A stretch of DNA of 41,981 bases from a virus: IMG/VR virus record IMGVR_UViG_3300045999_007197, positions 1 through 41,981 of that record, one strand, 5' to 3'. The notes under the pieces are model-generated. The model searched no databases, was not told the DNA's origin, and was given only the letters and a program-made list of their open reading frames with translations. Made by a program: the position numbers and the translations under genes. Positions 1 through 41,981 of the stretch are shown in pieces. Each line of letters begins with the position of its first letter. Position 1 is the stretch's first letter.

Positions 1-10
1 TCATGATTTA

Positions 11-69
11 GATAGTCCCCTCTTTTGAAATCTTTTTCAGCGTAAATAATTTCCTTGTGCAAGGGCAAT
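11..69. repeat. 59-bp direct repeat, left copy (leader of a minus-strand start)
   Basis: Exact match over 59 bases to 41915-41973 near the other end. Read on the minus strand it holds a Shine-Dalgarno-like AGAGGGGACT followed by an ATG at 4-2, just as the right copy precedes the primase start. Inside it, 53-64 is an inverted repeat with arms CCTTG and CAAGG and a 2-base centre, a plausible operator. No convincing sigma-70 promoter is visible; TTGCAC on the minus strand is a weak -35 candidate. The copy stops short of the window end, so it is not a plain assembly overlap. If the ends join, the ATG at 4-2 opens only a 14-codon reading frame that runs into the right copy. Confidence 0.9.
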
Positions 70-90
70 AAAAATTTGTAAAAAGAAACT

Positions 91-123
91 GTAGCGTTCG
101 CTACTTCAGATTAGTCCTCTGAA
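91..123. other. Two adjacent perfect inverted repeats
   Basis: GTAGCGTTCGCTAC (91-104) is a perfect 6-bp inverted repeat with a 2-base centre. It is followed at once by TTCAGA, 7 bases, TCTGAA (105-123). They lie between the divergent minus-strand leader and the first plus-strand gene, directly before a terminator-like hairpin. They may be operators or RNA hairpins; no family is recognised. Confidence 0.6.
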
Positions 124-163
124 AAAACAGGGAAAGAGAGCAATCTCCTTCCCTGTTTTGTTT
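124..163. terminator. Bidirectional intrinsic terminator
   Basis: An 11-bp stem, AAAACAGGGAA pairing with TTCCCTGTTTT (124-134 with 149-159), ends in a T-rich run on the plus strand and starts from an A-run, giving T's on the minus strand too. It would separate the divergent leftward and rightward transcription units. From 164 to 224 I see no gene and no clear promoter. Confidence 0.75.
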
Positions 164-224
164 TATGCGAGGCGTGTCATCATAAAAATTTGATTCTGCA
201 TGAAGAAGCAGTGATGATGGGTTC

Positions 225-428
225 ATGATGAACTTCAAAGAAATCGTAAGGGGCTCGAAGGTGTATGGGTACTTCAAGGGCGATACACGTCCGGAAGTGG
301 AGGATGCGTTGAAGAAGTATTTTAATGATTGGCCGTTCGGCGGGTATCTGACGGAAGTGGTGCGTCAGGGGGAGAACATGGATGGTGGGTGGTATGCGCA
401 CACGATTCGCCTTGGGAGCTGTGACTGA
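225..428 (+). CDS. Small phage protein, unknown function
   Basis: A 67-residue protein rich in aromatic and glycine residues (YGYF, WPFGGY, GGWYAH). It is the first gene of the rightward early arm. Two consecutive ATG codons (225 and 228) are possible starts and the ribosome site before them is weak. Its TGA overlaps the next ATG by one base, so the two are probably translationally coupled. Proteins of this look are common in environmental phages, but I assign no function. Confidence 0.65.
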   Translation: MMNFKEIVRGSKVYGYFKGDTRPEVEDALKKYFNDWPFGGYLTEVVRQGENMDGGWYAHTIRLGSCD

Positions 429-598
429 TGGAAGAGCGGATTAGGGCGTACATGGAGAAGTTGGAGAAGATTGAAGCGGAGCGCGAGCATCTAAAGGCGG
501 ATTTTTTCCTCCAGTCGAAGATTGAAGCGCACCTGGAGATGCTCTGTTTGCTTGGGTTTATGGAGGTTTTGGAGCAGAATAAGAAGAAGAGGGGATAG
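428..598 (+). CDS. Small charged helical protein
   Basis: A 56-residue reading frame starting at the ATG that overlaps the preceding stop (TGATG). The protein is almost all helix-forming and highly charged: repeated Glu/Lys pairs at the start, a short hydrophobic stretch near residues 38-48 (LEMLCLLGFMEVL), and a KKKRG tail. No domain is recognised. It ends two bases before the next gene and is supported by tight packing within the early operon. Confidence 0.6.
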   Translation: MEERIRAYMEKLEKIEAEREHLKADFFLQSKIEAHLEMLCLLGFMEVLEQNKKKRG

Positions 599-600
599 GG

Positions 601-840
601 ATGGCAGAGAAGAAGTTCAGTAAGACGATTACAGATCCGGACACGGGCCGGAAGCGGACGGTGCGGTATGGCGCGAAGGGGTACTCGATTGCGCCTGGGA
701 CGGACAAGGGCGATCGTTACTGCGCGAGATCTTGGGGGCAGATGTTAAAGCACCCCGAGGCGGCGAAAGATCCGAACTCCCCGCTTCGCTTGAGTCGGGC
801 GAAGTGGGCTTGTGTGGCGAAGAAATCAGTGAAGAGATGA
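601..840 (+). CDS. Small basic conserved-type phage protein
   Basis: A 79-residue basic protein with a good ribosome site (AGAGGGGAT) before the ATG. The middle reads like a compact conserved module (YGAKGYSIAPGTDKGDRYC), then SPLRLSRAKWAC near the C terminus. I recall similar sequences annotated only as domains of unknown function in phages. Basic charge is compatible with nucleic-acid binding, but that is inference. The stop overlaps the next start as ATGA. Confidence 0.7.
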   Translation: MAEKKFSKTITDPDTGRKRTVRYGAKGYSIAPGTDKGDRYCARSWGQMLKHPEAAKDPNSPLRLSRAKWACVAKKSVKR

Positions 841-1133
841 AGCTCCCCAAAATCCCCCCGCATCTCAAGATCAAGAACAAGGTGGTTTACGAGGTGGTGT
901 GGGTGGATGAGTTCACGGCCCCGGACACGCTTGGGGAGTGCCGTTTTGACAAGCGTCAGATTGCGCTGAAGATCGGGCAGAGCGAGAGGCAGGAGTTCAA
1001 GAGCTTCATTCACGAAGTGCTTCATGCGGTGTGTGAGGAGCGGGGGATCGAGGTAAGCCACCGGGCCATTTATCAGTTGGAAGAGGCGATTTACTACCTT
1101 CTTTTTCATAATGACTGGAAAGAACATGATTGA
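837..1133 (+). CDS. Zincin-like metalloprotein with HEVLH motif
   Basis: The 98-residue product from the ATG at 837 (ATGA overlap with the gene before) contains FIHEVLHAV near residues 58-66, the HExxH zinc-binding and catalytic signature of metallopeptidases. A downstream LEEAIYYLL could supply a third ligand. The N-terminal half is beta-like. It is small for a protease, so it may be a minimal SprT/ImmA-type fold or a zinc-binding protein without protease activity. An upstream in-frame start at 732 would lie inside the previous gene and is less likely. Confidence 0.7.
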   Translation: MKLPKIPPHLKIKNKVVYEVVWVDEFTAPDTLGECRFDKRQIALKIGQSERQEFKSFIHEVLHAVCEERGIEVSHRAIYQLEEAIYYLLFHNDWKEHD

Positions 1134-1413
1134 GTGGCCGTATGTCGAAGTCGATACGACATTCATCGTGAGCAGTCCACGATGTATTGACTTGCTGTGG
1201 CGAGAACGGAAGGAGTTCGTGAAACAGCTTCGTTCGCTTCATGGGGTTAGAATTAAAAAGAAGGTAAAGTTCGTAAAAGAGCGGGGATTATCGGATGTTT
1301 TTGTCTATGTCGTCGATGATGGCGGAGTGCGCGTCATCGTGGACATGGAGTGGGGAGAAGAAAAAGTTTCAAAATCAAAAAAAGATTTTGACTTTGAAAA
1401 GTACGATGCCTAA
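1126..1413 (+). CDS. Hypothetical protein with beta-rich core
   Basis: A 95-residue protein. I prefer the ATG at 1126 (ribosome site GGAAAG a few bases before) over the one at 1111; either way it overlaps the end of the HExxH gene. The sequence alternates hydrophobic strands and charged turns (VFVYVVDDGGVRVIVDMEW) and ends in a lysine/aspartate-rich tail. No family is recognised. Confidence 0.6.
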   Translation: MIEWPYVEVDTTFIVSSPRCIDLLWRERKEFVKQLRSLHGVRIKKKVKFVKERGLSDVFVYVVDDGGVRVIVDMEWGEEKVSKSKKDFDFEKYDA

Positions 1414-1434
1414 CCTTGGACACAAGGAGGCAAT

Positions 1435-1617
1435 ATGGACATAGACAAAACAATCAGAATGACCCCGGAGACTTTGCAGAGCTACATTGAGAAGGCCCGT
1501 GAAGAAGGTGCGAAGAACGCGCTGAAGCAGAAGGACTACCTTGTGATTCACAAGGAGCGGTTCCAGGAGATCTTGGATCAATGCTCCAAAGTTTGTGGGA
1601 AGTGCGAGTGTAAGTGA
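1435..1617 (+). CDS. Small helical protein with C-terminal cysteines
   Basis: Sixty residues, preceded by a near-perfect ribosome site (CAAGGAGG, 6 bases before ATG), so probably well expressed. It is mostly helical, with three cysteines near the end (QCSKVCGKCECK) that could bind a metal. It overlaps the next gene as TGATG. Function unknown. Confidence 0.65.
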   Translation: MDIDKTIRMTPETLQSYIEKAREEGAKNALKQKDYLVIHKERFQEILDQCSKVCGKCECK

Positions 1618-1850
1618 TGCACACAAAATGTCCGGAATGTGATTTGACGTTCACCCCTGAATTTCATGAGGATAAAATAGAAAAACTTCAAGCCGAAAAC
1701 GCCCGTTATCGGGAGGCGTTGGAGTTTTATGCGGAGGCATGGGAGCGTGGAGACTATAACGGAGATTTAATGGTAAGAAAAATCGGAAGTTATGACGCTT
1801 TTGAAGAGGTGCATGAGCGTGCCCGTGAAGCGTTGAAAGGGGGGGAGTGA
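1617..1850 (+). CDS. Small coiled-coil protein with CPEC knuckle
   Basis: A 77-residue protein starting at the ATG overlapping the previous stop. It begins with a single CPEC half-knuckle (residues 5-8), followed by a helix with heptad character (IEKLQAENARYREALEFY), and ends in EREALKGGE-like residues. The next gene shares the ENxRxRxALE helix and the ALKGxE ending, so the two may be diverged duplicates. Function unknown. Confidence 0.6.
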   Translation: MHTKCPECDLTFTPEFHEDKIEKLQAENARYREALEFYAEAWERGDYNGDLMVRKIGSYDAFEEVHERAREALKGGE

Positions 1851-2062
1851 TGGAAGACAGCATTGAATTTATTATGACTGAATTTGAAGGAATGCGATGG
1901 TGTTCTGAGCATGAACTAAAAAGAGTGTGCAAAGAACTTAATAGCAAAATTGAATATTTTAAATCTGAAAATTCCCGCCTTCGATCCGCATTGGAGCTTA
2001 TCGAACAATGGTGTGATCGAGCAAAGCAACGCGCTGATGAAGCGTTGAAAGGCGAGGAGTAA
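1850..2062 (+). CDS. Small coiled-coil protein, likely paralogue of its neighbour
   Basis: Seventy residues; ATG overlaps the preceding TGA. The C-terminal half (SENSRLRSALELIEQW, then ADEALKGEE) resembles the matching part of the preceding protein, while the cysteine knuckle is absent. The locally AT-richer composition sets it slightly apart. Coiled coil is the only structural feature seen. Function unknown. Confidence 0.55.
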   Translation: MEDSIEFIMTEFEGMRWCSEHELKRVCKELNSKIEYFKSENSRLRSALELIEQWCDRAKQRADEALKGEE

Positions 2063-2118
2063 TGCTTCATTCCACAGTGAACATCCCGCTTACAGAACTG
2101 TATCGGAGCGAGTCGTGA
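2062..2118 (+). CDS. Possible 18-codon micro-ORF
   Basis: An ATG overlapping the previous stop (TAATG) opens an 18-codon frame that ends overlapping the GTG start of the next gene. It fills the only gap in this run of overlapping genes and could simply carry ribosomes across it. The spacing is the only evidence. Confidence 0.25.
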   Translation: MLHSTVNIPLTELYRSES

Positions 2119-2324
2119 AGGTCATATTTGAATTCGACAAGTATGAAGATGCGGATGAGTTGGAAGTGCATCTTCAGGCAAGTGGGATGTATGCCGTTCT
2201 CACGGATCTTGATGAGTGGATGCGTCAAAAGGTGAAGTACGGGACAGAGCAAGAAGCAAAGGTATTTGAACCGCTCAGGACGAAGTTCTGGGAAATTTTA
2301 GAGGACAATGAGGTGAAGCTATGA
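2115..2324 (+). CDS. Conserved-type small phage protein
   Basis: A 69-residue acidic protein starting with GTG. Its pattern (FEFD near the start, ELEVHLQA, LTDLDEWMRQKVKYG, then a C-terminal helix ending in KFWEILED) matches a small protein I recall from many tailed phages and known only as hypothetical. It overlaps the following ATG by four bases. Function unknown. Confidence 0.65.
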   Translation: MKVIFEFDKYEDADELEVHLQASGMYAVLTDLDEWMRQKVKYGTEQEAKVFEPLRTKFWEILEDNEVKL

Positions 2325-2524
2325 GTTACGGAAGAATTAAACAAATCGACAGACTACTTAGTAAAGCCAGGGGCAATAACCCCGAGTGGGAGCTCGATCA
2401 GGAAACCATCGAGGAACTAGAGCGCGAACGCGACCTGCTTGTGGACGACATGGAAGATGACGACGATGGGGATCGGTTTGCGCGGATGGCCGACTTTTAC
2501 GATAGGGGGGATGATGAAGAATAG
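2321..2524 (+). CDS. Very acidic small protein
   Basis: A 67-residue protein with an aspartate run (MEDDDDGD) and an acidic end. The first half is a charged helix. Strong acidity is shared with DNA mimics, but nothing more specific supports that role here. Its end overlaps the start of the PAPS-reductase-like gene. Confidence 0.55.
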   Translation: MSYGRIKQIDRLLSKARGNNPEWELDQETIEELERERDLLVDDMEDDDDGDRFARMADFYDRGDDEE

Positions 2525-3245
2525 AATTGTATCCTGGTTCAGTTGTGGAGCGGCATCGGCAGTTGCAACCAAGAAGGCATTGGAGAAGTACGGACCCGAG
2601 AACTTTATTGTCGCATCCTGCGTAGTTGAAAACGAGCATCCTGATAATGAGCGTTTTTTGCAAGATTGCGAGCGTTGGTACGGAGTTCCGATCCTTCGTT
2701 TGAGAAGCGATAAGTACAAAGATTGTTGGGAAGTGTGGGAAAAGACCAAATACCTTGTGGGCCCCACCGGAGCACGATGCACTTTGGAGATGAAGAAACT
2801 TGTGCGTCAGAGATTTCAGAAGATGAGTGACGTGCAGGTATTCGGATTTACTTCGGAAGAAATCCACCGGGTCGAACGCTTTAAGGAACAAAACCCGGAA
2901 GTGGATTTGGTTACTCCGCTAATTGATCTCGGACTTACCAAGAAGGATTGTTTTATTGAGATTCAAAAAGCCGGGATTGAACTCCCTGCGATGTATAAGC
3001 TCGGGTACAAAAACAATAATTGTATAGGGTGCGTCAAAGGCGGAGCGAAGTATTGGTCTTCGATCCGGAGGGATTTCCCAGATGTATTCAAACGGATGGG
3101 GGAGCTAGAACGGAAACTTGGGATCAAGATTTTAAAAGTAAAAAACAAACGAATTTTTTTGGATGAACTTCCTGAAAATTACCGAAGCAATCAAAAGGAA
3201 CCTGATATGGAATGTGGCTTGTGGTGCAAAGGAGATGAGAAATGA
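2511..3245 (+). CDS. PAPS reductase / PP-loop nucleotide hydrolase-like protein
   Basis: About 244 residues. Near the N terminus WFSCGAASAVATK has the position and look of the PP-loop that binds the phosphates of an adenine nucleotide in the PAPS reductase/ATP-pyrophosphatase superfamily. A later NNCIGCVKGGAKYW segment, with paired cysteines, is typical of phage versions. These proteins either reduce adenylated sulfate or act as ATP-dependent thiolating or modifying enzymes; which applies here cannot be read from the sequence. The start is one of two ATGs (2511 or 2514) directly after AGGGGGG. It lies upstream of a DNA methyltransferase, so a nucleic-acid modification role is possible. Confidence 0.8.
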   Translation: MMKNRIVSWFSCGAASAVATKKALEKYGPENFIVASCVVENEHPDNERFLQDCERWYGVPILRLRSDKYKDCWEVWEKTKYLVGPTGARCTLEMKKLVRQRFQKMSDVQVFGFTSEEIHRVERFKEQNPEVDLVTPLIDLGLTKKDCFIEIQKAGIELPAMYKLGYKNNNCIGCVKGGAKYWSSIRRDFPDVFKRMGELERKLGIKILKVKNKRIFLDELPENYRSNQKEPDMECGLWCKGDEK

Positions 3246-3430
3246 ACGTGAATAAGAGAAAACCGCAGTATGTATTCGCCGTGAAGAAGAACGGCAAGGT
3301 CTACCGCTACATGGCAAGGATCACGAGAAACTTTATGCAAATTTACCTTGGGTGTTTCAAGACACAGAAGGAAGCAGTGGCGGCAGTCAAATACTATTTG
3401 GAAACTGGCCGGAAGCGTGGGAAAAATTAA
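3242..3430 (+). CDS. AP2-like DNA-binding domain protein
   Basis: A 62-residue basic protein, overlapping the previous gene by four bases. The core (KVYRYMARITRNFMQIYLGCF, then TQKEAVAAVKYYLE; quoted in parts) has the three-strand-plus-helix pattern of AP2/ERF-type DNA-binding domains. In phages these often sit in HNH homing nucleases. Here the domain stands alone without a nuclease part, so it may be a regulator or a remnant of a homing gene. Confidence 0.6.
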   Translation: MNVNKRKPQYVFAVKKNGKVYRYMARITRNFMQIYLGCFKTQKEAVAAVKYYLETGRKRGKN

Positions 3431-3432
3431 CT

Positions 3433-3885
3433 ATGAAACTACTGCCGAATCACAAACTGAATCCTGAACAATTAGCCGCGCTTCAGATGGTGGAGAAGAT
3501 CCTGAACACCACCGATTTTGAGGCTTGGTTTGTCCGGGCGAGGTTCACGGAACTTGCTCCTGGGATCACGGGAATCGGGATGCTTGAGAACTCTTTTCGG
3601 AATCAGCATTACCGATTCATCTGGAAGATTGTGAAGCGTCCGTTCTGGAAGTTCTGGACGAAGGAGCCTGGTGTCACGGAAGGGTTTACGATCAAGACAT
3701 ACGAGCAAGCGTTCAATAAGATGACGCTCGCGGAGAGAGCGGGGTATCTCGCGCATGAGATGATGCACGTCATGGGATTTGTGCATTCAAATGCAAAGAG
3801 CCTGTCTCGATCAAAGACAGTTCCGTATCAGGTGGGGGATTATGTCGAGAAAGCGGTTGCACATTACGTCAAGGCAAACGAATAG
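3433..3885 (+). CDS. Metzincin-like metallopeptidase, HExxHxxGxxH
   Basis: A 150-residue protein from the ATG at 3433. Near residues 113-123 it contains HEMMHVMGFVH, the extended zinc-binding signature of metzincin-type metallopeptidases (three histidine ligands and a catalytic glutamate). No signal peptide or propeptide is seen, so it probably acts in the cytoplasm or in the virion. The target is unknown. It is the second HExxH protein in this arm, with unrelated flanking sequence. Confidence 0.7.
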   Translation: MKLLPNHKLNPEQLAALQMVEKILNTTDFEAWFVRARFTELAPGITGIGMLENSFRNQHYRFIWKIVKRPFWKFWTKEPGVTEGFTIKTYEQAFNKMTLAERAGYLAHEMMHVMGFVHSNAKSLSRSKTVPYQVGDYVEKAVAHYVKANE

Positions 3886-3898
3886 GGAGGAGAAGGGT

Positions 3899-4045
3899 AT
3901 GCCGTTCAAAAGCGAGGCGCAAAGACGCAAGTTTGGTTCGATGGTGAAGAAGGGTGAGATCACGAAGAAGACGTTTGAGGAGTGGAATGCGGAGACTCCG
4001 AAGAACATTCCGGAACGAGTGAAGAAGAAACAGAAGAAAAAATGA
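3899..4045 (+). CDS. Small lysine-rich phage protein
   Basis: 48 residues, start chosen after a strong GGGAGGAG ribosome site. The opening MPFKSEAQRRKFGSMVKKG and the EEWNAET segment match a small protein type widely seen in phages, and the tail is almost pure lysine (KKKQKKK). The charge suggests nucleic-acid association, but no function is established. Confidence 0.7.
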   Translation: MPFKSEAQRRKFGSMVKKGEITKKTFEEWNAETPKNIPERVKKKQKKK

Positions 4046-4059
4046 CGGGGAGAGGACTA

Positions 4060-4176
4060 ATGGAATTTGGCGAGTTTTTGTTTTTGTGCGGGGCTTTCAT
4101 TGCATTCGGGGTTTGTATGATGCTAGGTGCTTTGCTTGGTTTGGGGCTGTACGCTACGCTTACTAAAAAAAACTGA
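4060..4176 (+). CDS. Single-span membrane peptide
   Basis: 38 residues from the ATG preceded by GAGGACTA, the extended ribosome-site motif used throughout this genome. Residues 6-32 are nearly all hydrophobic (FLFLCGAFIAFG onwards) and form one membrane span; the end is TKKN. The alternative ATG at 4042, overlapping the previous stop, would add six residues. Function unknown. Confidence 0.5.
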   Translation: MEFGEFLFLCGAFIAFGVCMMLGALLGLGLYATLTKKN

Positions 4177-4194
4177 AAGAAAAGCGGGGGAGAG

Positions 4195-4284
4195 ATGCGA
4201 ATACTTTGCGCAGTCGCAGAGGCAGTGCTTGTGTTTCTTGCGATGGTGTTGCCGTTTTACTTCATTGCATTTTTATTTAACTAA
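4195..4284 (+). CDS. 29-residue membrane peptide
   Basis: A very short frame after a GGGGGAGAG ribosome site. Apart from the first two residues and the final Asn it is hydrophobic (AVLVFLAMVLPFYFIAFLF) and would form a single membrane span. It follows another membrane peptide, so the pair could act together. Coding status rests on the ribosome site and composition. Confidence 0.45.
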   Translation: MRILCAVAEAVLVFLAMVLPFYFIAFLFN

Positions 4285-4296
4285 CAAGGAGGACTG

Positions 4297-5118
4297 ATGA
4301 ATGGCTTGGATTTATTTTCAGGAATTGGTGGAATCGGAATTGCACTCGAACCCTGGGTGCGAACAGTCGCCTATTGCGAGCGTGACCGATACGCACAAGG
4401 TGTTCTTCTGTCTAGAATGCAATCGGGCGATGTTGATGTTGCACCCATCTGGGACGATGTGTGCTCGTTGCGAGGAAGTATGCTCCCAAGGATTGACATC
4501 ATTTCGGGAGGGTTCCCATGTCAGGACATCAGCGTTGCAGGAGCTGGAAAAGGCCTGGCAGGAGAGCGAAGCGGTCTTTTCTTCGAGATCGTCAGGCTTG
4601 TCAGAGAATGCAACCCCAGATTTGTTTTCCTCGAAAACGTCCCTGCCATCCGAACCCGTGGCGGGGAAAGAGTGGTTAAAGAGCTGGCCTCGATCGGGTA
4701 TGACTGTAGGTGGACTACTTTATCAGCCGCAGCAGTTGGAGCCCCACACAAGCGCGAAAGGTGGTTCCTACTTGCCCACGCCAACGGCAACACAATACGG
4801 ACGGAACAAGAGCAGAGAAGGCAACAAGGAAAGACCATCTTTGGATACGATGGCTCGGAAGAATTTGTGGCCCACGCCATCAGCATCGGAACACAAATAC
4901 AGGCTCAAAGGAGAATCTCAACAATCAAAATGTCTGGATGCATTAGCAAGAACGGGTGTTTTACATCAGATTTCTGGGCAACTGAGCCCAATGTGGGTCG
5001 AGTGGTTAATGGGTTACCGGATCGGGCACACCGAATTAGATGCCTTGGTAATTCAGTGGTTCCGCTCCAAGTCAGGGAAGCGTTCAAAAAAGTAATGGGA
5101 ATAACTAAAGAGGACTAA
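4297..5118 (+). CDS. dcm: DNA (cytosine-5) methyltransferase
   Basis: A 273-residue C5 methyltransferase with motifs in the standard order: I (DLFSGIGG, residues 5-12, SAM binding), IV (GGFPCQDIS, around 71-79, catalytic cysteine in PCQ), VI (ENV, around 113), VIII (KRERW), IX (RVVNGLPD) and X (LGNSVVP). It would methylate cytosines in double-stranded DNA, probably protecting phage DNA from host restriction. The segment between motifs VIII and IX, usually the target-recognition region, is overlapped by a second coding frame. One AAGGAGG ribosome site serves this ATG and the second ATG four bases later. Confidence 0.93.
   Translation: MNGLDLFSGIGGIGIALEPWVRTVAYCERDRYAQGVLLSRMQSGDVDVAPIWDDVCSLRGSMLPRIDIISGGFPCQDISVAGAGKGLAGERSGLFFEIVRLVRECNPRFVFLENVPAIRTRGGERVVKELASIGYDCRWTTLSAAAVGAPHKRERWFLLAHANGNTIRTEQEQRRQQGKTIFGYDGSEEFVAHAISIGTQIQAQRRISTIKMSGCISKNGCFTSDFWATEPNVGRVVNGLPDRAHRIRCLGNSVVPLQVREAFKKVMGITKED
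4301..5095 (+). CDS. Overlapping-frame companion of the C5 methyltransferase
   Basis: A 264-residue open frame almost wholly inside the methyltransferase gene, in another frame. Unlike usual shadow frames it carries motifs I recognise from a recurring phage protein type: WPRSGMTVGG, then a LPTPTA motif around residue 157, WPTPSASE, and SPMWVEWLMGYRIG near the C terminus. In the methyltransferase frame the same bases as LPTPTA encode AHANG after motif VIII. It has its own ATG 9 bases after the shared AAGGAGG. Both products may therefore be made. Its function is unknown; companion specificity or anti-restriction roles are only guesses. Confidence 0.65.
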   Translation: MAWIYFQELVESELHSNPGCEQSPIASVTDTHKVFFCLECNRAMLMLHPSGTMCARCEEVCSQGLTSFREGSHVRTSALQELEKAWQESEAVFSSRSSGLSENATPDLFSSKTSLPSEPVAGKEWLKSWPRSGMTVGGLLYQPQQLEPHTSAKGGSYLPTPTATQYGRNKSREGNKERPSLDTMARKNLWPTPSASEHKYRLKGESQQSKCLDALARTGVLHQISGQLSPMWVEWLMGYRIGHTELDALVIQWFRSKSGKRSKK

Positions 5119-5119
5119 T

Positions 5120-6535
5120 ATGGAAGGTTTACCGCCGTTATGGAAGCATCAGCTTGAGGGTATTGAACTAGGGAAGCGTCATCCGGACTGTGCGTTATTG
5201 TTCGAGATGGGTACGGGAAAGACCCGTACTGCTTTGGAAATCCTCCGGGCCAGAATGAACGAGAACCGAAAGATCTTGCGAACCCTGATTGTGGGTCCGT
5301 CTGCGGTTCTTCAGAACTGGAAGAATGAAATCTCGATGTATACGAAGATCCCGCTCGATAAGGTTTTCGTATTGAACCAAAGCGTGGCCGAGAGAGTTCA
5401 TCTTGTGAAGGTGCTTCCGAAGGACAGCATTTTCATTACGAACTATGAGGCATTTGCACAGGCGAAGTTCAGGGAAGTATTTAGTTTGAATCCCCCCGAG
5501 TTTCTGATCCTGGACGAAGCCCACCGGGTCAAGGGGGTATCTGCCCAAAGAACGAAGGCGTTAATTCAGGTAAGTGACTCAATGGGGTTTCTGCCAGTGA
5601 AGTATCGCTTGATGCTGACTGGAACTCCGGTCTTAAACAACGAGCTTGATCTGTTTGCGCAGTATCGGATTCTTGACGGGGGCAAGCGTCTTGGGAAGAA
5701 CTTCTTCCAGTTCAGGGCGCAGTACTTCGAGGACAAGAACCGTTATATGCCGAAGCACGCGCACTTTCCTAAGTGGGTTCCGAAGGCATCAAGCAGGGAG
5801 ATTCTGAAGACCAAGATTTCTGAAATCTCCATGCACGCGAGCAAAGACGAGTGCCTGGACCTTCCTCCGTTTGTTCGAGTCACGACCCCGGTCGAACTCG
5901 GGTGGGATCAGAAGAAGGCTTACAATGACATGAAGCAGGAGTTTCTTGCGTTTTGTGACAAAGGGGTGGCTGTTGCACAACTTGCAATCACCAAGGCGTT
6001 ACGGATGCAGCAGATCCTTTCGGGGTTCTTGAAACTTGATGACGGGCAAATCCACCGATTCGAGTGCAACCCGAGAGCGGCGGCTCTGGAGGAGTTGTTG
6101 TCGGACATTGCCGAACATCAGAAAGTGATTGTTTGGTCGGTGTTTCATGAGGATCATGAGGTGGTTCGGAATATCTGCAAGAAGCTCGGGTTTGATTTTG
6201 CGGAACTTACGGGGCTTGTGGATAACAAACAAAAAGAGATCGACCGCTTTCAAAATGACGACAAGTGTCGTGTGATGGTGGCATCCCAGGCGGCGGGTGG
6301 AACGGGAGTGAATTTGACTGCGGCGAGCTACATGATTTACTACTCTCGCGGTTACTCGCTTGAACAGGATTTGCAATCAGAAGCGCGGGCTTATCGTGGT
6401 GGATCGGAGCGTCACAAGAGCATTACAAGGATCGACATTATCGCGGAAAACACAATCGACAATGCAGTGCTGAAAGCACTGCAGTCAAAAAAAGATTTAT
6501 CAAAAGACATTTTGCAACTTGCTCAAATGATCTGA
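5120..6535 (+). CDS. SNF2-type superfamily 2 helicase/translocase
   Basis: A 471-residue protein with the SF2 motifs in order: I EMGTGKT (residues 29-35), II DEAH (around 136), III LTGTP (around 166), then C-terminal motifs GGTGVNL and QSEARAYRGG (arginine finger region). It lacks large extra domains, like other compact phage SNF2 proteins found in replication modules. It probably translocates on or remodels DNA during replication or recombination. The start follows GAGGACTAAT. It sits between the methyltransferase and the polymerase cluster. Confidence 0.92.
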   Translation: MEGLPPLWKHQLEGIELGKRHPDCALLFEMGTGKTRTALEILRARMNENRKILRTLIVGPSAVLQNWKNEISMYTKIPLDKVFVLNQSVAERVHLVKVLPKDSIFITNYEAFAQAKFREVFSLNPPEFLILDEAHRVKGVSAQRTKALIQVSDSMGFLPVKYRLMLTGTPVLNNELDLFAQYRILDGGKRLGKNFFQFRAQYFEDKNRYMPKHAHFPKWVPKASSREILKTKISEISMHASKDECLDLPPFVRVTTPVELGWDQKKAYNDMKQEFLAFCDKGVAVAQLAITKALRMQQILSGFLKLDDGQIHRFECNPRAAALEELLSDIAEHQKVIVWSVFHEDHEVVRNICKKLGFDFAELTGLVDNKQKEIDRFQNDDKCRVMVASQAAGGTGVNLTAASYMIYYSRGYSLEQDLQSEARAYRGGSERHKSITRIDIIAENTIDNAVLKALQSKKDLSKDILQLAQMI

Positions 6536-6563
6536 TGTGATAATCAAAATACAGGAGGACTAC

Positions 6564-7031
6564 ATGGACGAATTTAATTTTGGATTTTCAGAAAAACCAT
6601 TGAACGAAACAACCATCGCGGAGCTTGACGCTCTTGTGAAGCGCACTTTCGAGGTGCGTGCGGAGTACGAGAAACTGAAGGATGAGGCTTCCGAGAAGCA
6701 CAGTCTCCTTGAGTCTCTTCAGGCTCAAGTGCAGAGCATCCTCGAAGCCACCGGGCGTTTGAAGCACGAAACTCCCGGAGCGGGGACGATCTCGATGGTG
6801 ACGAAGTATCAGGTGAATTTTCCGAAGGATCATGAGGAGGCGGCAAAGTTCCGTCAGTACCTTATGGACAACGGCATGGACTCGATGCTCACCATGAATC
6901 ACCAGACACTGAACGCATTCTTTAAATCAAAACTTGAGGAGGCCGGAGAGGGGGCCGATCCGAGTCAGGTGCTTCCGGGCATTGGAACACCTGAACAACG
7001 AATTACCCTCTCAATGAGAAAAGGAAAATAA
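6564..7031 (+). CDS. Coiled-coil phage replication-module protein
   Basis: 155 residues from the ATG preceded by a strong CAGGAGGACTAC site; an upstream in-frame ATG at 6537 lacks one. Residues 15-60 form a charged coiled coil, followed by a compact region and a basic tail (SMRKGK). The layout resembles small host-nuclease-inhibitor (Gam-like) or accessory proteins that sit beside phage SSB genes, but no diagnostic motif is seen. Confidence 0.6.
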   Translation: MDEFNFGFSEKPLNETTIAELDALVKRTFEVRAEYEKLKDEASEKHSLLESLQAQVQSILEATGRLKHETPGAGTISMVTKYQVNFPKDHEEAAKFRQYLMDNGMDSMLTMNHQTLNAFFKSKLEEAGEGADPSQVLPGIGTPEQRITLSMRKGK

Positions 7032-7035
7032 GAAC

Positions 7036-7761
7036 ATGGGAAAAAAAGAAGTGGCAGTAAAAGAACAGAACCAAGTATCAGCAGTCATTCCGGAGGGGTT
7101 GTCATTTGGTCTTGAGACCGTGACATCCAAGGACATCAAGATTCCCTTGATCTACATTGCACAGGCTATGAGCAAAGTGTGTGCGGATGGAGTGGCGAAT
7201 CAGGGGGACATCGTGGAGAACATGGAGAATAAGATTCTCGGTGGCAAGAAGGGTCCGGCTAAGGTCATTCCCTTCTACTTCCAGAAGTCGTATCAGGTCC
7301 AAAAGACCGTGAACGGCAAGAAGGAATTTCATGCCATCGAAGCCTATGACAAGGAGCGTCCGTATGAGGAAGAGCGGGATGGGACGACCTTCTACAACTA
7401 TCCTTGCTTTAACTTCTTCGTGCTCATTCACGGCGATGAAACCAAGAGCAAATATATGCTCAGTTTCCGGGGCTCACGCAATATCAACTCGGCAGGAAGG
7501 CCCATGCTGACTCAACTGATGAACAGTGTTCAACGGGGAGTCCCGCCGTATGCGAGCGTTTACGACATTGGAGTGAAGATGGTGGAGAACGACAAAGGAA
7601 AATGGTTCGTATTCACCGCAAATGTGGATCGTAGCGTCCAAGTATCCCCGGACGTTATGACCAGTGCCGCCCAGGAAGCGAAAGCTCTCCAGGGTATGCT
7701 TTCGCAAGGAGCCCAGATCCATACCGGAGAAGAAGCTCTCGATGAGGAAGCACCGTTCTAA
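7036..7761 (+). CDS. Probable single-stranded DNA-binding protein
   Basis: 241 residues. The body is rich in beta-strand and aromatic residues, and the last ten residues (EEALDEEAPF) form an acidic tail ending in Pro-Phe, the hallmark by which SSB proteins bind partner enzymes. It lies directly upstream of the exonuclease and polymerase genes, as expected for a replication SSB. There is no sequence signature of the OB fold that I can point to, so the call rests on the tail and the context. A strong 12-bp hairpin follows the stop. Confidence 0.6.
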   Translation: MGKKEVAVKEQNQVSAVIPEGLSFGLETVTSKDIKIPLIYIAQAMSKVCADGVANQGDIVENMENKILGGKKGPAKVIPFYFQKSYQVQKTVNGKKEFHAIEAYDKERPYEEERDGTTFYNYPCFNFFVLIHGDETKSKYMLSFRGSRNINSAGRPMLTQLMNSVQRGVPPYASVYDIGVKMVENDKGKWFVFTANVDRSVQVSPDVMTSAAQEAKALQGMLSQGAQIHTGEEALDEEAPF

Positions 7762-7774
7762 CGTAGGTTAGAAT

Positions 7775-7807
7775 CCCCCGATCCGGAAGATGGAGCCGGA
7801 TCGGGGG
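7775..7807 (+). other. 12-bp perfect hairpin between early genes
   Basis: CCCCCGATCCGG pairs perfectly with CCGGATCGGGGG across a 9-base loop. No T-run follows, so it is not a standard terminator. It sits 13 bases after the SSB-like stop and 18 bases before the next ATG. It could stabilise the 3' end of the upstream message, slow polymerase, or mark a processing site. Confidence 0.7.
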
Positions 7808-7825
7808 TCTACCAAAGGGGATAAT

Positions 7826-8542
7826 ATGAGGGGTTTATTTTTAGATTTTGAAGCGACTGACAAGGATGTGGCGACCGCGAGGATTACTCAGGCCGCCTTT
7901 TCAGTGTACGACATGAATACTCAGAAGGAGTTGTATCATTACAGCTCCTTGGTAAAGCCGGAAGGCGAATATGAGATTGACCCGGTTGCAGGTAGGATTA
8001 CAGGCATTACCAAAGAACAACTGGAGAAATATGGAGTACCCCTTGCTGAAGTTATTAGCGTTCTTGATAGTGCTTTTCGGAGCGTACACTTTCTCGCAGC
8101 TCATAATTTACATGGTTATGATCTTCCGTTACTGAATAACGAGATCGAAAGAAGCGGACTATCCAAGCTGTCTTTTCCGCTTCTTGTTGATACTCGGTTC
8201 GACGTTCCGTGGCCGGATCATATTGATACGAGGAAGCTGACTTATCTCGGAGCCGAGTTCGGGATTGTGAATCCTTCGGCCCATAGTGCCCGACATGATG
8301 TGGATCTCATGGCGTTGTTGTTTTTCAAGTTTCCCTTGGACAAGATTCTGGAACGGGCAAAATCGCCCCAGATCTGGGTCCGGGCAAACGTGAGTTATGA
8401 CAACCGCGAGAAAGCCAAGTCTCACAAGTTTTTGTGGGACGGGGCAAACAAGTGGTGGGTAAAGCTATTTAAGTTATGTGATTTTGAAACTCAGACGTTC
8501 GATTTTCCAACAGTCATCCTGAAGGACTATAAGGGACCATGA
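7826..8542 (+). CDS. DnaQ-like 3'-5' exonuclease (DEDDh)
   Basis: 238 residues from the ATG after AAAGGGGATAAT. The three exonuclease motifs are present: LDFEAT (residues 5-10), AHNLHGYDLPLL (around 92), and HSARHDVDLM (around 164), whose His and Asp fit the DEDDh type. The C terminus adds about 50 residues (FLWDGANKWWVKLF) of unknown role. It is likely to proofread or process ends with the polymerase, whose start it overlaps by four bases. Confidence 0.88.
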   Translation: MRGLFLDFEATDKDVATARITQAAFSVYDMNTQKELYHYSSLVKPEGEYEIDPVAGRITGITKEQLEKYGVPLAEVISVLDSAFRSVHFLAAHNLHGYDLPLLNNEIERSGLSKLSFPLLVDTRFDVPWPDHIDTRKLTYLGAEFGIVNPSAHSARHDVDLMALLFFKFPLDKILERAKSPQIWVRANVSYDNREKAKSHKFLWDGANKWWVKLFKLCDFETQTFDFPTVILKDYKGP

Positions 8543-10554
8543 TTGCGACAAATGAGAATTTTGACAGTGTTTTACAGACAATAAAAAATGCAGACAATTT
8601 AAGCCTCGATACCGAGACCACAGGTCTTAGGCCGTACCACGGAGACAAGCTATTTGCGATTTCCGTGGGAGGAGAGTTCGGGGGGATATACTTCAGTTTT
8701 GGACTGGAAGAAACGGCATTGGATCGTGCCGTGATCCCCCTGATATACGAGGTTATCAAAGGCAAGCAGATCGCATTTGCGAACGCGAAGTTCGATATGC
8801 ACTTCTTATGCAAGGAGGGTTTCGGTACGGACTTCGATCCGTGGGATGTACTTGTCGTGGACAAGTGCCTTTACAACCGTCATTTGTCCTATAGCTTGAA
8901 CTCGGTTGCGGAGCGCATGGGGCTCGGGGGTAAGGATGAGGGGCTTATGGAGTACATCAAGGCCCACAAGCTCTATGACAATCTTGAAGTCGAAGGGAAG
9001 AAGTCCCGGGTCAAAAACCCCCGATTCGATCTGGTTCCGTTTGAGATCGTTTCAAAGTATGCGTTGAAAGACGCAGAACTCACCTATCAGGTGTATAAAG
9101 CGCAGTGTCTAAAAGTGCGGGAGCTGTCAAAATCGTTATCCGCAATCAAGGGGTATCCTGGTCCGTTCTCGGACTTGATTGCTTCGGAGCGTAAACTTAC
9201 CAAGGTGTTGTTTGACATAGAACAAAGGGGAATGGAGCTGAATCGTGAGTACATCGAAAAGGCAAAAAAGAGGGAAGAAAGCAGGATCGAAGAGGCCAAG
9301 AAGAGCTTCCTCGAACTTACTGGCCGAGAGCTTGTTGACAGCAATAAACAGCTATCCGAGATCTTCCGGGCAAATGGGATTGTGGGAGGCGTTACCGCAA
9401 AGGGAAATGCAAGTTTTACAGACGCAGTTCTCGAAAAGATCGACCACCCCATCGCAAGGGTGATTCGGGAGTTTCGCGATGCAACCAAGCGACTCAACAC
9501 CTATTACAATAATTTTACCTATTGCGGAGATGCAGAAGGAATTGTGCGACCTTCTATTAAGCAGACTGCCGCCGATACCTTCCGTTTCTCTATCACCGAC
9601 CCTGCACTTCAGACTCTTAACAGTGAAGACGAGGGCGACTGGAGGGTTCGAGATTCATTTAGAGCTAGACCAGGCTACGTTTACGTTTCCATCGACTACC
9701 AGGCCCAAGAGTACAGGCTTACGGCTGATTACGCCGGGGAGCGAGAGCTCATCCGACAAATCAACGAAGGAGTAGATGTACATTCGGCCACTGCGAAGAT
9801 GATGGGTGTGGAGCGTCATGCGGCGAAGGTTTTGAACTTCGCGCTTCTGTATGGCGCGGCTCCTCCTAAGATTGCGACGATGCTGAAGGTATCGGTGGAG
9901 AAGGCCACCGAGCTTAAGAACCTGTACTTCTCGAAACTGACGAATGTCAGTAGCCTGATTACTAACATCAAATCGACCATTGATCGTAGGGGCTTTATCT
10001 TCAATTTCGCGGGGAGAATCCTGTATTTTCCAGTGATTGAGTTCGAGCAGGACGGAGTGCAGAAGCGGGGTAACTTTGCGTATAAGGGTCCGAATTACAT
10101 CATTCAATCCTCCGGGTCAGAGATCATGCGGAGGGCTTTGATCGGGGTGCATGACTTCCTGCAAAATCACCGATCCAAGGTGGTCTTGTCGATTCATGAC
10201 GAGATCCTGCTTGAGATGCCAGAAGAGGAGTTGAGTTTGATTCCTAAGATTCGGGAGATCATGGTTTCGGTCTATACCCCGAAAAACGGCCTACCCATGA
10301 GTACTTCGGTTGCGATTGGAAGTTCTTGGGGTAGACTTGAAGACATAGATGAATCAGCTCTTGCCCAAAGAATCGACGTTCAAGAAAAGAGTATTGTCGA
10401 GGCTAAGGAAGCTCCCGCATACGATTACGTTTACCATTCAACAAACGTCCATCCGAGGAACCCCGGATCTGCTTCTTTGCGTGAACGGGATGTTTGTGGC
10501 ACTGGAGTTGAAGAGGAGCATCAAGGCTCCTGCGACGGAGTTACAGTTATATAA
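8539..10554 (+). CDS. Family-A DNA polymerase with 3'-5' exonuclease domain
   Basis: A 671-residue replicative polymerase. The N-terminal proofreading domain has Exo I (DTETTG, about 24), Exo II (ANAKFDMHFL) and Exo III (YALKDAELTY). The polymerase domain has motif A (SIDYQAQEYRL, with the catalytic Asp and the Glu/Arg), motif B (KVLNFALLYG) and motif C (SIHDEILLE). There is no 5'-nuclease domain, as in T7-type and other phage PolA enzymes. Homology would normally end near GSSWGRLED; about 68 further residues overlap the nuclease gene in another frame and look unselected, suggesting an extended or frameshifted C terminus. Confidence 0.95.
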   Translation: MIATNENFDSVLQTIKNADNLSLDTETTGLRPYHGDKLFAISVGGEFGGIYFSFGLEETALDRAVIPLIYEVIKGKQIAFANAKFDMHFLCKEGFGTDFDPWDVLVVDKCLYNRHLSYSLNSVAERMGLGGKDEGLMEYIKAHKLYDNLEVEGKKSRVKNPRFDLVPFEIVSKYALKDAELTYQVYKAQCLKVRELSKSLSAIKGYPGPFSDLIASERKLTKVLFDIEQRGMELNREYIEKAKKREESRIEEAKKSFLELTGRELVDSNKQLSEIFRANGIVGGVTAKGNASFTDAVLEKIDHPIARVIREFRDATKRLNTYYNNFTYCGDAEGIVRPSIKQTAADTFRFSITDPALQTLNSEDEGDWRVRDSFRARPGYVYVSIDYQAQEYRLTADYAGERELIRQINEGVDVHSATAKMMGVERHAAKVLNFALLYGAAPPKIATMLKVSVEKATELKNLYFSKLTNVSSLITNIKSTIDRRGFIFNFAGRILYFPVIEFEQDGVQKRGNFAYKGPNYIIQSSGSEIMRRALIGVHDFLQNHRSKVVLSIHDEILLEMPEEELSLIPKIREIMVSVYTPKNGLPMSTSVAIGSSWGRLEDIDESALAQRIDVQEKSIVEAKEAPAYDYVYHSTNVHPRNPGSASLRERDVCGTGVEEEHQGSCDGVTVI

Positions 10555-10666
10555 TCTGCAAAAGATCAACGAGAGCGGAGGCTACGCTACTCTTGTTTAT
10601 CCGGAGAATTTAGACGTAGTTATGAAGCGGTTGGAGGACATCGCAAATGGTAAAACTGAAAAATAG
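10349..10666 (+). CDS. VRR-NUC-type nuclease
   Basis: A 105-residue single-domain nuclease. TSIRGTPDLLL (around residues 33-43) and FVALELKRS (49-57) give the Asp and the ExK that form the PD-(D/E)xK active site of the VRR-NUC family, followed by a QLYNLQKINESGG helix. Stand-alone phage VRR-NUC proteins are thought to cleave branched DNA such as Holliday junctions. Its first 206 bases lie inside the polymerase reading frame. The nuclease is the better conserved of the two frames there. Confidence 0.85.
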   Translation: MNQLLPKESTFKKRVLSRLRKLPHTITFTIQQTSIRGTPDLLLCVNGMFVALELKRSIKAPATELQLYNLQKINESGGYATLVYPENLDVVMKRLEDIANGKTEK

Positions 10667-11066
10667 CATTCTTGTAAATCAACGTCTGTATGGCGTGTTC
10701 CAGGCTCTGATGAATGAACGGATGCCGTATGATGCGTCGTACAAGATGAAGCGGTTTGCAGACAAGCTCGATCAGAAACAAAAAGAACACGTTCAGTTTA
10801 TGACCGAACTTCTGAAAGAGTACGGCGAGATGGACGAATCTGGGAATCCGATCTTCGAGTTTGAAGGAGAGGGCGAAGCAAGACGGGCCGTGGGCTATAA
10901 GCTGAAGGATGGGCCTGGGTTCGAAGCCGAGATGAAGAAGTATCTCGACACCGAATTTGAAGTAGAAGTGACCCCGTTGTTTGCCGTGGAGCTAAAAGGA
11001 GTGATGATTAGCCCCAATGACCTTACGGTATTGGAGCCATTCATCGCGGATTCTAAGAATCTTTAA
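10647..11066 (+). CDS. Conserved-type phage protein, last gene of early arm
   Basis: 139 residues. The start overlaps the nuclease gene by 20 bases, with GGAGGA upstream. The N-terminal part is helical; the middle is acidic (FEFEGEGEARR); the C terminus is strand-like (VTPLFAVELKGVMI). No enzymatic motif is seen. Its stop is directly followed by the stop of the facing late gene, with no space for a terminator. Confidence 0.7.
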   Translation: MVKLKNSILVNQRLYGVFQALMNERMPYDASYKMKRFADKLDQKQKEHVQFMTELLKEYGEMDESGNPIFEFEGEGEARRAVGYKLKDGPGFEAEMKKYLDTEFEVEVTPLFAVELKGVMISPNDLTVLEPFIADSKNL

Positions 11067-11315
11067 TTATCCTTTTTTCATTCCGCCCATACCGCCTCGA
11101 AGACGTTGGCCTCCGAGAAGGTTTGCAAGTGCGGATACATCTGTAGGCATAGGTTTAGAAAGTTCGGATTGCATCTGTGGCATAGCACCTTGAGTTGCCA
11201 TGCTTAGATCTTTAGGCATTCCCCCCATTCCCATATTCATGGGTTGCATACCAGGTTTTGCCATAACAGGAGATTGCCGACGCATTGCCAATTTTTTAGC
11301 CATCATGTTCCACAT
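11067..11315 (-). CDS. Met/Gly-rich small protein at end of late block
   Basis: 82 residues with many Met, Gly and Pro (PGMQPMNMGMGGMPKDL) and a GGMGGMKKG end. Start follows AAGGGGT. The composition is low-complexity and no fold is suggested. It is the last gene of the leftward late block, behind an acidic small protein; both may be virion-associated like their neighbours. Confidence 0.6.
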   Translation of the reverse strand: MWNMMAKKLAMRRQSPVMAKPGMQPMNMGMGGMPKDLSMATQGAMPQMQSELSKPMPTDVSALANLLGGQRLRGGMGGMKKG

Positions 11316-11318
11316 AAA

Positions 11319-11675
11319 TTACCCCTTTTTCTCCATCATCTTTTCTTTACGAACAGCCATAAGCTCCTCCATAGAGTCGATGGCTTTTTTCTTCTGTCCT
11401 AGGATCTCAAGAGCGGCTTTCATACGCATAGGATCTGCTTTGATCTCAGCGGCCCGGAGGAGGTCGTTTGCGTCGCATTGCGCTTTCCAGTCCGATTCAT
11501 CTTCAGAACCGTACTCTTCTCCGTACTCTTCTCCGTTTTCTTCCTCGCCTTCCATTTCGCCTTCATCGTCCATCTCTTCTTCAGGCTTGGACTTGATGCT
11601 GATCTTCAACATGGGCTTCCCTTCTTCCATGTCTTCCGATTCCATTTTAGCCATATCTTCTTTGTTCATCTTCAT
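11319..11675 (-). CDS. Highly acidic small late protein
   Basis: 118 residues, with an acidic centre (residues about 31-60: repeated EEE/GEE and two EEYGS/EEYGE units) and a helical basic C terminus (MAVRKEKMMEKKG). The ATG overlaps the stop of the large internal-protein gene. Its place after the internal virion proteins suggests a structural or packaged product, but this is inference. Confidence 0.6.
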   Translation of the reverse strand: MKMNKEDMAKMESEDMEEGKPMLKISIKSKPEEEMDDEGEMEGEEENGEEYGEEYGSEDESDWKAQCDANDLLRAAEIKADPMRMKAALEILGQKKKAIDSMEELMAVRKEKMMEKKG

Positions 11676-13825
11676 TGTTCTTCTCCTTCAGGTTTAGATC
11701 GCAGCATTTGAAGCCATATTTGAGGGGGCACATTAGGGTCTTTTACAACCGTTTGAAGCATTTCTTGGGTTACTTTTCCGGTTTCTCCAAATTTCTTCAA
11801 AGCCCTTAAAGATTGTCTTCCGGCAAGTCGAAGCCCTGCTCGGCTTACCCAATCATCGTAATCCCCCTTGCCAATAATTTTTCGGGCGGCAGATAATTGA
11901 TTTGCCAGATCGAATACTTCTTTGTTTCCGGTTCTTCGAGCCGCTCTTGCAAGTCCTGCGGTGATGTCTTCACTTTGAGTTTTCAAGAATTGAAGCGGAG
12001 CTTTTTCTCCCTGCTCAAGTGCTTGTTGCATGACGATTCCATACCGCATGAAGTCATCAAGCTCTTGAACTTTATCAATCTCTCGAAGCCGGGCATTTAT
12101 CGCATCAGCAATATCCGCATATTCTTCAGCTCGGGGGGCTCCCTTTGCAGTAATTGGAGAAGACTTTGCGTATTTTGCTTCTTTTTGAAAAATCTGTTTT
12201 AGATTTCGAGCCATTGAAGCAGGAAGCGTAGCTGCTTCTGCTCTTGTGCTACGCGGCGTAATAGGCAGCGGTTCTTGTAAAAGTTCGCTGAATCTTGTCT
12301 GTTGAGCTGGAAAAAACTCCGAGTACCCTGGGGTCGGAGGAATAATTTGTCCTTCGATTTTTTCTACCGTTCTTGGAGGTATCAAAAATTCTGGCTGTTG
12401 AATCTGTCGCAGTTGAGGAAATTTTTGTTCATATTTGCGAATCGCTTCTTCTGCCTGAATAAATTTTTGAAGATCCGCTAGTTCTTCTTCTGGAGTTTTT
12501 TGAACAATGCGAGTTTGCAATAATTCTTCAGAAGGAGGTACAGGCATATCCGCTATATCTTTATTATAGCGATATGTTCTTAAATTCTTAGCCCGAGGAG
12601 CGATTGCATCATAGGCTTCCTTCCATTTGTAATAATTAATAAGATCTTCTTCAGTAGGGGCAACCAATTTTTCAGCTTCAAGAAGACTTGCATCCGGAGC
12701 TTTAGGAGGCTGAGGAATTTTAGTGTATCTGGGCTGTTGAACTGTTTCTGTAGCAAACAATGAAGGTTGCTCGGGGACTACTTCGTCTATTGATGGAGTT
12801 ACCATCTTGGCTCTCTCACCAGGAAACGTCAGTCCCTCTACTCCTCTTTGTTCTGCGGCAGTGCTCAAAAATTCAGGTTCAAACGGGCGATATGCAACCA
12901 GATCTTTTTCCGCTCGATTGATGATGTCGAGAACTCTTCCTTGTTGTTTTTCAGGTAAGTTATCGACCATTCCTCTGATGGCATTCAAATTGACCTGAAC
13001 ATTTTGTCCCTCTAAAATTTGGCCTAGTTCAGCATCGGCATTTAACCCGGCTTTTTTAATGGTCTCTCGCATTTTATTAATAGCTTCAAACGCGATTTTT
13101 TGAGCTTCATCCAAATTTCTTTTGTCGGACAACAAAGCAACGGCAGTATCTACAGCAGGTTTATTTTGAAGATATTGCGCAGCTTCTTCAGGAGTGAATT
13201 GAGAAAGTTTCCCCGCAAAAATTTTACCAAGAGATCCTGTTCCTTTAATAGCCCCAGTAGCAGCTTCTCCGATTGGATTAAGCAAGATTTCAGAAAATCT
13301 TTTTGTAAACTTAGCGGCAGGAGCAACTGCTTTTGTTCCTTTCAGCAAAGGTAAAGCATAGGTGCTAGGGTCGGTCACAATATCTGCTGGAACTCCAACC
13401 ATTGCCCGAAGAGAAGGATCGAAAGCTCCTCCTTTTTGTAAAGGAAGTCCTTCCCCTGTTTCGGAATACATCATGGCAGGAATTTTAAAGAGAGGGTTAA
13501 TTCTAGCGCGGTTTTCTAAAATTTCGGAAAGACGAGGGCCTTCTGGTACACCTGCACGAGCCAATATGTCAGATGCTCCAGGCACTTTACCTGTAGCAAC
13601 TTCTTTAGCCGTTACAAGTTCTTTGCCAACAATAGGTTCAGCTAACCCTGCAACTGTTCCTCTTCCAAGACCAGAAACGTAGTTTAACGCTTGAACAGCT
13701 CTATCAAGCATACCCGGAGTTTTGCTAGGAGCTTTTTGAGCCGCTTCTAATTGGGCAAGTTCTTCTAATTGAGCCAGTTCTTCTAGTTCAGCTAATTCTC
13801 GAAGTTCTTGTTCTTTACTTGCCAT
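11672..13825 (-). CDS. Large internal virion (ejection-type) protein
   Basis: 717 residues, the largest of the cluster after the tail adaptor. It opens with a Leu/Glu/Ala heptad repeat (ELAELEELAQLEELAQLE), then an Ala/Gly/Pro-rich region (residues 35-190) and a long charged helical region. No enzymatic motif is recognised. By order (adaptor, small proteins, then one very large helical protein) it matches internal or ejection proteins of podoviruses that leave the capsid with the DNA. It overlaps both neighbours by a few bases. Confidence 0.65.
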   Translation of the reverse strand: MASKEQELRELAELEELAQLEELAQLEAAQKAPSKTPGMLDRAVQALNYVSGLGRGTVAGLAEPIVGKELVTAKEVATGKVPGASDILARAGVPEGPRLSEILENRARINPLFKIPAMMYSETGEGLPLQKGGAFDPSLRAMVGVPADIVTDPSTYALPLLKGTKAVAPAAKFTKRFSEILLNPIGEAATGAIKGTGSLGKIFAGKLSQFTPEEAAQYLQNKPAVDTAVALLSDKRNLDEAQKIAFEAINKMRETIKKAGLNADAELGQILEGQNVQVNLNAIRGMVDNLPEKQQGRVLDIINRAEKDLVAYRPFEPEFLSTAAEQRGVEGLTFPGERAKMVTPSIDEVVPEQPSLFATETVQQPRYTKIPQPPKAPDASLLEAEKLVAPTEEDLINYYKWKEAYDAIAPRAKNLRTYRYNKDIADMPVPPSEELLQTRIVQKTPEEELADLQKFIQAEEAIRKYEQKFPQLRQIQQPEFLIPPRTVEKIEGQIIPPTPGYSEFFPAQQTRFSELLQEPLPITPRSTRAEAATLPASMARNLKQIFQKEAKYAKSSPITAKGAPRAEEYADIADAINARLREIDKVQELDDFMRYGIVMQQALEQGEKAPLQFLKTQSEDITAGLARAARRTGNKEVFDLANQLSAARKIIGKGDYDDWVSRAGLRLAGRQSLRALKKFGETGKVTQEMLQTVVKDPNVPPQIWLQMLRSKPEGEEQ

Positions 13826-14930
13826 GTTTAGCCCTCAACTCTTGAAGACGTTTTTTTTGAGCTTCTGACATTATTCCCGCCGAGGTTTGCGTATTGTCAA
13901 ACTGCAATGATTTGATTTTTTCAGAAGCAGTTTGAAGTTTTTGATTTGCGATGTCTCCTTGTTTTCCTTTTTGAAACATATAGCCAATAGGAGAATCAGG
14001 AGTTCCATAGACATTAGTCATGAACTCACCTTTTGAACTTAATCCTTGTGCCATTGCCTCTTTAGAATCGTTCATAGCATTAATCATAGCCTGAACATTT
14101 GGATCATCCCGAGATATCGTTTGTTTAGTTCCACTTACTTTTTGAATTGCGGAAAGCAAAGAGGTTCCCAGATCCGGGTCCCAATACGCTTTTCTATCCC
14201 CTTCAGATTGAGCCCCGACTTCTCCCATTCGCTTACCAAATTTTGTGATGATGGTGGTCAGCTCTTTAATTGGAATTTCTTTTTGCGCAAAAATTCTTTC
14301 CATTGGTTTAAAATCCGCAATAGCAGTTTCTGCCGCATCGTTTAATTTTATAAATGGGGTGATGCCTTCTTTCATTTCTCTGAAAGCAGCTCCACGCAAC
14401 GAAGTTTCAAGTCTTCGATCCTGACCTTCTCGTTGTTTTGATTCCATCATATTCCGAAGCGCAAGTACCTGATCGCGGGTCATGCCTTGTTGTGCAGACG
14501 AGATAGCTTGTTCGAGTTTGTTCAGGATCTCGGTTCGATCCATAGGAGCGGCCTCTGGAACAGCTACATTGGTAGCCCCGTACCCCCGAACCGCCTGGGC
14601 AAATGGCCGAATGTCCAACCGCCCGAGAGCTCCCATTTGGTCCTGGAGTTCACGCTCTTTTGCAGCTTGAGCGCGAAGTTGCTCAATCTGTTTAGACTGT
14701 TCCGTAAAGGACTGTCCGAGCAGATTGTACAACTGCTTTTGCATCTCCCCCTGAGACATATCAGGACGAATGGCTTGCGCGGTCACTTCCGGTTGTACGG
14801 GAGTCTGAGAAAGAGTCACTTGCTCCTGAAGCTGTCTAAAAGCCTCCGGATCAACAAGTCCCATTTCTTCCGGGGACATTAAACCCAGGGCTTCGGGATT
14901 TTGAAATAGTTTTGCGTAGTCGATCGCCAT
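13815..14930 (-). CDS. Internal virion protein, Gln-rich helical
   Basis: 371 residues. The start (MAIDYAKLFQNPEALGLMSP) resembles short repeated M/D-P-E units, followed by glutamine-rich helix (residues about 30-105) and a long charged helical body. No catalytic motif. It overlaps the 717-residue protein by 11 bases and is probably one of a set of ejected proteins. Confidence 0.6.
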   Translation of the reverse strand: MAIDYAKLFQNPEALGLMSPEEMGLVDPEAFRQLQEQVTLSQTPVQPEVTAQAIRPDMSQGEMQKQLYNLLGQSFTEQSKQIEQLRAQAAKERELQDQMGALGRLDIRPFAQAVRGYGATNVAVPEAAPMDRTEILNKLEQAISSAQQGMTRDQVLALRNMMESKQREGQDRRLETSLRGAAFREMKEGITPFIKLNDAAETAIADFKPMERIFAQKEIPIKELTTIITKFGKRMGEVGAQSEGDRKAYWDPDLGTSLLSAIQKVSGTKQTISRDDPNVQAMINAMNDSKEAMAQGLSSKGEFMTNVYGTPDSPIGYMFQKGKQGDIANQKLQTASEKIKSLQFDNTQTSAGIMSEAQKKRLQELRAKHGK

Positions 14931-14944
14931 ATCGTCCTCTCAAA

Positions 14945-15550
14945 TTACTTTTTGAACATTTGCATCCAAAGATTACGTTTGTTGCCTAAAGGATTTAAAA
15001 AACTTGCTTGTTGAAATGGGTCAAATGCTTCTGCTATCGAAGGTGCAGATGGAGGCATAAGAGTCTGATTTTTCGTGGTAAGTTCAAACAAGTCTTGAGT
15101 AAGCATTGCTTGTGCCGCACCTTGAGTAGCAGCGTCAGTAACAGCGTCAGTAACAGCTCCAGTAGCTGTGTCCGCAGCTCCTCCAGCAGTGGCAGCTCCA
15201 GTAGCTGTGTCCGCAGCTCCTCCAGCGGTGGCAGCTCCAGTAGCTGTGTCCGCAGCGCCTCCAGCAGTGGCAGCTGCCGTCGCTCCTTCTTTAAATAATC
15301 CCGCCGCTTGTAAAGCTGCTGCTTGACCAAGAGTGTTAATTCCAGCTCCTGCAAGATCTGCATAAATGTTTGAAGTAGGGGTAGATACCTGGGTAGATGG
15401 AGCTTTCCCTGTCCAAGGAGATGCTTCAATTTCAGCTGCTCTGATATTTGCTTCTGTTTCTCTTTGCTTACGCGCTTGAGCTGCTTTTGATGCGGCCAAT
15501 GCAGCGTTGATTCCTGCCAATGCAACCCAACCTAAAACTGGAATAGGCAT
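14945..15550 (-). CDS. Internal virion protein with Ala/Gly/Thr tandem repeats
   Basis: 201 residues. A hydrophobic N-terminal helix (VLGWVALAGINAALAAS) could insert in a membrane. The centre has three 13-residue repeats (GGAADTATGAATA) coded by a 39-base tandem repeat at 15155-15271. Small Ala-rich proteins with an N-terminal hydrophobic helix at this place are common among podovirus internal proteins. Function is inferred from position. Confidence 0.6.
   Translation of the reverse strand: MPIPVLGWVALAGINAALAASKAAQARKQRETEANIRAAEIEASPWTGKAPSTQVSTPTSNIYADLAGAGINTLGQAAALQAAGLFKEGATAAATAGGAADTATGAATAGGAADTATGAATAGGAADTATGAVTDAVTDAATQGAAQAMLTQDLFELTTKNQTLMPPSAPSIAEAFDPFQQASFLNPLGNKRNLWMQMFKK
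15155..15271. repeat. 39-base tandem repeat, three copies, in coding sequence
   Basis: Copies begin at 15155, 15194 and 15233 and differ at only a few bases. They encode the GGAADTATG repeats of the 201-residue internal protein. Two shorter 12-base repeats lie next to them at about 15130-15154. Copy number could vary by slippage. Confidence 0.9.
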
Positions 15551-15551
15551 T

Positions 15552-15971
15552 TTAATTTCTCCTCTTTGTAAAGATTACATACAACTCGTTGTCTGATGCA
15601 ATTCGAGTTCCAGTGATAAAATAGTCATGGGCAAGCCCAAGACGAATCATCGGAATATTTTTGCTTCGGGTTTGAAAAGTCACAAATAAAAAGTGTTGAA
15701 GACAATGATCCGTAAATGCTTTGAGTACTTTACTGGAGATAAATCCTCGATAGTTTTTACTCGTTCCACCCCAGGCTAATTCCACCGTCTCTGATGAAAT
15801 CTCCCGAACCAATGCGTAGCTAATCAAGTTATCCTGTTCGTCCTTTGCCACAAGACAAAGGTCGTATCTGAAAAAATCTCCCGGAATACAGTCTTGAAAG
15901 ACGCTCGTATGGAGGTCTTCCAAGAACTTCGTATCCATCTGACTTTTCAGAATCTGGACAACTTGGATCAT
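15552..15971 (-). CDS. GNAT-fold-like small virion-cluster protein
   Basis: 139 residues from the ATG that overlaps the preceding stop (ATGA at 15971-15968); the longer upstream frame would overlap that gene. The pattern of strands and helices (YDLCLVAKDEQDNLISYALV, then ELAWGGTSKNYRG and a C-terminal LGLAHDYFITG) is like GNAT acetyltransferases. T7-type phages keep a GNAT-like protein beside their internal virion proteins, which fits this position. The acetyl-CoA loop is not clear, so an enzymatic role is doubtful. Confidence 0.55.
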   Translation of the reverse strand: MIQVVQILKSQMDTKFLEDLHTSVFQDCIPGDFFRYDLCLVAKDEQDNLISYALVREISSETVELAWGGTSKNYRGFISSKVLKAFTDHCLQHFLFVTFQTRSKNIPMIRLGLAHDYFITGTRIASDNELYVIFTKRRN

Positions 15972-16627
15972 TTTTTTCCACCCTGTCCTGCGGCTCGGGT
16001 GGCTTCGGCTTGGGTCTTGGATGCCTCGACATCTTTCATCTTCTTCCACCGTTCAAGGTTAAAAGTTTCTACGCCAGTAATCGCTCTTCCAAGCTCATTG
16101 ATATTGCGTTCTTCAGTAGCTTTCCGCATCTTTTCCGCAGCGGATTCAAACTCAGCTCCCATTTTAGCTTGTTGGCCAAGGAGCCCCTGACGAGCAGCAA
16201 GAGCATCGCGCATACTGTAACGGGCAAGAGGCGAGGCTCCTCCCTTGAGCCCCCCGCGAGTCATCATCATGGCTCGCTGTTGAGCCTCTTTTTGTGCCTG
16301 TTCTTGGCGAAGTTGATCGAGTCCCCCGGCTTTTTCCATCTCAAGCCGTTGACGCTCGCGTTCAATGAACGCTTCCGGTCCGGTGAGTTGAAGTTCTTTA
16401 CGAAGAGCTATGGTTTTTTTGCCATCTGGCCCTACAGTTTCCTCAATAGGATTGTAAGTAAGTTCCGGTAACTCGGTTCTAGCTAGTTGTTGCTGTTGAG
16501 CTTGAGCAGCATTTTGCTGTTGAAGAAGTGCAATCTGCTGTTGAAGCGCAGCTATTTCATCTTGCGACATTGGAGTCGGAGGTTGCTGTGGGGTTTGAGG
16601 GGGGATGTTTAAAGGTGCGCCGTCCAT
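15968..16627 (-). CDS. Gln-rich helical late protein
   Basis: 219 residues. A Pro/Gln-rich N terminus (PPQTPQQPPTP, then IALLQQQNAAQAQQQQ) is followed by a charged helical region and a basic Gly/Lys end. No family recognised. It starts at the ATG overlapping the adaptor stop (TAATG). It may be an internal or tail-associated protein. Confidence 0.6.
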   Translation of the reverse strand: MDGAPLNIPPQTPQQPPTPMSQDEIAALQQQIALLQQQNAAQAQQQQLARTELPELTYNPIEETVGPDGKKTIALRKELQLTGPEAFIERERQRLEMEKAGGLDQLRQEQAQKEAQQRAMMMTRGGLKGGASPLARYSMRDALAARQGLLGQQAKMGAEFESAAEKMRKATEERNINELGRAITGVETFNLERWKKMKDVEASKTQAEATRAAGQGGKK

Positions 16628-17322
16628 TAGTAATTTCCTCCGAATCTCCAGTCATCGTAGTCACGATAAAAGGAAGTATCTTTTAATACATAGTTATCTT
16701 CATCCGGAACCCGAGCAGTAAGGGTATCCACCATTTCCTGCTTCATTCGTTCCAGATCCGATCCTGCTTGCCCTGCGTCGGGATGCCCTTCTTTTGACAA
16801 GCACTTCCATCGAACAAACTGCACAAGTACGTTAGTAAATTCAGGAATGTCACAAACATCCGTATCCTGGGTGAACCGTTTCGCATTTCTGATGTACCAA
16901 ATAGTCACATAAGGTTGATCAGCTTGAGGAGTCGGAAACAAGGTAATCCGGAGACCGCTCGCGGAACTGTTCGTAATGATGTACGAGTACAGATCCGGAG
17001 CTACAATAAACATCACTTCTTCAAGTTTCTTTACCCGTTTGATCTCGTACTTGTACGCTCCTCCGTCATTGTACAAAATCCTCCGGATCTTCTGCGCGTA
17101 TATGTCAGAAGGCAGGGCATAGGCGGCCTGTCCGTTCACAATGCTAAGAGAAGTATAGGTAAGAAAGTAATCTTCGTAGATGTTGTGGATTGCACTTTCG
17201 ATCATGTCCACCGCTTCATTGAAGTAGGACATCATCTCAGTCGAAGTAATAAACGTCTCGTCCTGGAGATCAAGCTCCTGTTCAAGATACGTCTTCAACT
17301 CCGAATATGTAGGGCTATACAT
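16627..17322 (-). CDS. Head-tail adaptor (gp4/tail-tubular-A-like)
   Basis: 231 residues. The N terminus (LKTYLEQELDLQDETF, then MMSYFNEAVDMIESAI) is the helical start typical of podoviral adaptor proteins that dock under the portal. A beta segment (QAAYALPSDIYAQKIRRILY) and the WYIRNAKRF motif follow, also usual for this family. It lies two genes from the nozzle-like protein, as in T7- and P22-like phages. Overlaps the gene upstream. Confidence 0.75.
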   Translation of the reverse strand: MYSPTYSELKTYLEQELDLQDETFITSTEMMSYFNEAVDMIESAIHNIYEDYFLTYTSLSIVNGQAAYALPSDIYAQKIRRILYNDGGAYKYEIKRVKKLEEVMFIVAPDLYSYIITNSSASGLRITLFPTPQADQPYVTIWYIRNAKRFTQDTDVCDIPEFTNVLVQFVRWKCLSKEGHPDAGQAGSDLERMKQEMVDTLTARVPDEDNYVLKDTSFYRDYDDWRFGGNY

Positions 17323-17653
17323 TTACAGTCTCCTCCGTGTATTTGCCGATTATCGCCCGAACGGTCATCGGAGCAGTCGTCACAGTTGCGTCAAAGGCAA
17401 TGAATCTTGAGTCAAACTGATCGTACCTGAATGTAATTGTACCCCCAATTACGGAGGTTACAAGCACATCGGCAGGGATGAAATTGAAGTTATGTGCCAG
17501 TTTGATGTTGGTCCCGGTGGCTTTGACTTGGAATGTTATAAACCGCCATTGCCCCTTCATGAACGGAGTCCCCGAGAAAACTTCGCTGATGACTTTCATG
17601 TTCTCTCGCACATAGTCATCTTCGATTTGCGTGATATACAGCTTCGTTCTCAT
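17315..17653 (-). CDS. Small tail/head-completion protein
   Basis: 112 residues, mostly beta (FITFQVKATGTNIKL, then ADVLVTSVIGGTITFRYD). Its place between the nozzle-like and adaptor genes, with overlaps on both sides, suggests a structural part of the tail. No specific family is assigned. Confidence 0.6.
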   Translation of the reverse strand: MRTKLYITQIEDDYVRENMKVISEVFSGTPFMKGQWRFITFQVKATGTNIKLAHNFNFIPADVLVTSVIGGTITFRYDQFDSRFIAFDATVTTAPMTVRAIIGKYTEETVNV

Positions 17654-19917
17654 GCGTTCTGCCCGGTGGAATCTTGCTCTCTACGGAAGGTCTTGTAGGA
17701 CTGATCGGTAAGAGGCGAGTAGTAAATGACGTAAGAAAGAATGTTGAAAATCTCTCCTTTTGGGTAGCCCTTCACAAGCCACTTGGCAGTCGGATCGGTG
17801 GGTTGCGCGGTGCTTGGATCAAGATAGGTAAGTTGAGTTCCGCTGAATGCGGTGATCTCGTATTGCTTGGTGTAATTATCATGGTCAAACGAGATAAAAT
17901 AACCCACCGAATCATTGGGCCAATTTGTCGCAATCGTTACGGTTTTTGTCGAACTATTGACGCTTCCTGTACCGTAGGTGTCGCTGTTATAAATAATTGT
18001 ATAGCTCTGGGTGATTTCGATCTGTTTGAACGAACAACGAAGCCCTCCGGCAGGAAACCGTCGCATTTGCTCAATCAAACTGTTGTCGTTCCAGTTTGGA
18101 GTCAGGGCCCCCCAAATTGCGTAGACATTCCCCCAAAGCAGATTTCCTCGAACCCGGATCTCGGAGAGGTCGCTCGTCACCGTTGAGTTATCGTTGATAG
18201 AACGGATTTGAACCGAGACATCCGTCTCGTTTTGCATTGAGAGCAGCATCTTCGGAACCCATTTGCGAACCATGGGAAGCCCGAAGTTGAATATCGTGGA
18301 CTGGTAAGTAGGTGTAATTACCTGGGTAGGCCAGGTCGAATACGCTGCAAGAACATTGATCCGAGGGTCCGTAGTATATGTAGAATTATGCTTGAAGACA
18401 TATCCGCGACGATCACAACGAATAAAATCGGTTCCATAAAAGATAATCGCAGTAGGGGCAAAAGAATCGCCCCCGGTCCTTGTCGTAAATGTGCATCTTT
18501 CCGTGATGCCCCACCTAAGATCCAAAGAGTATAAACAGTCGTTATCAACTGCCGCAGCATCTTGCGCACAAGCCCAATGAACTTTGTTCTCTACGGTGTC
18601 AAAAGTGCCGTAAATACGAGATTGTTTTGTAGTGGTCGAAACAAGACTTTCGTACCTGGTATTGATCGAATCGGAGACTTTTTTGTATTGAAACCCATCC
18701 GTCCAATAGAACCCGTCATCTCCTGCCCAAAAGATCCCATACCGGGTTTGAACAATGGAGTTATGGCTCATGCACCCTACGGTTTTTGTAATGTCCTCAT
18801 ATGTCACTTGGCCTTGACCAAGTTCGTCATATAAACCGTTCAAGCGGTATACCCGCTTCTTGGTGAATACAATTGGGTTACCACTATAAGAGGAGATACC
18901 TACAATTTCTTCAAGTAAATCCACCGATAATACAGAAGGAACTGAGTCAGGATCTCCTGGAATGCTTTGACGGATCTGATTTTTAAGGTAATTCGTCCCT
19001 TCAAGAATGTTCGCGTAGTACGCAACCCCGTTTACAATGTGAACGTACTTGCACTTGGGAGGCGACTCGTACTCCAGTACTCCACCGTTTGTATACAGAA
19101 GGTCGTTGTTCACGATAGATGCATCGGCGAAGTTATCCGTGAACGTGGTCGTACCGTTTGTGACCTGACCTAACTTATAAAACGTAAGGCCGTTATTGAT
19201 CGTGCGGTAGATAAAAACGCGCACTGTAACGGTGTCGTAGTTTAAGGTAGCTCCGTTTGCCAGAACAGGAATCGCCGTAATTGCAGTAGGAGCACCCCCC
19301 GCAATCACTGCTCCGGTGGTAACCGTCACATAAGTGACAGGCCCAAGATCCTGAAACGTAGTCTCGCCGTTTACAACATATGTATACTCATAATGAAAGG
19401 CATATACATAACTGTTGGTAGTCCCTGCCGTAAAAGGCGTACAAGTCGGAGCGGTTGCAAGGTCCGGAAGCCCTGCGGTCCTAACCACTGGAGAAGCACC
19501 AAGTTTGAAAATCTTGATTGGTACTGCGTAATCAGAATTAGTTGCGTAAGTATGTCCGTTCCATTCCGAGGTCGAGACAAAAGTTGCAGTTGTGCCTACC
19601 GAAAAGGCAGGGTTTCCGGTGGGTCCAGTAAGTTCTACCCAAGAACTCGGGCCTGGTCGCCATACTTTGCGGGATGAAGTGACGTAAAGTTGCGGGTCTA
19701 AACTCTTAAAGACTCCGGTGATCCGGGCATTACCATCCGGAATTTGAGGGTACAGAGCGTTATAAATGTCGCTTCCGTATACCGTCTCCAACTTCTTGTT
19801 CTTATTGATAACAAGGTTATCAATCGTAGCCGACTGCGTTGGATCAGCATCCAACGTGTTATCCGTGATGCCCCCAGAAAAGTCGTTTACTACAAGTTGT
19901 TGGTTTGAAAGAGGCAT
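17650..19917 (-). CDS. Tail nozzle / hub protein
   Basis: 755 residues. The start (VVNDFSGGITDNTLD, then DNLVINKNKKLETVYG) is the characteristic opening of a large podoviral tail protein, with many later beta-rich repeats consistent with a beta-propeller as in T7 gp12 and P22 gp10. It would close the tail tube and hold the packaged DNA. Gene order with the adaptor supports this. Confidence 0.75.
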   Translation of the reverse strand: MPLSNQQLVVNDFSGGITDNTLDADPTQSATIDNLVINKNKKLETVYGSDIYNALYPQIPDGNARITGVFKSLDPQLYVTSSRKVWRPGPSSWVELTGPTGNPAFSVGTTATFVSTSEWNGHTYATNSDYAVPIKIFKLGASPVVRTAGLPDLATAPTCTPFTAGTTNSYVYAFHYEYTYVVNGETTFQDLGPVTYVTVTTGAVIAGGAPTAITAIPVLANGATLNYDTVTVRVFIYRTINNGLTFYKLGQVTNGTTTFTDNFADASIVNNDLLYTNGGVLEYESPPKCKYVHIVNGVAYYANILEGTNYLKNQIRQSIPGDPDSVPSVLSVDLLEEIVGISSYSGNPIVFTKKRVYRLNGLYDELGQGQVTYEDITKTVGCMSHNSIVQTRYGIFWAGDDGFYWTDGFQYKKVSDSINTRYESLVSTTTKQSRIYGTFDTVENKVHWACAQDAAAVDNDCLYSLDLRWGITERCTFTTRTGGDSFAPTAIIFYGTDFIRCDRRGYVFKHNSTYTTDPRINVLAAYSTWPTQVITPTYQSTIFNFGLPMVRKWVPKMLLSMQNETDVSVQIRSINDNSTVTSDLSEIRVRGNLLWGNVYAIWGALTPNWNDNSLIEQMRRFPAGGLRCSFKQIEITQSYTIIYNSDTYGTGSVNSSTKTVTIATNWPNDSVGYFISFDHDNYTKQYEITAFSGTQLTYLDPSTAQPTDPTAKWLVKGYPKGEIFNILSYVIYYSPLTDQSYKTFRREQDSTGQNA

Positions 19918-20300
19918 TACCGGAACACCGCCACATATGCCAAAGAGTTGTACGGGGAGAAAATAGTAAACGTAGTATTGCTCGTCCTGGTGATAGACGG
20001 GTTAACAACTTCTCCAGTCGAAAGATAAAACGTGATGGAATAATCCACCATGTTGAACCCTGAAGGAACTGTAACTGCTTGAGAGTATTTTCCCGCCTCG
20101 ACAAGCGTCCAGTTGCCCGCTCCGGAAGGAATGCTCACACTACCCGAAGTAATCGAGTTCGCGGCAATTTGTGCCGATGTAATTCCATCGTGAGTATGGT
20201 CATTCAACTGCGTGATATTTGAGTTCAGCGCAGGGAACCAGGTACTACCAGGATCACCATTTGCAGGTTGGATATAACCGTATGAAAGTGTCGTTGCCAT
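19917..20300 (-). CDS. Small tail protein, fibre-like
   Basis: 127 residues, Ser/Thr/Gly-rich. NSNITQLNDHTHDGITSAQI is a sequence type common near the attachment end of phage fibres, and the C-terminal half is beta-rich. The start has a good AAGGAGTT site. Probably a short tail fibre or fibre adaptor. Between it and the endolysin (20301-20367) nothing else is seen. Confidence 0.6.
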   Translation of the reverse strand: MATTLSYGYIQPANGDPGSTWFPALNSNITQLNDHTHDGITSAQIAANSITSGSVSIPSGAGNWTLVEAGKYSQAVTVPSGFNMVDYSITFYLSTGEVVNPSITRTSNTTFTIFSPYNSLAYVAVFR

Positions 20301-20367
20301 CTTAACTCCTTCGCTTTGGAGGCTATGATCGGCCCCTGACTTGTTATGTATTCAGTTTAACGAAAAC

Positions 20368-20751
20368 TTAGGGAATAAAAAACCTTTTTCCGGACATCGG
20401 AGGGATAATCTGAAAGTGTACCCAATTTCTCGTGTAGTCGGGGTGCTCGCACCAAAGACCGATCTTTACGAGTACGGACTCGTTCTCAAGACACCATCTA
20501 CCAAGCTCTTTGTTTGGATCGAAGATGTCACACGCCGCTCCAAACAAGTGCCTGGAAAGCCTTGCCCTGCTCTTTCCTTCGGCAATCAAAGCCTTCTGCT
20601 TTTCATCCGACCGAAGCCCGGAGGTAACAATCATAGGTCTCCCCCAAATGCCCCGGAGCTCATTCATACGCTCAAAAAGCGTCTTCATATTACGCTCTAC
20701 CGCTCCTTCGAGCGGGAGGTTGTCCGGATTCAGTTCTTTCATCGTAATCAT
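20368..20751 (-). CDS. Endolysin, M15-type peptidase
   Basis: 127 residues. SRHLFGAACDIF (around 65-76) gives the His and Asp zinc ligands, and WVHFQ (around 111-115) the last His, of the peptidase M15 family, which cuts peptidoglycan cross-links or stem peptides. No signal peptide, so export through a holin is expected. It is the last gene of the lysis cassette and overlaps the lipoprotein gene by four bases. Confidence 0.88.
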   Translation of the reverse strand: MITMKELNPDNLPLEGAVERNMKTLFERMNELRGIWGRPMIVTSGLRSDEKQKALIAEGKSRARLSRHLFGAACDIFDPNKELGRWCLENESVLVKIGLWCEHPDYTRNWVHFQIIPPMSGKRFFIP

Positions 20752-21026
20752 TCAATCCCCCTTTGAATGGCTTCCAAATCAATCTGACACTTTAAGTAGT
20801 TCTCTTTTAACCGCAAAAAAACGGGCGTAAACAACAAAAGACACGGTGCTTGGTCCTGTTCGGTGGGACTGCATACTTTAAACGGTATATCCCCCGATTC
20901 GTCCGGGCCCATTAGCTTTCCCTCATAGGAGTCTGCCCTAAGCGCGTAATACTTATAGGGAAAAGATTCGGTTGCACATCCACCTAAGACAGACCCTATG
21001 AAGATCCATCCTGCCAATCTCACCAC
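20748..21026 (-). CDS. Lipoprotein, outer-spanin candidate
   Basis: 92 residues. The N terminus (RLAGWIFIGSVLGGC) is a signal peptide with a lipobox ending in Cys at about 17, so the mature protein is lipidated. In a lysis cassette of a phage with a Gram-negative host such a protein is usually the outer-membrane spanin. At 75 residues after the cysteine it fits, but no spanin fold is recognised. Confidence 0.6.
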   Translation of the reverse strand: MVRLAGWIFIGSVLGGCATESFPYKYYALRADSYEGKLMGPDESGDIPFKVCSPTEQDQAPCLLLFTPVFLRLKENYLKCQIDLEAIQRGIE

Positions 21027-21196
21027 TTGGGCCTACCCTTGTTTTTCAGCTTTTCGGCTTCCTCGCTAATCAAGGTGCTCACTAAAGCTGCTTTTTTAGT
21101 CGGTGCAGTCGTCAGGATAAGAATTAGTTTCCGCACTTCCGGAAGAAACTTAATCACTTGGGATACAAGTTTCAGTGCCGAAAGAAACGCAGTCAT
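21020..21196 (-). CDS. Small lysis-cassette protein
   Basis: 58 residues, starting at the ATG overlapping the stop of the next upstream gene (ATGA). A moderately hydrophobic helix (VIKFLPEVRKLILILTTA, residues about 13-30) is followed by a basic end (KLKNKGRPKW). It could be an amphipathic membrane peptide. Overlaps the lipoprotein gene by seven bases. Confidence 0.5.
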   Translation of the reverse strand: MTAFLSALKLVSQVIKFLPEVRKLILILTTAPTKKAALVSTLISEEAEKLKNKGRPKW

Positions 21197-21354
21197 TTTT
21201 TAGAAAATTTCTTCAAGAAGTCCAAAATGGACTGAAGAGCCTTTTCCGGTTGTTCTCCTGGGACCATCATCGAAAGGACGATGAGTCCTGAAAGCACCAT
21301 TGAAACCGCCCCGATTACTTCTTGAACTTTAGCCATGACAGCCAAAATATCCAT
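21193..21354 (-). CDS. Holin candidate
   Basis: 53 residues with one membrane span (AVSMVLSGLIVLSMMVPG, about residues 15-32) and a lysine-rich C terminus (FLKKFSKK). Size, charge and neighbours fit a single-span (class III) or pinholin-type holin. The 60-residue protein upstream is the other candidate. Confidence 0.5.
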   Translation of the reverse strand: MDILAVMAKVQEVIGAVSMVLSGLIVLSMMVPGEQPEKALQSILDFLKKFSKK

Positions 21355-21355
21355 G

Positions 21356-21538
21356 TTATTCCCCCCTCTGGAACTTTTGTCCTATAATAGAATCCAATTT
21401 GTTTTCGATTCGATCAAGCCTGGGGGCCACTTCCCGATACGTCACAAAAGTGATGTGGACATACGCCGTGACCGCACCGATTGTGCCGATCATCCAAAGC
21501 AGTATATCCAATACGGAAGAACCCCTGTTTGATTTCAT
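21356..21538 (-). CDS. Membrane protein of lysis cassette (holin or inner-spanin-like)
   Basis: 60 residues: short cytoplasmic end, a membrane span (LDILLWMIGTIGAVTAYVHI), then a charged, coiled-coil-prone tail (PRLDRIENKLDSIIG). This N-in, C-out layout is seen in inner spanins and some holins. It ends one base before the next start. Confidence 0.5.
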   Translation of the reverse strand: MKSNRGSSVLDILLWMIGTIGAVTAYVHITFVTYREVAPRLDRIENKLDSIIGQKFQRGE

Positions 21539-21876
21539 GGTTTCGGGTATTTCGCCTTCACTTCAAGTCGTTTTGCCTGGAGAGCATCGAGGGCAGCTTG
21601 GCCACCGTCGAAGAATGCGTTCATGAATTCTTCCGGGCTTGGATATTCCATCTTGCGGTTTTGAATGCAGTACTTGAGTTCATACTCCGCAGTTACGTCA
21701 ATGACTTCTACCGTATATTCGGCAGGAAGCATCGTACCGGTGGGATTTCCTTCCGAATCAAGCTCGGGACGTTCTGGAAGACCATGACCCATAAGATGAA
21801 GACGAGTCAAAATTTCCCCATCATTAATATATTCACAAATAGCTCCGGACTTTTCTGTCACTTTGATCTTTTTCAT
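21535..21876 (-). CDS. Tail-fibre-associated small protein
   Basis: 113 residues, following the large fibre gene with a one-base overlap. The end (ALDALQAKRLEVKAKYPKP) and the EYPSPEEFMNAFFDGG segment match short proteins that commonly follow fibre genes in phages; they may be chaperones for fibre folding. No direct evidence for that role here. Confidence 0.6.
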   Translation of the reverse strand: MKKIKVTEKSGAICEYINDGEILTRLHLMGHGLPERPELDSEGNPTGTMLPAEYTVEVIDVTAEYELKYCIQNRKMEYPSPEEFMNAFFDGGQAALDALQAKRLEVKAKYPKP

Positions 21877-24089
21877 TAGTTGCCCACCCGTTCAATTTCA
21901 ATAAAACAGCCACCACCTGACCGCGAAACAGATCCTAACCAGGCATATGTTGCTTGCTGTCTTATATCGACATATTCACCCGAATTTAATTCGATTGTGA
22001 CAGAAGATGAGGCGGCCCCGATTGTCCCACTGATGTAGCCAAAAGATTCTAGTTTTACACCTGATTTGTAAACATCCGTTGTTCCACTCGTAACAGCTCC
22101 ATTATTCGCTAAGTAAACTTTCAAAGAATATTTCCCAGATATGGGAGCTGTGAACTTCCATGATGCGCCGGTCGTCACAGCATTGTGCGTGTCATAGACT
22201 TTTGAATCAAAATTCACTGGTGTTGTTGTGTTCGTTGTTCCGTTCGCAGTTGCCCAATATTTTGCCGCCACGGTCTCACTGGCCGCAATCACCGAGGGGC
22301 CGGAGAGACGCTCAACAGTAAATATGTTTTTAACTGTTGATGGAGCGGTGATTGTGCCGCTAAGTCTAACATCAATTACGTCCCCTGCAACAAATTGGAA
22401 CAAAAATGTTCCATCAACGTGCCCATTTCCATCAGCAGAACCTTGTTGAGGCAAAAGCTGTACGTTGTTTTTGTACACAGACACGTTTGTGTAAAGGGAA
22501 GGATTAGCCGTCGTTGTACTTTTAATTCTGTAAACTCCGGACACTGGTATGGTGTATTTACCAGTACTTGCGTTGTATGCCCCATGTGTATCAAATGTAA
22601 CTGTCGGGTAAACAAGCGGGTTATTTGCTGCGACAGCAGGCACTGTTCCGGTTGCTTGAAATGCCACCACTCTCGTATCTGTGTCATTTGACATCTGAAC
22701 ATTGGAAGACCAACCCTGTACTGGAACTGATGCCTGAAACGAAAGAACAGAACTATTTGCAAAGGTAGTTCCATTTTGTTTTACAAGCTGACCGCCAGTG
22801 GTTGTAAGACCAATGGTCATGTAAGTTTTTGATGTCTCAATCAAAAGATTCCTATACGCAGAAGTAGTGGCTCCGAGAAGTACAGTTCCTGCCATTTGAA
22901 TGGTCGAGATATTTGAATTCGAAGTAACTCCCCCAGGAAGTCCAATTTGAGCTTCTGACGCAGTGACTGTGCCTGTCGTAAGATTTCCCATGATCTCAAC
23001 ATTTGCACCAACTCTGCGCCAATACATGGCAACCGATGCAATCGTTCCAAGACCTTGAGTCGTAGGAGTATAGCTTTCCCAATCAGTAATAACTGCTCCA
23101 GTTACAAGCGCAGAAGGGCCGATCTGGAAATCATCAAATTTGACTACAATCGCACCCGTTCCGGTTTGTTGCGTGATTACTGCAATTTTATACGCATTGT
23201 TGGCAGTCGATCCGTCCGTTTGAAAGCTGAATACGACCTTGCCTGGACCCGAGCTTTGATTCATTCCACGGAATCCTGCGGGTTGAGTCCAAGCCCCGCT
23301 TACCGTATTGTAAATCCAAATCTCGTACGTCTGTGTGCTCGTACCCGAGAAATCCACCGTACCGGATACCACTTCGTATGCGAACGACCCGTAAAGAACT
23401 TTGGCGGTGTCTTCCCGATCAATCGTAAGGGTTCCTGAAATAAATCCCTGGTACTGCGCATTCGCCGCCGCTTTCGTGAGAAGCATCGAGTACGCTCCGG
23501 CAAGCGGATCACTCGAAGACACTGAAAGGGTCATTTGTGTCGCAGACAATGTAGGTGCGCCGGAAGGTGCGTTTCCAGAAAACGTAAGCGTACAAGCAGA
23601 CCAGGGAGTTGTAGAGTTTGTCTCAAAATCCGCATTTGCGTTATTTTGAGAAAAGTAATTTTTCGTTCCGGCTTTAGATCCAACCAGAACCCAGGAAGTA
23701 CCGTTCGACACTTGAACCTGTTGCAGATCCGATACCCAGATCATCTGATTGGTATACGAAGCCGCCGCCGGAATGGTCCCGGAAGTAAACGTATCAAGAC
23801 GCGCTCCAATGGTCGTCCATACCGTTCCGTTTGATACTTTTACCTGAAGAGTGTCGGTGATAAACGCAATCTGGTACTGATTGGTCGCTCCTGCGGCAGG
23901 AAGCGTTGCAGCAGTATAGGTCGTGATATTGGAAGGTCGCCAGGTAGTTCCATCGGAAACCTGAACCTGTTTTACATCACTAGCGTAAATTACCCGGTAA
24001 ATGTTGGAAGCTGCAGCAGGACGAGTATCCGGGCTTTGTGTGAACCATTCGACTTGTGCAACTTCTAATGCCCCGTAAATCTTTGCCAT
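21876..24089 (-). CDS. Tail fibre / receptor-binding protein with C1q-like tail
   Basis: 737 residues. The first 150 residues hold three related units of about 45 residues, each ending in a motif like QVQVSNGTSWVLVG. The middle is Ser/Thr-rich beta sequence. The C-terminal 270 residues contain two C1q-like beta domains (pattern FTAPISGKYSLKVYL and VTIELNSGEYVDIR). These features fit a trimeric receptor-binding fibre. Confidence 0.7.
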   Translation of the reverse strand: MAKIYGALEVAQVEWFTQSPDTRPAAASNIYRVIYASDVKQVQVSDGTTWRPSNITTYTAATLPAAGATNQYQIAFITDTLQVKVSNGTVWTTIGARLDTFTSGTIPAAASYTNQMIWVSDLQQVQVSNGTSWVLVGSKAGTKNYFSQNNANADFETNSTTPWSACTLTFSGNAPSGAPTLSATQMTLSVSSSDPLAGAYSMLLTKAAANAQYQGFISGTLTIDREDTAKVLYGSFAYEVVSGTVDFSGTSTQTYEIWIYNTVSGAWTQPAGFRGMNQSSGPGKVVFSFQTDGSTANNAYKIAVITQQTGTGAIVVKFDDFQIGPSALVTGAVITDWESYTPTTQGLGTIASVAMYWRRVGANVEIMGNLTTGTVTASEAQIGLPGGVTSNSNISTIQMAGTVLLGATTSAYRNLLIETSKTYMTIGLTTTGGQLVKQNGTTFANSSVLSFQASVPVQGWSSNVQMSNDTDTRVVAFQATGTVPAVAANNPLVYPTVTFDTHGAYNASTGKYTIPVSGVYRIKSTTTANPSLYTNVSVYKNNVQLLPQQGSADGNGHVDGTFLFQFVAGDVIDVRLSGTITAPSTVKNIFTVERLSGPSVIAASETVAAKYWATANGTTNTTTPVNFDSKVYDTHNAVTTGASWKFTAPISGKYSLKVYLANNGAVTSGTTDVYKSGVKLESFGYISGTIGAASSSVTIELNSGEYVDIRQQATYAWLGSVSRSGGGCFIEIERVGN

Positions 24090-24098
24090 GACTTCCCC

Positions 24099-24599
24099 TT
24101 AAATTAATTTTAACAAAATAATCATCAGAAAAAACACAAAAGACACCTTCATCATCTGATGCCGTGTTTTTTCAATTTCTCGTTCCAGAATCTTTACTAC
24201 CTGGATGTACTTTTCATCGAGTTCTTCGATGTTTTTTAAAAATTCTTTTTTGTCGTGCGACATGGCGCGAAGCACATTGTGCATATCCTTCTCGCGCCGA
24301 GCGTCAATTTCTTCGATCTTTAAAATAAACTTGGAATCTGGAGAAAACAGCTTATCGTTTTCCGTAGTAAAAGAATGATTTTCACTAAGATGTTCAAGGA
24401 CTTGCTTGAGGCTTTCTTGAGGATGTTTTGCTCCGATCGTGTCCCCTTCCCGAACCCAAAATGACGGAGATACACCCGTTAGGTGACTAATGTCCGGGCT
24501 AAGTAACACATTCGGGAGATCTTTTTTCTTAGCAATCAAAAGAGGGTCCTTGATTACCCTAGCTCCTCCCGACTCCAAGAATTCCACCAAGTAGTCCAT
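24099..24599 (-). CDS. Coiled-coil protein with C-terminal membrane anchor
   Basis: 166 residues. Residues 95-150 are charged coiled coil and the last 15 (VSFVFFLMIILLKLI) are a hydrophobic anchor. There is no signal peptide. It sits between fibre genes. Function unknown; tail-anchored proteins of this type might act in lysis or on the host membrane. Confidence 0.6.
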   Translation of the reverse strand: MDYLVEFLESGGARVIKDPLLIAKKKDLPNVLLSPDISHLTGVSPSFWVREGDTIGAKHPQESLKQVLEHLSENHSFTTENDKLFSPDSKFILKIEEIDARREKDMHNVLRAMSHDKKEFLKNIEELDEKYIQVVKILEREIEKTRHQMMKVSFVFFLMIILLKLI

Positions 24600-24770
24600 C
24601 TATTCATCCAGTATTGTTGCAAAAAACCCATCCCGCTTTTCGGCGCGGTATTCTTTCCCGTCTTTTCTAAGTTGAAGCAATCTGTCGGCAAGCACAAGAT
24701 CATCTTCGCATTCTTCAATCAAAACCCACTGCTCTTCGGATTGCTTCATAAAGATATGGTATTTCGTCAT
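24600..24770 (-). CDS. Small hypothetical protein between fibre genes
   Basis: A 56-residue frame (begins MTKYHIFMKQSEEQWVLIEE). Its ATG overlaps the stop of the 764-residue gene (ATGA) and its stop is immediately followed by the next ATG. This tight packing supports coding. No family recognised. Confidence 0.65.
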   Translation of the reverse strand: MTKYHIFMKQSEEQWVLIEECEDDLVLADRLLQLRKDGKEYRAEKRDGFFATILDE

Positions 24771-27061
24771 GTCTCTGTGCCTTTGATAATCAGTTCACCA
24801 AGGGTGATCGTCTGTCCTGCCACAGTCACAATGGCTCTAGCATATTGCCATTGCTCGTTCGTTGTCTTTGCCTGGGCGATGCCATTTGCGGTCATGAGCG
24901 TCACGCCACTTGTCCACCAGTTCGTGTTGTCATCGCTGAACTGCAAAGCAATCGTCGCAGGGCCGGCTTGAGCTGTGCATCGGACGATCAGGTTCAGGTT
25001 ATAAAGGTTCTGAATGTAAACCGACGCGCTCGTGCTGTTTAGCGTGTTTGGTACGATAGTTCGATCAATGACAGAGGCCACAATTCCGGATGGCTCGGAT
25101 CTCATAATCCGAACTGCCGCTCTCGTAACGCTTGTGAATCCTGCCAGTGTCTGAACATACCGATATGATCGGCCCCGAAGTTTTAGGAGCGGAGACCAGA
25201 AAACTCCGGTCGCAGTAATCCGTGGGAAGCTGTAGATCGCGTTCCACGTCGTTCCGCCATCAAGCGATTCTTCGACGACCACATCAAGCGTTCCAGATCC
25301 TGAGACTGCCGAAACCGAGTATTGCAGATGAAGAACGGTCGAGATCGGCGTGATTCCCGACGTGGTTGCGGATCCAGTAAGCGCGCCCGAGGTGATGTCG
25401 TTTGTAGTTGCTGGGGAGACCGGGCGAACGGTCGCCGATGTAACCTGAACGGCAAGGTTCCCAGGGTCGAGCTGGGTTACAGGCAACGCAACCATGGTGT
25501 GCGGAGATTGCGAAAGCCTAGTAAATGCCTGAAGCGTTCCTGCCCCAGGAGCCGATGAAATTCGGCATCTCAAATATCTACCCGTCAAAGGAATCGCATA
25601 TATAAAGTTAGAGCTTGAAAGAGTAATCGCTCCTGACGTTACAAACCCATCGTTACGTTCTTGACGAACAGCATTAATGTTCTGGAAGTTTACGTTATCG
25701 TTTGAAATTTCAAACGTAATGTTACCTGTTGTCGCCGTGGATATAACTTGAACATACGCTGTGCGATAGTAAAGACAGTCTATCGCTCCTGTCCCCGCTA
25801 CGGAGTTTAGCAAGTTATTGTTAAGAGTCGTAGTAGCCGCTCCGGTAATCATCAGATCATCAAGCGTCACTAAACTACCGCTTGCATCCGTGACCAAAGC
25901 TCCGCTCGGGTTCACTTTTACGTTGACGTATCCACCACCACCGCCCGTTGTCACGCCCGTGATGACAGACCGGGTAAGGGTTGCAAGGCTACGATCCGTC
26001 AAAATGTCCGTAATCCTCGAAAGATTTGACGTTGTGCCTGCCGCCCAACAAGCCGTAGCAATACTTACGTTGTCAGCCCCAGATGTTTTGTTGATGTCGA
26101 TCGTCATCGGCAAATCCGGATTAAAAATGCTCGGATTATATGCCGTGTTCGGTTGCCGGATATTATGGAAAGTTACCCACTTGGCATCTGGGCTCAGAAT
26201 CTCAAAGTAAATGTTTGCAGATCCAAGCCACGCAAAACGAATCCGAAACAAGTTCGACAGTTCAAAATTAACAGCTTCAATATCTCCTCTTCTTGTAAAT
26301 TGAGATAGCGCATTTCCATCGAGTTTGTCCGTGTTGAAGCTCGCCTGTGTGATCCGTGTATCGGTCCCACCAGACCGAACCGTCACGCCGAAGGTTGTGC
26401 CTTCAAAACCGATGAAGAAGCCGTTATTCGAATCATAAAGACCGATTCGTTGATAGCTGTTCGCGGTTCCATTTAAGAATGCGGCGGTAAAAGCCGAATA
26501 TGTCTCATGATGCGGTCTATAGGTAGTCGTCTGAAGCGAAACACCTTTTGCACTTGATACCGCAGTTGCACCTGTTTGATAAATCGTGTGCCCGTTTGTA
26601 ACAGTTGCAGCACCTGAACCAGTGAATGTATTTGTAATTAGCGTAGCCCCAGGAGCCGTATCAAAAGAAAGCTCAATCTGGTTGTTCCGATTGCCTGTGA
26701 CCAATGTGCCCAAAACATCGGTGGCTCCAGGAACAGTTACTGACAATGGATCAATCGGATACGATCCTATTGCCACTGTCCCTGCTACTTGTTGAATCGC
26801 AGTCGGATCTTCATAAATCGCCATGAGCGAGTCACTGACAGATTGCCCCGCATTAGATGAATCATAGGTAAGAATGTCTCCGACAAAGCTACCGCCATAC
26901 CCTTGCGCGTCGGCAGCTACCGAATAGATCAGTTTACCCGTGGTGACATTGATAACCGCAAACAACCGACCAGAATTGAACGTCCCCATAGTGGAGAAAT
27001 CAATCTGATTATTCGCAGGGTCGAACGTGTAACTCGTACCATTCAATAATACTGTCTTCAT
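24767..27061 (-). CDS. Large virion/fibre protein, beta-rich
   Basis: 764 residues, rich in Thr, Ser, Gly and Asn, with little charge, typical of fibre and capsid-exterior proteins. A lectin-like region may lie near residues 270-340 (FRIRFAWLGSANIYFEIL). A VTTGGGGGYVNV glycine hinge is near residue 375. It is placed between head genes and the fibre, so it may be a fibre or a head-attached adhesin. Confidence 0.6.
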   Translation of the reverse strand: MKTVLLNGTSYTFDPANNQIDFSTMGTFNSGRLFAVINVTTGKLIYSVAADAQGYGGSFVGDILTYDSSNAGQSVSDSLMAIYEDPTAIQQVAGTVAIGSYPIDPLSVTVPGATDVLGTLVTGNRNNQIELSFDTAPGATLITNTFTGSGAATVTNGHTIYQTGATAVSSAKGVSLQTTTYRPHHETYSAFTAAFLNGTANSYQRIGLYDSNNGFFIGFEGTTFGVTVRSGGTDTRITQASFNTDKLDGNALSQFTRRGDIEAVNFELSNLFRIRFAWLGSANIYFEILSPDAKWVTFHNIRQPNTAYNPSIFNPDLPMTIDINKTSGADNVSIATACWAAGTTSNLSRITDILTDRSLATLTRSVITGVTTGGGGGYVNVKVNPSGALVTDASGSLVTLDDLMITGAATTTLNNNLLNSVAGTGAIDCLYYRTAYVQVISTATTGNITFEISNDNVNFQNINAVRQERNDGFVTSGAITLSSSNFIYAIPLTGRYLRCRISSAPGAGTLQAFTRLSQSPHTMVALPVTQLDPGNLAVQVTSATVRPVSPATTNDITSGALTGSATTSGITPISTVLHLQYSVSAVSGSGTLDVVVEESLDGGTTWNAIYSFPRITATGVFWSPLLKLRGRSYRYVQTLAGFTSVTRAAVRIMRSEPSGIVASVIDRTIVPNTLNSTSASVYIQNLYNLNLIVRCTAQAGPATIALQFSDDNTNWWTSGVTLMTANGIAQAKTTNEQWQYARAIVTVAGQTITLGELIIKGTET

Positions 27062-27064
27062 GCT

Positions 27065-27379
27065 TTACCCATATACTAGCGCATGAACGATACTCGTTAC
27101 AAAGTCCACTTTGTTATTAAACGTATTCCAATCCGTAGAGGAGAGTAGTCCCTTCTGCGTAGTATTGGCCGTGTTAATAGAAAGCGTAACCGTGTCCGTT
27201 AGCGCAGTCCCCGTGAAGTAATAAGTTGTATTGTCGGCAGAAATCAAAGTGAGAATATCCGATCCACCAGAGGCAGTCGGATATGTCCCGAAATCAGTCT
27301 GAATAACTCCGAAGGCAGGGCCAACATTGCCCCCTCCTCCGAAGAAGCCCCAAATCAACGGAAACGGGGCGTAACTCAT
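27065..27379 (-). CDS. Small late structural protein
   Basis: 104 residues with a glycine-rich part (WGFFGGGGNVG) and a region (TKGLLSSTDWNTFNNKVDF type) often found in phage fibre-associated proteins. Starts at the base overlapping the upstream gene. Likely part of the fibre or head decoration. Confidence 0.55.
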   Translation of the reverse strand: MSYAPFPLIWGFFGGGGNVGPAFGVIQTDFGTYPTASGGSDILTLISADNTTYYFTGTALTDTVTLSINTANTTQKGLLSSTDWNTFNNKVDFVTSIVHALVYG

Positions 27380-27708
27380 TAGTATGCTCCAGAGGAGTAT
27401 ACGATATTGAGCACTTGTCCTGCACCGCTTCCGATTACATACCAGTCCGTAGATGTGTGGCTCGGGAGGACCATGTTTGCCCCCGCAACCAACTCAATAC
27501 CGGCTCCCCCGGCAGTTACCGATGCGGAAGTGCCAATCGTGATCCGGCCAGTGTTGGTCGAAAGAGCTTGAACGAAAATCTGCTCCGCATTCACAACCGC
27601 ATCACCAAGAACAAGAGGAGAAAGAACTACAGCAGTCCCTCCAACCGTTTGTTGCTTGATGGTGTTGTTCTTAAACTTGGACGCAACCGTCAAATTTAAA
27701 GCTGCCAT
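27379..27708 (-). CDS. Small head decoration-type protein
   Basis: 109 residues, almost all small and hydrophobic residues in strands (VVLSPLVLGDAVVNAEQIFV, then TDWYVIGSGAGQVLNIVYSS). It directly follows the coat gene after a hairpin, with a strong TAAGGAGG site, so it is probably made in quantity. Position suggests a decoration or head-fibre protein. Confidence 0.6.
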   Translation of the reverse strand: MAALNLTVASKFKNNTIKQQTVGGTAVVLSPLVLGDAVVNAEQIFVQALSTNTGRITIGTSASVTAGGAGIELVAGANMVLPSHTSTDWYVIGSGAGQVLNIVYSSGAY

Positions 27709-27729
27709 AACCCCTCCTTACTAAAGGTA

Positions 27730-27755
27730 GGGAGGAGGGCAATGCCCCCCTCCCA
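27730..27755 (-). terminator. Hairpin behind the coat gene (attenuator)
   Basis: A G/C-rich inverted repeat (GGGAGG-GGGCA with GCCC-CCTCCC) lies right after the coat stop. On the minus strand it is followed only by TACCTTTAG, not a full T-run, and then by the next ribosome site. It would stabilise coat mRNA or partly stop transcription. Confidence 0.55.
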
Positions 27756-27762
27756 TTCCAAA

Positions 27763-28998
27763 TTAGTAGCTGATTCCGAACATGATCCCATTCTTCTTCG
27801 GGTGGTTCACTACGAACTCACCAAAGAGACAGTGATCGACGATGTACTGGAACCCGGAAGTGTTCCGAACTTCAAAGAATTCCTTCCCGTCCGGAGCACG
27901 ACGACGACGGATACCGCCGTTGGTGTAGAACTTGAGGGTGCTCATATCCAGGAAGAGGATCTTGTCGTCATCCATCTCCTGAACAGCAGTCAGTTCCAGA
28001 GTTCCTGCGAAGCCACCGATCATGATCGAGTCATAAGCGTATGCTTCAGTTTTCTTCGCATTCGGGATTACGTTGAACGCACCCTTTTGAGTCTCAAGAG
28101 CCTTCAGAATAGAACCGTAGTTCTTGAAGCTCATGACGACTTTGTACGGCTTACCACCGCCGAGACGACGGATGGTGACATATGCGTCAAAGATACCGCC
28201 GAGAAGGGTAGATGCGTTGTACGAAGCTCCCGAGACGTTGATCGCCTGGAGGAACGGGTACGAAGTCTTGGCAACACCGAGATGGTTGGCAGCTCCACCG
28301 TTGGCAGAAGAGAGCAACTGATTTGGGATGTTGTCGAAACCGTTAGCTTGCTGACCATCGTTGTAGATCGCAGCGTTTTGAGCAACGGTGTAGGCCGAAA
28401 GGTCCACAGGGGTTGCACCGCCACGGGCAGTTACGATGAGAAGCACGCCAGTGTTCATGTTGATGGTGCTGATGTAGCCAGTAACAGGAGACGAGTTATC
28501 GTCGTCTACCGATACCTTCATACCGATCTGGAAACGATCCGGTTGAGCTACGGTGATGTTACCACCAACAGTACCGTCAGCAGTTGCTTTAGCAACAGTG
28601 CTTCCGGTCAGAAGGTTTTGAGAGATAACGCCCGACAGATAATCCGCATGGCGGGTGATCGCGTCAGGAATGATCTTCAGGAAGTTTTGCTCAGAGAGCT
28701 TGCCATGCTGAAGAAGGTCGGTCTCATTGAAGAGCATCGAGCCCCATACTTCTTTGTACGCAGATACTTGACCGCGAACAGAGATTTCTTCGGCAATATC
28801 CGAAGAAGAAGCAAGAGATCCGAAGGTTACAGTAGAACCCACCGCGCCAAGAAAAGGCACGATAAGGGTTCCACCGAGCCAAGAATCGTCTTGTTCGATG
28901 TTTTGAAGAGCCCAGTTACGCTTCTTGAGTTCGTCCAGGAGCAGTTTCTCCGGAAGGTACTCATTCAGCATATTGCTAAATGTACGAGTAGTTGCCAT
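27763..28998 (-). CDS. Major capsid (coat) protein
   Basis: 411 residues. No single motif proves it, but length, acidic/hydrophobic balance and the order portal-scaffold-coat are standard. The N terminus has helical LNEYLPEKLLLDELKKRNW, then a beta-rich middle with GYISTINMNTGVLLI, and a C-terminal LFLDMSTLKFYTNGG region typical of HK97-fold-type coats. Good GAGAGGAAAC ribosome site. It ends in a hairpin. A 428-codon antisense frame across it is a shadow. Confidence 0.85.
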   Translation of the reverse strand: MATTRTFSNMLNEYLPEKLLLDELKKRNWALQNIEQDDSWLGGTLIVPFLGAVGSTVTFGSLASSSDIAEEISVRGQVSAYKEVWGSMLFNETDLLQHGKLSEQNFLKIIPDAITRHADYLSGVISQNLLTGSTVAKATADGTVGGNITVAQPDRFQIGMKVSVDDDNSSPVTGYISTINMNTGVLLIVTARGGATPVDLSAYTVAQNAAIYNDGQQANGFDNIPNQLLSSANGGAANHLGVAKTSYPFLQAINVSGASYNASTLLGGIFDAYVTIRRLGGGKPYKVVMSFKNYGSILKALETQKGAFNVIPNAKKTEAYAYDSIMIGGFAGTLELTAVQEMDDDKILFLDMSTLKFYTNGGIRRRRAPDGKEFFEVRNTSGFQYIVDHCLFGEFVVNHPKKNGIMFGISY

Positions 28999-29031
28999 GT
29001 GTGTTTCCTCTCCCCAAAGGGAAATTAGTTA

Positions 29032-29964
29032 TTAATAAGGTTGACCTTGAGCTGCCGCTTTCGCAAGCCGCTTTAGATCCTCAATAGATTTCACTTGTGG
29101 TGCTACAGGAGAACTGGCCTTCCCCGACACCGAAGGGAGAGTTGGTCTACTTCCCTTTTGTGCTACTCCCGTAGCTTGGTTCTGTTGGTTCCAAGCCACA
29201 AGTTTTGCAAACTCTTGAACTGCTTCTTGGACAGACAGGTCTTTCCCCGTAGCGTTCGCTATCGCCGCCGCCCTAAGAATCACTTCGTTTTTGAATGCTC
29301 CGGGTTGTCCTACCCGAGCATCGTAACTTTCCGCGAGACTCTTGTATTCGCTACTGTTGATAGCCGAATCAAGTTCAGAATACCGCTGTTGCACCGCTTG
29401 GGAGGCTTTGTATTCCTCAAACTCCCCGAGCTTCTGCTGCATCTCTTCATACTGCTCTTGCATGGAGAGAAGCTGCTTCTGATACTCACTGTTTTTAGTA
29501 TAAAGTTGCTGTTGTTCTTGAGGCAAGCTCTGAATTTGAAGTTTATTATAAATCCACTTCTGAATCTCAGCCTCTGGAATCTGAATCGTGTTGAAGAACG
29601 TGTCAAAATCACCCGATTGAACGTATTTTGACAATTTGTCCAAGTTCTTCGAGATCGTTTCGTAGCGTCCGTTCACATCCTGATACTTGGAATGCGCATC
29701 CTTGTACTTCTGCTTGATCGTATCAAATGCGAACGACCGCTCGAACACTTCTTTGAACTTCTTCTCGTTGTCCTGGTTGATATACGGCCGGAAATCCTCC
29801 GGGATGTCGTATTCGTTGTCGTATGCCTTTACCTTATAGTTTGGAGTCCAAGCAGGAGCCTCCGCAGCTAGAGATGCCGAAGGGATCTGTGGCGCAGGTG
29901 CGCTATTCACGACTTCCGGACTACTACTCTGTTCAATCTGACTATTTTCGCCTTCCATACTCAT
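29032..29964 (-). CDS. Scaffolding protein
   Basis: 310 residues, highly charged and helical, with a long coiled coil (about residues 80-205, rich in Gln/Glu/Lys), Pro/Ala-rich N terminus and a C-terminal Gln/Ala tail ending in KAAAQGQPY. Such proteins between portal and coat genes form the internal scaffold of the procapsid. Confidence 0.8.
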   Translation of the reverse strand: MSMEGENSQIEQSSSPEVVNSAPAPQIPSASLAAEAPAWTPNYKVKAYDNEYDIPEDFRPYINQDNEKKFKEVFERSFAFDTIKQKYKDAHSKYQDVNGRYETISKNLDKLSKYVQSGDFDTFFNTIQIPEAEIQKWIYNKLQIQSLPQEQQQLYTKNSEYQKQLLSMQEQYEEMQQKLGEFEEYKASQAVQQRYSELDSAINSSEYKSLAESYDARVGQPGAFKNEVILRAAAIANATGKDLSVQEAVQEFAKLVAWNQQNQATGVAQKGSRPTLPSVSGKASSPVAPQVKSIEDLKRLAKAAAQGQPY

Positions 29965-29988
29965 TCCTTCGTAATAATTTGGCCCTTA

Positions 29989-32112
29989 TTACATGGGGTT
30001 TACAGGAGGCTGTGTTCCTTGTTCCGGAATCATACCGCCCATTTGTGGTTGCGATGGAGCTTGTCCTAAAAATCTGTCCGCAGTCTGAGCAACAATGGCC
30101 TGTTGCTGTTGCATGATGGATTGTTGCGATGCGCCTTGCTCTTCAAGCCGCTTCAAAAGCCAGGTAAGCGAGTCATACGGTACTCGGGCTCGCATAGTCT
30201 TCGAGGAATTGTTCGGGTCTGGGACATAAATGTCACAAACCACCGCCATCCCGGACATCGGAATGAACCCTGCCGCAGCCTCTTGAATCTTTCTCTGCTC
30301 TTCCGCATCCATGTCCATCAACTGCTGAATGACTTGCTGATACATGGACTGAATTTCAGGCGAAAGAAACTTGAAATCCGCTTTTCTGGTACGAGTCGCA
30401 AGACGTTTGATCAAATACTTCTTGTCATCGTACATATTCGGCTCAAGGTACTGCCCCCGATCCAAAGCCAGAATCATGTTCGTCGCATTGTCAAAATCCA
30501 TCGTCAAATCCTCCGATGCCAAGTCATTGTTGGCATACGGAGATGTGCGAATGATCTTTCCAATATCCTTCGGATCAAGATTCGACCCGACATACTGCAT
30601 GATCTGATTGAACGTGAGCTGCTTTCCAAGCCGGGTCTCCATGTCCTCAGTCCCAGGCTCAAGTTTGATCTGGTAAAACAAAGGAGACGTGTTTTTGAAC
30701 TCGGAGATGTTGATCAACTCAGAGCGGCCAATCGCAGGAACCAAGTTGTTTTCCGTGTAATACTGCTTGGCAAGCTCAAGCGTCTTCTCACAAAAATCAA
30801 TCAGGTACTGCTCGATCTTGGATGTGTACACGGAGAATTTCTTCTTCTGCTGAATGCTCATGAACAGCATCGTGTACGGGTCAAGATTCGTGGGATTTTC
30901 AGCCAGTTCCTCTTGAAGATTGGCAGCCACATAAAACTGCTCAATCATCTTTTCAATATACGGAATGTACTGATCTCCCGTCCGGCCCGGAAGAATGGTC
31001 GGAGGAGCTCCGCTATAGGTAAGCACTCGAACCCCAGGCTGAAGCCCGCCGTTCGCCACCTTCGTACCCGCTTGAACGGCCAATTTGTCGTCCCCAAGCG
31101 TGATCTGGTGCGTTGCCACCTGACTGATCGAACGGTTGATCTCGCCCTGGATCGGACGAAGCTGCTTGATCAGTGAATAGTGCCGTGGAGAAGTAGGGAT
31201 CTCGTCCATCCCTGCGTAAATGATTGGGAAAACCCCAAACGGAAGCTCTCCTTCCCAAAGAACGCCTTTATTCGTGCAGATAAAGTAGTAGCCATTCGGA
31301 AATACATTCGACGGACGAATGTAAAACTCAAGCAACAAGCACTCATTCTCGGAACGGTCATAATTCGACCCGTTCCCGTCAAAAATCAAATACGTCTCGT
31401 CGCGGGAAGCCTCAATCATCTCCTGCTTCTCAGGGTCATCCCCGATCCGCGCACGAAGATCGTCAATATTCACCATCTTCCGATAGCCAATGAACCACGA
31501 GTCCTGCATGGACTTCGCTTCCTTGGCCCGGAATACGTTGAATCCGAATATCCTCTCAAATACAAAATCCCCCGAAAAGATGGGCTTTGAGGGATCTTTC
31601 TGCGGTTGCCCCATCGGATCAAGCATCGGTTGCCCGAGTTCATCCACCATCGGAGCATAATCAACAATCTTGCCCTTGTTCTCGTCCCAATAAATCTTAT
31701 GGAACACTTCTCCCACTCGGCAGAAGTCCTGAACAACTTCTCGAACCTTGTCATTCCACCGATGCCTGGACTTCACATCCTTCCAGACGGAATGCGCAAG
31801 TTCTGCGGCTTTTTGGTCCTGAAGCTCGTTTCCATTCTTGGGAATCGGAGCCACCGAGGGAGCATACGAGATGATGTTGTTTTCGTAGATTTTGCAAATC
31901 CGCTGAATATGATTCAGCGTCAAACGAATCTTTTGCTCCTCGGAGAGACGGTTGTCATCCCGAACGCGATTCCAAAACCGCGAACCTTTGCGAGCATAGT
32001 GAGAACCTGCTACTAGCAAAAGATTGGAGCGTTGTTCTGCATAAAGATGGTTATCGGCTTGCTCCCCATCCTTATACAACCTCATCAACTCATTATGATC
32101 CAACTTCTTCAT
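29989..32112 (-). CDS. Portal protein, P22-type
   Basis: 707 residues, close to P22 portal length. The N-terminal half has LTLNHIQRICKIYENNIIS, KSRHRWNDKVREVVQDFC and an IYWDENKGKIVDY strand, typical of the P22-type portal family. The C terminus is a Gln/Met/Pro-rich helical barrel (VIQQLMDMDAEEQRKIQEAA, then QQQQAIVAQ). It forms the dodecameric DNA channel that terminase docks on. Confidence 0.88.
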   Translation of the reverse strand: MKKLDHNELMRLYKDGEQADNHLYAEQRSNLLLVAGSHYARKGSRFWNRVRDDNRLSEEQKIRLTLNHIQRICKIYENNIISYAPSVAPIPKNGNELQDQKAAELAHSVWKDVKSRHRWNDKVREVVQDFCRVGEVFHKIYWDENKGKIVDYAPMVDELGQPMLDPMGQPQKDPSKPIFSGDFVFERIFGFNVFRAKEAKSMQDSWFIGYRKMVNIDDLRARIGDDPEKQEMIEASRDETYLIFDGNGSNYDRSENECLLLEFYIRPSNVFPNGYYFICTNKGVLWEGELPFGVFPIIYAGMDEIPTSPRHYSLIKQLRPIQGEINRSISQVATHQITLGDDKLAVQAGTKVANGGLQPGVRVLTYSGAPPTILPGRTGDQYIPYIEKMIEQFYVAANLQEELAENPTNLDPYTMLFMSIQQKKKFSVYTSKIEQYLIDFCEKTLELAKQYYTENNLVPAIGRSELINISEFKNTSPLFYQIKLEPGTEDMETRLGKQLTFNQIMQYVGSNLDPKDIGKIIRTSPYANNDLASEDLTMDFDNATNMILALDRGQYLEPNMYDDKKYLIKRLATRTRKADFKFLSPEIQSMYQQVIQQLMDMDAEEQRKIQEAAAGFIPMSGMAVVCDIYVPDPNNSSKTMRARVPYDSLTWLLKRLEEQGASQQSIMQQQQAIVAQTADRFLGQAPSQPQMGGMIPEQGTQPPVNPM

Positions 32113-32402
32113 TCAATGTCCCTATTGCGGAGGAGATTTTCATACTCTACCGGGTCATCAAGAAGCATCTGTTCCAACTGATCCTGCTTCAATGCGACTT
32201 CCTCTCTAGTAAGAGAACTCCTGGCCTGGGACTCTTGGGCAGTCTGCAATTCGGGCCTCACAAACACAGGCTCTATGGTCGGAGCCTTTTCGATCTGCAA
32301 GAAGCTAATTTCCATCCCTCCGTAGGAAAATTTAGCCACCCCGTTGCGACTACATACTTCTATAATACGAGTAATCGAGTCAGTGTCAAAAGAACTCATC
32401 AT
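32109..32402 (-). CDS. Small protein between terminase and portal
   Basis: 97 residues from the ATG at 32402 (a longer form would overlap terL by 68 bases). SITRIIEVCSRNGVAKFSYGG resembles short proteins next to terL in many podoviruses; the second half is charged helix. Function unknown. It overlaps the portal gene by four bases and terL by 17. Confidence 0.6.
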   Translation of the reverse strand: MMSSFDTDSITRIIEVCSRNGVAKFSYGGMEISFLQIEKAPTIEPVFVRPELQTAQESQARSSLTREEVALKQDQLEQMLLDDPVEYENLLRNRDIE

Positions 32403-33936
32403 AGAACGACGAATCCGCCCCAAAAAACTCATTCCATTCCCTGATTTCTTCATGTGCTGCGTCCTCTCTCTGCACTCCAGATGTCATCATGCGTAACCTG
32501 TCCTTGTTCCGCTCCACAAGGCTTATCTCATGCGGAGAAAGCCTTCGAGACAGTACGGTCTCCCGAACAGGCACATATCCCACATGAGAGAAATCGAACG
32601 GGATCTTGGTCAGCGCATAACGCATCGAATCCACCGAGTCATCTTTCGCCTTCCTCTTGTCAGTCCCAAGCTGAAGCGTCACAAGCTCATTGATGATCGG
32701 AAGGCATTCCTGCGAGTTATCCACATCAAGCATACCGTTCTTAAAGAGCACGTTGATCACCTGCTCCCCCACATCATGCTTCTTCTCGGCAGCAATGAAA
32801 CTAAGCCCCATCCTATCCGTGATCGTCTTGAAATCCTTCGCGTGATAGTCGTAAAACGCCGCCGTGACACTCAAGTCCTGACTAAGCTCCATATACTTCG
32901 ATGCCACATCCGACATCGTATATACCTTGTCATCCCCCCGCCAATGCCGGAACACCCTCGCATACTTGAAGTCCGGCCTCACCGCCACAAAGGTAATCGC
33001 GCTCGGGTGGTTCTCATCACCCCCCGCCCCAATATCCACCCCGACATAAATCGACCAGTGCGCGGGAACCTCCATCGGGTTCTTCACGTTCTTCGCCCGG
33101 TCAAAACTCGGGTACTTCAAGCCCTCATCCCGAACAAACCGACCATAAACCCGACGCTGCACCTCGGCCTCGGACTTACACATCGCAATGGTCCGGTGGA
33201 TCTTCTCAAGCGTCCAATGCGACGGAGTACCATCCAAAAAGTACTGACAATCGAACAAACTCGCCCGGATCTTCTTCGCGAACGGCATCGCCTCCTGCTC
33301 CTCGGGCCTGGGCTCCATGCAAAGCCTCCAGAAGTCCTGCCCAAGAGTCGCCGTGAACACCATGCTAAAGTAGCCATCCACTGCGTTTCGCCGGAAGTTC
33401 ACCTCATCCCACAAATCAAGCGGCAACTCCTCATCACACGCCACATAGTCCACCGTACCGGACTGAAGATGCTGTGCGTCCTGCGCATACGTCTTAAAGT
33501 ACAGCGCAACCCCGCTATTGAAATAAATCGCGCTGATGTCCCCTCTGTTCTTGAACTCCGCTTTCCACCCATACTGCGGGTCATCCCTGTAATCATCCTT
33601 CGGCAAGATGTCAGGCTTCCACTTCGTGTGAAACTCCGCCGTGGCAATCTGAGCCGTAGGATACAAGTACCAGAACTGCCGGGGGTTCCGCTTGAACCGC
33701 TTCGGCCACGCCTGAATGTTGGTGGCGTACTCCACCACTTTCCGGATCTGCGATGTCGATTTTCCCAACTGGTTCGCCGCCGTGAGAAGCACCGTCCTCT
33801 CATCCGACTCCAAAAACTCCCGCGACCAGGTATAATCCTTATACCCATACAAGTGGGGAAGCCCCCGAACCAACCGCGCCTTCTCTTGGAGCAGCTTTAA
33901 CTTCTCAAGTTTTATCTGCTCCAGTTGCTCGCTCAA
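32386..33936 (-). CDS. terL: Terminase large subunit
   Basis: 516 residues. Walker A-like AANQLGKST (about 54-62), Walker B with catalytic Glu in VACDEELPLD (about 170), coupling motif FTATLG, and nuclease-domain acids in GVDIGAGGDE (about 315), AAFYDYHAKDF and KAKDDSVDSMRYAL. It is the ATP-driven packaging motor and cuts concatemers. Next to the presumed small subunit and upstream of the portal. A 456-codon antisense frame is a shadow. Confidence 0.95.
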   Translation of the reverse strand: MSEQLEQIKLEKLKLLQEKARLVRGLPHLYGYKDYTWSREFLESDERTVLLTAANQLGKSTSQIRKVVEYATNIQAWPKRFKRNPRQFWYLYPTAQIATAEFHTKWKPDILPKDDYRDDPQYGWKAEFKNRGDISAIYFNSGVALYFKTYAQDAQHLQSGTVDYVACDEELPLDLWDEVNFRRNAVDGYFSMVFTATLGQDFWRLCMEPRPEEQEAMPFAKKIRASLFDCQYFLDGTPSHWTLEKIHRTIAMCKSEAEVQRRVYGRFVRDEGLKYPSFDRAKNVKNPMEVPAHWSIYVGVDIGAGGDENHPSAITFVAVRPDFKYARVFRHWRGDDKVYTMSDVASKYMELSQDLSVTAAFYDYHAKDFKTITDRMGLSFIAAEKKHDVGEQVINVLFKNGMLDVDNSQECLPIINELVTLQLGTDKRKAKDDSVDSMRYALTKIPFDFSHVGYVPVRETVLSRRLSPHEISLVERNKDRLRMMTSGVQREDAAHEEIREWNEFFGADSSFYDEFF

Positions 33937-34910
33937 GCGATCTCCCCATCCTTCTTCACTTCTTTAGCCTCTACGGTAATTGACGGTAGCGGCTCGGGGA
34001 CTTGATGCGTAATCCCCGGAGCCGCTACCGATGCCATCTCTTGTTCAAGAGCGGCGATCTTCTTATCAATCTCAGTCGTAATCTCCGCCACATCCACACT
34101 CTTGGTATTCGGACTGAAGATCGTCGTATAATTCGTGGTTTCCTGCCTCATCATCGTGAGATTCTTCGTCTCCGAGCGTTGTATGTAACCGCCCTTCGCA
34201 CGAAGATCGACCATCGCAGCCGCCTTCAACACCAAATCCAACACCTTCGCATCCTGGATCGTCCCGTCCGGTCGGTTCACAGGAATGTTCAAAATGTCCC
34301 GAATCCTCCGGGTCGAAAGATTAAGAAGCCCCCTCATCACCGCTTCATACTCAGGCGGTCTGCAAAGAATGTACGCAAGGACATGAAAACCGTATTTTAC
34401 AATATGCTTCCACTGCTCATACGAGACCACCCCAAGGAAAATCGCGTTCTGGTTCATGATCTCATTTCGAGTCAAAGATGCCCTGTCGAACTCCATCCAG
34501 AAGTTCGTGCGCATAGCTTCCACCGCTGCGGTGGGTTTCCACTTGTCGTGCTTCTCGGAAAGCACCTCAAGAAGCCTGTCCTCGTCCAGGTTCAAATACT
34601 CCTCTGGGATCTGAAGAACAGAATCACGCACGAATGGGGGGAGCACATTTATGAAGGATCGGGGGTCTTCAAGTTGCTCCATGTAATGGTTGAAAGGACG
34701 AGTCATGGGAGCCCGAGTCTCATGTTCGGCCAGGAGATGCCGTTTGCTCGGGGTGATCTCGGACAGCTTCTTTTTCTTCATTCTTAGGTCCGCAGGGTCT
34801 TTATAGTATTTGGTCGCTGCGATCGCAGCCTCGACATTATCGTGCTTTTGCCGGACGGGGCCGTCGTATGGGAGTCGGACGAATCCGGGCTTCTGTCCTC
34901 TTTTTTGCAT
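33933..34910 (-). CDS. First late gene, small-terminase position
   Basis: 325 residues. It overlaps terL by four bases and starts the late block, the usual place of the small terminase subunit. It has a basic N terminus (MQKRGQKPGFVRLP), a helical centre and a region of coiled coil near residue 280 (VAEITTEIDKKIAALEQEMA). It is longer than most small subunits and has no recognised helix-turn-helix, so the role is unproven. Confidence 0.55.
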   Translation of the reverse strand: MQKRGQKPGFVRLPYDGPVRQKHDNVEAAIAATKYYKDPADLRMKKKKLSEITPSKRHLLAEHETRAPMTRPFNHYMEQLEDPRSFINVLPPFVRDSVLQIPEEYLNLDEDRLLEVLSEKHDKWKPTAAVEAMRTNFWMEFDRASLTRNEIMNQNAIFLGVVSYEQWKHIVKYGFHVLAYILCRPPEYEAVMRGLLNLSTRRIRDILNIPVNRPDGTIQDAKVLDLVLKAAAMVDLRAKGGYIQRSETKNLTMMRQETTNYTTIFSPNTKSVDVAEITTEIDKKIAALEQEMASVAAPGITHQVPEPLPSITVEAKEVKKDGEIA

Positions 34911-35157
34911 CTCTTTTAGAATAGATGAATTTAAGGCTTCGTAAACTTAAAAAGTAAAAGTCAACTGCGCACGTTATTTAGACCAGGGTGATACGTTAAC
35001 GACCACGAGGCCCACTGACCCCCCAGCCCCCCCGTGCCCCGCAGGGCTCTCCGGGCCTCTGGTGCCAGGGGGCCCCAGGGCCTAAGGCCTTGATATCATA
35101 AGGTTTTTTCGATCGAGTAACGGGTATGCCAGGGGCCTCCGGTCAGTAGGGTAGGGG

Positions 35158-35173
35158 ATAGGTTCGAACCTAT
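35158..35173. other. 16-bp perfect palindrome
   Basis: ATAGGTTCGAACCTAT is a perfect palindrome just before the G-rich repeats. Its core GGTTCGAACC equals a typical tRNA T-arm, but no tRNA surrounds it. It may be a dimeric protein site. Confidence 0.85.
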
Positions 35174-35178
35174 GGTTC

Positions 35179-35320
35179 GGGGAGCCGGGGAGCCGGGGGG
35201 CCGGGGGGCCGGGGGGGCCGGGGGGCCGGGGGAGCCGGGGGACCAGGGAGCCGGGGGACCAGGGAGCCGGGGGACCAGGGAGCCGGGGGACCAGGGAGCC
35301 GGGGGACCAGGGGACCGGCC
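35179..35320. repeat. G-rich tandem repeat, 9/18-base units
   Basis: About 140 bases of GGGAGCC, GGGGGCC and GGGGGACCA units; the right half is a regular 18-base unit repeated about four to five times. Runs of 4-7 G's on the plus strand could form G-quadruplexes. All runs are on one strand. Confidence 0.9.
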
Positions 35321-35479
35321 GTGTTCCGTGTATATAGAGTGAAGGGCTTGAGGCGATTCCATGTTTGAGTTTTCCCCCAGTGTAAATTTGTATAACTTTT
35401 AAACACTGTATGAAATAATTACTAAAATATAATCAAGGCGAAGTTGTAAGTTGTTGATTTTATTAGAGCGCATACATGG

Positions 35480-35513
35480 CACGCCTCATGCATTAAGTAA
35501 AGGCGTGAGGCGT
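35480..35513 (+). promoter_or_regulatory. Leader inverted repeats before accessory arm
   Basis: ACGCCTCA (35481-35488) pairs with TGAGGCGT (35506-35513), while CACGCC (35480-35485) can instead pair with GGCGTG (35502-35507). The two foldings exclude each other. They lie 30 bases before the first accessory ATG. Operator or RNA switch are both possible. Confidence 0.6.
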
Positions 35514-35542
35514 TGATGCCGAACATAATAGAGGACTAAATC

Positions 35543-35728
35543 ATGACTATCACTGTCGAAGTTCGCTCAATCTACGGAAACATTACCATTTATCCCGTGT
35601 GCGATAAGGCACGGGAATTCTGCAATCTGTTAGGGCAGAAAACTCTTACACGTCAAAACATCGAATCCATCAAAAAACTCGGTTTCGCAATCGTGAAACA
35701 GGAACAGGACTTCGGGGGGATTATCTAA
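35543..35728 (+). CDS. Conserved-type small phage protein
   Basis: 61 residues (YGNITIYPVCDKAREF, then TLTRQNIESIKKLGF). This is a small protein type I recall from many phage genomes without a known role. Strong AGAGGACTAA site. It ends FGGII, the same end as the next protein, because the stop/start junction is duplicated. Confidence 0.75.
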   Translation: MTITVEVRSIYGNITIYPVCDKAREFCNLLGQKTLTRQNIESIKKLGFAIVKQEQDFGGII

Positions 35729-35910
35729 TGAAGAAAGCCCTAGAACTACTTGAAACTGTCACCGAATATCCTTCCATCGACTACCTGAAGTTGCATGGAT
35801 ATTCCCGCAAAGATATTGAGCAACTCATAACGATTATTGAACTCGCGAGAGGGAACCGAGTTTCCGATTTCATGCGTGATGCAGAAAAAAACTTCGGGGG
35901 GATTATCTAA
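35728..35910 (+). CDS. Small phage protein, FGGII ending
   Basis: 60 residues, helical, with LKLHGYSRKDIEQLITIIE. Start overlaps the previous stop (TAATG), using a GGGGGG site inside the previous gene. The C-terminal FGGII and the following start are a 24-base copy of the previous junction. Function unknown. Confidence 0.65.
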   Translation: MKKALELLETVTEYPSIDYLKLHGYSRKDIEQLITIIELARGNRVSDFMRDAEKNFGGII

Positions 35911-36137
35911 TGAAAAGGGCCGTATTGCGTTTTCGTATTGAAGGAAAAAAAGTCGAAAAGTTTCCCGTAAAGTCTATTGAATCGGCGAGAGAAAAACTTG
36001 CTGATTTAATCGAGTTTGAACGGCGGGAATGGATTGCGCATATCATCGACGATTCGGGAGTTGTTGGGGAGTTTATGCCTAATCTGAATTTTAAAGTGTT
36101 CATTCCATCAGGAATTTTTATAGGAGGGCAGTCATGA
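35910..36137 (+). CDS. Small hypothetical protein
   Basis: 75 residues. Basic start (MKRAVLRFRIEGKKVEKF), helix, then beta end (FKVFIPSGIFIGGQS). TAATG coupling with the gene before and four-base overlap with the next. Resembles the next protein's general layout. Function unknown. Confidence 0.6.
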   Translation: MKRAVLRFRIEGKKVEKFPVKSIESAREKLADLIEFERREWIAHIIDDSGVVGEFMPNLNFKVFIPSGIFIGGQS

Positions 36138-36406
36138 ATCTTATTTTTAATGCAAAAAAGAAACGCCACGTTATCGAATGCGGAAGTATTCGGGAAGCCT
36201 CCAAACTCTTCCGGGATTTTATCGAAAAATTCAACTTAGGGAGTTCCGATTGCCTTGAAGCGCATATCAAACAAGGTGAAAAAACTATCGGACTAATCTC
36301 ATACAATGGCCGTGTATGGGAATGGACCGGAAGCAGTTTAAATCCGGGGGAACTCCTCTATTGCCCCTATACGCGCAAAGGATGCGCGAACTCTGGAGGT
36401 TTTTGA
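36134..36406 (+). CDS. Small hypothetical protein ending before ribozyme 1
   Basis: 90 residues. The body is mixed alpha/beta. The last 13 residues include TRKGCANS coded by a copy of the dispersed hairpin repeat (36372-36386), so the original C terminus may have been altered by insertion. The TGA is directly followed by the first base of the hammerhead. Confidence 0.6.
   Translation: MNLIFNAKKKRHVIECGSIREASKLFRDFIEKFNLGSSDCLEAHIKQGEKTIGLISYNGRVWEWTGSSLNPGELLYCPYTRKGCANSGGF
36372..36386 (+). repeat. Dispersed hairpin repeat, copy 1
   Basis: CGCGCAAAGGATGCG, followed by CG, so the stem CGCGC/GCGCG encloses loop AAAGGAT. First of eight copies between here and 39591. It is within the coding end of a gene. 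Confidence 0.9.
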
Positions 36407-36463
36407 AGCCGAAACTAGGGGGATTCCCCCTAGTCTCACCGTAAAGCGGTGACTGATGAGGCT
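36407..36463 (+). ncRNA. Type II hammerhead self-cleaving ribozyme, copy 1
   Basis: All parts of a hammerhead in type II order (open at stem II). AGCC (36407-36410) pairs with GGCT (36460-36463) as stem II. GAA (36411-36413) is the first core strand. Stem III is a perfect 9-bp hairpin (36414-36422 with 36426-36434, loop ATT), closed by the required A-U. C36435 is the cleavage-site base, giving the favoured GUC triplet. Stem I is a 6-bp hairpin (36436-36441 with 36447-36452). CTGATGA (36453-36459) is the second core strand. Cleavage is expected after 36435. It begins directly after the stop codon of the previous gene. Catalysis is not shown, but every conserved core base is present. Confidence 0.93.
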
Positions 36464-36494
36464 AACCTAGTCAGAATTTTAGAGGACTAAAAAC

Positions 36495-36728
36495 ATGGGA
36501 ACATTCTACTTTGAAATGACAGACACATTTGGCGGAGAATTAAATTATTCGTGGATAAAACGTTTTGAGATCCGCGCAAAGTCTTTGCGCGGAGCGCTTC
36601 AAAAACTCTCTCATGAAACCGGATTTAACTTTCGGTTTGACGGGAACGTGTACCGGGCAAAACGTGCTTGTGTCGCGCTTTATGAGTTGGATTACATCCA
36701 TGCCGAATGGCAAGGCAAGAAACTCTAA
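36495..36728 (+). CDS. Small phage protein, first gene of the ribozyme-flanked segment
   Basis: 77 residues (FEMTDTFGGELNYSWIKRFEIRA split over two strands; then LRGALQKLSHETG and a strand-rich end). AGAGGACTAA site 5 bases before the ATG. A common phage protein type without known role. After cleavage its message would start with the stem I hairpin, 59 bases before the ATG. Contains a 21-base near-perfect inverted repeat at 36572-36592. Confidence 0.7.
   Translation: MGTFYFEMTDTFGGELNYSWIKRFEIRAKSLRGALQKLSHETGFNFRFDGNVYRAKRACVALYELDYIHAEWQGKKL
36572..36592. other. Inverted repeat built from half of the dispersed repeat
   Basis: CCGCGCAAAG, one base, CTTTGCGCGG: a perfect 10-bp inverted repeat inside a gene. 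CGCGCAAAG equals the first part of the dispersed repeat, so this may be a head-to-head form of it. Confidence 0.7.
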
Positions 36729-36749
36729 TCCGAAACACTGGAGGAAAAC

Positions 36750-36998
36750 ATGAAAGATTTTCAAGTAATCGCATACACATTTGAGGCATCTATTCACTGC
36801 CCCTCATGCACCTTTAAGAGATTCCCTACAGGTGAAGGGATTGACCGTGAAGGTAACGAAGTCGGCGCAGTGTTTGCGGGAGATGAATTCGGGCCTAACG
36901 AATTAGTGAGTTGTGATGACTGCGGGCACATTATCCACGATGCTGACTGCTATGATTGCGCGCGGTCGTATGGGCCTTGGTCAAGTTGTCAGTGCTAA
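36750..36998 (+). CDS. Small cysteine-rich zinc-binding-type protein
   Basis: 82 residues. Cysteine pairs CPSC (18-21) and CDDC (55-58), plus CYDC and a C-terminal CQC, suggest a zinc ribbon. CGHIIHDADCYDCA is typical of small phage proteins of unknown role. TGGAGG site before the ATG. The stop TAA is followed after one base by ribozyme copy 2. Confidence 0.7.
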   Translation: MKDFQVIAYTFEASIHCPSCTFKRFPTGEGIDREGNEVGAVFAGDEFGPNELVSCDDCGHIIHDADCYDCARSYGPWSSCQC

Positions 36999-36999
36999 A

Positions 37000-37056
37000 A
37001 GCCGAAACTAGGGGGATTCCCCCTAGTCTCACCGTGAAGCGGTGACTGATGAGGCT
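37000..37056 (+). ncRNA. Type II hammerhead self-cleaving ribozyme, copy 2
   Basis: Same architecture as copy 1 and identical in all 57 bases except one in the stem I loop (TGAAG for TAAAG). Stem II AGCC (37000-37003) with GGCT (37053-37056); GAA 37004-37006; stem III 37007-37015 with 37019-37027; cleavage base C37028; stem I 37029-37034 with 37040-37045; CTGATGA 37046-37052. It begins one base after a stop codon. Downstream, to the ATG at 37088, the leader is almost the same as in copy 1. Confidence 0.93.
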
Positions 37057-37087
37057 AACCAACTCAGAATTTTAGAGGACTAAAAAC

Positions 37088-37375
37088 ATGAAAAGAGTTA
37101 CTGAAAAGGACTTAGAAAATATTGTATCCCGAATTAATAGGATGACGGGGAACCCCGAAATGACCTATGTGTGAAATGCGGAAGGCAAGCTTGAACCACA
37201 AGCGGGGAACTATCACCTAAGTTTTGCCTATGGTGGAGTTACTTTGCACCAAATGTGCGATAAAGGCACGGGAACGCATGATGTTTTAAGGTGTGGTTAT
37301 GTATCGAAAAGGGAATTGCAAAGTCTCCTTTTCGCTTTCATTGATGGAATCCAAGTTGAAGTAAAAAAGCACTAA
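37088..37375 (+). pseudogene. Small phage gene interrupted by in-frame UGA
   Basis: ATG with AGAGGACTAA site opens a frame stopped by TGA at 37172-37174 after 28 codons. The same frame then stays open 66 codons to TAA, and the second part (AGNYHLSFAYGGVTLHQM, then GYVSKRELQSLLFAFIDGI) is clearly protein-like and of a type common in phages. So this is either a nonsense mutation (Trp or Arg codon to TGA) or programmed readthrough. No tRNA with a UCA anticodon is seen in the window. Confidence 0.75.
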
Positions 37376-37390
37376 CGCGCAAAGGATACG
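37376..37390 (+). repeat. Dispersed hairpin repeat, copy 2 (one mismatch)
   Basis: CGCGCAAAGGATACG directly behind the stop of the interrupted gene; one base differs from the consensus. It runs into the following structured element. Confidence 0.85.
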
Positions 37391-37439
37391 GGGGAAACTC
37401 GATCCGGCGGGTTCCCCCCAGTTTAAAAAACTCCGGGAA
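37389..37439 (+). ncRNA. Structured leader element, copy A
   Basis: 51-base element found three times in this arm, each between a stop and a GAGGACTAA-type start. GGGGGAAACTC pairs with GGGTTCCCCCC (one A-C mismatch), leaving loop GATCCGGC. AGTTT/AAACT forms a second small hairpin. CCGG of the loop can pair with CCGGG at the end as a pseudoknot. No T-run follows, so it is not a standard terminator. Class not recognised. Confidence 0.7.
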
Positions 37440-37451
37440 TTGAGGACTAAC

Positions 37452-37748
37452 ATGACAACCAGAACCACAATAAATGAAATTAAGTATGCAATCCGCAATA
37501 AATACGCATGGCCAGGCGGTTATGAGTTTTTCGGCATATGTTCGGACGGGGGAACCTTTTGTCCGGATTGCATGAAAGAAAATTTTTATTCAATTCTTTG
37601 GAGCATAAAAAACGGAGTTTCGGACGGATGGAAGGTAGAGGCTATTGATAGCGCGCAAAACTTAGAGTGCGAAGAATATATCTCAGATAATCCCGAAGAG
37701 TATTCCCTAACGAGTTGTGTTCACTGCAATAAGATTTTAAACCCATAA
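37452..37748 (+). CDS. Small protein with two CxxC knuckles
   Basis: 98 residues, start chosen at the ATG after GAGGACTAA. KYAWPGGYEFFGICSDGG and CPDC (37-40), then CVHC near the end (about 91-94): a likely zinc-binding fold. Widely seen phage protein type, role unknown. Confidence 0.72.
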   Translation: MTTRTTINEIKYAIRNKYAWPGGYEFFGICSDGGTFCPDCMKENFYSILWSIKNGVSDGWKVEAIDSAQNLECEEYISDNPEEYSLTSCVHCNKILNP

Positions 37749-37752
37749 AAAA

Positions 37753-37803
37753 CGGGGGAAACTCGATCCGGCGGGTTTCCTCCAGTTTAAAAAACTCCGG
37801 GAA
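37753..37803 (+). ncRNA. Structured leader element, copy B
   Basis: Same as copy A except two changes in the 3' side of the stem (GGGTTTCCTCC). These turn the A-C mismatch into an A-U pair and one G-C into G-U, so the 11-bp stem is kept. This is support for selection on structure. It sits 4 bases after a stop codon. Confidence 0.7.
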
Positions 37804-37817
37804 CAATAGAGGATTAT

Positions 37818-38180
37818 ATGAATTTAAGCGTGTTTGAAAAAAGTTATATTGAAACGATGTTGTGGTCATCAATTGATCCAGAAACAGAAAAACCCTTAGA
37901 CGAAAATTTTTCGGTAGAAGATTTTTCGGATGAAGCACTAGCGCAGATAAAAAAAGACTGCGCGGAGTTTCAAGCGGGGGATCAATACTCTGTCATTACT
38001 AATGATTTAAATGACGTTCAAATAGCTCATGATTTTTGGTTAACAAGAAATCATCACGGAGCGGGGTTTTTCGATGGAGATTACCCTAAGAAAGTAGAGA
38101 ATTTTCTAATGGAAAGAACAAAAAAATTCCCTGAACTAACTTTATACGTTGGTGACGATAAAAAACTGTATTTTATGTAA
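37818..38180 (+). CDS. Conserved-type phage protein (HDFWLTRNHHGAGF)
   Basis: 120 residues. The segment AHDFWLTRNHHGAGFFDGDY is a hallmark of a small protein family found across many tailed phages without known function. The N-terminal part is helical and acidic. Site GAGGATTAT before ATG. Confidence 0.8.
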   Translation: MNLSVFEKSYIETMLWSSIDPETEKPLDENFSVEDFSDEALAQIKKDCAEFQAGDQYSVITNDLNDVQIAHDFWLTRNHHGAGFFDGDYPKKVENFLMERTKKFPELTLYVGDDKKLYFM

Positions 38181-38185
38181 AAATA

Positions 38186-38236
38186 CGGGGGAAACTCGAT
38201 CCGGCGGGTTCCCCCCAGATTCAAAAATTCCGGGAA
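38186..38236 (+). ncRNA. Structured leader element, copy C
   Basis: Same first 32 bases as copy A; the small second hairpin is changed on both sides (CAGATTC...AATTCC) so pairing GATT/AATT is still possible. Ends with CCGGGAA as in the others. It sits 5 bases after a stop and precedes the regulator gene. Confidence 0.7.
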
Positions 38237-38255
38237 CAATAGAGGACTAAAAAAC

Positions 38256-38681
38256 ATGACATTAAGGGAATTAAGAAAGTCGGCAGGGGTCTCACAAAGG
38301 GCCCTTGCCGAAAGGCTAGGGGGAGAAACGGTGAATACGGGGATCAGTTTTCTCGAAACGGGGACCGTATCCCCTACCATTAGGAGACTCCGAGACGTGC
38401 TTAATGCACTAGGTTTTGAACTCAGGATTCAAGCGGTGAAGCATGGCTCCGGCTCTGCCCCTGGCTCCGGCTCTGCCCCTGGCTCCGGCTCTGCCCCTGG
38501 CTCCGGCTCTGCCCCTGTTTTTTTATCCGTGGAATCCCTTATCGGCAAACCCCCCCGCGCAAAGGATGCGAGGCGCAAGGCGAACCGGACCGAACCCCTC
38601 AATCGGGAACTCCCTCGCGCAAAGGATGCGGGGGGAGAATCCGAGCTCACCGACTTACTGGAAAAACTCATTAAAGGATAG
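38256..38681 (+). CDS. XRE-type helix-turn-helix regulator with low-complexity tail
   Basis: 141 residues. Residues 1-65 are an XRE/Cro-like helix-turn-helix (LRELRKSAGVSQRALAERLG, then ISFLETGTVSPTIRRLRDVL). The rest is unusual: four GSGSAP repeats (38445-38516) and two RAKDA segments coded by dispersed repeats. Good GAGGACTAA site. It is the only clear transcription regulator in the window and could bind the inverted repeats near the genome ends or the iteron-like sites. Confidence 0.82.
   Translation: MTLRELRKSAGVSQRALAERLGGETVNTGISFLETGTVSPTIRRLRDVLNALGFELRIQAVKHGSGSAPGSGSAPGSGSAPGSGSAPVFLSVESLIGKPPRAKDARRKANRTEPLNRELPRAKDAGGESELTDLLEKLIKG
38445..38516 (+). repeat. 18-base tandem repeat, four copies, in regulator gene
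   Basis: GGCTCCGGCTCTGCCCCT repeated four times without change, coding GSGSAP. Identity at all copies suggests recent expansion by slippage. It makes a flexible linker. Confidence 0.95.
38556..38570 (+). repeat. Dispersed hairpin repeat, copy 3
   Basis: CGCGCAAAGGATGCG within the regulator gene, read as RAKDA. Confidence 0.9.
38616..38630 (+). repeat. Dispersed hairpin repeat, copy 4
   Basis: Second copy in the regulator gene, in the same frame (RAKDA), 60 bases after copy 3, flanked by GGGG. Confidence 0.9.
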
Positions 38682-38687
38682 CATTAC

Positions 38688-38710
38688 CCTCCGAGCATGG
38701 GGCTCGGAGG
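38688..38710 (+). terminator. 9-bp hairpin behind regulator gene
   Basis: CCTCCGAGC pairs perfectly with GCTCGGAGG (5-base loop). TTCAAAAC follows instead of a T-run, so it may be an mRNA-stabilising hairpin rather than a true terminator. Confidence 0.5.
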
Positions 38711-38723
38711 TTCAAAACACGCC

Positions 38724-38738
38724 CGCGCAAAGGATGCG
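38724..38738 (+). repeat. Dispersed hairpin repeat, copy 5
   Basis: Between genes. Flanks give an extended stem CCCGC/GCGGG. Confidence 0.9.
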
Positions 38739-38757
38739 GGAGAAACAGAGGACTAAC

Positions 38758-38904
38758 ATGAAACCGATTCCAATTACCGAACAATACTACCAGGAATGGA
38801 TCGCCGAACTTGCCGAACAACTGGACATCCCTATCCAGGACGCAAAGGCTCTTTTAGACGAGGAACTCCAGGCTCGGGGGATCAAGATCCTACCTGAACT
38901 CTAA
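38758..38904 (+). CDS. 48-residue protein, last gene of accessory arm
   Basis: Starts at the ATG after AGAGGACTAAC. Helical and acidic (TEQYYQEWIAELAEQLDI). Possibly extended helix-turn-helix-like end (DAKALLDEELQARG). No family assigned. A longer upstream frame would run antiparallel to clear signals and lacks a ribosome site. Confidence 0.65.
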   Translation: MKPIPITEQYYQEWIAELAEQLDIPIQDAKALLDEELQARGIKILPEL

Positions 38905-38919
38905 CGCGCAAAGGATGCG
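38905..38919 (+). repeat. Dispersed hairpin repeat, copy 6
   Basis: Directly after the stop of the 48-residue gene and before the trailer of the tRNA-like gene. Confidence 0.9.
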
Positions 38920-39002
38920 GGATAGCTCTGGGAGAGGGGGAAGGACTCGAACCTTCGACTGACCGACCAGTTTCGGCGGTTGCTCTACCCCTGAGCTATC
39001 CC
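38919..39002. other. 10-bp inverted repeat enclosing the tRNA-like gene
   Basis: GGGATAGCTC (38919-38928) and GAGCTATCCC (38993-39002) are exact inverted copies. In the minus-strand RNA the 3' trailer could pair with the acceptor/D region and so oppose the tRNA fold. Confidence 0.85.
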
Positions 39003-39005
39003 CCC
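38929..39005 (-). tRNA. tRNA-like gene with encoded CCA and abnormal anticodon loop
   Basis: 77 bases. The D-arm (T8A9, GCTC/GAGC, loop AGGGGTA) and T-arm (GAAGG TTCGAGT CCTTC) are canonical and CCA is encoded at 38931-38929. The acceptor stem is poor (GGGGGGA with CCCCTCT: two G-U pairs, one A-C mismatch). The best anticodon stem, ACCGC/TCGGT, has a mismatch and leaves a 9-base loop CGAAACTGG without U33, so no anticodon can be assigned. It could be a decayed tRNA, an expanded-loop tRNA or a tRNA mimic. A 10-bp inverted repeat brackets it. Confidence 0.6.
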
Positions 39006-39018
39006 GTTTCACAGTATA

Positions 39019-39240
39019 TCAGGCATCCCCCCGCGCAAAGGATGCGCGGTTTCTATATCTCCGACCTAGTTCTTCAAGCGCATCAAGCACCCCCGAGTCA
39101 GAGGTCCTTTCCTTTACCCTACTTCTTATCTTGGTTATTGTAATTTTTACACGGGCAAAGGACTCATCACGCAGTATGTCAAAGGCCAGGTCCCCAACTG
39201 GGCTATCCTCCCTTGCCAGGGCAGACAAAAACTTTCTCAT
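39019..39240 (-). CDS. YozE-like small protein
   Basis: 73 residues. FLSALAREDSPVGDLAFDILRDESF is like the N-terminal part of YozE/SAM-like small proteins (DSPxGDLAxD pattern; here split quoting). The C-terminal ASFARG is coded by the dispersed repeat copy 7 read on the minus strand. GGAGA site before ATG; TATATT (39258-39253) may be a -10, with the iteron-like repeats at the -35 position. Confidence 0.65.
   Translation of the reverse strand: MRKFLSALAREDSPVGDLAFDILRDESFARVKITITKIRSRVKERTSDSGVLDALEELGRRYRNRASFARGDA
39032..39046 (+). repeat. Dispersed hairpin repeat, copy 7
   Basis: Flanks extend the stem to CCGCGC/GCGCGG, the best hairpin of the set. It lies in the coding end of the YozE-like gene (minus-strand reading ASFARG). 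Confidence 0.9.
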
Positions 39241-39489
39241 GTGCCTATCTCCAATATAACCACACTAGGGCAGATAGGGCAGAAAAGGCACTCATTTCCT
39301 TGAAAGTAATAACGGCTTTTAGCGTATACACTATCCTAGTTTAAATGCCTTAAACATAAAGTTATATACTTCTTCTGCCCTATCTGCCCTAGAGTTATAA
39401 GTACTATAATATCATTAAGGAATTTCAGGGCAGAAGAGCTTCTCACCCCTTCTGCCTCGATGTGCCCGCATCTGCCCTGTCTCTGCCCT
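39218..39489. other. Iteron-like TCTGCCCT cluster, origin or operator candidate
   Basis: Eight exact copies of TCTGCCCT: reverse at 39218, 39267, 39276, 39427; forward at 39374, 39383, 39471, 39482. Two pairs make an exact 20-bp inverted repeat (39265-39284 and 39373-39392) around an 88-base A/T-rich centre that holds a further GTTTAA/TTAAAC inverted repeat. It lies in the gene-free stretch 39241-39590 next to the primase-helicase gene. This is the layout of an iteron origin; operator clusters look similar. TATAAT at 39405-39410 is a possible rightward -10. Confidence 0.7.
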
Positions 39490-39532
39490 ACAAAAACCCC
39501 CGAACCACCGACCATTTTACCCCACTACACAT

Positions 39533-39565
39533 AAAAAAACCCCCCGAACCATAGATCCGGGGGGT
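39533..39565 (-). terminator. Intrinsic terminator of the primase gene
   Basis: On the minus strand an 8-bp stem (ACCCCCCG with CGGGGGGT, 11-base loop) is followed directly by seven T's. It lies 26 bases after the primase stop and is the clearest rho-independent terminator in the window. Confidence 0.88.
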
Positions 39566-39577
39566 CACAACCGCACA

Positions 39578-39591
39578 CACGCAAAGGATGC
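39578..39591 (+). repeat. Dispersed hairpin repeat, copy 8 (degenerate)
   Basis: CACGCAAAGGATGC, touching the primase stop codon. The inner core GCAAAGGATGC is kept, the outer stem is partly lost. Confidence 0.75.
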
Positions 39592-41909
39592 TACAGGTTT
39601 TGCTTCACCGTCTTATCCTTATCTTGGGTATCTTTAGGGTAGACCAGGTAGCCTCGCACGCCTTTCTCCTTTGTTCTCTCGACCTTTAACTGGGCAAGTG
39701 TTGCCCGGAGTCTTGTGTAGTCCACTCTGGACGGGTTCGTAATCGCAAACGAGCCTAGGATGTTCAGTGAGGACCGGAAGGAGGCTTCCATTCCGTACTG
39801 TTCCCCTTCCTCTTTCGTGTAGTAACGCTCTAGGAACATTTCCTCGAATGGATCGGTGGTTTGGAACTCCATGTTGTGGTGGTTTAGGAGCTTCATTTCC
39901 TCTGTGGTCAGGTAGTGACTAGCTCCGTCTTTCCACATCTCATAAAACTCGGCCCATACTTGTTGCATGGGGAGCGTATGGGAGTGGTCGATGGACTGGC
40001 ACTGAATCGTCCAGAAACGGCGGTTTCCGGTGGGGTCAGAGAGGTAGTCCACCTGGTTCACGGAGGCGAAGAAAACGGTTCTGCGGGCAAACTCGGAGGT
40101 TTTCCGGCCATAGGCAAGGCGTAAGATGTCGGTGTCCTTCGTTAGGAACGCTTTTAGTTGTGCGATGTCGGCTTTTCTGAAGGTGGCATCGACTTCTCCG
40201 AGTTCGACGAGCCAGTTGGTGACGCATTGGTAGACGCTATCCTTGTCTTTGGGGTCAAGCATCATGCCGTCCTTGGTGACTTCGAGCTCGGCGGGGACGA
40301 GGCTCTTAAACCATTTGGTCTTCCCCATGTATTGCTCGCCCTGGAGGACGAGAATCCCCGATCCGGCAGAGCCGTTGACGCAGAAAGCGGCGGCGATAGC
40401 AGAGAGCATCCACTTCTTGATGAGCACCTTTTTTAAGGCTTCGTCGGAAACTTTGGTTTTGATGGTGCTGTAGAAGGCATCGGAGCGGTTTACTCCGTCC
40501 CAGGGGGAGCTAGTAATCCACCGAGCCACGGGGTTCGTGGGGTTTTGGTTTGCGATATAGGCTACGAACTCCTCGATATCGCCACGGGGGATGCGGTGCT
40601 TTTTGGCGCAGGACACGACATGAGTGAGGCGGGACTCCTTTGCGGTGTCTTTTAGGAATTGGAGGGAGGGGATCATGATGGAGATATCTTTTTTGATAAC
40701 ATCGTAGGCCACGTTGATCTGGTAGAAGTCGAGGAGGGCTTTGATGTTATCGACGGTGGACAGTGGCCCTGACTTTGCCATGTCGGGGAAGTTAGGAGCC
40801 CCGTCAGCGGGCATCGTGCTCACTGACGGGGTATGTGTGTGTGGTACGGTCGCGGACAAACTTTGTGATGGGGCATCGGACACGGTGGCTCGCTTGCTTG
40901 GGTCTAGTTTAGTGTACAGCTTGCATTGGCCACTGCAAAACTTTTGTTTGATCTTCGAGTAGCATCCGTAGGTGTAGGGGGCTTTTCCCGAGTAGATATC
41001 CTTGATGGCGCGGAGGTAGTCGCGCTCGAAGCGGTCTGCGATGCCTTGTGTTGTGCAGAACTCTTTTAGGGCGGTGGAGGTGAAGCCCTCCGGTTCACCG
41101 CGATGGAAGTACTCGGAGATGAGGGCGAGGGCTACTTCGTGACGCATCCCTTCCTTGTGCGTACCTATTTCCATGGCGGCGATGCAGGGCTTCCCTTTGA
41201 AGGAGGCGAAGGCGTTTGGTTCGGGGGTTACGTCCAGGCCGTAGTGGGCGAGCGACAGAGCCACCGGGCCACCGGATGCGGGTACGGAGGCTTTCAGGTA
41301 TTGGGTGGAGGGCAGGGTGAACTGTTCCAGGGTGAGAGCAAGGGGGCTACGGGCCAGGGCTTTGATGTCGTCGATGGAGAGGGTGGCCAGTTGCTCGCGG
41401 GTGAGTTCAATTTTGTAGAGGTTGGTTTTCGGGTGGCGGGAGTTCGGGATGCGGAACTTCCGGTTCGCCTGATAGATCGAGTCGTCTAGGGTAGCTAGGC
41501 TGTGGGTTTTTGCGAACTGGACGATGAACCGCTCGAAGTCTTTGGCGGTGTGGTCGGATGGGGTGATGGGGAACACTTCGTGTCGGACGTAGAGGTGGAA
41601 GCCTTTGGAGCCGGAGAAGTAGGCTTTGAAAGAGTTCTCGGTCAGGTCCAGGGCTTCGATGGCGCGGAGGCAGTCGGCTTTTGCGAGCTCCATGTTGTCC
41701 GAGTGGTCGAAGTCAAGGACGTAGTAGCCGAGGGCGGGGGCGTGGAAGCCCCGGTAGCCTTGCAAGGTGTCACGGGGCTCCAGGTCGAACAGGCAGTAGT
41801 AGCCTTCTCCGTGGTGGGTTTTGATTTTGGTGAGCAGTTCGCTTGCGTCGATGTGGCCTTTGTTCAGTTGTGCCGTAAGTGTAGGCACGACGAAATTGAT
41901 AAGTTGCAT
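39591..41909 (-). CDS. Primase-helicase (AEP primase-polymerase plus VirE-type SF3-like helicase)
   Basis: 772 residues from the ATG at 41909, which follows AGAGGGGACT; a TTG 63 bases upstream is less likely. N-terminal archaeo-eukaryotic-type primase: VLDFDHSD (Asp 66 and 68), SGSKGFHLYV (99-108) and RIPNSRHPKTNLYKI. A Cys cluster (CYSKIKQKFCSGQC) lies near residue 345. The C-terminal helicase, of the virulence-associated E type, has Walker A GEQYMGKT (524-531), Walker B WLVELGEVD and DPTGNRRFW. It would prime and unwind DNA at phage replication. Transcribed away from the early arm, from the repeat-containing leader. Confidence 0.92.
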   Translation of the reverse strand: MQLINFVVPTLTAQLNKGHIDASELLTKIKTHHGEGYYCLFDLEPRDTLQGYRGFHAPALGYYVLDFDHSDNMELAKADCLRAIEALDLTENSFKAYFSGSKGFHLYVRHEVFPITPSDHTAKDFERFIVQFAKTHSLATLDDSIYQANRKFRIPNSRHPKTNLYKIELTREQLATLSIDDIKALARSPLALTLEQFTLPSTQYLKASVPASGGPVALSLAHYGLDVTPEPNAFASFKGKPCIAAMEIGTHKEGMRHEVALALISEYFHRGEPEGFTSTALKEFCTTQGIADRFERDYLRAIKDIYSGKAPYTYGCYSKIKQKFCSGQCKLYTKLDPSKRATVSDAPSQSLSATVPHTHTPSVSTMPADGAPNFPDMAKSGPLSTVDNIKALLDFYQINVAYDVIKKDISIMIPSLQFLKDTAKESRLTHVVSCAKKHRIPRGDIEEFVAYIANQNPTNPVARWITSSPWDGVNRSDAFYSTIKTKVSDEALKKVLIKKWMLSAIAAAFCVNGSAGSGILVLQGEQYMGKTKWFKSLVPAELEVTKDGMMLDPKDKDSVYQCVTNWLVELGEVDATFRKADIAQLKAFLTKDTDILRLAYGRKTSEFARRTVFFASVNQVDYLSDPTGNRRFWTIQCQSIDHSHTLPMQQVWAEFYEMWKDGASHYLTTEEMKLLNHHNMEFQTTDPFEEMFLERYYTKEEGEQYGMEASFRSSLNILGSFAITNPSRVDYTRLRATLAQLKVERTKEKGVRGYLVYPKDTQDKDKTVKQNL

Positions 41910-41914
41910 TGTTT

Positions 41915-41973
41915 GATAGTCCCCTCTTTTGAAATCTTTTTCAGCGTAAATAATTTCCTTGTGCAAGGGCAAT
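41915..41973. repeat. 59-bp direct repeat, right copy (primase leader)
   Basis: Exact copy of 11-69. It contains the ribosome site of the primase gene, and the CCTTG/CAAGG inverted repeat at 41957-41968. The last eight bases of the window (41974-41981) differ from what follows the left copy. Confidence 0.92.
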
Positions 41974-41981
41974 CTCTCTCC

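Follow-up and report, generated by a model that had tools for sequence, protein, structure and literature searches.

We identified two complete type II hammerhead ribozymes in the early region of a virus contig from IMG/VR (41,981 bases, analysed as a whole and called the window below), and found that about a quarter of the members of the same ribozyme sub-type carry, 3' of stem II, a strand that is complementary to the catalytic core and covaries with it. Our main reading, to which we give a probability of roughly 75%, is that these cis-acting ribozymes would cut an early polycistronic transcript past two stop codons, and that the freed core would often refold with the complementary strand, termed the anti-core.

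The window carries phage genes for helicase/primase, DNA polymerase, terminase and portal, and the ribozymes sit in a plus-strand series of small ORFs that ends near an HTH regulator gene. Comparison of the early region with named phages by DNA gave no match, and the helicase matched named phages only at less than 60% identity. The features that bear on the argument are as follows:

36404-36406, plus strand: TGA stop codon of the upstream ORF 36134-36406; ribozyme copy 1 begins at the next base
36407-36463, plus strand: type II hammerhead, copy 1, loop I UAAAG (63.6 bits, E 3.7e-17 with covariance model R1)
36435-36436, plus strand: predicted cleavage site of copy 1, between C17 (36435) and the first stem I base (36436), from the core alignment
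36470-36474, plus strand: anti-core GUCAG of copy 1, predicted to pair with core CUGAU at 36453-36457, with G-U at position 7
36481-36486, plus strand: Shine-Dalgarno sequence AGAGGA for ORF 36495-36728
36495-36728, plus strand: small early-region ORF 3' of copy 1, with a weak match to phrog_22729
36750-36998, plus strand: small ORF 5' of copy 2, whose TAA stop ends 1 nt ahead of the ribozyme
37000-37056, plus strand: type II hammerhead, copy 2, loop I UGAAG (62.8 bits, E 6.5e-17 with R1)
37028-37029, plus strand: predicted cleavage site of copy 2, from the core alignment
37064-37067, plus strand: weakened anti-core UCAG of copy 2, predicted to form 4 bp with CUGA at 37046-37049, with C opposite U7
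37074-37079, plus strand: Shine-Dalgarno sequence AGAGGA for the ATG at 37088

In both copies the parts follow the order AGCC-GAA-A(CUAGGGGG AUU CCCCCUAG)U-C^stem I-CUGAUGA-GGCU, the stem III strands reading ACUAGGGGG AUU CCCCCUAGU and being followed by C17, stem I, CUGAUGA and GGCU. Stem II has 4 bp (AGCC/GGCU), stem III has 9 bp including the closing A-U pair, and stem I has 6 bp (7 bp according to the folding program). Three helices surround the core with the A15.1-U16.1 pair in place, all bases of CUGANGA, of GAA and of the UH at the cleavage site are intact, and stems I and III are closed by loops while stem II is open, which is the type II architecture. Folded alone, each copy reaches -28 kcal/mol in the three-way structure (z -4.4 and -3.9), and none of 200 shuffles did as well. 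A preliminary description of this DNA had placed type II hammerheads at 36407-36463 and 37000-37056, and this is borne out by coordinates, core, stems and fold; judged by sequence, both elements are confirmed as type II hammerheads that are complete and intact in the core, and cleavage is predicted for each. The copies had also been described as nearly identical, 0-1 base past a stop codon and ahead of a ribosome site, as indeed they are: the gap is 0 nt after TGA in copy 1 and 1 nt after TAA in copy 2, AGAGGA precedes each downstream ATG, and the copies are 97% identical across 92 bp, from the base before stem II up to the next ATG. Two of the three differences between the 92-bp copies fall in the anti-core strand. 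Mutual matches between the ribozyme loci are confined to these two places in the 41,981-base record.

A search with the Rfam type II covariance model, suggested in the preliminary description, was negative, RF02276 reaching neither copy at its gathering cut-off (37 bits) or at E<=10. Since RF02276 recognises many phage type II hammerheads at other loci, the miss in the window is a gap of that model and not counter-evidence. The lack of any covariance-model hit had been named as a result that would speak against the ribozymes, and here the outcome depends on the model: RF02276 gave none, and R1, built from 48 short-loop members of the sub-type with none from this phage lineage, found both copies at the E values listed above and nothing further up to E=10. 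Relatives were collected from contigs of viruses and bacteria by a search for core and stem II together, after which stems I and III were tested by script. The structural scan gave 375 structured matches with the real core in 3.0 Mb and 0-2 with five scrambled cores, the real-core count being inflated also by selection because contigs had been fetched by core and stem II; the informative control is that the real core comes with structured stems I and III. All three stems covary in the 48 related ribozymes, with standard pairs in 98.3% of paired cells against 65% after shuffling and changes on both sides in 14 of 17 pairs, which is confirmation and not an independent test since a minimum of 4 bp in stem I and in stem III had been required for inclusion.

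The relatives fall into class A, with a stem I region of 17-18 nt, to which the window copies belong, and class B, with longer stem I regions. In class A, most stems are GGCC/GGCC or AGCC/GGCU and most loops UNANG-like. Class B members pair loop I with the tail that directly follows stem II, in agreement with the published consensus (PMC3088659). Complementarity between loop I and tail is scarce in class A, where 87 of 204 have no match of at least 3 nt and another 87 only 3 nt; the corresponding figures for the long-loop class B are 3 and 20 of 97. In the window, the UAAAG and UGAAG loops are without a complement in the tail of either copy, so that no loop I-tail pseudoknot was found there.

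Among 428 non-redundant ribozymes from viral and bacterial contigs, 336 have a same-strand stop codon that ends 2-10 nt before GAA, and at random positions a stop within 3-10 nt is met in 3.6%. Because stem II takes up 3-4 nt, the stop codon usually abuts or overlaps it. TAG-GCC, where stem II begins with the G of the stop codon, is the arrangement seen most often in class A (68/319), and TAG-CC is common in class B (22/109). A start codon and ribosome site follow in most of the 428, at a median of 25-34 nt past the core, and the downstream ORFs are small (median 100 aa). A shared function of the downstream genes was considered and rejected, as 70 proteins were nearly all of different families. 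Genome compactness alone could account for the contact with the stop codon; a link to terminating ribosomes is possible.

An unbiased count of 5-mers in the 30 nt after stem II showed ATCAG to be the most enriched word in class A (40 of 204 tails, 5.7 expected), ahead of the Shine-Dalgarno words, and class B was without such enrichment. Read as RNA (AUCAG), this word is complementary to core CUGAU. The hammerhead core tolerates variation at position 7, and covariation between core and anti-core could therefore be tested, for which cores with C7, A7 and G7 were fetched in addition. An anti-core strand N'UCAG, 3' of stem II and complementary to core CUGAN, was found in 78 of 319 members of this sub-type. 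Cores with U7 were accompanied by AUCAG in 40 cases and GUCAG in 2, cores with C7 by AUCAG in none and GUCAG in 36 (Fisher p=3e-20; the test treats members as independent, which is roughly fair given that the 78 cases form 73 clusters by downstream-protein similarity), and the two A7 cases both had UUCAG. In one pair with homologous downstream genes (L017 and L378) the double change at position 7 is seen directly. The searches had left the tail unfixed, and the covariation is thus not a product of selection. It indicates that the tail base-pairs with the catalytic core. The pairing extends to a sixth pair, at G8, in 58 of the 78 and to A9 in 2, and only 7 of 319 members have a word matched to N7 within 25 nt 5' of the ribozyme. 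Loop I-tail pairing was rejected as the cause of AUCAG, which tracks core position 7 and not the loop sequence. The anti-core ends at a median of 22 nt ahead of the start codon, with fairly constant spacing. The anti-core hairpin and the active ribozyme core are mutually exclusive.

We propose that members of this sub-type, whose stem II has 4 bp and whose UNANG-like loop I has 5 nt, would act in cis and cut in the cell during or soon after transcription, in the window just past the stop of ORF 36134-36406 and just past the stop of ORF 36750-36998. The upstream mRNA would then finish, a few bases after its stop codon, in the stem III hairpin, with a 2',3'-cyclic phosphate as its last group. 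In the downstream mRNA the 5'-OH end would be base-paired in the stem I hairpin, and the ribosome site would lie free some 45 nt from that end. CUGAN, the core strand set free by the cut, would often pair with the anti-core 3' of stem II, and this pairing would block re-ligation, release the upstream fragment and add a second hairpin beside stem I. A role in mRNA processing, already suggested in the preliminary description, is supported by hundreds of relatives with the same placement of stop, ribozyme and ribosome site, and is also the published proposal (PMC3088659); that the 3' and 5' hairpins shield the cleavage products, suggested there too, fits the anatomy. The downstream anti-core strand, absent from the preliminary description, suggests ribozymes that are locked or tuned and do not simply cut. 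Most likely, on anatomical grounds, the anti-core would lock the product after cutting, and it may slow cutting beforehand. A broader version, which we hold tentatively and at less than even odds, is that a self-switching sub-type is widespread in phages, in which cutting would be set by the speed of translation or transcription and made irreversible by refolding, the two window copies then being a pair at different levels.

The window lineage itself shows anti-cores of differing strength. Parts of the same early region recur in four related contigs (L123, L134, L182 and L394), the L123 helicase being 66% identical; each contig has one ribozyme of the sub-type, with the same core and different stem III and stem I sequences. 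Their tails read UAAUCAG (L123, U7), GAAUCAG (L182, U7), GAGUCAG (L394, C7) and GAUUCAG (L134), alongside UAGUCAG in copy 1 (U7, wobble) and AACUCAG in copy 2; a position-7-matched N'UCAG occurs in L123 and L182 (U7/A) and in L394 (C7/G), and not in L134. The predicted probability of the hairpin in uncut RNA is 0.99 for copy 1 (strong) and 0.16 for copy 2 (weak). Across 79 anti-core members the uncut RNA has a median predicted probability of 0.92 for the hairpin and 0.05 for stem II, and in the 3' product the hairpin reaches a median of 1.00 with stem I intact. For uncut RNA the folding program ranks the anti-core hairpin above the ribozyme in most of these members, by a median of 1.9 kcal/mol, a gap within reach of the hammerhead tertiary contacts that the program ignores. 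Such ribozymes could thus be largely off. The program scores pseudoknot-type members as unfolded too, and hence cannot choose between a slow-down and a lock.

These predictions bear on a regulated switch, which we consider possible though short of probable. Here the anti-core hairpin would be the default fold of the uncut RNA, with the ribozyme off until the hairpin was opened, for instance by a slow polymerase, an RNA chaperone or ribosome binding at the downstream start. The fold probabilities for uncut RNA agree with this, as do an anti-core end that adjoins the initiation footprint and a stem II placed on the stop codon, where a terminating ribosome would cover it. However, the energy model omits tertiary contacts and underrates the pseudoknot-type members as well, and the rarity of pairing to A9 indicates that there has been no selection for maximum strength. 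In addition, no inducer or second aptamer-like element is visible, and copy 2 and about 75% of the sub-type are without a strong anti-core. We find it rather unlikely that the anti-core is without effect on cutting and serves only afterwards, giving the downstream mRNA a further 5' hairpin for stability. The near-certain hairpin beside an intact stem I in the 3' product and the fairly constant spacing to the start codon would suit such a role, but a generic stabilising hairpin has no need of the catalytic core as its 5' strand, and it is with core position 7 that the anti-core covaries.

Our main reading, cutting in cis with frequent refolding of the freed core, also has to be set against the possible mobility of these elements. 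In L134, homologues of the neighbouring small genes stand in another order around one ribozyme, and units of gene and ribozyme have therefore been shuffled. Together with the 97% identity of the copies over 92 bp, ribosome site included, and the different families of nearly all downstream genes, this could mean that the ribozyme plus ribosome-site unit is mainly a recombination cassette that spreads or joins modules, with cutting secondary. We judge this improbable, because among the relatives the core is constant and stems I and III differ by compensatory changes, a pattern that points to selection for the RNA fold and not for identical DNA. One stretch in L123 (15255-15290, minus strand) has AGCCGAAAC and then, close by, ACAGAA...AGAGGAC, resembling a ribozyme that has lost its middle. 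Despite this apparent remnant, the perfect core of both window copies and the compensatory stem changes in relatives make it very improbable that the elements are inactive relics that no longer cut.

The kind of ribozyme and its proposed role in cutting mRNA were published in 2011 and are not new. Perreault et al. (PMC3088659) described type II hammerheads of bacteria and prophages, with several copies flanking single genes, and proposed that they cut polycistronic phage RNA into single-gene mRNAs; tandem phage-type hammerheads cleaved in vitro and in E. coli, and 4 of 18 consensus hammerheads were inactive, which, like the lack of the loop I-tail pseudoknot in the window copies, counts against our main reading. 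A later review regards the role of prokaryotic hammerheads as open (PMC6155905). The window copies share with the type II hammerheads of PMC3088659 and RF02276 the order stem II-GAA-stem III-UH-stem I-CUGANGA-stem II and the occurrence of multiple copies in phage operons. Unlike that consensus, they are without the loop I-tail pseudoknot and missed by RF02276; their stem II has 4 bp, their loop I is UNANG-like, and their tail is complementary to the core instead of to loop I. The main text of PMC3088659 mentions neither stop codons nor a core-complementary tail, and no description of the stop-codon overlap or of such a tail was found in the literature searched, which was largely without subscription papers and supplements, so that priority is uncertain. 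The HHphage hammerhead upstream of the helicase gene in haloviruses HF1/HF2 (PMC3088659) likewise lies close before a start codon and is a proposed maker of mRNA 5' ends, but it has a variant core and belongs to an archaeal virus, whereas the window copies have a canonical core. Viroid hammerheads act while the RNA is being transcribed and are influenced by metastable folds that are inactive (PMC3185496); there too, the active hammerhead competes with an inactive fold within one RNA. Those hammerheads process circular replicating RNAs, whereas the rival fold here is a short local hairpin directly 3' that covaries with core position 7. The purpose of phage hammerheads has been open since 2011, and stop-codon placement and the anti-core give concrete tests. 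If the anti-core is a lock or switch, these would be natural self-controlled ribozymes, common in phages and partly missed by the current Rfam model, and would offer ready-made parts for RNA engineering.

Several further elements were observed in and around the early region. A second intergenic repeat occurs in three copies (37388-37441, 37752-37805 and 38185-38238, plus strand) between a stop codon and a ribosome site, a placement like that of the ribozymes, and consists of a 12-bp hairpin with loop AUCCGG followed by CCGGGAA, which is able to pair with the loop. It was considered as another ribozyme class, but its fold is not clearly above shuffles in two of the three copies and nothing is claimed for it; searches by exact 19-mer or by the loop and tail pattern gave no relatives, two pattern matches resembling chance in unrelated sequence. 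The repeat CGCGCAAAGGATRCG is present in seven copies, at 36374, 37378, 38558, 38618, 38726, 38907 and 39034, all on the plus strand; it is confined to the early region, in coding and non-coding DNA, with eight copies in L394 and two in L123, and may be a strand-specific signal. Upstream of the early genes, about 70 bp at 34966-35038 are kept at 77-87% in L134, L182 and L394 and are possibly a promoter or regulatory site, and a G-rich tandem array (GGGGGGCC / GGGGGACCAGGGAGCC) lies at 35153-35337, upstream of the early region. An 18-bp tandem repeat, TGGCTCCGGCTCTGCCCC, is found at 38444-38533 within the HTH regulator gene, and the minus strand, opposite the early operon, has a tRNA gene (Rfam 40 bits) at 38932-39005. 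Ribozyme copy 2 is followed by a gene with an early in-frame stop (37088-37174, plus strand), and L123 has an apparently intact homologous reading frame, with 86% identity over 301 nt.
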